Below are positions 1-42,155 of a DNA stretch of 42,155 nucleotides, in pieces. The notes under the pieces are model-generated. The model had not been told where the DNA came from, made no database searches, and worked only from the letters and a program-made list of their open reading frames with translations. The stretch lies in NCBI GenBank assembly GCA_946611605.1, contig CAMODU010000006.1:1-42155 (forward strand), in the 5' to 3' direction. The stretch comes from an uncultured bacterium. GTDB taxonomy: Bacteria > Bacillota_I > Bacilli_A > RF39 > UBA660. A program made the translations under genes and the position numbers. Within the stretch, counting starts at the first letter, position 1; every line of letters starts with the position of its first letter.

Positions 1-2
1 AA

Positions 3-605
3 TCTATATTAGGATTTGATATAGAAGAATCTATTATTACATTTATTAAACAAAATAAGAATTTATTAAGTACTCTTAGTTATACAAGAAGAAAAGAAGA
101 ATTAGATTATATAATAAATGATCATAATAGATTAATAGGATTAAATACTATTAAAGAATTAGGATTAGAAGAAGTATTAGAAATAACTATTCCTGATGAT
201 ATAAAAGATTCAGATAATAGTATAGTTATTTGGTCTCAAATAATAGCCGATAAATATCCATTCACTAAAAATGAAATTAATACAATAAATGATATTAGAA
301 ATATAGTTGAGTATGGTATAATAGATAATACAATCTTATATAAATATGGTATATATGCAGCTAATTTAGCATCAGATATATTAAATATTGATCATGCATA
401 TATAAGTGATGTATATAAGAATATGCCTATCTATTCTGTTAAGGATATAGATCTTACAAGTGATGATATCTTAGATGTATTAGGAGTTGAACCTGGTAGT
501 ATTATTAAAGATATATATACTGATCTTGAAAATAAGATATTAAGTCTAGAATTAGATAACAATAAAGAGGTATTAATAAAATATATAAAAGATAATTGGA
601 GATGA
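3..605 (+). CDS. cca: CCA tRNA nucleotidyltransferase, C-terminal part (5' end outside window)
   Basis: The frame is open from the window edge to a TGA at 603, giving the last 200 residues of a longer protein. An internal ATG at 423 is not the real start, because coding continues upstream of it. The tail (VLGVEPGSIIKDIYTDLENK, then a final Leu/Asn-rich helix) looks like the C-terminal RNA-binding end of bacterial CCA-adding enzymes/poly(A) polymerases, which complete or repair the 3' CCA of tRNAs. The nucleotidyltransferase head with its DxD motif would lie outside the window, so the family call rests on the tail and on context: cca near dnaD and nth is a known Bacilli arrangement. The stop overlaps the ribosome binding site of dnaD. 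Confidence 0.7.
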   Translation, partial: SILGFDIEESIITFIKQNKNLLSTLSYTRRKEELDYIINDHNRLIGLNTIKELGLEEVLEITIPDDIKDSDNSIVIWSQIIADKYPFTKNEINTINDIRNIVEYGIIDNTILYKYGIYAANLASDILNIDHAYISDVYKNMPIYSVKDIDLTSDDILDVLGVEPGSIIKDIYTDLENKILSLELDNNKEVLIKYIKDNWR

Positions 606-610
606 TAATC

Positions 611-1249
611 ATGAATAATGTAATTTATAAAGCTTTAAAGAAAAAAGATTATTTAATTAAGAATTATTTAATTGAAGTAGCTCATGAATTATCATTAGAT
701 TTAAATGATTTATTATTACTTATATATTTTACTAATCAGGAGGTACCTACATTTGATTTAGATAACATTAAACATAATATATATTTATCAGAAGATGAAG
801 CTATTGCATCATATGATAAATTATTAGAATTAAACTTAATTGAATCTAAAGATATTAAAAATAAAGAAGGTATCATGGAACAAATAATATCAACTGATAA
901 TATATTAAAATATGTTACAAATGATATTCAAAAAGATATTAAGAAAGAGATTAAAAATAATATATTTGAAGAGATAGAAAATGAATTTGGCAGAACTTTA
1001 TCACCAATGGAGTTTGAAGTTGTTAATAGTTGGTTAGATAAATATGATGAATCTTTAATACATGAAGCATTGAAGGAAGCAGTATTATCTAATGCTAAGA
1101 GTTTTAGATATATTACAAGAATACTTGAAGCATGGAATGAAAAAGGTGTGAAGACTGCTAAAGATATAGTTAAGAAACAGCAAACTACTGATAATAAAAG
1201 AATAGATTTATTTGAATATGATTGGTTAAAAGATACAGATGAAGAATGA
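611..1249 (+). CDS. dnaD: DnaD-family replication initiation protein
   Basis: A 212-residue protein. An upstream TTG/ATG pair in the same frame is rejected because GGAG at 598-601 sits nine bases before the ATG at 611. The N-terminal half looks like a winged-helix domain (about residues 1-95). The C-terminal half (about 125-195) is a DnaB2/DnaD domain, including EFGRTLSPMEFEVVNSWLDK and the family's YxxxIxxxW-type motif in FRYITRILEAW. In Bacillus, DnaD acts with DnaA and DnaB to remodel origin DNA before helicase loading. It follows cca directly and overlaps nth by 11 bp, so the three are probably one transcript. The dnaD-nth order matches Bacillus subtilis. Confidence 0.85.
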   Translation: MNNVIYKALKKKDYLIKNYLIEVAHELSLDLNDLLLLIYFTNQEVPTFDLDNIKHNIYLSEDEAIASYDKLLELNLIESKDIKNKEGIMEQIISTDNILKYVTNDIQKDIKKEIKNNIFEEIENEFGRTLSPMEFEVVNSWLDKYDESLIHEALKEAVLSNAKSFRYITRILEAWNEKGVKTAKDIVKKQQTTDNKRIDLFEYDWLKDTDEE

Positions 1250-1850
1250 TGAAATAATTAGAATATTTGATGAATATATACCTGATCCTAAGTGTTCACT
1301 TAATTATTCAAAAGATTATGAATTATTAATAGCAACTGTATTATCTGCTCAATGTACAGATGAAAGAGTTAATCAAGTAACAAAAGTGTTATTTAATAAA
1401 TATAATTTAGAAGGTTTATCTAATGCATCTATAGAAGATATTACTAATATAATTAGACCATGTGGTAATATGAATAGAAAGTCTATTTATATTAAAGAAA
1501 TAGCTAATAGATTAATTAAAGAAAAAGATGGTATTGTTCCAAATGATAGAGCATATTTAGAATCATTACCAGGAGTAGGTAGAAAAGTTTGTAATGTAAT
1601 TCTTGCTAATCTTTTCAATGAAAATGTAATTGCAGTAGATACTCATGTAGAAAGAGTATCAAAAAGGTTAGGATTTGCTAAAAAGGACGATAATCCGCTT
1701 AAAGTAGAAGAAAGATTAAACAAGAAATTTGAAGATAAATTAGGCAGATTACATCATCAAATATTGCTATTTGGAAGGTATTATTGTAAATCCAAGAACC
1801 CATTATGTGAGAACTGTAAGTTTAAAAATATATGTAATTATAAAAAGTGA
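1239..1850 (+). CDS. nth: Endonuclease III, DNA glycosylase/AP lyase
   Basis: A 203-residue protein, close to the usual family length. The helix-hairpin-helix ESLPGVGRKVCNVILAN carries the lysine that attacks oxidised pyrimidine nucleotides, and VDTHVERVSKRLGF carries the catalytic aspartate. The C-terminus holds a complete 4Fe-4S loop with C-x6-C-x2-C-x5-C spacing (CKSKNPLCENCKFKNIC). Its role is base excision repair of oxidised pyrimidines. It overlaps the end of dnaD by 11 bp and is translationally coupled to it. Its TGA lies inside the stem of the following terminator. Confidence 0.95.
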   Translation: MKNDEIIRIFDEYIPDPKCSLNYSKDYELLIATVLSAQCTDERVNQVTKVLFNKYNLEGLSNASIEDITNIIRPCGNMNRKSIYIKEIANRLIKEKDGIVPNDRAYLESLPGVGRKVCNVILANLFNENVIAVDTHVERVSKRLGFAKKDDNPLKVEERLNKKFEDKLGRLHHQILLFGRYYCKSKNPLCENCKFKNICNYKK

Positions 1851-1869
1851 TGAAAACCATCACTTTTTT
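1842..1869 (+). terminator. Intrinsic terminator after nth
   Basis: AAAAAGTGATG at 1842-1852 pairs perfectly with CATCACTTTTT at 1858-1868 around a five-base loop and continues into a T run. The nth stop codon lies in the 5' arm. Confidence 0.9.
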
Positions 1870-1870
1870 G

Positions 1871-1899
1871 TTTACAAAAGTTCTATTTAAACATATAAT
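1871..1899 (+). promoter_or_regulatory. Sigma-A promoter for lon
   Basis: TTTACA at 1871-1876, a 17-base spacer and TATAAT at 1894-1899, placing the start near 1906. The -35 begins two bases after the nth terminator. No CIRCE element or clear CtsR box is visible. Confidence 0.75.
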
Positions 1900-1934
1900 A
1901 GAAAACAATGTTTTATAAATAAGGAGGTATAACT

Positions 1935-4223
1935 ATGCTTGAAAATCTAAGAGTATTATTATTACAAAAACTAGTTTTACTTCCTTATCAAGAAGTACGT
2001 TTAGACTTATCTACAGATGAATCAAAAGAAATTATTGATGCAGCTGAAAGATATTATAATAATAAGCTTTTAATTATATGTTCATCATCATCTACAGATG
2101 AAACAGAAGATATATCTTCATTACCTAAATATGGTGTTATAGGTAAAATTAAAACTAAAATAGAACTACCTAATGGTAATTATAGAGTAGTTGTATACGG
2201 TTTAAATAGAGTTGAAGTAAAAGAGTATAGAAATACTGATAATATATTAGATTGTACTGTTAAAAGATTATATATTCAAGGTAAGATTACTGATGAAGAA
2301 AAAGCTATGGTTAGATCTTTAAAGAATCTTATATCAGAATATATGGAATCTAATCCTGATGTATCTAATGCTGTTACCAATACTATAGCTAATATAACAG
2401 ATTTAGATATGTTAACAGATGTTATTGCTAATTTCTTACCAATAGATAATAGTAAGAAAAGAGAATACATGAATGAATTTGATTATATTACTAGAGCTAA
2501 TAACTTAATTAAAGATATTAATATTGAACTAGAAGTAATTAATATTGAAAATAAAGTTGATGATGAAATAAGAGAAAATCTTTCTAAACAAGAAAGAGAT
2601 TATATCTTAAGACAAAAGATATCTAAACTAAATCAAGAGTTAGGTATTAGTATTGATAAACAAAGTGAAGTAGCTTTAATAAGTGAACAAATAGAATCAT
2701 TAGATTTAAGTGAAAAGACAAGAAATAAATTATTGAATGAAGTAAGAAGATATTCTTATACTTCTGAAAATAATCCAGATAGTAATGTAATTAGATCTTA
2801 TCTAGATACTGTTTTATCTTTACCATGGAATAAATATTCTAAAGATGAAATGGATTTGAAGAAAGTTAAAAAGAATTTAGATAAATGTCATTTCGGATAT
2901 GAAGAAGTTAAAACAAGAATACTAGAATTTATTGCTGTTAAAAAGAATACTAAAGATTTAAATTCTCCTATATTATGTTTAGTTGGCCCTCCAGGAACAG
3001 GTAAAACTACTTTTGCTATAGGACTTGCTCAAGTATTAAATAGAGAGTTTATTAAGATTGGTTTAGGTGGATTATCTGATTCATCAGAATTAATTGGTCA
3101 TAGAAGAACATATTTAGGTGCATCACCTGGTAAAATAATGCAAGGTTTAACTAAATGTGGAACTGCTAATCCTGTTATTTTATTTGATGAAGTTGATAAA
3201 ATAGTTAAGGATTATCATGGAGATCCATCAGCTATATTATTGGATATATTAGATGCTACATTAAATAAGGAATTTGTTGATAATTATATAGAAGAACCAT
3301 TTGATTTATCTAAGATATTATTTGTACTTACTGCAAATGATATTAAAGATATTCCAGATACTTTAAAAGATAGATTAGAAATAATTGAAATAAATTCTTA
3401 TACTGAAGCTGAAAAAGTAAATATAGCTAAGAAATATATATTACCTAATATTTCTGAGGAATATAATATTCCTAAGGTTAAGATTAACGATGAAGTACTT
3501 ACTTTTATTGTGCATAATTATACTAAAGAACCAGGTGTTAGGGAACTAGAAAGAATATTAAGAAAAGTATGTAGAAATATAATACTAAATGATGATTATA
3601 AAGTATTAAATATAGAAACTGTATATCAAATACTAGGTACAAATATCTATAATAAGAAGTTAAATAAGAATCATCATATAGGTGATACATATTCTTTAGG
3701 TGTTACTCCAAATGGAGGTGTAATAGTACCTTTTGAGGCAATATTAACTCATTCAGATAAAAATATTAAGGTAATAGGTAATGTATCTGATTCAGTAAAA
3801 GAAACATCAATAGTTGCCTATAATTATATACTAGCTAATGCTAAGAAATTTGGTATAGATACTAAAGTTATAAACAATAATTCTATAGTTATAAATGCAT
3901 TGAATTATCATATTAAGAAAGATGGTACATCAGGTGGTATTGCTATTACTACTGCTATATTATCTTTATTATTAGGTAAAGAAATACCTAGCAATGTATG
4001 TTTCTCAGGAGAAATAAGTCTTCATGGAGATATATATCAAATAGGTGGTATTAAAGAAAAATTAATAGGTGCCTATAACTCAGGATATAAAGAAGTATAT
4101 TTACCTCAAGACAATGAAGGTGATGTAAATATGGTTCCTGAAGAGATTACTAGTAAGTTAAATATTAAGTATATTTCTAATTATGAAGAATTATTCAATG
4201 ACTTATTTAAAAAGAACAAATAG
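1935..4223 (+). CDS. lon: ATP-dependent protease Lon
   Basis: A 762-residue cytoplasmic AAA+ serine protease for damaged and regulatory proteins. Domain order: LON substrate-binding domain (about 1-200), a coiled-coil region with the Lon-typical YILRQKISKLNQELG (about 225-250), AAA+ ATPase with Walker A GPPGTGKT near residues 351-358 and Walker B PVILFDEVDK, then the Lon proteolytic domain. The catalytic dyad is intact: Ser666 in KKDGTSGG and Lys707 in GGIKEKLIGA. The N-domain lacks the canonical opening motif and looks diverged. The start follows a strong AAGGAGG at 1921-1927. It is a single-gene transcript with its own promoter and terminator. Confidence 0.95.
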   Translation: MLENLRVLLLQKLVLLPYQEVRLDLSTDESKEIIDAAERYYNNKLLIICSSSSTDETEDISSLPKYGVIGKIKTKIELPNGNYRVVVYGLNRVEVKEYRNTDNILDCTVKRLYIQGKITDEEKAMVRSLKNLISEYMESNPDVSNAVTNTIANITDLDMLTDVIANFLPIDNSKKREYMNEFDYITRANNLIKDINIELEVINIENKVDDEIRENLSKQERDYILRQKISKLNQELGISIDKQSEVALISEQIESLDLSEKTRNKLLNEVRRYSYTSENNPDSNVIRSYLDTVLSLPWNKYSKDEMDLKKVKKNLDKCHFGYEEVKTRILEFIAVKKNTKDLNSPILCLVGPPGTGKTTFAIGLAQVLNREFIKIGLGGLSDSSELIGHRRTYLGASPGKIMQGLTKCGTANPVILFDEVDKIVKDYHGDPSAILLDILDATLNKEFVDNYIEEPFDLSKILFVLTANDIKDIPDTLKDRLEIIEINSYTEAEKVNIAKKYILPNISEEYNIPKVKINDEVLTFIVHNYTKEPGVRELERILRKVCRNIILNDDYKVLNIETVYQILGTNIYNKKLNKNHHIGDTYSLGVTPNGGVIVPFEAILTHSDKNIKVIGNVSDSVKETSIVAYNYILANAKKFGIDTKVINNNSIVINALNYHIKKDGTSGGIAITTAILSLLLGKEIPSNVCFSGEISLHGDIYQIGGIKEKLIGAYNSGYKEVYLPQDNEGDVNMVPEEITSKLNIKYISNYEELFNDLFKKNK

Positions 4224-4246
4224 GATGTGTAAAACATCCTATTTTT
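4218..4246 (+). terminator. Intrinsic terminator after lon
   Basis: AAATAGGATGT at 4218-4228 pairs with ACATCCTATTT at 4234-4244 and is followed by T's. The lon stop codon lies in the 5' arm. Confidence 0.9.
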
Positions 4247-4247
4247 A

Positions 4248-4290
4248 TTGTAATAAATACCTATTTATTCTATAATAATTATATAGAATA
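4248..4290 (+). promoter_or_regulatory. Promoter of the pilin-like operon with overlapping inverted repeat
   Basis: TTGTAA at 4248-4253, a 17-base spacer and TATAAT at 4271-4276. A perfect inverted repeat covers the -10 and the start-site region: TATTCTATA at 4266-4274 and TATAGAATA at 4282-4290, seven bases apart. This is a plausible operator, or a hairpin at the mRNA 5' end. The pilin gene's ribosome binding site begins at 4291. Confidence 0.65.
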
Positions 4291-4302
4291 GGAGAGGTGT
4301 GT

Positions 4303-5463
4303 ATGAAGAAAAACGGTTTTATTGCAACTAGTTTATTATATGCATTTTTCTTAGTATTCATTTCTTTATTTATTGTTTTATTATTAAATTATTTACATAA
4401 TAGATTATTAATTCAAAAGATAGATGATAATGCTAAAGTAATATTATCTGGTATTAATAATACTAAGCTTACAGATCTAAAAGTAGGTGATTATGTTGTA
4501 TGGAAGAACTTACAAAATACTAGACCAGATAATCCTTTATCTGAAAAGGGTAAATGGCAAGTAGCTAAAAAGAATGGTAATACTTTTGTATTATTAAGTG
4601 ATTTAGCTGCTGCATCTCCTTCAGTTAAAGTATTACTAGATAATGATTTAGGTTCTATTCCTAAGAAACATCCAATGGGAATACAAGTATTCTATGAGAT
4701 GAATAATCCTACAAAGAGAAATACTTCATATGGTAATAAAGTAAGTTATTATAATAGTAGTTTAAAATATAAGAATTATCCTGCTAATGGATTAAGAGTA
4801 GAAATAGTAAAAGCATCTACATTAGCATCAATTAGAAATGATGCTACTATAGATGAATATACAAAGAGAGAATTATTTGATATGAATGGTTCATACGTAA
4901 TTAATATGGATGTACCATCTTATTCATCAGCTGGCTATAAAACATCATTTGCATATCAAACAGTAGTAACTGGAGTATATTATTTATATAAAGCTTATAC
5001 ATTTGATAACTATCGTAAGACAGGTGATACTTCTTTATTAAGTAAGAAAGCATTACTAGAGTCTTATTGTGGTGCATCTTTTAATACTAATACTAACTCT
5101 GTTAATTATTCATATACAAGTGGTGGAACTGTTAGATCAAATCCATTTGGATATGTTGATATAACAGATGATTCAACTAAGGATGATGAAGGACACATTC
5201 TTCATACTAAATACTTAGACTTCTGCTATTTTGCATCACCTGTTGCATATAATCATAGAACAAATGACTTAATAGTTATTGAAAATGAACAAGTTGATGG
5301 AAATGGTGATTTACTACAAACTACAACATCTTCTGTTTATAGATTAAGATTTGAAATGACTTTAAACTTAAATGGTGCTAATCAAAATCAATTATATATA
5401 GCTGGTGGTAAAGGTATTGCAAATGACCCTTACATTATAGATAATGGGGTGCAACAATCATGA
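4303..5463 (+). CDS. Pilin-like surface protein with type IV pilin-style N-terminus
   Basis: A 386-residue protein. The ATG at 4303 is chosen over an in-frame GTG at 4297 because GGAGAGG (4291-4297) overlaps the GTG. It begins MKKNGFIATSLLYAFF and continues as a hydrophobic helix to about residue 30. A KNG|F processing site followed by a hydrophobic helix is the type IV prepilin layout, but position +5 is Ser, not the usual Glu. The remainder is a large hydrophilic domain rich in Ser, Thr and Tyr, with two cysteines in the C-terminal third and a Gly/Asp-rich end (AGGKGIANDPYII). It is first in a three-gene operon, and its stop overlaps the next start (ATGA). Function is unknown; it may be the major or tip component of a pseudopilus or a membrane-tethered surface protein. 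Confidence 0.6.
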   Translation: MKKNGFIATSLLYAFFLVFISLFIVLLLNYLHNRLLIQKIDDNAKVILSGINNTKLTDLKVGDYVVWKNLQNTRPDNPLSEKGKWQVAKKNGNTFVLLSDLAAASPSVKVLLDNDLGSIPKKHPMGIQVFYEMNNPTKRNTSYGNKVSYYNSSLKYKNYPANGLRVEIVKASTLASIRNDATIDEYTKRELFDMNGSYVINMDVPSYSSAGYKTSFAYQTVVTGVYYLYKAYTFDNYRKTGDTSLLSKKALLESYCGASFNTNTNSVNYSYTSGGTVRSNPFGYVDITDDSTKDDEGHILHTKYLDFCYFASPVAYNHRTNDLIVIENEQVDGNGDLLQTTTSSVYRLRFEMTLNLNGANQNQLYIAGGKGIANDPYIIDNGVQQS

Positions 5464-6005
5464 GAAAGAATAATGGATTTGTCTTTATGGAGACAGTAGT
5501 AGTTGTATGCGTACTATCTATAACATTATTAATTCTTTATGCATCTTATGCACATATCTTAAGAACATCAAGAGAAAAGAAAACTTTTGATACTACTGAT
5601 AGTATATATACTACTTATTATGTTAAGAAAATAATTACACAAACAGGAAGTGTTGCTACATTCTTTAGTAGTAGTGTTCCTGGAGCAAATGTATGTAAGT
5701 CTGCTTGTAATGGAAATGCTTACATATGTGATATGTCCAAATTAGCTAATATTCCTGGTAATAGATATTATCAATTATATAAAGTATACGATGTAGATAA
5801 ATTATATTATCTATCACCAAATACTATATTAACTAATACTAAAGCGGTAGATTGGTTAATGGAATTCGATGCTACTACTATAGATTATATTCAAAATCTA
5901 GGAAAAGGTACTGGATTAAATAATAAAAAGATATTAATAGTTAAATATAAACATAATTATCCTAATGGCGCATATGAAGTAATTCATGCCTCAGTGGAGG
6001 TGTAG
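5460..6005 (+). CDS. Type IV pseudopilin-like protein
   Basis: A 181-residue protein starting in the ATGA overlap with the previous gene. The N-terminus MRKNNGFVFMETVVVVC fits a prepilin: short basic leader, G|F cleavage site, Glu at +5 of the mature chain and a hydrophobic helix to about residue 30. The globular part (about 35-181) has a cluster of three cysteines (residues about 78-90) that could form a disulfide outside the cell. It resembles GspH/ComG-type minor pseudopilins in architecture only; no specific family is recognised. No prepilin peptidase, assembly ATPase or inner-membrane platform gene lies in the window, so the machinery must be elsewhere. Confidence 0.65.
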   Translation: MRKNNGFVFMETVVVVCVLSITLLILYASYAHILRTSREKKTFDTTDSIYTTYYVKKIITQTGSVATFFSSSVPGANVCKSACNGNAYICDMSKLANIPGNRYYQLYKVYDVDKLYYLSPNTILTNTKAVDWLMEFDATTIDYIQNLGKGTGLNNKKILIVKYKHNYPNGAYEVIHASVEV

Positions 6006-6007
6006 TC

Positions 6008-6763
6008 ATGAGAAAGTATAATAGAGGTGTTTCTATTGTTGAAATACTATTAAGTATAATAATTATAGGATTAATATTAATTGTTCTATTTAATATGTTA
6101 ATAAACGTTAGAAATGAAGATCAAAACAATCAAATACAATCTCAATTTGTTCTTAATCAAGCACAATTTGTTGAAAAGATTGAAGAAGATTTTGTTAACT
6201 ATGGTATATCATCTGTATCATCATGTGATGTAATGTCAGTTGATATGCAAGGTTATAATATTAATGAAAAGTATAGAAATAATTTCAAATGTTTAAGATT
6301 TGACTATTCTGCTCCTTATTTAACTGATAATATTGGTTATCTAATGGTATATAATTATAACTTCAGATATGATGTTAATCATAAAGAACTTGAAGGTAAA
6401 GAAGATACATGGATGATCAGATATATTCGTGGGCATTTTGATGCTGGAGGAGAATGGCAAACATTAAACTCATTAATGAATGAAATTCCAGGAGAAGCTA
6501 TATTAGATGATAAACCTTATGTTAATTATAATAGATCAATAGCTAATAGTACTTATTCAGATGCTGCTGCTATTGTATTACCTATAGCTAATGCAGAAGG
6601 TGAACATTATGATATATATTTATCATATATGATGAATTCTACATCAGGATTTACATGTTATACTGGTCAAAATTCATCTGCATCTTATGCTCCAGTTTTA
6701 TGTAACTGTGTAGGTGATGAAGCTAAATGTAATGCTTCTAAGAATAATGGAATGAAAAGATAA
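6008..6763 (+). CDS. Type IV pseudopilin-like protein
   Basis: A 251-residue protein. GGAGGTG at 5996-6002, inside the end of the previous gene, serves the ATG at 6008. The N-terminus MRKYNRGVSIVEILLSIIII is a textbook prepilin: basic leader, G|V cleavage site, Glu at +5 and a helix to about residue 30. The ectodomain has two Cys-containing parts; the C-terminal one (about 220-245) contains several cysteines (FTCYTGQ, LCNCVGDEAKC), suggesting extracellular disulfides. It is the last gene of the pilin-like operon; a bidirectional terminator follows. Confidence 0.65.
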   Translation: MRKYNRGVSIVEILLSIIIIGLILIVLFNMLINVRNEDQNNQIQSQFVLNQAQFVEKIEEDFVNYGISSVSSCDVMSVDMQGYNINEKYRNNFKCLRFDYSAPYLTDNIGYLMVYNYNFRYDVNHKELEGKEDTWMIRYIRGHFDAGGEWQTLNSLMNEIPGEAILDDKPYVNYNRSIANSTYSDAAAIVLPIANAEGEHYDIYLSYMMNSTSGFTCYTGQNSSASYAPVLCNCVGDEAKCNASKNNGMKR

Positions 6764-6765
6764 TA

Positions 6766-6795
6766 AAAGAAGTCTAGATAATAGACTTCTTTATT
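6766..6795. terminator. Bidirectional terminator between convergent genes
   Basis: The 11-bp stem 6766-6776/6782-6792 with loop GATAA is flanked by A's on the left and T's on the right, so it can serve the pilin operon and the convergent minus-strand gene, whose stop codon (6774-6776) lies in the stem. Confidence 0.85.
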
Positions 6796-7067
6796 TCTTT
6801 ATAATTAGTATCATATTTAAATTCAAAGTATTCAATTAATCTTTTATATATATTATTAGATACTATAAATCCATTTGTAATACATGAAATAACTGTAAGT
6901 ATAATTATAGTATATATAAATATATTAGATACATATGCTTTAGATGCTATCAGTAATACTAATAAATAAGGTATAAACGATATTATAAAGCCTATAAAAA
7001 AGTATTTCTTTTTAGCATATTCAATATTATTTATTTCTCTTAATAATGTCAATTCATTGATGTTCAT
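6774..7067 (-). CDS. Small hypothetical membrane protein
   Basis: A 97-residue protein with two predicted membrane helices (about 24-43 and 50-72) and a short charged N-terminal stretch (REINNIEYAKKK). The C-terminal tail is basic and probably cytoplasmic. Its own promoter and a GAGG-type ribosome binding site precede the ATG at 7067. No known family is recognised. It is downstream of murT-gatD on the same strand, but a terminator separates them. Confidence 0.6.
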   Translation of the reverse strand: MNINELTLLREINNIEYAKKKYFFIGFIISFIPYLLVLLIASKAYVSNIFIYTIIILTVISCITNGFIVSNNIYKRLIEYFEFKYDTNYKEIKKSII

Positions 7068-7090
7068 AACAATACCTATCCTCTAATAAA

Positions 7091-7119
7091 ATTATAATAT
7101 ATAAATAAAATCACTTCAA
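7091..7119 (-). promoter_or_regulatory. Promoter of the small minus-strand membrane gene
   Basis: On the minus strand TTGAAG (7119-7114), a 17-base spacer and TATAAT (7096-7091). The -35 is embedded in the terminator of gatD. Confidence 0.6.
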
Positions 7120-7131
7120 TAAGAAGTGATT
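7100..7131 (-). terminator. Terminator after gatD-like gene
   Basis: Read on the minus strand, AATCACTTC pairs with GAAGTGATT (7109-7117 with 7123-7131) around a five-base loop, followed by a T-rich tail. Confidence 0.85.
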
Positions 7132-7867
7132 ATTTTAATTCTATTTTAAAGTTTCTTAAGTATTCTCTATAAGCTATTTTATCTAGACTATCAACTTCTT
7201 TAAATGGAATATTATAATCTGTTAATAAGTCTTTTATAATCTTATCAAGTAAGAATGGATTACGTATTAGAAGTGGACCTAATAAATATGTTCCATAGAA
7301 ATGATATTTATGTATTCCTTCTACTTTAGCAGTAGTATCATTACCAAATCCTTTTTCCACATCAAATAAGATATTTTCTTTATTATTATTTTCGTTACCA
7401 TGATTATAAAAACCTATAATTGGATAATCAAAGTTTTTCATATAACATATAGCTTCAGATACTAATCTTTCAGTATTTTGTATTTCTTCATCAGATATTA
7501 TTTCTTTTACTTTAGTTGATTCATACTTGAATAAACCTAATGCTTTTTTACCATTTATTGATTTACCAAATAATTCGTATGCATTACCAGTAGCAATGAA
7601 ATACATACCATCTTCTATTCTATCTAATAGATTTCTTTTATATTTTAATATATCATCTCTTACAAGTTCTTGAACTTCATAGTTCATATGTCCTAAATAT
7701 ACTAAATCATATTTATCAAAATCTATATTATCTCCTAAAGATAATTTATCTATAGAATAATTTACTTTTTGTTCATCTAATGCTTTCTTTATAGCCATCA
7801 TATTACCAGCATCACCAGATAGATTAGCTATATCATAGTATAAGTGTAGGATATTAATCTTTTTCAT
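7130..7867 (-). CDS. GatD-like glutamine amidotransferase subunit lacking the nucleophile cysteine
   Basis: A 245-residue protein, about the length of GatD, the glutaminase partner of MurT that amidates lipid II glutamate. Family landmarks are present: the N-terminal NLSGDAGN, FYNHGN with the catalytic-type His156, and EGIHKYHFYGTYLLGPLL near the end. Aligned without gaps from the shared IEDGM to FGK, the nucleophile-elbow cysteine (Cys94 in Staphylococcus aureus GatD, from memory) falls on Gly94, and the following Gln becomes Glu (TGNAYELFGK). The only cysteine in the protein is at position 141, far from the elbow. It may not hydrolyse glutamine and may instead support an ammonia-dependent or altered reaction. 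Its ATG shares one base with the stop of the murT-like gene, so the two are translationally coupled. Confidence 0.75.
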   Translation of the reverse strand: MKKINILHLYYDIANLSGDAGNMMAIKKALDEQKVNYSIDKLSLGDNIDFDKYDLVYLGHMNYEVQELVRDDILKYKRNLLDRIEDGMYFIATGNAYELFGKSINGKKALGLFKYESTKVKEIISDEEIQNTERLVSEAICYMKNFDYPIIGFYNHGNENNNKENILFDVEKGFGNDTTAKVEGIHKYHFYGTYLLGPLLIRNPFLLDKIIKDLLTDYNIPFKEVDSLDKIAYREYLRNFKIELK

Positions 7868-9216
7868 TATCTTTTCACCTCACTTAAAGCTTTTCTTACA
7901 GGCACCATCATATCTAGGAATATAACAGTATAAATATTACCAATAGAATGATTGAATACTTTATTAGATAATACTTTTTTATAATTATCTACAATAACTA
8001 CTTTATTATCAGGAATTCCTGCATATTTCATTCTTAAAGCAACATCATATCTAAATCTACCAATACAATATATTTTATCTATTTCTTTATTATTTAGTTT
8101 TTCAAAATCAATGTCATATAACCAAGATAAATCATTTAATGAATATCTTCTAGATACATTATCAAAACCAATAATAACTGTTTTAATACCTTTTTGTTCA
8201 TTTATATAATCTATAGTTTGTTCATATGATAGAGCGTTCTCTGGTTTAGAATCTATCATTTCTATTCTTCTTTTACCAACTCTAAATATGTTTTCACTAT
8301 TAGATTCTTTATAATCATTATTTAATACATTCATTATTTCTTCATCTTTTATACCAATTAGATTACATGTAGTATACGCAGCTAATGTAGCATAAGCAGT
8401 GAAGAATGCACCATGATCTAGTTTTACTATATGATCATTTATAGTCATATAATTATTAGTTAAATTAATATCTTTACCTTTATAATCTAAAGGATTAGTA
8501 CCAAAGTCACAATCCTTACAATAGTATGAACCTATATTTCCGTAATGATAGAAGTGATATTTTAATTTCTTCTTACAATTAGGACAATATAAACTATCTA
8601 ATGTATCATTATAAGGTTTATTATAATCTGTATCATATCTTAATATACCGTATTTAGTATATGTATTATTAGTTTCAGTAATAAATCTTAATACTAATGG
8701 ATCATCAGCATTTAAGATTAAATGAGTTTTATTATTAATTGAATCTTTTACTTTATTATATACAAGTATAGGTTCACCATTTCTAGCTACTTGATCTCTT
8801 GTTAAATTAGTAACAATTAAATGAGTTAATTGATTCTTATTAAATACTTTATAGAATGATGATTCATCTAATTCTAGTAATAATACATCACATCTAATTT
8901 TCTTAGTAAAAGGATTTGTATGATTAAGTATTAGAGTAGTTAATGCATTAGTAATATTAGAACCATTGTTATTCCATACTACTTTATAACCATTTCCTTT
9001 TAATATTTTAGCTATTAATCTAGTAGTTGATCCTTTACCAGATGATCCTGTAACACCTATAACAAATTTAGGATATTTAAGTTTATTTAATATATCTTTA
9101 TCTATTTTAGATGCTATATGACCAGGTAATACAGATCCATCTTTATGGATAAATATCTTTAATATATTAATCATCAAAGTTAATAGTTTATTTATAATAA
9201 TAACTATGAATGTCAT
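7867..9216 (-). CDS. murT: MurT-like Mur ligase with zinc ribbon
   Basis: A 449-residue protein. The ATG at 9216 is preferred over a GTG at 9225 because AGGTGA lies just upstream. The start is hydrophobic (about residues 2-24), perhaps a membrane helix. The P-loop TGSSGKGSTT (56-65) is closer to the FolC-type GxxGKGST than to the GTNGKTTT usual in MurT. The central domain carries the zinc ribbon diagnostic of MurT: Cys211, Cys214, Cys233 and Cys236. The C-terminal third fits DUF1727. With GatD it would form the lipid II isoglutaminyl synthase, which activates the stem-peptide glutamate with ATP. The pair is clearly diverged from the staphylococcal enzyme, so the substrate is less certain than the family. 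Confidence 0.8.
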   Translation of the reverse strand: MTFIVIIINKLLTLMINILKIFIHKDGSVLPGHIASKIDKDILNKLKYPKFVIGVTGSSGKGSTTRLIAKILKGNGYKVVWNNNGSNITNALTTLILNHTNPFTKKIRCDVLLLELDESSFYKVFNKNQLTHLIVTNLTRDQVARNGEPILVYNKVKDSINNKTHLILNADDPLVLRFITETNNTYTKYGILRYDTDYNKPYNDTLDSLYCPNCKKKLKYHFYHYGNIGSYYCKDCDFGTNPLDYKGKDINLTNNYMTINDHIVKLDHGAFFTAYATLAAYTTCNLIGIKDEEIMNVLNNDYKESNSENIFRVGKRRIEMIDSKPENALSYEQTIDYINEQKGIKTVIIGFDNVSRRYSLNDLSWLYDIDFEKLNNKEIDKIYCIGRFRYDVALRMKYAGIPDNKVVIVDNYKKVLSNKVFNHSIGNIYTVIFLDMMVPVRKALSEVKR

Positions 9217-9233
9217 ATATATCACCTAATATG

Positions 9234-9242
9234 ATTATACCA
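9234..9242 (-). promoter_or_regulatory. Extended -10 promoter of murT-gatD
   Basis: The minus strand reads TGGTATAAT, a full TGnTATAAT extended -10, with no good -35. It lies back to back with the ftsA promoter. Confidence 0.6.
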
Positions 9243-9251
9243 CGTTTATCC

Positions 9252-9280
9252 TTTATTTTAATATTTATTTATAGTATAAT
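9252..9280 (+). promoter_or_regulatory. Promoter of ftsA-ftsZ
   Basis: A perfect TATAAT at 9275-9280 in the context TATAGTATAAT, with a weak -35 (TTTATT at 9252-9257). It lies 28 bases before the ATG. Confidence 0.5.
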
Positions 9281-9307
9281 TGTATTAGTTAGAATAGGGT
9301 GTATTTT

Positions 9308-10561
9308 ATGAGAGAAATATTATCTAGTTTAGATATAGGTTCATCTAAAATTAAACTTGTATGTGCAGAGGTATTAAATGGTAATACCAATGTTTTATGT
9401 GCTCTTGATGAACCATCTCGTGGTGTTAAAAAGGGTGCTATATGTAACCCAGATGAAACAGAATATGCTATAAAAAGAATATTTAAAAAAGCTGAAGAAA
9501 ATCTTGGAGTTAAGATAGGTAAAACTATCGTATCTGTTAATGAAGATTCATGTGACTTTAAGATAGGTGAAGCTCAAATAGATATAGGTGAAGATGGAGA
9601 AGTTACTGCTAGTAGTATTCAAAAGGTATTACAACAATCTATAACTGGTGGTGTAGCTCCTGGTAATGAAATAGTTACTATAATACCTATTAAATATAAA
9701 GTAGATGATACAGCTACTATAAATCCTAAAGGTATGAAGGGTGTATCTCTTCAAGTTAAAACAGTTATAGTATCTGTACCTAAAAGAGAAATATATGGTA
9801 TAGCTAAAATACTTGAAAGATGTAATTGTGAAGTAATAGATGTAATGATTCCATCTATGGGTTCTTTCTATGCATATAAAGAATACTTAGATGAAAAGAA
9901 TCCATCACTTATTAAAGAAAATACTGGTGTTGTAATTGATTTTGGTGCTGAAGTAACTAATATATCAGTTATTAACAAAGGTATTATTATTAATAACAAT
10001 GTACTTTCAATAGGTGGTAACTTAGTAGATCAAGATTTAGCATTTATATATAAGTTAGAATTTGATAAGGCTAAAGAAATAAAAGAGAAGTTTGCTTTAG
10101 CTAATAAGCGTAATGCAAGTGTAAAGACTATGCAAGATGTTGTAAATACATTAGGAGAAAAAATTACTCTTAATCAATACGAAGTTACGGAAGTATGTAT
10201 GTCTCGTTTACATGAAATGCTTAACATGACAAAAAATGAGATAAACTACTTAACAAAGAAAGAAATAAGTTATATAATTATAACAGGAGGACTATCCGAA
10301 TTTAAGGGCTTTTCTCTTGAAGTCGAGAGTGTTTTTGGACCTCTAGCAAAAGTAGGAAAAATTAATATAATAGGTGCTAGAGATAATAAATATGCTTGTT
10401 GTATTGGAATGATAAAATATTTCCATGAAAAACTAAAATTAAGAGATAGAGAATTCTCAATGTTAGAAAGTGATGAACTAGAACAATTAAGTGGTTCAGG
10501 CGCTGGAAAGAATTCTTCATCAGTACTTAATAAAGTATTTGGCATATTTTTTGATAATTAA
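9308..10561 (+). CDS. ftsA: Cell division protein FtsA
   Basis: A 417-residue actin-like ATPase that tethers FtsZ filaments to the membrane. The ATG at 9308 is taken over a GTG at 9299 because AGGG immediately precedes the GTG. Actin-fold landmarks are visible: phosphate-1 SLDIGSSKIKLV near the N-terminus, phosphate-2 VIDFGAEVTNISVI, and the adenosine motif IIITGGLSEFKG. The C-terminus VLNKVFGIFFDN, after a flexible Ser/Gly linker, fits the amphipathic membrane-targeting helix of FtsA. It is 13 bp upstream of ftsZ in the usual ftsA-ftsZ order. Confidence 0.95.
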   Translation: MREILSSLDIGSSKIKLVCAEVLNGNTNVLCALDEPSRGVKKGAICNPDETEYAIKRIFKKAEENLGVKIGKTIVSVNEDSCDFKIGEAQIDIGEDGEVTASSIQKVLQQSITGGVAPGNEIVTIIPIKYKVDDTATINPKGMKGVSLQVKTVIVSVPKREIYGIAKILERCNCEVIDVMIPSMGSFYAYKEYLDEKNPSLIKENTGVVIDFGAEVTNISVINKGIIINNNVLSIGGNLVDQDLAFIYKLEFDKAKEIKEKFALANKRNASVKTMQDVVNTLGEKITLNQYEVTEVCMSRLHEMLNMTKNEINYLTKKEISYIIITGGLSEFKGFSLEVESVFGPLAKVGKINIIGARDNKYACCIGMIKYFHEKLKLRDREFSMLESDELEQLSGSGAGKNSSSVLNKVFGIFFDN

Positions 10562-10574
10562 GGAGTGAGATAGT

Positions 10575-11648
10575 ATGAATAATACAGATCAATATGGTAA
10601 TCCTATAGTAAGTATAAAAGTTGTAGGTGTTGGTGGTGGTGGTTGTAATGCCATCAATAGAATGATTGAATATGGTGTTAAAGGAATAGATTTTATTGCT
10701 GCTAATACTGATTTACAAGCATTAAATGCATCACCTGCAGAGTATAAATTACAATTAGGAAAGAATACTACTAAAGGTCAAGGAGCTGGAGCTAATCCTG
10801 AAACAGGTAGAGCTGCTGCTGAAGAATCTAGAGATGAAATTAAAAAATCTTTAGAAGGCGCTGATATGGTATTCGTTACATGTGGACTTGGTGGAGGTAC
10901 TGGAACTGGTGCTTCTCCAATTATAGCTGAAATAGCTCAAGATATTGGAGCATTAACAGTTGCTATAGTAACTAAACCATTCAAATTTGAAGGTAAGAAA
11001 AGAATGGATCAAGCCATTATTGGATTAGATGAATTAAAACAACATGTTGATACTATTATTGTTATACCTAATGATAATTTAAGAAGTGTAATAGATAAGA
11101 CTACAGTATTTACTGATGCATTCAAGTCAGTAGATAATGTATTACATAGAGGTGTTCAATCTATATCTGATTTAATTGCTGTTACTGGATTAGTTAACCT
11201 AGACTTTGCAGATATTAAATCAATTATGGAAAATAGAGGATCTGCATTAATTGGAATTGGTCTTGGAACTGGAGAAAACAGAGCAGTTGAAGCGGCTCGC
11301 CAAGCTGTATCTAGTCCATTACTAGAAGAATCAATTGATGGAGCTACAGATGCTATTATCAATGTAACTGGTGGTAACTCATTAACATTATTTGAAGCAG
11401 AAGATGCTGTAGAAGTTGTTAGACAAGCTGCTCAAACTGATATAAATATTATCTTTGGTGCAGTTATCAATGAAGACTTAAATGATGAAGTAATCGTTAC
11501 AGTTATAGCTACTGGTTTTGATGATGATAAAGCTGTAATTGATGATGTACCTTATACACCATCATATGAAGATGAAGAAACACCATCTCCTACATCAGTA
11601 ATTGATGAAGAGTATGATATTCCTCCATTCTTAAGAGATAATTTATAA
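10575..11648 (+). CDS. ftsZ: Cell division GTPase FtsZ
   Basis: A 357-residue tubulin-like GTPase that forms the division ring. The N-terminal GTP-binding region has [14 protein letters not shown], the tubulin signature [12 protein letters not shown] is intact, and the T7 loop [11 protein letters not shown] supplies the catalytic aspartates. The variable linker is short and acidic, and the C-terminal peptide [11 protein letters not shown] is the conserved tail that binds FtsA and other partners. GGAG precedes the ATG. The organism divides with a normal FtsA/FtsZ pair and is therefore not one of the mollicutes lacking this system. Confidence 0.98.
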
Positions 11649-11672
11649 GATGAGTAATAACTCATCTTTTTT
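11647..11672 (+). terminator. Intrinsic terminator after ftsZ
   Basis: AAGATGAG at 11647-11654 pairs with CTCATCTT at 11661-11668, followed by T's. The stem starts in the ftsZ stop codon. Confidence 0.85.
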
Positions 11673-11680
11673 ATTTCAAT

Positions 11681-11702
11681 AAAAAACACCTTAATAGGTG
11701 TT
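11681..11702 (-). terminator. Minus-strand terminator after the HIT gene
   Basis: On the minus strand AACACC/GGTGTT with a six-base loop, followed by a T run (A's at 11681-11684 on the plus strand). Confidence 0.7.
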
Positions 11703-12072
11703 AGTTCATTAACTTATTATATACTTCATCAATAGATAAACCTTTAGATGAGTTTAAACCATTAGGTAATATATGTAAGTGATAATGTTTTACTATTTGG
11801 AATTTACCATAATTATTTAATAATACTATTCCTTCAATATTATCTAACTTGTTATATATTAATTCTTTCATCTTTTTAGCAACTTCATGTATATGACCTA
11901 AAGTTTCATTATCCATTTCAGTAAAATCTTCAATATGTTTCTTAGGTAATATTAACATATGACCATCTGCATTAGGATTAGCATCCATAATTACTTTAAC
12001 TATATCATCTTCAAATACAGTTTTACTTGGTATTTCACCTTTAATAATTTTACAAAAAATACATTCTTCCAT
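11701..12072 (-). CDS. HIT-family nucleotide hydrolase
   Basis: A 123-residue protein. The ATG at 12072 is chosen because AAGGTGGTG lies directly upstream; an upstream in-frame start would lie across the promoter palindrome. The histidine triad HYHLHI and the N-terminal MEECIFCKIIKGEIPS with CxxC are typical of HINT-type proteins (nucleoside phosphoramidase or AMP-lysine hydrolase). In Firmicutes these are often called Hit. The true substrate cannot be read from sequence. It is transcribed divergently from the gene at 12141, from a shared palindromic promoter. Confidence 0.9.
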   Translation of the reverse strand: MEECIFCKIIKGEIPSKTVFEDDIVKVIMDANPNADGHMLILPKKHIEDFTEMDNETLGHIHEVAKKMKELIYNKLDNIEGIVLLNNYGKFQIVKHYHLHILPNGLNSSKGLSIDEVYNKLMN

Positions 12073-12085
12073 TTTAATCACCACC

Positions 12086-12113
12086 TTGATTATAACATAA
12101 AATATGTTATAAT
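12086..12113. promoter_or_regulatory. Divergent promoter formed by a perfect inverted repeat
   Basis: ATTATAACATA (12089-12099) and TATGTTATAAT (12103-12113) are exact inverted copies around AAA. Each arm, read outward, contains an extended -10 TGTTATAAT: one fires right to the gene at 12141 (with TTGATT at 12086-12091 as a -35, 16-base spacer), the other left to the HIT gene. The two promoters overlap and probably exclude each other. Confidence 0.65.
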
Positions 12114-12140
12114 ACATACTGGTAAAAAGGAGAAGGCAAC

Positions 12141-12584
12141 ATGAATATATCAGGATTAGATTTTAATGAATATGATAAGAATAATGAACAACATAGAAAG
12201 TTTATGAAATTAATAAGTAATCTACCTCAAGTAGAAAATGAGTTTTTCAACTATGAAGAATATGTAAAAACTTTATTAATTGATCCAAATAATAAAGCTT
12301 ATATTGTATCTACTTTTTATGATGTACTTGCTATTATGTGTTTATTAAAACAAGATGAAAAATATTATTTGTCTTATATAATGCATCCAGATAAGAATAT
12401 TGAATCTATGGAAACATTCGTATTAGATCTATTTACTTATTATATTTTTCAAAGAAATAGTTCTATTGAAGAACTAAGCTTACAAGAGAATAGAACTAAT
12501 ATAGGATTTAAAGTTGTAGCATCTAGATGTGGATATGATTATGACAATACTAGATATGTAAGAAAAAGAAAGAAATTAATATAG
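12141..12584 (+). CDS. Hypothetical protein, possible GNAT-fold
   Basis: A 147-residue protein with AAGGAGAAGG before the ATG. No confident family. The layout hints at a GNAT acetyltransferase-like fold: a central pair of strands (AYIVSTFYDVLAIMCLLK and KYYLSYIMHP), a helix, then ELSLQENRTNIGFKVVASRC, which resembles the GNAT ending in which an Asn precedes a helix and a GF/GY turn (here GYDYDN). The acetyl-CoA pyrophosphate loop Q/RxxGxG/A is not seen, so it may be non-catalytic or unrelated. It is divergent from the HIT gene and followed by a terminator-like hairpin. Confidence 0.45.
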   Translation: MNISGLDFNEYDKNNEQHRKFMKLISNLPQVENEFFNYEEYVKTLLIDPNNKAYIVSTFYDVLAIMCLLKQDEKYYLSYIMHPDKNIESMETFVLDLFTYYIFQRNSSIEELSLQENRTNIGFKVVASRCGYDYDNTRYVRKRKKLI

Positions 12585-12616
12585 ATAATATCACAATAAT
12601 GTGATATTATTTTTTT
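12585..12616 (+). terminator. Terminator or attenuator hairpin
   Basis: ATAATATCAC (12585-12594) pairs with GTGATATTAT (12601-12610), followed by six T's. The next coding start is only ten bases past the T run. Confidence 0.8.
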
Positions 12617-12626
12617 AGTGATATAT

Positions 12627-13967
12627 ATGAAAAAGGGTAAATTAATATTTTTATGTGTGATATATATATTAATAATAATAGGATCAACTTCTAAATTCTT
12701 TTTAACTATAGAAGAAGTTGGTAATATTTCGTATGGAAAACTAAATAAAGATGATACTACAACAGTAACTATAAATATCCAATATAACAACTTATTCAAG
12801 ACAGAATGTTCTCTTGATGGTATTAATTGGAAAGATGAAGTATTAGGTAGTTGTACATATGACTTAGTAAACGGTAATTATACTATATATATAAGAAATC
12901 TAAATGATACTATATCTAAAGATTTTACTGTTCAAGTAAATCAAATTAAATCATTTGATATTAACTTATCTAAATGGTATTTAGCACCAGATGAAACAGT
13001 TAAAATTCTTAATAAAATGGATTATGTAGGTAATCCTGATTTAAAAGTATCTTATAAATCAGATGATGAAAGTGTTGCTACTGTTGATGAAAATGGTGTA
13101 GTAACTGGTCATGCAAATGGTACAACAACTATTCATGTTATACCTCAAGGATTTGCTGAAAAAACTGTAGAAATAATTGTAACAGATATAATTAGAAAAC
13201 AAGAAATAGATTTATCTAAACCTAAACTTACTTGTAAGCAATATAATGAAGAGGAAGAAGCATTATTAGAAGATATACTTGCAACAAGAGTATCTCAAAG
13301 AGGCGAAGGTACTAGAGCTGCATTACTTGAAGTAATTAGATTTGCAACAATGAACTTAAAACAAAAAATACCATATTTCTATGAACATGGTAGATTACTA
13401 CCATATTATAAGGGTCAATCAAAGGTAGATGGAGAAGGAAGATTCTATCATAAAGGATTATATTTAACTGATAAAGATTATTCTGATATTACTTATGTTA
13501 AAGAGAAGAAAGCAACATGGGGATGTCCATTAACTAACTATGATGATACAGATGGTTGGGCTGTTGGTTCTAAAAGACCTAATGGATTAGATTGTTCAGG
13601 ATTTGTAACATGGTCATTATATAATGCTGGTTTAGATCCTGGTGATATAGGTGCTGGTATTATTGAAGATGTTGATGATATGTCTGACTTTGGAGATAAG
13701 CATAATCTAACATATGAATATGCTAACTCTAATGATTATAAAGTTGGAGATATAATTGGAAGAAATGGACATGTAGCATTAATAGCTGGTAAAGATGATG
13801 AAAATATCTATATATCAGAATCATTATTATATGGCGTTAGAACAGTTACATATTCTTATACTGATAAGAAATCTAAACTATATACTAACTATGAATATAT
13901 AGGTAAATTAGATGATAAATATGTATCTGATGGAGATTATACAGATATGTGGCAAAAGAATGATTAA
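12627..13967 (+). CDS. Secreted NlpC/P60 cell-wall hydrolase with BIG2 domain
   Basis: A 446-residue protein. The ATG at 12627 is preferred to a GTG at 12618, though only a weak purine stretch precedes it. It has an N-terminal signal or anchor helix (about 5-22), a BIG2 Ig-like repeat (about 110-185; SDDESVATVDENGVVTG is typical), a linker, then an NlpC/P60 papain-like domain (about 300-430). The catalytic Cys323 is in GLDCSGFV and His382 in NGHVALIAG. Such enzymes cut peptide bonds in peptidoglycan stem peptides outside the membrane, for wall turnover or daughter-cell separation. No room for a normal promoter exists between the preceding hairpin and the start. Confidence 0.85.
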   Translation: MKKGKLIFLCVIYILIIIGSTSKFFLTIEEVGNISYGKLNKDDTTTVTINIQYNNLFKTECSLDGINWKDEVLGSCTYDLVNGNYTIYIRNLNDTISKDFTVQVNQIKSFDINLSKWYLAPDETVKILNKMDYVGNPDLKVSYKSDDESVATVDENGVVTGHANGTTTIHVIPQGFAEKTVEIIVTDIIRKQEIDLSKPKLTCKQYNEEEEALLEDILATRVSQRGEGTRAALLEVIRFATMNLKQKIPYFYEHGRLLPYYKGQSKVDGEGRFYHKGLYLTDKDYSDITYVKEKKATWGCPLTNYDDTDGWAVGSKRPNGLDCSGFVTWSLYNAGLDPGDIGAGIIEDVDDMSDFGDKHNLTYEYANSNDYKVGDIIGRNGHVALIAGKDDENIYISESLLYGVRTVTYSYTDKKSKLYTNYEYIGKLDDKYVSDGDYTDMWQKND

Positions 13968-13983
13968 TATCATTCTTTTTTAT
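13954..13983 (+). terminator. Intrinsic terminator after the NlpC/P60 gene
   Basis: AAAAGAATGAT (13954-13964) pairs with ATCATTCTTTT (13969-13979). The stop codon is in the loop. Confidence 0.85.
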
Positions 13984-14048
13984 TTATAAAATTGTTGATT
14001 TATATAATAATATTTGTTATCATAACAAGCGGTTGAGGGGTAATTGAT

Positions 14049-14537
14049 ATGAGAGAACAAGATAGAGAAATATTAACTAATCATGAAAAAATGGCAAGAG
14101 ATTATATGAGAATAAAAGGATATACACCTATATCATTAGGTGATATATCTATTCTTAATGAAACATATTTACAAACTAATAGTCCTATTATATTTGAAGA
14201 ATTAATTATTAAATTACAATTAATAATTGTTAAAGTATTAGAATTTGTTCCATTAAATTTTGAAAGACAATCATTAAATGATATGTCTGATTGCATTGAT
14301 TATTTTAACGAATACTTCATTGAATGTATTGCTGAAGGTAAGTTTATTAACATAGAAGGTATATCTGAAATACTTACAAGAAAATTCATAGATGGATTAA
14401 GAATGTTAACATATTCTGAAAATGATGAAAGAACTCAAGATCATCAATTTGATGTAATGTATGATCCATATGAATCATTACTAGATGAAATGGAAGAAGA
14501 ACAAGAAGAATTAGAAGACTTAATGTTTGTTAAATAA
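14049..14537 (+). CDS. Hypothetical protein, acidic C-terminus
   Basis: A 162-residue soluble protein with GAGGGG upstream of the ATG. It appears mostly helical; there are no membrane segments. The last 25 residues are very acidic (DEMEEEQEELEDLMF). Cysteines are few, and no catalytic motif is recognised. A TATAAT at 14003-14008 could drive it, though the -35 is poor. It sits directly upstream of the serS T-box transcription unit but is separated from it by that unit's promoter. Confidence 0.6.
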   Translation: MREQDREILTNHEKMARDYMRIKGYTPISLGDISILNETYLQTNSPIIFEELIIKLQLIIVKVLEFVPLNFERQSLNDMSDCIDYFNEYFIECIAEGKFINIEGISEILTRKFIDGLRMLTYSENDERTQDHQFDVMYDPYESLLDEMEEEQEELEDLMFVK

Positions 14538-14566
14538 TTGACTTTTATATAATAAAAGTATAAGAT
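14538..14566 (+). promoter_or_regulatory. Promoter of the serS T-box operon
   Basis: TTGACT at 14538-14543, a 17-base spacer and TAAGAT at 14561-14566, giving a start near 14573. The spacer is itself an 8-bp inverted repeat (ACTTTTAT...ATAAAAGT, 14541-14559). Confidence 0.65.
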
Positions 14567-14572
14567 TAATAT

Positions 14573-14768
14573 GTAATGCAATAATATAGGATTAGTAATA
14601 TATATAAGTATTAAAGAGAGTCTATGGTTGGTGTAAATAGATATATAAGTATATATGAATCTACCTATTAGCTGGTATAATAATACCCGGGATACCCGTT
14701 ATAGTAAGTAAGTTAAATAAAGAGATGGCACCGTGCTATATGCACTTTCTTGTGTTATCTCTTTTTAT
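14573..14768 (+). promoter_or_regulatory. T-box leader, serine-specific
   Basis: All main T-box parts are present. Stem I closes with ATAGG (14586-14590) and CCTAT (14664-14668). The distal part reads AGAGAGTCTATGGTTGGTG, the conserved AG bulge and apical loop. GAA-TCT-ACC at 14657-14665 fits the specifier loop with TCT (serine) as specifier codon. The T-box TGGCACCGTG is at 14726-14735; its C after TGG would pair with the G discriminator of tRNA-Ser. GTGC/GCAC forms the antiterminator stem. The competing terminator stem AAAGAGAT (14719-14726)/ATCTCTTT (14757-14764) runs into T's. Uncharged tRNA-Ser should favour read-through into the operon that ends with serS. Confidence 0.9.
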
Positions 14769-14784
14769 TTTTATAGGAGGTTAT

Positions 14785-15225
14785 ATGAATAATCAAGTAA
14801 GAGTTGGTGTATCAGCTATGATTATTAATGATGGCAAGATTTTATTAGGTCATAGATGCGCTAATAAGAAAGATACAGGTGGAATAGTAGGAAGAGATAC
14901 ATGGAGTTTACCAGGAGGTAAACAAGAAATGGATGAAACTTTCTATGAATGTGCTATCAGAGAAACTAAAGAAGAATGTAATTTAGATATATCTAATCCT
15001 AAATTACTAATTGCATTTGATGATATAGCACCTGATAGACATTTTGTTACATTAACAACAATAACAAGTGAATTTTCTGGTGAATTAAAAGTGATGGAAC
15101 CAGAAAAAGAAGATGAGTGGAAATGGTTTGATATAGATAACTTACCTGATAATTTATATCCACCTTCAAAACAATCAATAATATGGTATAAGGATAATGT
15201 ATGGGAAAGACAAGAAAAGAATTAA
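14785..15225 (+). CDS. Nudix hydrolase (MutT/NUDT15-like)
   Basis: A 146-residue protein. The ATG at 14785 follows AGGAGG; an upstream in-frame ATG lies inside the T-box antiterminator and is not a start. The Nudix box is complete, with G-x5-E-x7-REUxEE spacing (GGKQEMDETFYECAIRETKE; EE follows). Flanking features (GHRCANKK, RDTWSLPGG, and the EPEKEDEWKWFDIDNLP segment) resemble NUDT15-type nucleotide pyrophosphatases that clean the nucleotide pool. The precise substrate is unknown. It is the first gene after the serine T-box and overlaps the next gene by 25 bp. Confidence 0.85.
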   Translation: MNNQVRVGVSAMIINDGKILLGHRCANKKDTGGIVGRDTWSLPGGKQEMDETFYECAIRETKEECNLDISNPKLLIAFDDIAPDRHFVTLTTITSEFSGELKVMEPEKEDEWKWFDIDNLPDNLYPPSKQSIIWYKDNVWERQEKN

Positions 15226-15389
15226 GAGATGAATTATATAGATTAAGATTACAGTTAGAATTAACTAAAAAAGAAGGTAATGATAAAAAAATAAAAGTAA
15301 TCAAATCAAAAATAAGTGATGTAAGAAGCCAAATGGCAAAAGCAATATTAGAAGAAAAGAAAGGTGATAAAAATGGAAAGAGTATTTAA
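15201..15389 (+). CDS. Small basic coiled-coil protein, L29-like in sequence pattern
   Basis: A 62-residue, highly charged protein. Its ATG lies 25 bp inside the end of the Nudix gene, with AAGG upstream. It appears to form two helices: [20 protein letters not shown], then [20 protein letters not shown]. The spacing of L-x-x-LR-x-QL and the following IK-x-x-K-x-x-I resembles ribosomal protein L29, but length and position are not decisive and any short helical hairpin could look similar. It is co-transcribed with serS and DUF1653, suggesting a translation-related role. The overlap on both sides supports real coding. Confidence 0.55.
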
Positions 15390-15666
15390 AGAAGGAGATA
15401 TAGTTAAACATTTTAAAAGAGAAACTGTATCTGAAGAAGAATTAGTAAATAATCCTAATAAATATTTATATAAAATAATTGGTACTGCAACACATACTGA
15501 AACTAAAGAAACAGTTATGATATATAAACCATTATATGAAGTAGATTGCTTAAATGGTGCAGACTATGCAGCTAGACCAATAGATATGTTCATGTCTGAA
15601 GTAGATCATGATAAATATCCAAATATTAAACAAAAATATAGATTTGAATTATATGAGGAGGAATAA
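15373..15666 (+). CDS. DUF1653 domain protein
   Basis: A 97-residue protein. The ATG at 15373 follows AAGGTGA; the in-frame GTG at 15364 is part of that ribosome binding site. The family signature is clear: KHFKRE near the start, [16 protein letters not shown] in the middle and [20 protein letters not shown] at the end, so nearly the whole protein is one DUF1653 domain. The biochemical role is unknown. It overlaps the preceding small gene by 17 bp, and its stop is two bases before the serS start, so it is translationally coupled to serS. Confidence 0.85.
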
Positions 15667-15668
15667 AA

Positions 15669-16955
15669 ATGATAGATATTAAAATTATTAGAGAAAATAA
15701 AGATTTAGTAAAAGAAAATATTAAAAAGAAATTCCAAGATGAAAAGATCCCACTAGTAGATGAAGTATTTGAAATGGATGAAAAAAATAGAAAGTTAAAA
15801 ACAGAAGTTGAAAACTTAAAAGCTGAAAAGAATAATATATCTAAGTCTATTGGTGCTTTAATGGGACAAGGTAAAAAAGAAGAAGCAGAAGAAGCTAAGG
15901 CTAAGGTTAAAGAAATAAATGATAAAATTCCTGCTTTAGAAGAAGAACAAGTTAAATTAGATGAAGAAATAAAGAAAAGAATGATGGTTATACCAAATAT
16001 TATTGATGAATCAGTTCCTATTGGTAAAGATGATACAGAAAATGTAGAAGTTGAAAGATTTGGTGAACCAGTAGTTCCATCTTATGAAGTACCTCATCAT
16101 GCTGATATTATTGAAAGATTAGAAGGATTAGATAAAGAAGCAGCTGGTAGAACATCTGGTGAAGGATTCTATTATTTAATGGGTGATATAGCTAGATTAC
16201 ATGAAGCTATGATTGCTTATGCAAGAGATTTTATGATTGATAAAGGATTTACTTATTGTATTCCTCCATTTATGATTAGATCTGATGTTGTAACTGGTGT
16301 TATGTCTTTTGCTGAAATGGATGCAATGATGTATAAGATTGAAAATGAAGATTTATATTTAATTGGTACATCAGAACATTCTATGATTGGCAAATTTAAA
16401 GATCAAATAATAGATGAAAATAAATTACCTATTACTTTAACTTCATATTCACCATGCTTTAGAAAAGAAGGTGGATCTCATGGCCTTGAAGAAAGAGGAT
16501 TATATAGAGTTCATCAATTTGAAAAACAAGAAATGATAGTAATATGTAAGCAAGAAGATGCTATGAAATACTATAATGATATGTGGAAATATACTGTAGA
16601 TGTATTTAGAAGCATGGATATCCCTGTTAGACAACTAGAATGTTGCTCAGGTGATTTAGCTGATTTAAAGGTTAAATCATGTGATATTGAAGCTTGGTCT
16701 CCAAGACAACAAAAGTATTTTGAAGTTGGTTCTTGTTCTACATTAGGTGATGCACAAGCAAGAAGATTAGCTATTCGTGCTAAAGGTGAAAACGGTACAT
16801 ACTTTGTTAATACATTAAATAATACAGTATTAGCTTCTCCTAGAGGTTTAATAGCTTTAATTGAAAATAATTATCAAGAAGATGGATCTATTAAGATTCC
16901 TAAAGTATTACAACCTTATATGGGTGGTAAAGAAGTTATAACTCCAAAGAAATAG
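15669..16955 (+). CDS. serS: Seryl-tRNA synthetase
   Basis: A 428-residue class II synthetase that charges tRNA-Ser. The N-terminal coiled-coil arm that contacts the long variable arm of tRNA-Ser spans about residues 30-100. Motif 2 contains FRKEGGSHGLEERGLYRVHQ. Motif 3 is the variant LNNTVLASPRGLIALIENN, retaining the key Arg but not the usual GSGLAVGR context, as in a known clostridial-type SerRS clade (recalled, not searched). AGGAGG precedes the ATG. It is the fourth gene behind the serine T-box. The TAG stop is in the stem of the following terminator. Confidence 0.97.
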   Translation: MIDIKIIRENKDLVKENIKKKFQDEKIPLVDEVFEMDEKNRKLKTEVENLKAEKNNISKSIGALMGQGKKEEAEEAKAKVKEINDKIPALEEEQVKLDEEIKKRMMVIPNIIDESVPIGKDDTENVEVERFGEPVVPSYEVPHHADIIERLEGLDKEAAGRTSGEGFYYLMGDIARLHEAMIAYARDFMIDKGFTYCIPPFMIRSDVVTGVMSFAEMDAMMYKIENEDLYLIGTSEHSMIGKFKDQIIDENKLPITLTSYSPCFRKEGGSHGLEERGLYRVHQFEKQEMIVICKQEDAMKYYNDMWKYTVDVFRSMDIPVRQLECCSGDLADLKVKSCDIEAWSPRQQKYFEVGSCSTLGDAQARRLAIRAKGENGTYFVNTLNNTVLASPRGLIALIENNYQEDGSIKIPKVLQPYMGGKEVITPKK

Positions 16956-16975
16956 TCTTTACTATTTCTTTTTTT
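16946..16975 (+). terminator. Intrinsic terminator after serS
   Basis: AAAGAAATAG (16946-16955) pairs with CTATTTCTTT (16962-16971), then a T run. The serS stop is in the 5' arm. Confidence 0.9.
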
Positions 16976-16985
16976 ATAGTATAAT
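16958..16985 (+). promoter_or_regulatory. Promoter before gene at 17009
   Basis: TATAAT at 16980-16985 in the context TATAGTATAAT, with a possible TTTACT -35 (16958-16963, 16-base spacer) inside the serS terminator. Confidence 0.5.
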
Positions 16986-17008
16986 ATTCGTGGTTAAGGA
17001 GAATGTAT

Positions 17009-17431
17009 ATGTACTTCTATGATGATATTCCATCTCTATTTGAAATAGTAAAAAAACATGTTATAACTGTACATTTATTAGTAGATGAAGAAGATTATAA
17101 TAGTATTATTAATAATAAAATGGTAAAGCTTAATGCTATAGATCTTACTTATACTGAAAGAAAAGTAAGAGATGTAATTAATTTTCTTAAAGATACACAT
17201 GAGTATGTAGGAGATGCTGAAGATATTTATAAAATGTTATTAAGATTACAAAAAGGTGATACAAGAGTAATTGGTATATTAAGAGACTTATTATTTGATT
17301 ACATAAATGAAGCATTTAAAGTAATTCTTAATAAAGAAGAAGTATATTTAAGTGATATAATTAATTTTTATAATATGACTCCAATCTATACAAAAGAGTT
17401 AGAAGGAAGACAAAGAGTCAGAAAAATATAA
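17009..17431 (+). CDS. Hypothetical protein
   Basis: A 140-residue soluble protein. Two in-frame ATGs are close together; 17009 is chosen because GGAG (16998-17001) is seven bases from it and only one base from 17003. No known domain is recognised. It appears mostly alpha-helical, with a repeated hydrophobic pattern (VIGILRDLLFDYINEAFKVI). It is a single-gene unit between serS and ftsK, with its own promoter and a palindromic terminator. Confidence 0.6.
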   Translation: MYFYDDIPSLFEIVKKHVITVHLLVDEEDYNSIINNKMVKLNAIDLTYTERKVRDVINFLKDTHEYVGDAEDIYKMLLRLQKGDTRVIGILRDLLFDYINEAFKVILNKEEVYLSDIINFYNMTPIYTKELEGRQRVRKI

Positions 17432-17462
17432 ATAGTATGTTAATTAACATACTATTTTACAT
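17430..17462 (+). terminator. Palindromic terminator-like hairpin
   Basis: A 28-bp perfect palindrome at 17430-17457 (AAATAGTATGTTAA and its exact complement) beginning in the stop codon and followed by a weak T-rich tail. Confidence 0.6.
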
Positions 17463-17492
17463 TTTTATATCTAATTTTACTCTTAAAAATAG

Positions 17493-17498
17493 TATAAT
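17493..17498 (+). promoter_or_regulatory. -10 element before ftsK
   Basis: TATAAT in the context ATAGTATAAT, 17 bases before the ATG. No good -35 is seen. Confidence 0.4.
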
Positions 17499-17515
17499 TA
17501 TAATAGGTGGTAAGT

Positions 17516-19789
17516 ATGGCAAGACCTAAGAAAACTAGTACTATATTAAAGAGTTTGAAACCATCTGTTCAAGTAACAGGAATTATACTAATATTAATTG
17601 GTGTAATAGGTTTTGGTGTGTTTGGCCCTGTAGGAAGATATATAAAGACATTCGGGGTTTTCTTATTTGGTAGATTTTTTATAATATTTGATGTTTTAGT
17701 ATTATTACTAGGTTTATATATGTTATTTAAAAAGAAGTTACCTAACTTTGTTGATATGAAGTTAGTGGGTGCTTATTTAGTAATATTCTCATTTGTTACT
17801 ATTATGCATATGGATTTGATTACACCTGGTATGTCTTATTCAGGTACATTTGCAGTATTTAGAGAAAACTTCTTAAATACTATATCAGATTCTTTATTTA
17901 ATAATATTTCATTAACTGGAGGAGGTATATTTGGTTTAACCTTCTCATGGTTATTTGTAGCATTACTATCTAAAATAGGTGCATTAATAGTACAAGGAGT
18001 ATTATTTGTAATTGGTATAGTATTATTATTTAATCTAGACTTAGCTTTAGTATTTAGTAATTTAGCAAAGAATTTTAAAGAATCATATAATCAATATAAA
18101 TTAGAAAAAATTCAAAAGAGAGAAGAAGAATCTAAGAAGAAACGTGAAGAAGAAGCATTAAAGCAACCAGAAGTATCATTATATGATCAAGAAACAGATG
18201 ATACGGTATTTGATAAAAGAGTTATTCATTCTCTTGATGAATTAAAACATAGCGAAGAAGAAGTTGAAGAACCAACTGTAGTTGAACAAGTTAATGAAAT
18301 CAACTTAGGTTCATCTTTCAATGGTATTTATCAATTACCTTCATTAAATGAAGTATTAGATAAGGTTAAGAAAAAAGAAAATGAAAAAACTGATGAATTT
18401 ATTAAAGAAACTACAATTAAATTACAAAATGTATTACAAGACTTTGGAATAATAGGTAAAGTAGTAGCAATACATGAAGGACCTACTGTAACTCAATTTG
18501 AAGTAGCAGTTAAAAATGGTACAAGAGTAGCTGCAATTACATCTATATCTAAAGAAATAGCTTTAGCGTTAGCAGCTAAAGATGTAAGAATTGAAGCACC
18601 AATTCCAGGTAAAACAACAGTAGGTGTTGAAATACCTAATAGAAATCCTGTAGGTGTTCCTATTAGAGAAGTAATAGAAGTTAAGAGAAAAGAAATGTCT
18701 GCAATGAAATTACCTGTATCTTTAGGTAAAGATATCATGGGTAATAATGTAATTACTGATTTAGCTAAAATGCCACATTTACTTATAGCTGGTTCTACTG
18801 GTTCAGGTAAATCTGTATGTGTTAACTCAATAATTGCATCATTGTTAATAACTAAAAGACCAGATGAAGTTAAGATAATGTTAGTAGATCCTAAAAAGGT
18901 TGAATTATCTAACTATAATGGTGTACCTCATTTACTATGTCCTGTTGTAACTGATCCTAAATCTGCAGCAGTCGCATTACAAAACATGGTAAAGGAAATG
19001 GAAGCAAGATATCAAACTTTTGCTGATAATAAAGTAAAGAATATTACATCTTATAATGAGATGATATCTAAAGAAATGAAGAAGAATCCAGATAATACTT
19101 CTTTAAGATTAATGCCTTATTATTTAATAATAATAGATGAGTTAGCTGATCTTATGTTAGTAGCTAGAAAAGAAGTAGAAGATTCAATCATGAGAATAAC
19201 TCAAATGGCAAGAGCAGCAGGTATTCATTTAATAGTTGCAACTCAAAGACCATCAACAGATGTTATTACAGGTGTAGTTAAAGCTAATATACCATCAAGA
19301 ATAGCATTTGCTGTAGCCTCTCAAGTAGATTCAAGAACTATTTTAGATGGATCTGGTGCAGAGAAGTTATTAGGTAAAGGTGATATGTTATTTAAACCTA
19401 TGGGTGAAAATAATGCATTACGTATTCAAGGTAACTTTATATCTGATAATGAAATAGAAAAAGTTATTAAATATGTATCTTCACAAATGAAACCTCAATA
19501 TGATGAATCATATACAAAAGCAAGTGAAGAAGTAGCTTCAACTAATGGTTCTACAGGACCTAAAAAAGCATCTGATGATCCATTATATAATGAAATGTTA
19601 GATTATGCTGTTAGAGCAGGTTCTATATCTGCATCTAAGCTACAAAGACAATTTGGAGTAGGATTTAATAGAGCTTCTAAGATTATTGATGAATTTGAAG
19701 CAGATGGTATTGTAGGGCCTCAAAAAGGCTCTAAACCTAGGGAAGTTTTGATAAAGATGGAAGGAGTTACTCCTGAAACTGACGAATAA
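17516..19789 (+). CDS. ftsK: DNA translocase FtsK/SpoIIIE
   Basis: A 757-residue division-site DNA pump. The ATG at 17516 follows AGGTGG; an upstream GTG is inside that site. Four or five membrane helices occupy about residues 20-175, followed by a charged linker rich in Glu and Lys (about 190-290). The motor has Walker A GSTGSGKS at 426-433 and Walker B LIIIDELADLM. The C-terminal winged-helix gamma domain (about 685-745; SISASKLQRQFGVGFNRASK) reads oriented chromosome sequences. Its role is to clear and segregate the terminus region through the closing septum. A diagnostic split between FtsK and SpoIIIE is not possible by eye; no sporulation genes lie nearby. Confidence 0.95.
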   Translation: MARPKKTSTILKSLKPSVQVTGIILILIGVIGFGVFGPVGRYIKTFGVFLFGRFFIIFDVLVLLLGLYMLFKKKLPNFVDMKLVGAYLVIFSFVTIMHMDLITPGMSYSGTFAVFRENFLNTISDSLFNNISLTGGGIFGLTFSWLFVALLSKIGALIVQGVLFVIGIVLLFNLDLALVFSNLAKNFKESYNQYKLEKIQKREEESKKKREEEALKQPEVSLYDQETDDTVFDKRVIHSLDELKHSEEEVEEPTVVEQVNEINLGSSFNGIYQLPSLNEVLDKVKKKENEKTDEFIKETTIKLQNVLQDFGIIGKVVAIHEGPTVTQFEVAVKNGTRVAAITSISKEIALALAAKDVRIEAPIPGKTTVGVEIPNRNPVGVPIREVIEVKRKEMSAMKLPVSLGKDIMGNNVITDLAKMPHLLIAGSTGSGKSVCVNSIIASLLITKRPDEVKIMLVDPKKVELSNYNGVPHLLCPVVTDPKSAAVALQNMVKEMEARYQTFADNKVKNITSYNEMISKEMKKNPDNTSLRLMPYYLIIIDELADLMLVARKEVEDSIMRITQMARAAGIHLIVATQRPSTDVITGVVKANIPSRIAFAVASQVDSRTILDGSGAEKLLGKGDMLFKPMGENNALRIQGNFISDNEIEKVIKYVSSQMKPQYDESYTKASEEVASTNGSTGPKKASDDPLYNEMLDYAVRAGSISASKLQRQFGVGFNRASKIIDEFEADGIVGPQKGSKPREVLIKMEGVTPETDE

Positions 19790-19792
19790 CTA

Positions 19793-19821
19793 TTGACTTA
19801 TACTAAAAGACCATGTAGAAT
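19793..19821 (+). promoter_or_regulatory. Upstream promoter of the gene at 19909
   Basis: TTGACT at 19793-19798, a 17-base spacer and TAGAAT at 19816-19821. It starts four bases after the ftsK stop. Confidence 0.6.
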
Positions 19822-19845
19822 ACACGGAGAATAGGTTTACACAAT

Positions 19846-19874
19846 TTGACAAAACAGCCTTATAATAGTATAAT
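19846..19874 (+). promoter_or_regulatory. Consensus sigma-A promoter of the gene at 19909
   Basis: TTGACA at 19846-19851, exactly 17 bases, then TATAAT at 19869-19874: a full consensus match and the strongest promoter in the window. Confidence 0.85.
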
Positions 19875-19908
19875 AAACAGCAATTCAACAGGAATAAGGG
19901 GGATTTTT

Positions 19909-20331
19909 ATGAAAGGATTTATTCTTGATTATATTAATGAAAATGAATACAAGAAGTTAGAACGTGCATTAAAAAAATATAACATGCTTGCTTTCAAGAA
20001 ATTAAATTTCGAATATTATCCTGCTTTAAGAAGTGGTAACTTCTTAGGTGAACTAGTATCAAACGATAAGGATAAACATACTGAAACTTATGAATTAAAA
20101 TTACCTAGTGACTTACTATTCCAACAAGTACATGGTGAAGTCAAGATTAGATATATTGTTTATAAAGATCAAAACACTGTTATGCTAGAAACAATAATGC
20201 CTACTGATATCTTATTAGAAGGACATGTTGCTGAATTAACTACATATAAAGGTGTAATGATTTCTAAACAAAATGCTGAAAAAGATAAATTTATGATTAA
20301 TTTATTCTCAGCTTTAGATAATAATAAATAA
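19909..20331 (+). CDS. Hypothetical protein behind a consensus promoter
   Basis: A 140-residue soluble protein. The ATG at 19909 has AAGGGGGA upstream. A longer reading starting at a TTG (19846) would begin within the -35 box and is rejected. The sequence alternates helices and strands (KLERALKKYNMLAFKKLNF; later VHGEVKIRYIVYKDQNTVML and DILLEGHVAELTTYKG). No family is recognised. Two tandem promoters, one a perfect consensus, suggest abundant expression. The gene is conserved in form (no frameshift, good ribosome site), but its function is unknown. Confidence 0.65.
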   Translation: MKGFILDYINENEYKKLERALKKYNMLAFKKLNFEYYPALRSGNFLGELVSNDKDKHTETYELKLPSDLLFQQVHGEVKIRYIVYKDQNTVMLETIMPTDILLEGHVAELTTYKGVMISKQNAEKDKFMINLFSALDNNK

Positions 20332-20357
20332 AAGTAGATAATATCTACTTTTTTTAT
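20330..20357 (+). terminator. Terminator after the gene at 19909
   Basis: AAAAGTAG/CTACTTTT stem starting in the stop codon, followed by a long T run. Confidence 0.85.
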
Positions 20358-20360
20358 TGC

Positions 20361-20390
20361 AATAAAAAAGTACTATCCTTTGATAGCACT
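20361..20390 (-). terminator. Minus-strand terminator of the small membrane gene
   Basis: On the minus strand AGTGCTATC pairs with GATAGTACT (one G-T pair), followed by a T run. Confidence 0.75.
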
Positions 20391-20582
20391 TATAAAGTAA
20401 ATAATTAATGAACCAGCAAATGACATGAACATCATGAGTGTCATAACCCATACTAGTATTCTTACCCATAATGGATATCTATAATCACTATTTACTTTTT
20501 TCTTACTTTCTTTCTTTTTCTTTTTTTCTTCTTTAATAGGAATATTTCCTACTACAGCTTTTATATCGTTATTATTATTCAT
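20373..20582 (-). CDS. Small single-pass membrane protein with Lys-rich N-terminus
   Basis: A 69-residue protein. The N-terminal half is soluble and very basic (EEKKKKKESKKK); one membrane helix follows (about 38-64, WVRILVWVMTLMMFMSFAG), then a short C-terminus. AGGTGA precedes the ATG, and a TATAAT on the minus strand (20607-20602) can serve as -10. The layout fits DUF4044-type small proteins of Firmicutes, but that is a guess from architecture. It is convergent with the gene at 19909. Confidence 0.55.
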   Translation of the reverse strand: MNNNNDIKAVVGNIPIKEEKKKKKESKKKVNSDYRYPLWVRILVWVMTLMMFMSFAGSLIIYFISAIKG

Positions 20583-20601
20583 TTCTTTTCACCTATAAAT
20601 G

Positions 20602-20607
20602 ATTATA
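20602..20607 (-). promoter_or_regulatory. -10 element of the small minus-strand membrane gene
   Basis: TATAAT on the minus strand, 20 bases before the start codon. The -35 is poor. Confidence 0.4.
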
Positions 20608-20640
20608 GTATAAATTAATTAAAAATAAAAGAGTAAATAT

Positions 20641-20669
20641 TTGATATATAATTAATAAAATAGTATAAT
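20641..20669 (+). promoter_or_regulatory. Promoter of mnmA
   Basis: TTGATA at 20641-20646, a 17-base spacer and TATAAT at 20664-20669. Confidence 0.75.
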
Positions 20670-20694
20670 TCATATAGAAAAAAGGGTGATAAAT

Positions 20695-21801
20695 ATGCCT
20701 AAAGTAGTAATTGGAATGTCAGGTGGAGTTGATTCATCTGTAGCAGCTAAATTATTAATTGATCAAGGATATGAAGTAATTGGATTATTTATGCGTAATT
20801 GGGATTCACTCGTTAACAATGATATTGAAGGTAATCCAAATGATTTAAATGACATATGTCCTCAAGAAAAAGATTATAATGATGCTAAAGCAGTATGTGA
20901 TCATTTAGGTATAGAATTACATAGAGTAGATTTCATTAAAGAATATTGGGATTATGTATTTACTTATTTCTTAGATGAATTAAAAAAGGGAAGAACACCT
21001 AATCCTGACCTTATGTGTAATAAATATATTAAGTTTGATTCATTTATAAAAGAAGCTAAAAAGTTAGGTGCTGAATACATAGCAACTGGACATTATGCTA
21101 AGACTAAAGATGGTCATCTTTATAGAGGAATAGATCAAAATAAAGATCAATCATATTTCTTAGCTCAATTATCTTCTAAACAATTAGAAAATGTATTATT
21201 TCCTATAGGTGATTTAGAAAAAGATAAAGTAAGAGATATAGCAGTTGAATCAGGTATACCTGTTGCTCATAAGAAAGATTCTACAGGTATATGTTTTATA
21301 GGTGAAAGAAACTATCAAAAGTTTGTACAAAACTATTTAAAGAAGAATCCTGGAGATATTATTAATGTTCAAACAAATGAAGTAATTGGAACTCATGAAG
21401 GTTTAATGAATTATACAATAGGACAAAGAAGAAATGTTGGTATATCAGGATTTGATGAAAAACACTTTGTTGTAGGTAAAAATGTAGAAAAGAATATCTT
21501 ATATGTAGCATTTGGTGAAGATCCTGAAGAATTATATTCTGATGAATGTATTATTGAAGATGTTAACTTAATTAATCCAACAGATATAACTGAATGCACT
21601 GCTAAGTTTAGATATAGAGGAAAAGATTATCCTGTATCATTAGAATATTTAGATGATGGAAATATAAGGGTGTTATATCCATGTAAGGTTAAATCAGTTA
21701 CACCTGGACAAGCATGTGTTCTATATAATGGAGAAGAATGTTTAGGATCTGGAATAATTAAAGAAGTAAGAAAAAATGGTGAAAAATTGTGGTATTTGTA
21801 A
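20695..21801 (+). CDS. mnmA: tRNA-specific 2-thiouridylase MnmA
   Basis: A 368-residue enzyme that adds sulfur to the wobble uridine of tRNAs for Lys, Glu and Gln. The ATG at 20695 follows AAAGGGTGA; the in-frame GTG at 20686 lies in that site. The PP-loop GMSGGVDSSVAAKLL is near the N-terminus. The two catalytic cysteines are in NPDLMCNKYIKF and STGICFIGERNYQKF, and the C-terminal domain contains the family segment TPGQACVLYNGEECLGSGII. Cysteine desulfurase partners are not in the window. It is a single-gene unit with its own promoter and terminator. Confidence 0.95.
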   Translation: MPKVVIGMSGGVDSSVAAKLLIDQGYEVIGLFMRNWDSLVNNDIEGNPNDLNDICPQEKDYNDAKAVCDHLGIELHRVDFIKEYWDYVFTYFLDELKKGRTPNPDLMCNKYIKFDSFIKEAKKLGAEYIATGHYAKTKDGHLYRGIDQNKDQSYFLAQLSSKQLENVLFPIGDLEKDKVRDIAVESGIPVAHKKDSTGICFIGERNYQKFVQNYLKKNPGDIINVQTNEVIGTHEGLMNYTIGQRRNVGISGFDEKHFVVGKNVEKNILYVAFGEDPEELYSDECIIEDVNLINPTDITECTAKFRYRGKDYPVSLEYLDDGNIRVLYPCKVKSVTPGQACVLYNGEECLGSGIIKEVRKNGEKLWYL

Positions 21802-21819
21802 AAAAATATCACTTTTTTT
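21789..21819 (+). terminator. Intrinsic terminator after mnmA
   Basis: GTGGTATTT (21789-21797) pairs with AAATATCAC (21804-21812, one G-T pair), followed by seven T's. The mnmA stop is in the loop. Confidence 0.85.
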
Positions 21820-21846
21820 AATAAATTTTAAAAATTTTGTCGAAAT

Positions 21847-21876
21847 TTGAAGTGTTATCTTTAATATATATATATT
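21847..21876 (+). promoter_or_regulatory. Likely promoter of dnaG-rpoD-trmK
   Basis: TTGAAG at 21847-21852 with TATATT at 21871-21876 (18-base spacer). Confidence 0.5.
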
Positions 21877-21891
21877 AGAGGGTGATTTTTT

Positions 21892-23610
21892 ATGGCTTTA
21901 ACTCAAGAAGAAATAAATCACATTCAATCTCAAGCCTCTATAGTTGATGTAATAGGTTCTTATATCAATCTAGAGAAGAAGGGAAAGAACTATTTTGGTC
22001 TTTGTCCATTTCATGATGATCATGCACCATCATTAAGTGTTTCAGAAGATAAAAAGATATATACTTGTTTCGTATGTGGACATACAGGTAATGTATTCTC
22101 ATTTGTACAAGATATTGAAAATGTGTCTTTTATAGAAGCAGTTAAGATAGTAGCTGAAAGAAATGGTATAGATGTTAATATTGATTTAAAGAATACTACT
22201 AAATATGATAAGTATTATGAAGCATATGATATTGCTATTAAGTATTATCAAAATAATATTAGATCTAAAGATGGTAAAGAAGCTTTAGAATACTTACATA
22301 AAAGAGGATTAAATGATGAAATTATAAAAGAGTTTGATATTGGCTTTGCAAGTAAAACTAATGATACTCTTACTAAATTGTTAATTAATAAAGGTTATTC
22401 AGAAAAAGAACTAATTGATATAGGATTATCTAATAAAGGTACAACTATGTATGATTTATTTAGAAATAGAGTTATATTTCCTATTCATGATAGTAAAGGT
22501 CATCCTGTAGCATTATCTGGAAGAATATATGAAAAATCAGATGAAGCTAAATATATAAATACAAAAGAAACTCAAGTCTTCAAGAAAGGTGAAATATTAT
22601 TTAATTATCATCGAGCTATAAATGAAGCTAAGAAGATGAAAAAGTTAGTACTTGTTGAAGGGTATATGGATGCTATACGAATTTATTCAGAAGGAATAAA
22701 GAATGTATGTGCAACCATGGGTACTGCATTAACAAGTGAACATGTTAAATTATTAAAGAAGATCAATGTTGAAATAGTATTATGTTTTGATAATGATCAG
22801 GCTGGTGAGAAAGCAACTATTGCAGCAGGAGATATATTAGATAAAGCTGGATTAAATATTACAGTATTAAGATTATCTGGTGAAAAAGATCCTGATGAAT
22901 ATATTCTTGCAAATGGAGTAGATAAATATAAAGAAGCAATTGATCATTCAATATCATTCTTTGATTTTAAATTAAATGTCTTAAAAAAGAATAAGGACTT
23001 TAATAAAGTAGATGATGTATCAGCATATGTTAATTCAGTTATAAATGAATTAAATAAATCAAATGATCAAGTATTAATAGATTTAACTATTAATAAATTA
23101 TCATCTGAATATGGAATAGATAAGAATATCTTATTAAATAAAGTAATTAAAGTAGAAGATACTAAAGTATTAGAAGTAGTATCTAAACCTAAGGTTAAAA
23201 AAGAGAAGAGTATAAGATTAATTGAATTATTATTATTCTATATGATGAATGATATAAAATATATTAAAGTATATGAGAAAGAATTGTCATATATAAATGA
23301 TGATAAATATCAGCTTATATGTGATGAAATACTTGCTTTTTACTTAAAATATAATTATATTAATATAGCAGATTTTATTTCATATGAAGTTGATAAAGAT
23401 TTCTATGAAAATATATTAGATATTATAGATAATAATATAAATGAAGAACTAAGTGATAGGGAATTCATGGCAATCATTGATAAGATTAAACATATCAATG
23501 ATGAAAACAAAATAAATGAATTAAAAGAAAAATTAAAAAATACGACAGATATAAATGAAAAATTAAAATTAACTGATGAAATAGCAAAGTTAAAGAAGAG
23601 GGATGTGTAA
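21892..23610 (+). CDS. dnaG: DNA primase DnaG
   Basis: A 572-residue primase that lays RNA primers at the replication fork. The N-terminal CHC2 zinc finger is complete (CPFHDDHAPSL, then YTCFVCGHTG). The catalytic core includes the TOPRIM domain with LVEGYMDAIRIYSEG and LCFDNDQAGEKAT, carrying the metal-binding Glu and Asp residues. The C-terminal part (about 430-570) is the less conserved helicase-binding domain and is Lys/Asn-rich here. It is the first gene of the dnaG-rpoD-trmK cluster, four bases before rpoD, as in many Firmicutes. AGGGTGA precedes the ATG. Confidence 0.95.
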   Translation: MALTQEEINHIQSQASIVDVIGSYINLEKKGKNYFGLCPFHDDHAPSLSVSEDKKIYTCFVCGHTGNVFSFVQDIENVSFIEAVKIVAERNGIDVNIDLKNTTKYDKYYEAYDIAIKYYQNNIRSKDGKEALEYLHKRGLNDEIIKEFDIGFASKTNDTLTKLLINKGYSEKELIDIGLSNKGTTMYDLFRNRVIFPIHDSKGHPVALSGRIYEKSDEAKYINTKETQVFKKGEILFNYHRAINEAKKMKKLVLVEGYMDAIRIYSEGIKNVCATMGTALTSEHVKLLKKINVEIVLCFDNDQAGEKATIAAGDILDKAGLNITVLRLSGEKDPDEYILANGVDKYKEAIDHSISFFDFKLNVLKKNKDFNKVDDVSAYVNSVINELNKSNDQVLIDLTINKLSSEYGIDKNILLNKVIKVEDTKVLEVVSKPKVKKEKSIRLIELLLFYMMNDIKYIKVYEKELSYINDDKYQLICDEILAFYLKYNYINIADFISYEVDKDFYENILDIIDNNINEELSDREFMAIIDKIKHINDENKINELKEKLKNTTDINEKLKLTDEIAKLKKRDV

Positions 23611-23613
23611 TAT

Positions 23614-24798
23614 ATGGGAAGAAAGAAAAAAGAAGAAATAGTAGAAGAGGAAATAGTTGAAACTGAACAAACTAGTTTAGAATTAGATGATAAACCAGCT
23701 AAGAATGTTCAATTAAAAGAGATTAAAACATTTGATGAAAGAAAAGAAGAATTAATTCTTGAAGGACAAAAGAATGGTTTCATTACATTTGAACAACTAG
23801 CTAAGAGTTTACAAGGTTTAGATGTTGATGCTGATTCATTAGATATTTTATATAATGAATTAGTTCAAGCTGGTATTTCAGTAGTAACTGAAGAAGATGC
23901 ATCAAATCCTGAAGGTGGAGAAGATGTACCAATCATTTTAGATGATGAAGATTTAACTAAGGATGTAAATATTAATGATCCTGTTAGAATGTATTTAAAA
24001 GAAATTGGTAGAATTCCATTATTAAGTGCTGAAGAAGAAGCAGAAATATCATTAGCTGTTGAAAACGGTGATGATTCTGCAAGAAATAAATTAGCTGAGT
24101 CTAACTTACGTTTAGTTGTTTCTATAGCTAAAAGATATGTAGGACGTGGATTATTATTCTTAGATTTAATTCAAGAAGGTAATATAGGTCTTATGAAAGC
24201 TGTTGAAAAATTCGACTATGGTAAAGGATTTAAATTTTCTACATATGCTACATGGTGGATTAGACAAGCTATTACTCGTGCATTAGCAGATCAAGCTAGA
24301 ACAATCAGAGTTCCAGTTCATATGGTTGAAACAATTAATAAGATGGCAAGAATTCAAAGACAAATGACTCTTGAATTAAACAGAGAACCATCTGAAGAAG
24401 AAATAGCTAAGAAGATGGGTATTACAGTTGATAAGGTTAGAGAAGTAATGAAGATATCTCAAGATCCTGTATCATTAGAAACACCAATTGGTGAAGAAGA
24501 TGACTCACATTTAGGAGATTTCATTAAAGATGAAAAATCATTATCACCTGAAGAATATGCTACAAATGAAATATTAAAAGAAGAAATAAATGAAGTATTA
24601 TCTACATTACAACCAAGAGAACAACAAGTACTTGAATTAAGATTTGGTTTAATTGATGGTACATGTTATACACTTGAAGAAGTAGGTAAACGTTTCAATG
24701 TTACAAGAGAAAGAATTAGACAAATTGAAGCTAAAGCTTTAAGAAAGTTAAGACATCCTTCTCGTGCTAAGAAATTAAGAGATTTTATGGTGGATTAA
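23614..24798 (+). CDS. rpoD: Primary sigma factor RpoD/SigA
   Basis: A 394-residue housekeeping sigma factor. It has a region 1.1-like N-terminus (about 45-90), region 1.2 ([20 protein letters not shown]), region 2 with the -10-melting helix ([20 protein letters not shown]), region 3 ([17 protein letters not shown]), and region 4 with the -35-binding helix ([20 protein letters not shown]). The intact regions 2.4 and 4.2 agree with the many TATAAT and some TTGACA-like elements in this window. It lies directly after dnaG and one base before trmK. Confidence 0.98.
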
Positions 24799-24799
24799 T

Positions 24800-25453
24800 A
24801 TGTTAAGTAAAAGATTACAATCTTTAACTAAATATATAAAAAGAGATGATAAATTAATTGATATTGGATGCGATCATGCTTTATTAGATATATACCTTGT
24901 TAAATCAGATATAATTAATAACATGATTGTATCTGATGTTCATGAAAATGCATTACAAGCTGGTATTGATAATATTAAATTAAATAAATTAACTAATAAG
25001 ATAGATACTAGATTAGGAAATGGATTGAATGTATTATCTGATGAAGATGACATTGATACCATTCTTATATCAGGAATGGGATCATCTACTATTATAGAAA
25101 TACTTAATCATCCATATTTAAAGAATATTAATAAATTAATAATTCAATCTAACAATGATCATGAATTATTAAGAAAAAAGATTTCTTCATTAGGATATAT
25201 TATTAAAGAAGAAGAGTTTTTAATAGATAAGAATAAACAATATATCAATATAGTATTTGTAAAAGGTAATAAAAAATACACTAATGATGAATTAAGATAT
25301 GGTCCTATTCTTATTAAAGATAAGGAATATATGAAGTCATTATTGAATAGTAAAAAGAGTATAATTAATTATATTCCTAAGAATAAAATACTATTAAGAC
25401 ATAAAATGAAGAAAGAAATAAATGTAATAAATAAATATATTCAAATGACTTAG
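24800..25453 (+). CDS. trmK: tRNA (adenine-22-N1)-methyltransferase TrmK
   Basis: A 217-residue SAM-dependent methyltransferase for A22 of tRNA. The SAM-binding motif I is KLIDIGCDHALLDIYL, motif II is MIVSDVHENALQAG, and TILISGMGSSTIIEIL gives the family's GMG signature. The C-terminal end (about 175-217) is a Lys-rich helical tail expected to contact tRNA. It follows rpoD with a one-base gap; trmK after sigA is a standard Bacilli arrangement. Its 3' end forms one arm of an 11-bp inverted repeat whose other arm is in the tRNA leader. Confidence 0.92.
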   Translation: MLSKRLQSLTKYIKRDDKLIDIGCDHALLDIYLVKSDIINNMIVSDVHENALQAGIDNIKLNKLTNKIDTRLGNGLNVLSDEDDIDTILISGMGSSTIIEILNHPYLKNINKLIIQSNNDHELLRKKISSLGYIIKEEEFLIDKNKQYINIVFVKGNKKYTNDELRYGPILIKDKEYMKSLLNSKKSIINYIPKNKILLRHKMKKEINVINKYIQMT

Positions 25454-25500
25454 ACTTGCAATTCTTAAAGTGTTGTATTATAATTTAATAGTCATTTGAA
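25440..25500. repeat. Inverted repeat flanking the tRNA promoter
   Basis: TTCAAATGACT at 25440-25450 and AGTCATTTGAA at 25490-25500 are perfect inverted copies. The left arm ends trmK coding and the right arm begins at the predicted tRNA transcription start. Confidence 0.6.
25456..25484 (+). promoter_or_regulatory. Promoter of tRNA-Arg
   Basis: TTGCAA at 25456-25461, a 17-base spacer and TATAAT at 25479-25484, giving a start near 25491. Confidence 0.8.
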
Positions 25501-25504
25501 ATCT

Positions 25505-25581
25505 GACTGGGTAGCTCAGCTGGATAGAGCATCCGCCTTCTAAGCGGCAGGTCAAGGGTTCGAATCCCTTCCCGGTCACCA
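25505..25581 (+). tRNA. tRNA-Arg (anticodon UCU)
   Basis: A 77-base cloverleaf with encoded CCA. The acceptor GACTGGG pairs with CCCGGTC (one G-T pair), followed by A and CCA. D-arm AGCTCAGCTGGATAGAGC, anticodon loop CTTCTAA giving UCU, and T-arm AAGGGTTCGAATCCCTT are clear. The outermost anticodon-stem pair is a T-C mismatch. It reads AGA, by far the most used Arg codon in these genes. Confidence 0.97.
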
Positions 25582-25589
25582 TTTAAGTT

Positions 25590-25616
25590 AAAAACTACTT
25601 GTATAAGTAGTTTTTT
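25590..25616 (+). terminator. Terminator after tRNA-Arg
   Basis: AAAAACTACTT (25590-25600) pairs with AAGTAGTTTTT (25605-25615), followed by T's. Confidence 0.9.
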
Positions 25617-25617
25617 A

Positions 25618-25646
25618 TTGTTTTTATATAAATGATAAATTATAAT
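25618..25646 (+). promoter_or_regulatory. Promoter of the gene at 25667
   Basis: TTGTTT at 25618-25623, a 17-base spacer and TATAAT at 25641-25646. Confidence 0.55.
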
Positions 25647-25666
25647 AATTCCTTGGAAGTGATCAT

Positions 25667-26665
25667 ATGACAAAGGATTTTAAAGGAACAAAAGTAAATG
25701 TCGATATAGCATTAATAATTGTTAATAATATAGAAAAGCTTTCTAACTTCATTACTGACAGTAATAATATTAATATTAATTCAATAGATAATGATATTAA
25801 AAAGATTAAACAAAGTAAAACATTTTGGATAGGTCCATATTCTCAATCCTTTTATGAATATAATAAAGAAATAATAGAAGATATATTACCTGTCATAAGT
25901 ATATATACTTTTTTAAATAATATTGTAGATATTAAGACAAATGATCTAAGACAAGATTTTAGAGAATTTGTAAATTATATTTATAGTCATAAAGAATCAA
26001 TAGATAATATATGTTCTTTATTAGAAGCAATTAAAGAATTAGGAATAGCTTATGTTGTACTTGATGAAAATAATAAGTTTGAATATATTATAGATTTATA
26101 TTTAAATGATTATTCACGTGATTTTGGATTCGGAGAAAATATTACAATTATTCCTACATATGAAAAAAATCATATTAAGTATTATTTAGATGGATCCAAT
26201 TATATCATTCCATTAACATCTGAACTTGGAAGAATAAATATTTATTCTAGTTTTCCAAATGAAATAGTAGTTAATAATTTATTATTTGATAAAAGTGTAT
26301 TACCTAAGTCTAAAAAAACTGAAGATATTATAGATGTTATTGTTGAAAAACATAAAGAGTGTAATAAGAGCAATACATATCTAAGAGAAGGAATTGATTT
26401 ATCATTTAGTATAGAAGATTTAAATCAACAACTAGAAAGTACTTTAAGTGTAGTAGAAAGTTTATCTAATATTCATGATAAAGATACTATATTAAATTAT
26501 TTATATTCAATTAAACATACTATATCTAGATTAAAAGATTTGGATAAAACTAATGAAGAATCTATTATATTTAATGAAAATAATTCAGTAAATCAAGAAG
26601 TATACAATTCTGAGAAGGATGCTTTTGTAAAAAGAAGACTAAACTCTAGTTACGATTGGTGTTAA
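25667..26665 (+). CDS. Hypothetical protein of unknown family
   Basis: A 332-residue cytoplasmic-looking protein with GGAAGTGA before the ATG. No signal peptide or membrane helix is seen. The middle (about 120-215) has alternating strands (AYVVLDENNKFEYIIDLYLN, IIPTYEKNHIKYYLDG), while the C-terminal third (about 245-290) is probably helical (SIEDLNQQLESTLSVVESLS). I do not recognise a family and see no catalytic motif. It is a single-gene unit between tRNA-Arg and the dockerin protease, with its own promoter and terminator. Confidence 0.6.
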   Translation: MTKDFKGTKVNVDIALIIVNNIEKLSNFITDSNNININSIDNDIKKIKQSKTFWIGPYSQSFYEYNKEIIEDILPVISIYTFLNNIVDIKTNDLRQDFREFVNYIYSHKESIDNICSLLEAIKELGIAYVVLDENNKFEYIIDLYLNDYSRDFGFGENITIIPTYEKNHIKYYLDGSNYIIPLTSELGRINIYSSFPNEIVVNNLLFDKSVLPKSKKTEDIIDVIVEKHKECNKSNTYLREGIDLSFSIEDLNQQLESTLSVVESLSNIHDKDTILNYLYSIKHTISRLKDLDKTNEESIIFNENNSVNQEVYNSEKDAFVKRRLNSSYDWC

Positions 26666-26693
26666 AACAACTATTTTATATAGTTGTTTTATT
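26664..26693 (+). terminator. Terminator after the gene at 25667
   Basis: AAAACAACTA (26664-26673) pairs with TAGTTGTTTT (26681-26690), starting in the stop codon. Confidence 0.8.
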
Positions 26694-26736
26694 ATGTAAA
26701 CCTATACAGTTGTTATACAAAACATATACATATAAA

Positions 26737-26745
26737 TGATATAAT
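26737..26745 (+). promoter_or_regulatory. Extended -10 promoter of the dockerin-protease operon
   Basis: TGATATAAT is a full TGnTATAAT extended -10, with no clear -35. Confidence 0.6.
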
Positions 26746-26761
26746 TATGATAGGTGATAAT

Positions 26762-28858
26762 ATGAAGAATAAAATATTCATATTAATCTTGTTATTATTA
26801 ATTATACCTAATGCTAAAGCATTAGTTTCTTGTGATTATACAGATGAATATAAAGCATATATGGAATTGTCTCCAGAGGAAAGAAAAGATGCTATTCAAC
26901 CAATTATGTGTAAGGAATCATATGCTAAAGATACTTTATCTTCAACATATAGAAATATGAATAGTTTATTAAAAGCTTCTGCATCTGATAAAACTTATAA
27001 TGGATTAACTGCTGGATTTGTTACTCCGGTTAAGAATCAACAATATGAAGGTACTTGTTGGGCTTTCTCATCAGTAGCATCAATCGAGTCAAATGCATTA
27101 AAGAATGGATTAGGTACATATGATTTTTCTGAATTACATATGGTTTATTCTTTAATAAGCGGAGCATTTACTGATGAAGGTGGGAAAAACGGAAGATATA
27201 ATACTAATACTAATGGTGGAACTATATTTTATGGTGCATCATATTACTTTAATAAAAATAAACAATTATTAGAAAGTGAAATGCCATATCCTGATCGTGT
27301 TATTAGTCCTATACATTCATCTAATTATAATGAAGGTAGAAAGATAATAACATTAGATAACTTCTATATATCTAATCTTAATTCCAATAATGTATGTAGA
27401 ACATCTGAAATATCTTTAATAAAGAATAAGATTATAGAATTAGGAGCTGTACAAGCAACTGTATATATGGATGAAAACTTATTAGTAGATAATAAATACT
27501 ATATGTCTACAACTTCTAATAGTACTTCACTAAATCATGCAGTTACTATAGTTGGATGGGATGATACTATATCTAAATCTAATTTCCCTGGTGCAACTAA
27601 AGATGGTGCATGGATTGTTAAGAATTCATGGGGTGAAGATTGGGGAGACAATGGTTATTACTATGTATCTTATAATGATAATTTTATATGTACTATGATA
27701 GGATCATATGAAGGTGTTAGTACAACAACATATGATTACTCATATAGTGCATCTGATTTAATTGGTGCAGATGTTGTATATAATCCAAGAACTTATATAG
27801 CATCTAAATTTGAAAAACAAAGTATTGGTAAAGAACAAATAAAGAAGGTAAGTGTATCACTTCCTACATCAGGAACATATAAAGTATATTTATCTCATAG
27901 TGGATATACAAATCAAAATACATGGGAATTATTATATGAAGGTACATCTACTCAAGAATTAGGTATTAAATCATTTTATACTGATAAGATAATAGATGAT
28001 GATTATTACATAATAGTTGATTATGAAGCAACTAGTTCATTTACAGCCTTAACTATGTGTAAGTTAGGTGCTACCGAACATTTAGAATATAAACCTGGTT
28101 ATAACTTTATTGCATCTAATTCATTAGATTGGCAAGATATGGCTTTAAGATCAACTCCATGTGAACCATTAGTATATGTTTATACTGATACATATGAAGA
28201 ACCTGAAGCAGATATAACATTAGATAATGTTAATGTAACTAATACTAATAATGTAGTTATAGATATTACAAATACATCTAACAGTGAATTTACTTATAAA
28301 GTATTCTTAGGAGAAGAAGATGTTACATCTCATTTTACAATTAGTACAAACGATGGAAAAGTAACATTAGTTCCAGATAATACTATATCAGGAACATTTA
28401 AATTCCATTTATACTCAGGTAGTAATGATGAATTTATTAGTTTCACATTAAATGAAGAAATAATACCTCAAGAACCAAATATAAGTGTTGATGATGAATA
28501 TATTTATATTAAAAAATCTCCAACAGGATATTTTAAGAATACTGATTTAGAATCAAGTATTAATGTATTTAATACTAATTATAGTATCGTTAATAATGGT
28601 AATATACCTGTTACTAATTTATATACAGGATCTAGATTTGTTACAACCAATAATGAATATAAAATAATTATCATGGGTGATTCTACATCAGATGGAATTA
28701 TAGATTCAGGAGATTTATTAAAGATGGTTAAATACTTAAAAGGAACTGATATAACTAGAGAACAATATGTAGCTGCTGATGTTAATCGTGATTCAGTCAT
28801 GGATTCAGGAGATTTATTAAAAGTAGTTAAAGTATTGAAAGGCTCTGCTAGTTTCTAG
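26762..28858 (+). CDS. Secreted papain-like (C1A) cysteine protease with lectin-like region and C-terminal dockerin
   Basis: A 698-residue protein. The ATG at 26762 follows AGGTGAT; upstream in-frame starts lie across the terminator and promoter. The signal peptide is IFILILLLLIIPNAKA. The C1A domain (about 75-315) has the oxyanion Gln in KNQQYEGTCWAFSS, nucleophile Cys99, His259 in LNHAVTIVGWDD and Asn288 in IVKNSWGEDWGDNGYY. Next is a beta-rich region (about 325-480) like the lectin-like domain found in bacterial C1 peptidases, and Ig-like segments (about 485-630). The end is a type I dockerin: two calcium-loop repeats, DSTSDGIIDSGD at 640 and DVNRDSVMDSGD at 673, each followed by a LLK helix. 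It should be docked extracellularly to a cohesin-bearing partner. The neighbouring anchored protein is the obvious candidate. Confidence 0.85.
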   Translation: MKNKIFILILLLLIIPNAKALVSCDYTDEYKAYMELSPEERKDAIQPIMCKESYAKDTLSSTYRNMNSLLKASASDKTYNGLTAGFVTPVKNQQYEGTCWAFSSVASIESNALKNGLGTYDFSELHMVYSLISGAFTDEGGKNGRYNTNTNGGTIFYGASYYFNKNKQLLESEMPYPDRVISPIHSSNYNEGRKIITLDNFYISNLNSNNVCRTSEISLIKNKIIELGAVQATVYMDENLLVDNKYYMSTTSNSTSLNHAVTIVGWDDTISKSNFPGATKDGAWIVKNSWGEDWGDNGYYYVSYNDNFICTMIGSYEGVSTTTYDYSYSASDLIGADVVYNPRTYIASKFEKQSIGKEQIKKVSVSLPTSGTYKVYLSHSGYTNQNTWELLYEGTSTQELGIKSFYTDKIIDDDYYIIVDYEATSSFTALTMCKLGATEHLEYKPGYNFIASNSLDWQDMALRSTPCEPLVYVYTDTYEEPEADITLDNVNVTNTNNVVIDITNTSNSEFTYKVFLGEEDVTSHFTISTNDGKVTLVPDNTISGTFKFHLYSGSNDEFISFTLNEEIIPQEPNISVDDEYIYIKKSPTGYFKNTDLESSINVFNTNYSIVNNGNIPVTNLYTGSRFVTTNNEYKIIIMGDSTSDGIIDSGDLLKMVKYLKGTDITREQYVAADVNRDSVMDSGDLLKVVKVLKGSASF

Positions 28859-28869
28859 AAGGTGATAAT

Positions 28870-29787
28870 ATGAAAAAGATAGTAAGAATTATATTTTTAA
28901 TAACAATTATGTTTATAAGTACTAATGTATATGCTGCATCTTTAAATGTATCAGCTTCTAAGACAAGTGCATATAAAGGTGATAAAGTAACAGTTACAGT
29001 TAAAGTATATGCGGGTACATGGAACTTAAGTGTATCTGGCCCAGGTGTAAGTGATAAAATTGTAGGATTTGATATGGATGGTAATATTAATACTACTAAA
29101 ACATATACTGTTGATACATCAACAGTAGGAACTAAAACTATAGTAGTAACTGGTGATTATACTGATTATGTTACAGAAGATACAACAAGAGATGTTAATA
29201 AAACAATTTCTATTACTGTAAGTGAAGCACCAACTCCAACTCCAACACCAAGTCCAACACCAAGTCCAACACCAAGTCCAACTCCAACACCAACTACTAA
29301 ACCTAGTTCAACACCAAGTTCTCAACCTGCTAATCAAGGTACAACTGTTGTTACTCCTCAACCTGTAGAAGAACAACCAACTGAGCAACCAACAGAACCA
29401 ATTACTCAACCAGTTGAGATTAAGATTAATAATATTAAAGTAGTTGGATATGATATAGATTTTAACAAAGATGTACATGATTATAATATATTTGTATCAT
29501 CTGATGTAAAAGAACTATATGTTATAGTTGATGGTGAAGATGTCGAAGTAATAAATGATGGTATAGTTGAAATAGATAATAAAGGCTATTTCGATGTAAC
29601 AGTTAAAAAAGATAATGTTGAACTTACATATACATTTATCCTAATAAGAGGAGATGTATTAGGAGTAGAAGAAGTTAAAGATACATCTAAAGGATTAAAG
29701 ATAGCATTATTAATATTATCATTAGTAACATTATTGGTATCTGGTGTATCTCTATATTATTTTGTATTAAGAAAGAAGAGTATTTAA
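28870..29787 (+). CDS. Membrane-anchored surface protein: Ig-like domain, Pro/Thr stalk, cadherin-like sandwich
   Basis: A 305-residue protein 11 bp after the dockerin protease, with AAGGTGAT upstream. It has a signal peptide (residues 1-22, ending VYA), then a beta-sandwich of about 95 residues (SASKTSAYKGDKVTVTVKVY opening, as in cohesins and CARDB/Ig-like domains), a Pro-Thr-Ser stalk (about 119-165), a cadherin-like beta-sandwich (about 185-262; INNIKVVGYDIDFNKDVHDY is typical) and a C-terminal membrane helix with basic tail (FVLRKKSI). There is no LPxTG. The position suggests that the first domain could be the receptor for the dockerin; this is inference, because the cohesin family cannot be confirmed by eye. 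Confidence 0.75.
   Translation: MKKIVRIIFLITIMFISTNVYAASLNVSASKTSAYKGDKVTVTVKVYAGTWNLSVSGPGVSDKIVGFDMDGNINTTKTYTVDTSTVGTKTIVVTGDYTDYVTEDTTRDVNKTISITVSEAPTPTPTPSPTPSPTPSPTPTPTTKPSSTPSSQPANQGTTVVTPQPVEEQPTEQPTEPITQPVEIKINNIKVVGYDIDFNKDVHDYNIFVSSDVKELYVIVDGEDVEVINDGIVEIDNKGYFDVTVKKDNVELTYTFILIRGDVLGVEEVKDTSKGLKIALLILSLVTLLVSGVSLYYFVLRKKSI
29230..29296 (+). repeat. In-frame Pro-Thr/Pro-Ser tandem repeat
   Basis: Repeats built on CCAACACCAAGT (12 bp, encoding Pro-Thr-Pro-Ser) and the shorter unit CCAACT. They code for a flexible stalk. The unit is a multiple of three, so copy-number change would alter stalk length without frameshift. Confidence 0.85.
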
Positions 29788-29800
29788 TTACTCTTCTTTT
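29772..29800 (+). terminator. Terminator after the surface-protein operon
   Basis: AAAGAAGAGTA (29772-29782) pairs with TACTCTTCTTT (29789-29799). The stop codon is in the loop. Confidence 0.85.
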
Positions 29801-29830
29801 TAGTTTATAATTATAAAAGAGGTGTTTAAT

Positions 29831-30787
29831 ATGGTAAAAGAATTAAAAGACTTAAAAGTTGTATACATGGGTACACCTGAATTTGCAGTACCTACACTTG
29901 AAATGTTAATTGATATTACTAATGTAGTAGGTGTTGTTACTCAAGAAGATAAAGAAGTAGGTAGAAAAAAAGTACTTACTCCATCTCCTGTTAAAGTGTG
30001 TGCATTAGATCATGATATAAAAGTATTAACACCACATAGAATTAAAGAAGATTATCAAGATATTATAGATTTAGACCCTGATATTATTATTACATGTGCA
30101 TATGGGCAAATAGTTCCTAAAGAATTATTAGATTTCCCTTACTATGGATGTATTAATATTCATGGTTCTATATTACCTGATTATCGTGGAGCATCTCCAA
30201 TTCAAACAGCAATCATGAATGGTGATGCTGAAACAGGTATTACTATCATGTATATGGATGAACAAATGGATACAGGTAATATAATTAATATGGATAAAAT
30301 AGATATTGATATTAAAGATACATATGGTACTTTATCTGATAAGTTATCTTTAGTTGGAAGAGATCTTTTATTAAAAACTTTACCTAAGATAATAGCAGAT
30401 GATAATTGGAATATTAAACAAGATGATGGTGCTGCTACATATACTAAAAAGATAACTAGAGAACAAGAAAGATTAGATTTCAATAAAACTAGAAAAGAAG
30501 TATATGATTATATTAGAGCTTTAAATCCAACACCTTTAGCTAATATTTTATTAAATGGTGAAGAAATAAAAATAGTTGAAGCAGAAATAGGAGATGAATC
30601 TACTGGAGAAGTAGGAGTTATTACTGATGTAGATAAAAAGTCATTTTCAATTCAATGTTTAGATGGTAAAATTAATATTACTAAAATAAAAAGAGCTGGT
30701 AAAAACATCATGGACGTTGCATCATTCTTAAATGGATATAATAAAATGAATTTAATAGATAAAAAGGTGAACGTTGATGAACAATAA
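29831..30787 (+). CDS. fmt: Methionyl-tRNA formyltransferase
   Basis: A 318-residue enzyme that formylates initiator Met-tRNA. The ATG at 29831 follows AGAGGTG (an in-frame GTG at 29822 is part of that site). Family landmarks: VVYMGTPEFAVPTLEML at the start, the 10-formyl-THF site with INIHGSILPDYRGASPIQ (catalytic Asn and His), and MDEQMDTGNII with the catalytic Asp. The C-terminal OB-like domain (about 205-310) contains TPLANILLNGEEIKI. TATAAT at 29806-29811 may be its -10. def/priA, often next to fmt, are absent. It overlaps the next gene by 11 bp. Confidence 0.95.
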   Translation: MVKELKDLKVVYMGTPEFAVPTLEMLIDITNVVGVVTQEDKEVGRKKVLTPSPVKVCALDHDIKVLTPHRIKEDYQDIIDLDPDIIITCAYGQIVPKELLDFPYYGCINIHGSILPDYRGASPIQTAIMNGDAETGITIMYMDEQMDTGNIINMDKIDIDIKDTYGTLSDKLSLVGRDLLLKTLPKIIADDNWNIKQDDGAATYTKKITREQERLDFNKTRKEVYDYIRALNPTPLANILLNGEEIKIVEAEIGDESTGEVGVITDVDKKSFSIQCLDGKINITKIKRAGKNIMDVASFLNGYNKMNLIDKKVNVDEQ

Positions 30788-31445
30788 TGAAGATGAGCAA
30801 AAAGAAATAAATGAAGAACCAAAAGAATTAAGTAAATGGGAATTATTTAAGAAGTATTATAAAGAAGTTCCTAAGTTTAAAGAATTTGTTAATTCAGCTG
30901 GTACTATATTAGGAGTATTCTTATTCTGTATTATATTAATTGCTACAGTTAATATAAATAAAAGTGAAAAGAAGACTAAGACTACAACAACTACTCAAGT
31001 AACAGTTAAATATCAAGATATGCTTGATGGATTACTTGATAATAAAGAAGCAAATATGAATATTACTATAAATGATAATAAATATATTATTAATTCTAGA
31101 TATGGTAATAACATTCTAACTGGTACATTAGAATCAATTGATGGAACTTATAAGTTTAAGATTAAGGAAGATAATATATACGAAATAAGATTGGATGAAG
31201 AAATAGTTAATAATGAATTATTTAAAGATATTAATACATCAATTATTAATAATAGTTTACTTGTTAATATCTTAAGAAATAATACAGGTATTAAACTAGA
31301 ACAAGATAATAAATTATTATATAAATATGATAAGGTTGTTCTTAATGATATAACATATACAATAGAAGTAATTATTAATAATAATAGTATATCTAATATT
31401 AATGTTTATAATGATACTATTTCATATATAATTAATTACGTATAA
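30777..31445 (+). CDS. Hypothetical single-pass membrane protein
   Basis: A 222-residue protein. The ATG at 30777 lies within the end of fmt, after AAAAAGGTGA. It has an acidic cytoplasmic N-terminus (about 1-35), one membrane helix (about 41-61, TILGVFLFCIILIATV) and a mostly beta extracytoplasmic domain after a Lys/Thr-rich stalk (KKTKTTTTTQ). The ectodomain is Asn/Ile-rich and contains no recognised motif. It is probably co-transcribed with fmt. Confidence 0.6.
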   Translation: MNNNEDEQKEINEEPKELSKWELFKKYYKEVPKFKEFVNSAGTILGVFLFCIILIATVNINKSEKKTKTTTTTQVTVKYQDMLDGLLDNKEANMNITINDNKYIINSRYGNNILTGTLESIDGTYKFKIKEDNIYEIRLDEEIVNNELFKDINTSIINNSLLVNILRNNTGIKLEQDNKLLYKYDKVVLNDITYTIEVIINNNSISNINVYNDTISYIINYV

Positions 31446-31459
31446 TCATTAATTTCTTA

Positions 31460-31488
31460 TTGTAATTAATATTCCCTTGTGATATATT
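31460..31488 (+). promoter_or_regulatory. Promoter of the rimP-nusA-rnpM-infB-rbfA operon
   Basis: TTGTAA at 31460-31465, a 17-base spacer and TATATT at 31483-31488, giving a start near 31495. Confidence 0.6.
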
Positions 31489-31502
31489 ATTTATAGCATT
31501 TT

Positions 31503-31526
31503 AAGTGGGCAAGAAGTTGCCTGCTT
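31503..31526 (+). promoter_or_regulatory. rimP leader hairpin
   Basis: AAGTGGGCAA (31503-31512) pairs with TTGCCTGCTT (31517-31526, two G-T pairs) around GAAG. A GTGGG hairpin just before rimP is, from memory, common in Firmicutes and may control the operon. The downstream tail is only weakly T-rich. Confidence 0.5.
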
Positions 31527-31548
31527 TGTTTATTGTATAGGAGGATAA

Positions 31549-31803
31549 ATGGATAGCATTATCGAGAAATTAGAAGAACTAATTAAACCTGAAATGGAGA
31601 AGATGGATATTGTTCTAGATTCTATTCAATGGATAGAAGAAAAGAATAATAATACATTAAAAGTAATATTAGATAAGGTAAATGGAATTGACTTAGATAC
31701 TATAGTTGATGCCACTAATATTATTAATCCTATTTTAGATGAACATGATTTAATTAAGGAAGGATATACTTTAGAAGTATCAAGTAAAGAAAGAGGGAAT
31801 TAG
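31549..31803 (+). CDS. rimP: RimP ribosome maturation factor, N-terminal domain only
   Basis: An 84-residue protein starting after AGGAGG. It matches the N-terminal domain of RimP (30S maturation): LDSIQWIEEKNNNTLKVILDK, then IVDATNIINPILDE, and the family's strand YTLEVSSKERG, where full-length proteins continue with SSPGxxRPL and a C-terminal SH3-like domain of about 70 residues. Here the chain stops at that point and nusA starts four bases later, so there is no space or remnant for the second domain. This is a clean truncation, not an obvious frameshift. First gene of the translation operon, behind a leader hairpin. Confidence 0.8.
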   Translation: MDSIIEKLEELIKPEMEKMDIVLDSIQWIEEKNNNTLKVILDKVNGIDLDTIVDATNIINPILDEHDLIKEGYTLEVSSKERGN

Positions 31804-31807
31804 AAAA

Positions 31808-32923
31808 ATGAATGGTAAGGAATTTATTAAAGCATTAGATAATATAATTGAAGAAAAACACATAGATGAAAGTATTGTATGGGATGCTATGGAACAAGGT
31901 TTAGCAGCTGCATATAAGAAAAACTATGGTTCTAAGACTAATGTTAAAGTAGAAGTTAATAAAGAAACAGGAGAATTTAAAGTATTTAAATATTATGTAG
32001 TTGTAGATGATTATATCTATGGTGAAGAAGTAGAAGATGAAGAAGGAAATATCAAGGTATTAGATCCTGAAATTAATCAAGATGCTCAAATACTATTAGA
32101 AGATGCTAAGGAAAAATGGCCTGATGCAAAAGTTGGAGATGAATTCCAAGAAGAAGTTACTCCAGCTGACTTTGGTAGAGTTGCAGCATCTACTTGTAAA
32201 CAAGTAGTTACTCAAAAGATTAGAGAAGCTGAAAAAGAATCTTTAATATCTGACTTTGCAGATAAACAAGATGAATTAATGTTAGGTACTCTAGCAATGG
32301 AAGATGCTAAAAACTATTATGTAGATTTAGGAAGAGCCAGAGGATTACTTCCAAAGGCTGAATGTATTCCTGGTGAAGAATTAAAGATGGGTTCTCAAGT
32401 TAAAGTATATGTATCTAAAGTAGATAATACTAACAAAGGACCATTAATTCTATTATCTAGAAAACAATTTGGTTTTGTTAAGAGATTATTTGAAAATGAA
32501 ATTCCAGAATTCCAAGATGGTACACTTGAATTACATGGTGTAGCTAGAGAAGCTGGAGTTAGATCTAAAGTATCAGTATCTAGTACAAATGATAGAGTAG
32601 ATCCAATTGGTACTTGTATTGGTGAAAGAGGATCTCGTATTGCTAATATCTTAAAAGAATTAGGAAATGAAAAAGTAGATTTAATTCTTTATGATGAAGA
32701 TGAAGCACAATATATAGCTAATGCTTTATCACCAGCTCAAAATGTTATAGTTAACATTATATCTAATGATAAAGAAAGAAATGCTTTAGCTATTGTTCCA
32801 GATGATGAATTATCTAAAGCTATTGGTAAGAAAGCTATTAATATTAAGTTAGCATCACGTTTAACTAAGTTTAAAATTGAAATTAAAACTATGACTCAAA
32901 TTCAAGAAGAGGGTAATCTTTAA
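31808..32923 (+). CDS. nusA: Transcription factor NusA
   Basis: A 371-residue RNA polymerase-binding factor for pausing, termination and antitermination. Domains in order: N-terminal polymerase-binding domain (about 1-125, FIKALDNIIEEKHIDESIVW), S1 domain (about 135-200), KH1 (about 230-280, with IGTCIGERGSRIANIL) and KH2 (about 300-370, ending in LSKAIGKKAINIKLASRLT). The Gram-negative C-terminal repeats are absent, as normal for Firmicutes. The ribosome site AGAGGGAATT lies in the end of rimP. The stop shares one base with the next start (TAATG). Confidence 0.95.
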   Translation: MNGKEFIKALDNIIEEKHIDESIVWDAMEQGLAAAYKKNYGSKTNVKVEVNKETGEFKVFKYYVVVDDYIYGEEVEDEEGNIKVLDPEINQDAQILLEDAKEKWPDAKVGDEFQEEVTPADFGRVAASTCKQVVTQKIREAEKESLISDFADKQDELMLGTLAMEDAKNYYVDLGRARGLLPKAECIPGEELKMGSQVKVYVSKVDNTNKGPLILLSRKQFGFVKRLFENEIPEFQDGTLELHGVAREAGVRSKVSVSSTNDRVDPIGTCIGERGSRIANILKELGNEKVDLILYDEDEAQYIANALSPAQNVIVNIISNDKERNALAIVPDDELSKAIGKKAINIKLASRLTKFKIEIKTMTQIQEEGNL

Positions 32924-33174
32924 TGAAGAAAATTCCTATGAGACAATGTGTAGTTACTCATGAAAAACTACCTAAGAAGGAATTATTAAGAATAGTTAAG
33001 ACTGATGAAGGAATAATAGCTGATACTACAGGTAAAGTAAATGGACATGGATGTTATATAAAGAAAGACTTATCTGTATTAGAATTAGCTAAAGATAAAA
33101 AGATACTTGATAAAGTATTAGAAACTGAAATAAGTGAAGAAGTATATAAAGAAATTGAAGATATAATAAAATAA
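32923..33174 (+). CDS. rnpM: YlxR/RnpM-type RNA-binding protein
   Basis: An 83-residue protein matching the YlxR (DUF448) family, renamed RnpM in Bacillus after its link to RNase P. Signature: RQCVVTHEKLPKKELLRIVK, then DTTGKVNGHGCYIKK, with His-Gly-Cys in place of the usual Arg-Gly-Ala. It starts in the TAATG overlap with nusA. The adjacent ylxQ (L7Ae-like) gene usual in Firmicutes is missing; infB follows directly after 14 bp. Confidence 0.88.
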   Translation: MKKIPMRQCVVTHEKLPKKELLRIVKTDEGIIADTTGKVNGHGCYIKKDLSVLELAKDKKILDKVLETEISEEVYKEIEDIIK

Positions 33175-33188
33175 AGGAGGGTGTTTAT

Positions 33189-35318
33189 ATGACAGTTCAA
33201 GAATATGCAGAAGATATGAACTATACTGTTCAAGATGTATTAAATGAATGTAATAAATTAGGTATTAAAGTTTCATCTAAAGATGATTTATTATCAGATG
33301 ATGATATAGTAATGCTTGATAATACTATGAATTTAATATCTGCTAATGATGACTTAACACTTGAAGAAAATGATGTAATAGATGATGCAGTAGAAGATAT
33401 CATGATGGGCGATGAACTACAAACTATTACAAAAGATGATAGAAGAGTAACTGAAAAAGTTAAGAGAAGAAGAGATACTGAAAATACAGTTACTAAAGAT
33501 AAAGACTATCAAAACAAAAAGAAACAAATGTATAAGAATAAAGAAAAACTTACATCTAATAATACTGAAGTAGATGAAAGTGTTGTTCTTTATAAAGAGA
33601 ATATGAGTCTACAAGAATTAGCTGATGCATTATCAGTTGAAGGTGTAGAATTAGTTAAAAAATGTATAGAATTAGGTATGATGATATCATTACCTCAAGC
33701 TGTTGATAGAGATACAGCTGAATTATTAGTATCCGAATACAATAAACAATTAAAGAATGAATCAACTCAAGATATTACTAATTTTGAGGAATATGAAATT
33801 ATAGATAAAGAAGAAGATTTAGTAAATAGACCTCCAGTTATTACTATCATGGGACATGTAGACCATGGTAAGACAACATTACTTGATTACATTAGAAAAT
33901 CACATGTAGCTGAAGGAGAAGCTGGTGGAATTACTCAATCAATTGGTGCATACCAAATAGAATATAAAGATCAAAAAATAACATTTATTGATACACCAGG
34001 TCATGAAGCATTTACTGAAATGAGAGCAAGAGGTGCATCTGTAACTGATATAGTAATTATTATAGTATCAGCTGAAGATTCAGTTATGCCTCAAACTAAA
34101 GAAGCAATTGACCATGCAAAAGCTGCAGGTGTTCCAATAGTTGTTGCAATTAATAAGATAGATAAACCTGCTGCAGATCCTAATAAGGTAATGCAAGAAA
34201 TGGCTGCTGAAGGTTTAACTCCAGAAGAATGGGGTGGAGATATTCCTTATCTAAAGATATCAGCTAAAACTGGTGAAGGTGTAGATGAATTAATTGATAC
34301 ATTATTGGCTATTGCTGAAGTATCTGAATTAAAAGCTAATCCATCTAGATATGCTGTTGGTACAGTTATTGAATCTAGAATTGATAAACAAATGGGTGGT
34401 GTAGCATCATTATTAATTCAAAATGGTACATTGAGATTAGGTGACCCATTAGTTGTTGGTACTTTCAATGGTAGAGTTAGAACAATGAAAGATTCATATG
34501 GTAAAGATATAGTTGAAGCTGGTCCTTCTACTCCTGTTGAAATAACTGGTTTAACTGGTAATCCAGGAGCAGGAGATAAATTCATGGCATTTGAATCTGA
34601 AAAAGAAGCAAGACAAATAGCTGAAAAGAGACAAGCTGATTCTAAGAATAAAGATACACAAACTAAACCTGTATCATTAGATGATTTATTTGCTGCTATT
34701 CAAGGTGGAACTAAAGAAATCAATGTAGTATTAAAATGTGATGTAAGAGGTTCTGAAGAAGCAGTTAAGAATTCATTAGAGAAAATTGATGTTGAAGGTG
34801 TTAAGTGTAAGGTTATTAGATCAGGAATAGGTACTATAACTGAATCTGATATAACATTAGCTCAAGCATCAAATGCTATTATTATAGGATTTAATGTTGT
34901 TCCAACTAACTCTGTTAAAGATTATGCTAAGAATGTTAATGTTGAATTAAGATTATATACTATTATTTATAAAGTGGTTGAAGATATGGAAGCAGCTATG
35001 AAAGGTATGCTTGATCCCGTATATGAAGAACAAGTTACTGGTACTGCTAAGATACTTGAATTATTTAAGTTCTCTAAAGTTGGAACTATTGCTGGTTCTC
35101 GTGTTACTGATGGTGTAATTAAATCTAATTCTAATGTTAGAGTAATTCGTGATGGTGTTATCATTTATGATGGTAAGATTGGATCATTACAAAGAGAAAA
35201 AGATCAAGTTAAAGAAGTTAAATCAGGATTTGACTGTGGTATAACTGTTGAAGGTTATAATGATCTTAAAGTAGATGATGAATTACAAGCATATGAAGAA
35301 GTTGAGGTTGAAAGATAA
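33189..35318 (+). CDS. infB: Translation initiation factor IF-2
   Basis: A 709-residue GTPase that places formyl-Met-tRNA on the 30S subunit. It has N-terminal IF2-N motifs (about 1-50 and again 130-180, [20 protein letters not shown]), G1 GHVDHGKT at 222-229, G3 [10 protein letters not shown]4 NKID, then domains II, III and IV. GGAGG precedes the ATG. The N-terminal linker is short and charged compared with enterobacterial IF-2. Partners fmt (29831) and rbfA are in the same region. The stop shares one base with rbfA. Confidence 0.97.
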
Positions 35319-35668
35319 TGAATAATATCAGAGTAGGTAGAATATCTTCTGAGGTATTAAGAGAATTATCTTCAATCATGTTACTTGAAGCAAGAGATGA
35401 AACATTAAAACATATTACTTTAACTGGATGTGAAGTTACTAATGATTTATCTTATGCTAAAGTATATTATACATACATGGGTGATGAAGATATGGATGCA
35501 GTTAAAAAGAATTTAGAAGTAGCTGAACCATATTTAAGAACTATGTTAGCATCTAAGATTAAAGATTTAAGAAAAATGCCTGAACTAAGATTCTATGTAG
35601 ATGAATCTATAGAATATGGTAATAATATAGAAAGAATATTAGATGATATTAAAAAGGATGATGAATAA
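35318..35668 (+). CDS. rbfA: Ribosome-binding factor A
   Basis: A 116-residue KH-fold protein for late 30S maturation and 16S 5'-end processing. Family pattern: NIRVGRISSEVLRELSSIM at the start, HITLTGCEVTNDLSYAKVYY in the core, and MPELRFYVDESIEYGNNIER at the end. It starts in the ATG that overlaps the infB stop. In Bacillus, ylxP lies before rbfA and truB comes right after; here ylxP is missing and an ABC exporter plus lipoprotein separate rbfA from truB. Confidence 0.95.
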   Translation: MNNIRVGRISSEVLRELSSIMLLEARDETLKHITLTGCEVTNDLSYAKVYYTYMGDEDMDAVKKNLEVAEPYLRTMLASKIKDLRKMPELRFYVDESIEYGNNIERILDDIKKDDE

Positions 35669-35681
35669 TCATTCTTTTTTT
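35651..35681 (+). terminator. Terminator after rbfA
   Basis: AAAAAGGATGAT (35651-35662) pairs with ATCATTCTTTTT (35668-35679, one G-T pair), followed by T's. The stop codon spans the loop and 3' arm. Confidence 0.85.
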
Positions 35682-35689
35682 GTTATAAT
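35681..35689 (+). promoter_or_regulatory. Extended -10 promoter of the ABC exporter
   Basis: TGTTATAAT, a full TGnTATAAT, beginning at the end of the rbfA terminator T run. Confidence 0.6.
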
Positions 35690-35712
35690 GAAATACAGTA
35701 AGGAGTATTTAT

Positions 35713-36468
35713 ATGATAGAGATTAAGAATATTGTTAAAGAGTTTAACAAACTTGATGAAAACAAAAAGAAAATAAAAATACTTGCTGATAATGATATTT
35801 CCTTCGAAGTAAATGAAGGAGAAGTAGTTGGTTTACTTGGACCTAATGGAGCAGGAAAAACTACATTACTTAGAATTATTGCAGGTATTATGAATCCTAA
35901 TAAAGGATCAGTTAAAATTGATGATAAAGATTATAAGAACAATGAATTAGAGATTAAAAAGATGATATCTTTCTTATCTGGTAATACTAAATTATACAAA
36001 GAATTATCACCTATAGAATTAATGACTATGTGTGGTAAATACTATAATGTAGATGAAAAAGAATTAAATAAAAGAATTGATTCTATTGTTAAAAGATTTA
36101 GCATGGAAAAGTTTAAGAATCAAAGAATAGGTACTTTATCAACAGGACAAACTCAAAGAGTTGGTATAGCAAGATGTTTAGTACATAATCCTAAATATTA
36201 TATCTTTGATGAAGCAACATCAGGTCTTGATATTATTTCGTCTAAAGTTATATTAGACTTTATAAATGAAGAAAAGAAAAATGGTAAAGGTATATTATAC
36301 TCAACACATTATATGGAAGAAGCAGAGAATATATGTGATAGAGTAATACTTCTTAATAAAGGTAGAGTAATAGCAACTGGTACTCCAGAAGAAATATTAA
36401 AGAAGACTAAAACAGATAATTTAAGAGATGCCTTCTTTGCTTTGATTGGAGATGATAACAATGCGTAA
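35713..36468 (+). CDS. ABC transporter ATP-binding protein (NatA-like)
   Basis: A 251-residue ATPase. Walker A GLLGPNGAGKTTLLRI, Q-loop region, signature LSTGQTQRVGIARCL (variant of LSGGQ), Walker B YYIFDEATSGLD and switch His in LYSTHYMEE are present. The arrangement and the ABC-2 permease that follows resemble NatAB, the Na+ extrusion system, but similar pairs export peptides or antibiotics. It overlaps the permease by 8 bp. AAGGAG precedes the ATG. Confidence 0.9.
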   Translation: MIEIKNIVKEFNKLDENKKKIKILADNDISFEVNEGEVVGLLGPNGAGKTTLLRIIAGIMNPNKGSVKIDDKDYKNNELEIKKMISFLSGNTKLYKELSPIELMTMCGKYYNVDEKELNKRIDSIVKRFSMEKFKNQRIGTLSTGQTQRVGIARCLVHNPKYYIFDEATSGLDIISSKVILDFINEEKKNGKGILYSTHYMEEAENICDRVILLNKGRVIATGTPEEILKKTKTDNLRDAFFALIGDDNNA

Positions 36469-37603
36469 TGTATTAATTACTTGGAAGAAAGAATTAAGAG
36501 GTATATTTAGAGATAAGAAATATCTATCAATAATATTCTTAATGCCTTTAATAATTCCTATGTTTATTATTTTAATGGGTGGATTATATGATTCACTTGA
36601 TACAAATAAAGGTAATGTAGTTGCATTCAACTATGAAATGACTGAAGTAGAAAAGAATATCTTAAGTAGTATAGATAAAGATATAGAAGTAAAAGTTAAT
36701 AAGAATAAAGATGAACTACAAAAGATGTTTGATGATGGGGATATAAATGGATATATCGTAAAGGAAAATGATACATATTATATGTATATAGATACTTCAT
36801 CTAGTGAAGGTATGACATTATCTAGTTTATTATCTACTTACTTTGAACAATATAATAATTATTTAGCTAGAAATTATTTAGTTGAAAAAGGAATAGATCC
36901 AGGAGAAGTATTTAATATAGTAAAATATGAGCTTAAAGATCAAGCTAAAGAAGGAACTAATTTCTTTACTAATTTCTTAATATCATTTGCACTTATTTAT
37001 TTAGTTATGATTATAACTGTAACTGCTATGAATACTTGTACTGATATTATTGCAGGAGAAAAAGAGAGAGGTACATTTGAAACATTACTTACTTTCCCAT
37101 TAACAAGTAATGAAATAATAGGTGGTAAGTTATTAGCTATATGCACATCATGTGTTATATCTTCTTTAATAGGTGTTGGTACATCTATACCTGCATTCTT
37201 ATATGTTAAAAAGAATACTGTAACATTTGAAGCATTAGAATTTAACTTCAGTGCTAAGACAATAATACTTGCTATAGTAGCATTAATGTTAATATCTGCT
37301 GTAGTATCTGTAATTAGTATATTCTTATGTGGTAAAGCTAAAACATTTAAAGAAGCACAAAGTAAGGTATCATTCTTATCATTTATTGCTATTGTTCCAA
37401 TGTTTACTTCAATGATGAATGTATCTAATGATGTATTATATATGATACCAATTGCTAATGGTGGACAAGTATTAAATGATTTATTTGTAGATGGTATTAC
37501 TAATAGTAATTATCTAATGTTTGCTATATCATCTATAGTTATTACATTAATAGCTTTAGTATATGTAGCTAAACAATATAAGGATGAGAATGCATTATTC
37601 TAA
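36461..37603 (+). CDS. ABC-2 type permease (NatB-like)
   Basis: A 380-residue membrane protein. The ATG at 36461 follows GGAG by nine bases; an upstream in-frame TTG/ATG pair overlaps the ribosome site. One membrane helix near the N-terminus (about 25-43, FLMPLIIPMFIILMGG), a large extracytoplasmic loop (about 50-170), then about five helices in the C-terminal half (from IYLVMIITVTAM), with the NatB/ABC-2-like IIAGEKERGTFETLLTFP between the first two. It is the partner of the preceding ATPase. Its last codons and stop form the first copy of an 18-bp direct repeat. Confidence 0.85.
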   Translation: MRNVLITWKKELRGIFRDKKYLSIIFLMPLIIPMFIILMGGLYDSLDTNKGNVVAFNYEMTEVEKNILSSIDKDIEVKVNKNKDELQKMFDDGDINGYIVKENDTYYMYIDTSSSEGMTLSSLLSTYFEQYNNYLARNYLVEKGIDPGEVFNIVKYELKDQAKEGTNFFTNFLISFALIYLVMIITVTAMNTCTDIIAGEKERGTFETLLTFPLTSNEIIGGKLLAICTSCVISSLIGVGTSIPAFLYVKKNTVTFEALEFNFSAKTIILAIVALMLISAVVSVISIFLCGKAKTFKEAQSKVSFLSFIAIVPMFTSMMNVSNDVLYMIPIANGGQVLNDLFVDGITNSNYLMFAISSIVITLIALVYVAKQYKDENALF

Positions 37604-37610
37604 GAAGAGT
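37593..37610 (+). repeat. Direct repeat, left copy
   Basis: CATTATTCTAAGAAGAGT, 18 bp, covering the end of the permease gene. An identical copy is at 38012-38029. Confidence 0.9.
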
Positions 37611-37675
37611 TATTTACTTTAGCTTTGTTATTGATATAGTGGGGTAAAGTATACTTATTATAAGGAGTGTGTTTT

Positions 37676-38011
37676 ATGAAAAAGTTATTTATAATGGTAT
37701 TTTTATTTAGTTGTATTCTATTGATGACAGGATGTGATAATTCTAATACTTCATCTAAAAATTCATATGTTTCGTGTGCTAAAGAATTGCTAACATCAGA
37801 AGGATTTGGTATATATGCAAAGGAAATGGTTTGTGAAGATGTAAAAAACAATATGCTAGTGTGTCAATATGATTATTCTAAAGGGCATTATGATGTTATA
37901 GGTTTTGAAATAAGAGGAGATAAAGAAATTAGAATGAATTATATTAGTTCTTATTTAAATGATAAGAAGAATAATACTAATACATATAGCATAACTCATC
38001 AATGCAAATAA
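37676..38011 (+). CDS. Small lipoprotein, hypothetical
   Basis: A 111-residue protein. The ATG at 37676 follows TAAGGAGTG. It has a basic start (MKKL), a hydrophobic signal and the lipobox-like LLMTGC, with Cys24 as the likely lipidated residue. The mature part has four further cysteines (SCAKELL, MVCEDV, VCQYDYS, HQCK), consistent with two disulfides. No family is recognised. The gene lies between two identical 18-bp repeats and between the permease and truB, so it may be a recent insertion, or the third component of the ABC exporter. Confidence 0.7.
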   Translation: MKKLFIMVFLFSCILLMTGCDNSNTSSKNSYVSCAKELLTSEGFGIYAKEMVCEDVKNNMLVCQYDYSKGHYDVIGFEIRGDKEIRMNYISSYLNDKKNNTNTYSITHQCK

Positions 38012-38029
38012 CATTATTCTAAGAAGAGT
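38012..38029 (+). repeat. Direct repeat, right copy
   Basis: Identical to 37593-37610. Its last nine bases (AAGAAGAGT) form the 5' arm of the terminator at 38021-38045. Confidence 0.9.
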
Positions 38030-38045
38030 ATATAACTCTTCTTTT
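38021..38045 (+). terminator. Intrinsic terminator after the lipoprotein gene
   Basis: AAGAAGAGT (38021-38029) pairs with ACTCTTCTT (38035-38043), followed by T's. The left copy of the direct repeat has this 5' arm but not the 3' arm. Confidence 0.85.
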
Positions 38046-38049
38046 AATA

Positions 38050-38058
38050 TGCTATAAT
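38050..38058 (+). promoter_or_regulatory. Extended -10 promoter of truB
   Basis: TGCTATAAT, a full TGnTATAAT, five bases after the terminator. Confidence 0.6.
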
Positions 38059-38076
38059 ACAAGTGAAGTGATTATT

Positions 38077-38898
38077 ATGAATGGATTATTAATTGTTGAT
38101 AAAAGTATTAACATGACATCATTTGATGTATGTCATGAATTAATGAAAGTATTTAATACTAAAAGAATAGGTCATACAGGAACACTAGATCCTATAGCAA
38201 CAGGTGTTTTAGTATGTACAATTGGAAAATATACTAAATTAAATGAAGTATTAACTAGTACATATAAAGAGTATATTGCTGAAATGGAATTAGGTAGATT
38301 AACTGATACATTAGATATAGAAGGTAAAGATTTACCATGTAATCAATTCAATTCTACTAAAGAAGAAATAGAAAAAACTATATTATCTTTTAAGAAAACA
38401 TATTTACAAGAAGTGCCTATTTATTCATCAGTCAAAGTAAATGGTAAAAAATTATATGAATATGCAAGAAATAATATAGAAGTAGAACTTCCTAAAAGAG
38501 AAGTAACTATTAAGGATATAGAAATAATTAATATAGATAATAATCATGTCACATTTAAATGTTTAGTATCAAAAGGTACATATATAAGATCACTTATAAG
38601 AGATATAGGAGAATCACTTAATACAGGTGCTATCATGACATCCCTAAGAAGAACTAAACAAGGCAAGTTTAATATAGAGGATGCTTATACATTAGATGAT
38701 ATAAAAAATAATAACTATAAGTTATTATCATTAGAAGATGTGTTAGATATAAAAGTAATAGAATGTGATGATATATTATATAAACAAGTATCATCAGGAG
38801 TTAAACAAGATACAAAAGGTTATATATTATATAAATATAATAATAAAGATGTAGCATTATATAATAATGGAAATATGTTTATTTATTTAAATGATTGA
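38077..38898 (+). CDS. truB: tRNA pseudouridine-55 synthase TruB
   Basis: A 273-residue enzyme that makes pseudouridine 55 in the T loop of tRNAs. The ATG at 38077 is preferred over an in-frame GTG at 38068; the ribosome site is weak (GAAGTG). Family landmarks: GLLIVDKSINMTSFDV at the start, GHTGTLDPIATGVLVC with the catalytic Asp, VPIYSSVKVNGKKLYEYAR and VSKGTYIRSLIRDIGESL. The C-terminal RNA-binding part (about 225-273) is short. In most Bacilli it follows rbfA directly; here it has its own promoter. Confidence 0.95.
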   Translation: MNGLLIVDKSINMTSFDVCHELMKVFNTKRIGHTGTLDPIATGVLVCTIGKYTKLNEVLTSTYKEYIAEMELGRLTDTLDIEGKDLPCNQFNSTKEEIEKTILSFKKTYLQEVPIYSSVKVNGKKLYEYARNNIEVELPKREVTIKDIEIINIDNNHVTFKCLVSKGTYIRSLIRDIGESLNTGAIMTSLRRTKQGKFNIEDAYTLDDIKNNNYKLLSLEDVLDIKVIECDDILYKQVSSGVKQDTKGYILYKYNNKDVALYNNGNMFIYLND

Positions 38899-38900
38899 TA

Positions 38901-38906
38901 TATAAT
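38901..38906 (+). promoter_or_regulatory. -10 element before the DUF4190 gene
   Basis: TATAAT 23 bases before the start codon; an overlapping TGATATATA could act as an extended -10. The -35 is poor. Confidence 0.4.
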
Positions 38907-38928
38907 ATACAACCAAGGAGGTTATATT

Positions 38929-39450
38929 ATGAAAAAGAGATGGAATGGATTTGCTGTAGCAGGTTTTGTAATGTCATTTACTAACTGCTTACTTGGACTT
39001 ATATTTTCTTGTATTGGTATTAGCTCTTCATCTAAATATGATGAGAAAGGTAAAGGATTAGCTATAGCTGGATTAGTAATATCTATATTAAATATGATAG
39101 TAACTATTATAGCAATTATTACTTTATCAGTATTATTAGTTGGATTTGTTACTAATATTGATTCTATAATACCTAATGATGTTAAAGATAAGACTCAAAG
39201 AGTTATTATAGAAACATATGCTAAAGATCAATATGAAGAAAAAATATATGCTAAAGAAGGAATTAAGAAAATCCAAAAGAATGCTAAAGATGGTTATACA
39301 ATTACTTTAGAAGATTTAGAAAAGAATCAACCAGGAATAAAAGATTTATATAAATCATGTGATAGTAAAAAGACTAAAGTAACTATTATTCCTGATAAAC
39401 CATATGGTAAAACAGATTACTCTGTTAAGACTGTATTATCATGTAACTAA
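38929..39450 (+). CDS. DUF4190 membrane protein
   Basis: A 173-residue protein with AAGGAGG before the ATG. The N-terminal half is a DUF4190-type module: two membrane helices (about 8-32 and 45-75), with NGFAVAGFVMSF and KGKGLAIAGLVISILNMI, in which the AGFVxS and GLAIAGLVxS motifs are repeated. The rest (about 80-173) is a hydrophilic, probably extracytoplasmic domain with two cysteines. The function is unknown; similar proteins are common in Firmicutes surface-protein sets. Confidence 0.75.
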   Translation: MKKRWNGFAVAGFVMSFTNCLLGLIFSCIGISSSSKYDEKGKGLAIAGLVISILNMIVTIIAIITLSVLLVGFVTNIDSIIPNDVKDKTQRVIIETYAKDQYEEKIYAKEGIKKIQKNAKDGYTITLEDLEKNQPGIKDLYKSCDSKKTKVTIIPDKPYGKTDYSVKTVLSCN

Positions 39451-39473
39451 TAAATAGTGTTAAATTATTAAAT

Positions 39474-39500
39474 AAAAGGAACATTTATATGTTCCTTTTT
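39474..39500 (+). terminator. Terminator after the DUF4190 gene
   Basis: AAAAGGAACAT (39474-39484) pairs with ATGTTCCTTTT (39489-39499). Confidence 0.9.
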
Positions 39501-39510
39501 ACTTGTATTA

Positions 39511-39519
39511 TGTTATAAT
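39511..39519 (+). promoter_or_regulatory. Extended -10 promoter of ppdK
   Basis: TGTTATAAT, a full TGnTATAAT, 11 bases after the preceding terminator. Confidence 0.6.
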
Positions 39520-39551
39520 ATTGAAGACACAAAATGAAAGGATGATATTAG

Positions 39552-42155
39552 ATGACAAAGTATGTATATTTATTTACTGAAGGTAATGCAGATATGCGTG
39601 AACTTTTAGGTGGTAAAGGTGCTAACCTTGCTGAGATGACTAATATTGGTTTACCTGTTCCTCAAGGATTTACAATCACAACAGAAGCATGTACTCAATA
39701 TTATGAAGATGGAAGAGAAATAAATGAAGAAATTCAATCTCAAATAAATGAATATATATTAAAAATGGAAGAAATAACTGGTAAGAAATTTGGAGATAAA
39801 GAAAATCCTTTATTAGTATCAGTTAGATCTGGAGCTAGAGCTTCAATGCCTGGTATGATGGATACAATTCTTAACTTAGGTTTAAATGAAGATGTTGTTG
39901 AAGTATTAGCTGAAAAAAGTAATAATCCTAGATGGGCTTGGGATTGTTATAGAAGATTTATTCAAATGTATTCTGACGTAGTAATGGAAGTTGGAAAGAA
40001 ATACTTTGAAGAATTAATTGATAAGATGAAAGATGCTAAGGGAGTTAAACAAGATGTAGAATTAACTGCAGAAGATTTAAAAGAATTAGCAAATCAATTT
40101 AAAGCTGAATATAAAGAAAAGATTGGTACTGATTTCCCAACTGATCCAAAAGAGCAATTAATGGGAGCTATTAAAGCTGTATTTAGATCATGGGATAATC
40201 CAAGAGCTAATGTTTATAGAAGAGATAATGATATTCCTTATTCATGGGGAACTGCTGTAAATGTTCAATCAATGGCATTTGGTAACATGGGAGATGACTG
40301 TGGTACTGGTGTTGCATTTACTAGAGACCCAGCAACAGGAGAAAAAGGATTATTTGGTGAATTCTTAACTAATGCACAAGGTGAAGACGTTGTTGCTGGT
40401 GTTAGAACTCCAATGAAGATTGCTGAAATGGAAGAAAAATTCCCTGAAGCATTTGAACAATTTAAAGAAGTTTGTAAGACACTTGAATCTCATTATAGAG
40501 ATATGCAAGATATGGAATTTACTGTAGAACATGGTAAATTATATATGTTACAAACTAGAAATGGTAAGAGAACTGCTCAAGCTGCATTAAAGATTGCTTG
40601 TGATTTAGTAGATGAAGGTGTTCGTACTGAAGAAGAAGCTGTTCTTATGATTGATCCAAGAAACTTAGATACATTATTACATCCACAATTTGATGTACAA
40701 GCATTAAAAGCAACAGAACCAATTGGTAAAGGTTTAGGAGCATCTCCTGGTGCTGCATGTGGACAAATAGTATTTACTGCTGAAGATGCAGAAAAGTGGG
40801 CTTCAACTGGTAAGAAAGTTGTATTAGTAAGACTTGAAACTTCTCCAGAAGATATAACTGGTATGAAAGTTGCTCAAGGTATTCTAACTGTACGTGGTGG
40901 TATGACTTCTCATGCTGCAGTTGTAGCAAGAGGTATGGGTACTTGCTGTGTATCAGGATGTGGAGATATTATCATGGATGAAGCTAATAAACAATTTACA
41001 TTAGCAGGTAAAGTATTCCATGAAGGAGATGTAATCTCAATTGATGGTTCAACTGGTAATATCTATGACGGTGAAATCAAGACAGTTGATGCTACAATTG
41101 CTGGTGAATTCGGAAGAGTTATGGAATGGGCTGATAAGTACAGGACATTAAAGGTAAGAACTAATGCTGATACTCCTAAAGATACAGCTAAGGCTATTGA
41201 ATTAGGTGCTGAAGGTATTGGTTTATGTAGAACTGAGCATATGTTCTTTGATGAAGAAAGAATCTTCAACTTAAGAAGAATGATCTTATCTGAAACTCAA
41301 GAAGATAGAGAAAAATACTTAGATTTATTAATCCCTTATCAAAAAGGTGATTTCAAAGCAATGTATAAGGAATTAAAAGGATTACCAATGACAGTTCGTT
41401 ATATCGATCCACCTCTACATGAATTCGTTCCTAAAACTGATGCTGAAATGACTGCATTAGCTGAAGCTATGGGAATGACAGTAGAACATATTAAAGAAGT
41501 ATGTGATGAATTACATGAATTCAACCCAATGATGGGTCATAGAGGATGTAGATTAGCTGTTACATATCCTGAAATCGCACGCATGCAAACTAGAGCTTTA
41601 ATGGAAGCTGCTATTGAAGTAAAAGAAGAAGATGGATACGATATCGTTCCTGAAATAATGATTCCATTAGTTGGAGAAAAGAAAGAATTAGACTTTGTTA
41701 AGAATATAGTTGTAGAAACTGCTGAACAAGTTAAGAAAGAAAAGAATTCTGATATGGAATACCACATTGGTACTATGATTGAAATCCCTAGAGCTGCTTT
41801 ATTAGCTGATGAAATAGCTGAATCTGCTGAATTCTTCTCATTCGGAACAAATGACTTAACTCAAATGACATTTGGTTTCTCAAGAGATGATGCTGGTAAG
41901 TTCTTAGGTTCTTACTATGAAAATAAAATATATGAACAAGATCCATTTGCTAAGTTAGATCAACATGGTGTTGGAAAATTAGTTAAGATGGCTGTTGAAT
42001 TAGGTAAGAAGACTAGACCAGACATTAAGTTAGGTATCTGTGGAGAACATGGTGGAGATCCTCAATCAGTTGAATTCTGTCATGAAGTAGGATTAACTTA
42101 TGTTTCATGTTCACCATTCAGAGTTCCTATTGCTAGATTAGCTGCTGCACAAGCT
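39552..42155 (+). CDS. ppdK: Pyruvate, phosphate dikinase (3' end outside window)
   Basis: 868 residues are present and the frame is open to the window edge; the family is about 875 long, so only a few residues are missing. AAAGGATG precedes the ATG. The enzyme interconverts pyruvate/ATP/Pi and PEP/AMP/PPi and is often the PPi-linked glycolytic step of fermenting anaerobes. It has the N-terminal ATP-grasp domain (LLGGKGANLAEMTNIGLPVP), the swivelling domain with the phosphohistidine His454 in GGMTSHAAVVARGMGT, and the PEP/pyruvate barrel (about 535 to end) with SFGTNDLTQMTFGFSRDD and the catalytic Cys853 in YVSCSPFRVP. No regulatory protein (PDRP) gene is visible. Confidence 0.97.
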   Translation, partial: MTKYVYLFTEGNADMRELLGGKGANLAEMTNIGLPVPQGFTITTEACTQYYEDGREINEEIQSQINEYILKMEEITGKKFGDKENPLLVSVRSGARASMPGMMDTILNLGLNEDVVEVLAEKSNNPRWAWDCYRRFIQMYSDVVMEVGKKYFEELIDKMKDAKGVKQDVELTAEDLKELANQFKAEYKEKIGTDFPTDPKEQLMGAIKAVFRSWDNPRANVYRRDNDIPYSWGTAVNVQSMAFGNMGDDCGTGVAFTRDPATGEKGLFGEFLTNAQGEDVVAGVRTPMKIAEMEEKFPEAFEQFKEVCKTLESHYRDMQDMEFTVEHGKLYMLQTRNGKRTAQAALKIACDLVDEGVRTEEEAVLMIDPRNLDTLLHPQFDVQALKATEPIGKGLGASPGAACGQIVFTAEDAEKWASTGKKVVLVRLETSPEDITGMKVAQGILTVRGGMTSHAAVVARGMGTCCVSGCGDIIMDEANKQFTLAGKVFHEGDVISIDGSTGNIYDGEIKTVDATIAGEFGRVMEWADKYRTLKVRTNADTPKDTAKAIELGAEGIGLCRTEHMFFDEERIFNLRRMILSETQEDREKYLDLLIPYQKGDFKAMYKELKGLPMTVRYIDPPLHEFVPKTDAEMTALAEAMGMTVEHIKEVCDELHEFNPMMGHRGCRLAVTYPEIARMQTRALMEAAIEVKEEDGYDIVPEIMIPLVGEKKELDFVKNIVVETAEQVKKEKNSDMEYHIGTMIEIPRAALLADEIAESAEFFSFGTNDLTQMTFGFSRDDAGKFLGSYYENKIYEQDPFAKLDQHGVGKLVKMAVELGKKTRPDIKLGICGEHGGDPQSVEFCHEVGLTYVSCSPFRVPIARLAAAQA

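What the first reader, a model, noticed from the sequence alone, without database searches (positions are those of the whole stretch)
26737..29787. Minimal dockerin-protease and anchored-receptor pair
A secreted C1A protease ends in a two-repeat type I dockerin with matching Ser-Gly at the recognition positions of both repeats, and the next gene, 11 bp on and in the same operon, encodes a signal-peptide protein with a cohesin-like Ig sandwich, a Pro-Thr stalk, a cadherin-like sandwich and a membrane anchor without LPxTG. Cellulosome-type docking is known mainly for polysaccharide enzymes; here it would display a protease on the membrane of a small-genome bacterium. This is the best candidate for an undescribed system in the window.
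Basis: partly seen in the sequence, partly recalled or inferred. Interest (0 to 1): 0.75.

Follow-up and report, generated by a model that had tools for sequence, protein, structure and literature searches.

The report
Dockerin protease with paired membrane receptor
In this tiny uncultured gut-type bacterium a secreted protease carries a plug (a dockerin) and the next gene makes a membrane-anchored socket; comparison with about 100 such enzyme-socket gene pairs shows that plug and socket types change together, so the cells probably use a private plug-and-socket code to hang enzymes on their surface.

Summary
Window 26762-28858 encodes a Cwp84-like C1A protease ending in a type I dockerin; 11 bp on, 28870-29787 encodes signal peptide / compact beta-sandwich / Pro-Thr stalk / cadherin-like domain / membrane anchor. 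Hairpins flank the two genes. It is the only dockerin found in the genome, which has no cohesin above cut-off. The pair is not isolated: 108 of 145 family genomes have dockerins, usually one per genome and mostly on glucosaminidase-like wall enzymes, and about 100 of 112 C-terminal dockerin genes examined are followed directly by such a receptor. Receptor first domains fall into canonical cohesins plus three compact classes that Pfam does not call cohesins. Dockerin motif and receptor class are tightly coupled (partial Mantel r 0.58, p 0.001; 8 of 8 phylogenetically independent contrasts), also where gene order is reversed or the genes lie apart, and between the two pairs of one genome. The most likely reading is calcium-dependent one-to-one docking that displays the enzyme on the membrane; binding itself is unshown, and AlphaFold2 gave no docking. 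Dockerin proteases and membrane-anchored single cohesins are known separately. New, as far as I could search, are the family-wide cassette, the compact receptor classes and the pairing code.

The parts
26663..26691 (+). terminator-like hairpin upstream of the two-gene unit
   Evidence: RNA fold -11.4 kcal/mol, z -3.9
26762..28858 (+). secreted C1A (papain-family) protease with C-terminal dockerin, 698 aa
   Evidence: Pfam PF00112 1.7e-24 and PF00404; closest solved relative C. difficile cell-surface cysteine protease 4ci7, 1.2e-23 over residues 60-395
26762..26821 (+). signal peptide of the protease (MKNKIFILILLLLIIPNAKA)
   Evidence: sequence, by eye
27014..27697 (+). C1A catalytic domain, residues 85-312; Cys99, His259, Asn288
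   Evidence: Pfam match range, residues located
28676..28855 (+). type I dockerin with two complete calcium loops, Ser-Gly at positions 10-11 of both; helix motif DLLKMVKYLKG / DLLKVVKVLKG
   Evidence: PF00404 match, class logo
28870..29787 (+). membrane-anchored receptor, 305 aa
   Evidence: ORF with RBS AAGGTGAT; conserved next to the dockerin gene in relatives
28936..29223 (+). receptor domain 1: compact beta-sandwich of the 'AWN' class, inferred dockerin receptor
   Evidence: orthologous domain folds as an 8-strand sandwich with pLDDT mostly 85-95; class assignment 122 bits against 37 or less for the other classes
29224..29415 (+). Pro-Thr-Ser stalk
   Evidence: sequence
29419..29655 (+). 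cadherin-like membrane-proximal domain
   Evidence: aligned with relatives; PF12733 matched in some relatives, not in the window protein itself
29692..29766 (+). C-terminal transmembrane anchor followed by the short basic tail RKKSI; no LPxTG
   Evidence: sequence
29770..29801 (+). terminator-like hairpin overlapping the receptor stop codon
   Evidence: pattern scan, RNA fold -15.5 kcal/mol, z -5.1

Best explanation
The two genes form a bicistronic surface-display cassette. Both proteins are exported by Sec. The receptor stays in the membrane by its C-terminal helix and holds its first beta-sandwich outward on a cadherin-like domain and a Pro-Thr stalk. The protease's calcium-loaded dockerin binds that first domain one to one, so the cysteine protease is held at the cell surface without sortase, S-layer or wall-binding repeats. 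The receptor domain is a compact relative of cohesin, one of at least three compact classes (here 'AWN', 'SSN' and 'IEG') that replace the canonical cohesin in this lineage. Each class goes with its own dockerin motif, so several such pairs can work side by side in one cell. Shown: gene architecture, conserved pairing, receptor-class/dockerin-motif coupling. Inferred: physical binding, calcium dependence, surface display of an active protease.
For: Only one dockerin in the genome, and no cohesin above the Pfam cut-off. Synteny: the pair sits between housekeeping genes that are about 67-93% identical in a congener while protease and receptor are only 45-47% identical. About 100 of 112 C-terminal dockerin genes with room downstream have the receptor as next gene, among loci that favour the best dockerin matches. 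Coupling of receptor class with dockerin helix class: cohesin 45 of 58 with Q at the key position; SSN 20 of 20 with DY(V)xIKN-like motifs; AWN 13 of 13 with S(A/G)D plus R or VK; Fisher p 5e-16, uncorrected for relatedness. Partial Mantel dockerin~domain 1 given the cadherin domain is 0.58 (p 0.001), against 0.22 for dockerin~cadherin given domain 1; 0.64 within cohesins alone. Independent contrasts on a tree of the rest of the receptor: 8 of 8 for SSN (p 0.008); 5.7 of 7 same, none opposite, for cohesin (p 0.03). Two-pair genomes (G001, G003, G004, G005) hold two pairs with different codes, each obeying the family-wide rule. Where the Y-type dockerin gene has no receptor downstream (reversed order in G025, G174, G103; apart in G018, G075), an SSN receptor was found in all five, against 0 of 9 genomes with other dockerins at E<1e-9. 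C1A relatives without a dockerin carry their own anchor or wall-binding end instead.
Against: No binding data. AlphaFold2 on a fused dockerin-receptor chain folded domain 1 but not the dockerin, so there is no modelled interface. Domain 1 is not a Pfam cohesin. Dockerin and domain 1 lie next to each other on the DNA in most cassettes, so recombination could move them together; the reversed and unlinked cases argue against this as the sole cause but are few. The genome is a 93% complete assembly, so another receptor could be missing. Classes were defined after looking at the data.
Confidence: 0.8

Rival explanations
1. The dockerin binds a different, unlinked cohesin-like protein of the same cell (contig C13: signal peptide, weak cohesin-like domain, TM), and the adjacent gene is a co-transcribed surface protein of other function.
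For: A PF00963 match of 22.8 bits, just under the cut-off of 24.1, exists at C13, and relatives of it occur in the genus.
Against: The C13-type domain scores near zero with all four receptor-class profiles; a relative of it occurs in a genome that also has two proper pairs. It would not explain why the adjacent receptor's class tracks the dockerin motif.
Confidence: 0.07
2. The neighbour is a membrane-bound inhibitor or chaperone of the C1A protease (chagasin-like, Ig fold) rather than a dockerin receptor.
For: Chagasin-type inhibitors of papain-family proteases have an Ig-like fold (general knowledge); some cohesin-type receptors match Inhibitor_I42 below the cut-off.
Against: No I42 match for the window receptor at E<=1; the same domain classes stand beside glucosaminidase-like and M6 enzymes; the domain class tracks the dockerin motif, while the same C1A protease family occurs with both AWN and SSN receptors.
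Confidence: 0.04
3. Dockerin and receptor domain merely travel together by recombination because they lie side by side on the DNA; the coupling reflects linkage, not binding.
For: In most cassettes the two modules are about 100 bp apart.
Against: The rule also holds when the receptor gene lies upstream of the enzyme gene (G025, G174, G103) or elsewhere (G018, G075), and the genes stay paired over many genera.
Confidence: 0.08

Closest known systems
Cellulosomal cohesin-dockerin docking (type I)
   Same: calcium-loop dockerin on the enzyme, beta-sandwich partner on an anchor; many family members have canonical cohesins
   Different: one enzyme and one receptor per cassette, no multi-cohesin scaffoldin seen; the main cargo is a wall hydrolase or protease; three receptor classes are not Pfam cohesins
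Single-cohesin C-terminal TM proteins in Lachnoclostridium sp. MSJ-17 (PMC11557425)
   Same: one cohesin on a membrane anchor
   Different: there they could serve up to 39 dockerin proteins; no dedicated adjacent partner is described in the passages read
Dockerin-bearing peptidases: R. flavefaciens cysteine peptidase-like module (PMC3573020), C. thermocellum subtilisin-like protease (cited there), Limousia mucinolysome peptidases (PMC12997984)
   Same: dockerin on a protease
   Different: they belong to multi-enzyme systems with scaffoldins; here there is a dedicated receptor
C. perfringens cohesin/dockerin-bearing glycosidases (compared in PMC12997984)
   Same: non-cellulosomal, pairwise use of cohesin and dockerin
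   Different: both modules sit on enzymes; no dedicated membrane receptor in the same operon
Clostridioides difficile cell-surface cysteine protease Cwp84 (4ci7)
   Same: C1A domain plus part of the following domain align (1.2e-23)
   Different: Cwp84 attaches by cell-wall-binding repeats (general knowledge); here a dockerin

Membership tests
Type I dockerin | PF00404 match above the gathering score | tested here: met
   32.2 bits against 22.9
Type I dockerin | two F-hand calcium loops with Asp/Asn ligands | tested here: met
   DSTSDGIIDSGD and DVNRDSVMDSGD
Type I dockerin | calcium-dependent binding to a cohesin-type partner | not testable with these tools
   no binding assay; AlphaFold2 fusion gave no interface
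Cohesin (PF00963) | Pfam Cohesin profile match of receptor domain 1 | tested here: not met
   no match at E<=1 in the window receptor; none of 39 compact-class members at E<=0.01, against 10 of 12 sampled cohesin-class members
Cohesin (PF00963) | homology to cohesins at profile-profile level | tested here: met
   hhalign of AWN class against the cohesin class of this lineage: probability 96%, E 1e-9; a supportive but short alignment of similar sandwiches
Cohesin (PF00963) | cohesin fold | tested here: inconclusive
   8-strand sandwich; cohesin 2vo8 at Z 7.5 among many Ig-like folds
Cellulosome | scaffoldin with several cohesins binding many dockerin enzymes | tested here: not met
   one dockerin and no cohesin above cut-off in a 93% complete genome
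C1A papain-family protease | Cys/His/Asn catalytic set in PF00112 | tested here: met
   Cys99, His259, Asn288; 1.7e-24
Chagasin-type inhibitor (I42) | PF09394 match | tested here: not met
   absent from families at E<=1 for the receptor
Sortase-anchored surface protein | LPxTG-like motif before the TM | tested here: not met
   no [LNI]PxTG in the receptor

The most novel reading that the evidence does not exclude
The compact AWN, SSN and IEG domains are a set of dockerin receptors distinct from classical cohesins that have repeatedly replaced the cohesin domain on otherwise similar anchors, each with its own dockerin code. Small-genome gut bacteria thereby have several insulated enzyme-display channels in one cell.
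Probability: 0.55. Interest if true: 0.75.

Novelty: new variant of a known kind. Interest (0 to 1): 0.62.

Why it matters
If true, cohesin-dockerin logic is not mainly a cellulosome device but a general anchoring system in a large, mostly uncultured group of small-genome bacteria, used for wall hydrolases and proteases. About a hundred natural pairs with at least four coupled motif/receptor classes would give a dataset for reading the specificity code and a source of orthogonal binding pairs. It also explains how secreted enzymes without sortase or wall-binding motifs could be held on these cells.

Tried and rejected
AlphaFold2 on the naturally in-frame neighbour pair of L172 (two TAA stops read as Gln, signal peptide acting as linker): domain 1 well folded, dockerin region below pLDDT 50, so no interface. 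AlphaFold2 of the full window protease with 3 sequences: mean pLDDT 37, unusable. Foldseek and VIA-align on domain 1: generic Ig-like matches only (CARDB, complement macroglobulin domains), not diagnostic. The genome-contig scan for receptor relatives found only two, both the same locus in congeners. The first quick tree gave an underpowered contrast test (5 pairs, p 0.06); a careful tree gave 7-8. In the SSN contrast I counted as 'Y type' only dockerins outside the IEG class, whose helix reads DYLAVLR; this was decided after seeing the classes. Literature searches for this group with dockerin or cohesin found no description, in an open-access library only.

Full report
What is there. The window (26% GC, contig C6 of a 1.0 Mb, 47-contig, 93% complete genome) holds a two-gene unit. 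The first gene, 26762-28858, encodes a 698-residue protein with a signal peptide, a papain-family C1A domain (PF00112, 1.7e-24) and a C-terminal type I dockerin (PF00404, 32.2 bits, cut-off 22.9). The nearest solved structure is a C. difficile cell-surface cysteine protease, 4ci7 (E 1.2e-23, residues 60-395, so beyond the catalytic domain). Cys99, His259 and Asn288 are in place. The second gene, 28870-29787, begins 11 bp after the stop with its own ribosome-binding site and encodes signal peptide, beta-sandwich (23-118), Pro-Thr stalk, cadherin-like domain and a C-terminal membrane helix ending RKKSI, without LPxTG. Hairpins precede the unit (-11.4 kcal/mol, z -3.9) and overlap its end (-15.5, z -5.1), so it is probably its own transcript.

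Is the dockerin isolated in this genome? Yes: one PF00404 match. PF00963 (cohesin) gives a single sub-threshold match on another contig (22.8 bits, cut-off 24.1), a signal-peptide/TM protein beside gapA that fits none of the receptor classes described below.

Relatives. In two congeners (L172 = G005, L171 = G004; records CAMPCD010000003.1 and JAIKYM010000094.1) the pair sits at the same place between housekeeping genes. In L172 the flanking housekeeping genes are about 67-93% identical to the window's, while protease and receptor are 45-47% identical, so the pair evolves fast. Two further congeners (G001, G003) have C1A-dockerin proteases with an adjacent receptor at other loci.

The wider system. 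Dockerins occur in 108 of 145 genomes of the family over the cut-off, usually one per genome. The usual bearer is a glucosaminidase-like protein (S. aureus Atl glucosaminidase 6fxo, 1e-15 for a representative; Pfam itself does not flag that domain). Of 30 best loci, 29 have a signal-peptide/beta-sandwich/cadherin-like/TM gene directly downstream. After extending to about 110 loci, about 100 of 112 C-terminal dockerin genes with room downstream do (counted from the lists, leaving out L109, L138 and L141 whose next gene is something else). Three of the exceptions have the receptor directly upstream. The loci were chosen from the best dockerin matches, so this is not a random sample. Similar pairs occur in other families of the class with 2-3 Mb genomes.

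Receptor classes. The first domains sort into canonical cohesins (10 of 12 sampled match PF00963) and three compact classes, named here after sequence features: SSN, AWN and IEG. None of 39 compact members matches PF00963 at E<=0.01. Profile-profile comparison links all four classes (hhalign probability 96-98%), so they are probably diverged relatives of one sandwich family. The window receptor is AWN (122 bits, other classes 37 or less). A model of the L172 orthologue shows an 8-strand sandwich at high confidence, whose nearest solved folds are generic Ig-like domains, with a C. perfringens cohesin at Z 7.5 among them: not diagnostic.

The coupling. Dockerin helix motifs go with the receptor class: cohesin with DLLxVQKHIL (45 of 58 have Q), SSN with DYVxIKNxIM (20 of 20), AWN with S(A/G)DLLxMRQHLL (10) or the window-type VK form (3), IEG with LR-YY forms. 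The association is far from chance (Fisher 5e-16, uncorrected). Correcting for relatedness: the partial correlation of dockerin distance with domain-1 distance, given the cadherin domain of the same receptor, is 0.58 (p 0.001), against 0.22 for the reverse control. Phylogenetically independent contrasts give 8 of 8 for SSN/Y (p 0.008) and no contrary case for cohesin/Q (p 0.03).

Internal controls. G005 and G004 each hold a glucosaminidase-like/cohesin/QK pair plus the protease/AWN/VK pair. G001 holds cohesin/QK plus protease/SSN/WN. G003 holds an AWN/RL pair plus protease/SSN/KN. The code therefore follows the receptor, not the enzyme or the species. Because dockerin and domain 1 are neighbours on the DNA, joint recombination could mimic this. 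The reversed-order (G025, G174, G103) and separated (G018, G075) cases still show SSN receptors with Y-type dockerins, 5 of 5, against 0 of 9 genomes with other dockerins at E<1e-9; class assignment is by 53-72 against 12 bits or less for the receptors scored, G103 not among them.

Function. Among C1A relatives in the family, those without a dockerin end in an NPxTG-like motif plus TM (G089, G129) or in repeats that look wall-binding (G169) (by eye). The dockerin-receptor pair thus looks like a split version of a surface anchor. Calcium dependence and binding are inferred from dockerin biology. What the protease cuts is unknown; maturation of surface proteins, as for Cwp84, and digestion of gut protein are both possible.

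What is known. Dockerin-bearing peptidases exist in R. flavefaciens and C. thermocellum (PMC3573020) and in Limousia mucinolysomes (PMC12997984). Membrane-anchored single cohesins have been noted in Lachnoclostridium (PMC11557425). I found no description of a one-enzyme/one-receptor cassette, of the compact receptor classes, or of dockerins in this lineage, in an open-access library only.

Limits. No binding was shown; two structure jobs gave no interface. The genomes are metagenome assemblies. Classes were defined post hoc. The taxon is known only through record titles of congeners ('Bacilli bacterium', 'uncultured bacterium').

Noticed in passing
L002 (own genome C13, 24938-28168): Signal-peptide/TM protein with a sub-threshold cohesin-like domain and a long cytosolic tail beside gapA; similar proteins in congeners (L162 and, with a cadherin-like part, L011, L012). 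No dockerin partner gene next to it.
   Followed up: partly
L063, L238, L239: Dockerin proteins of about 950-1060 aa (one with an M6 immune-inhibitor-A peptidase match) in reversed order: SSN receptor gene first, enzyme second.
   Followed up: partly
L176, L177 (G089, G129): C1A protease relatives that end in NPKTG or NPQTG plus a TM helix instead of a dockerin.
   Followed up: no
L021 (G028): One polypeptide holding dockerin, cohesin-like domain, cadherin-like domain and TM.
   Followed up: no
L135, L150 (G008): Another dockerin motif (NLSDVSKxYNYYKG); in L150 it is followed by a receptor outside the four classes, in a genome with many dockerin matches including GH5-like enzymes with N-terminal dockerins (L140, L146).
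   Followed up: no
window 25649-26665: Gene upstream of the pair, no Pfam match, only 32% identical to its syntenic counterpart in L172 although housekeeping neighbours are about 67-93%: fast-evolving, function unknown.
   Followed up: no
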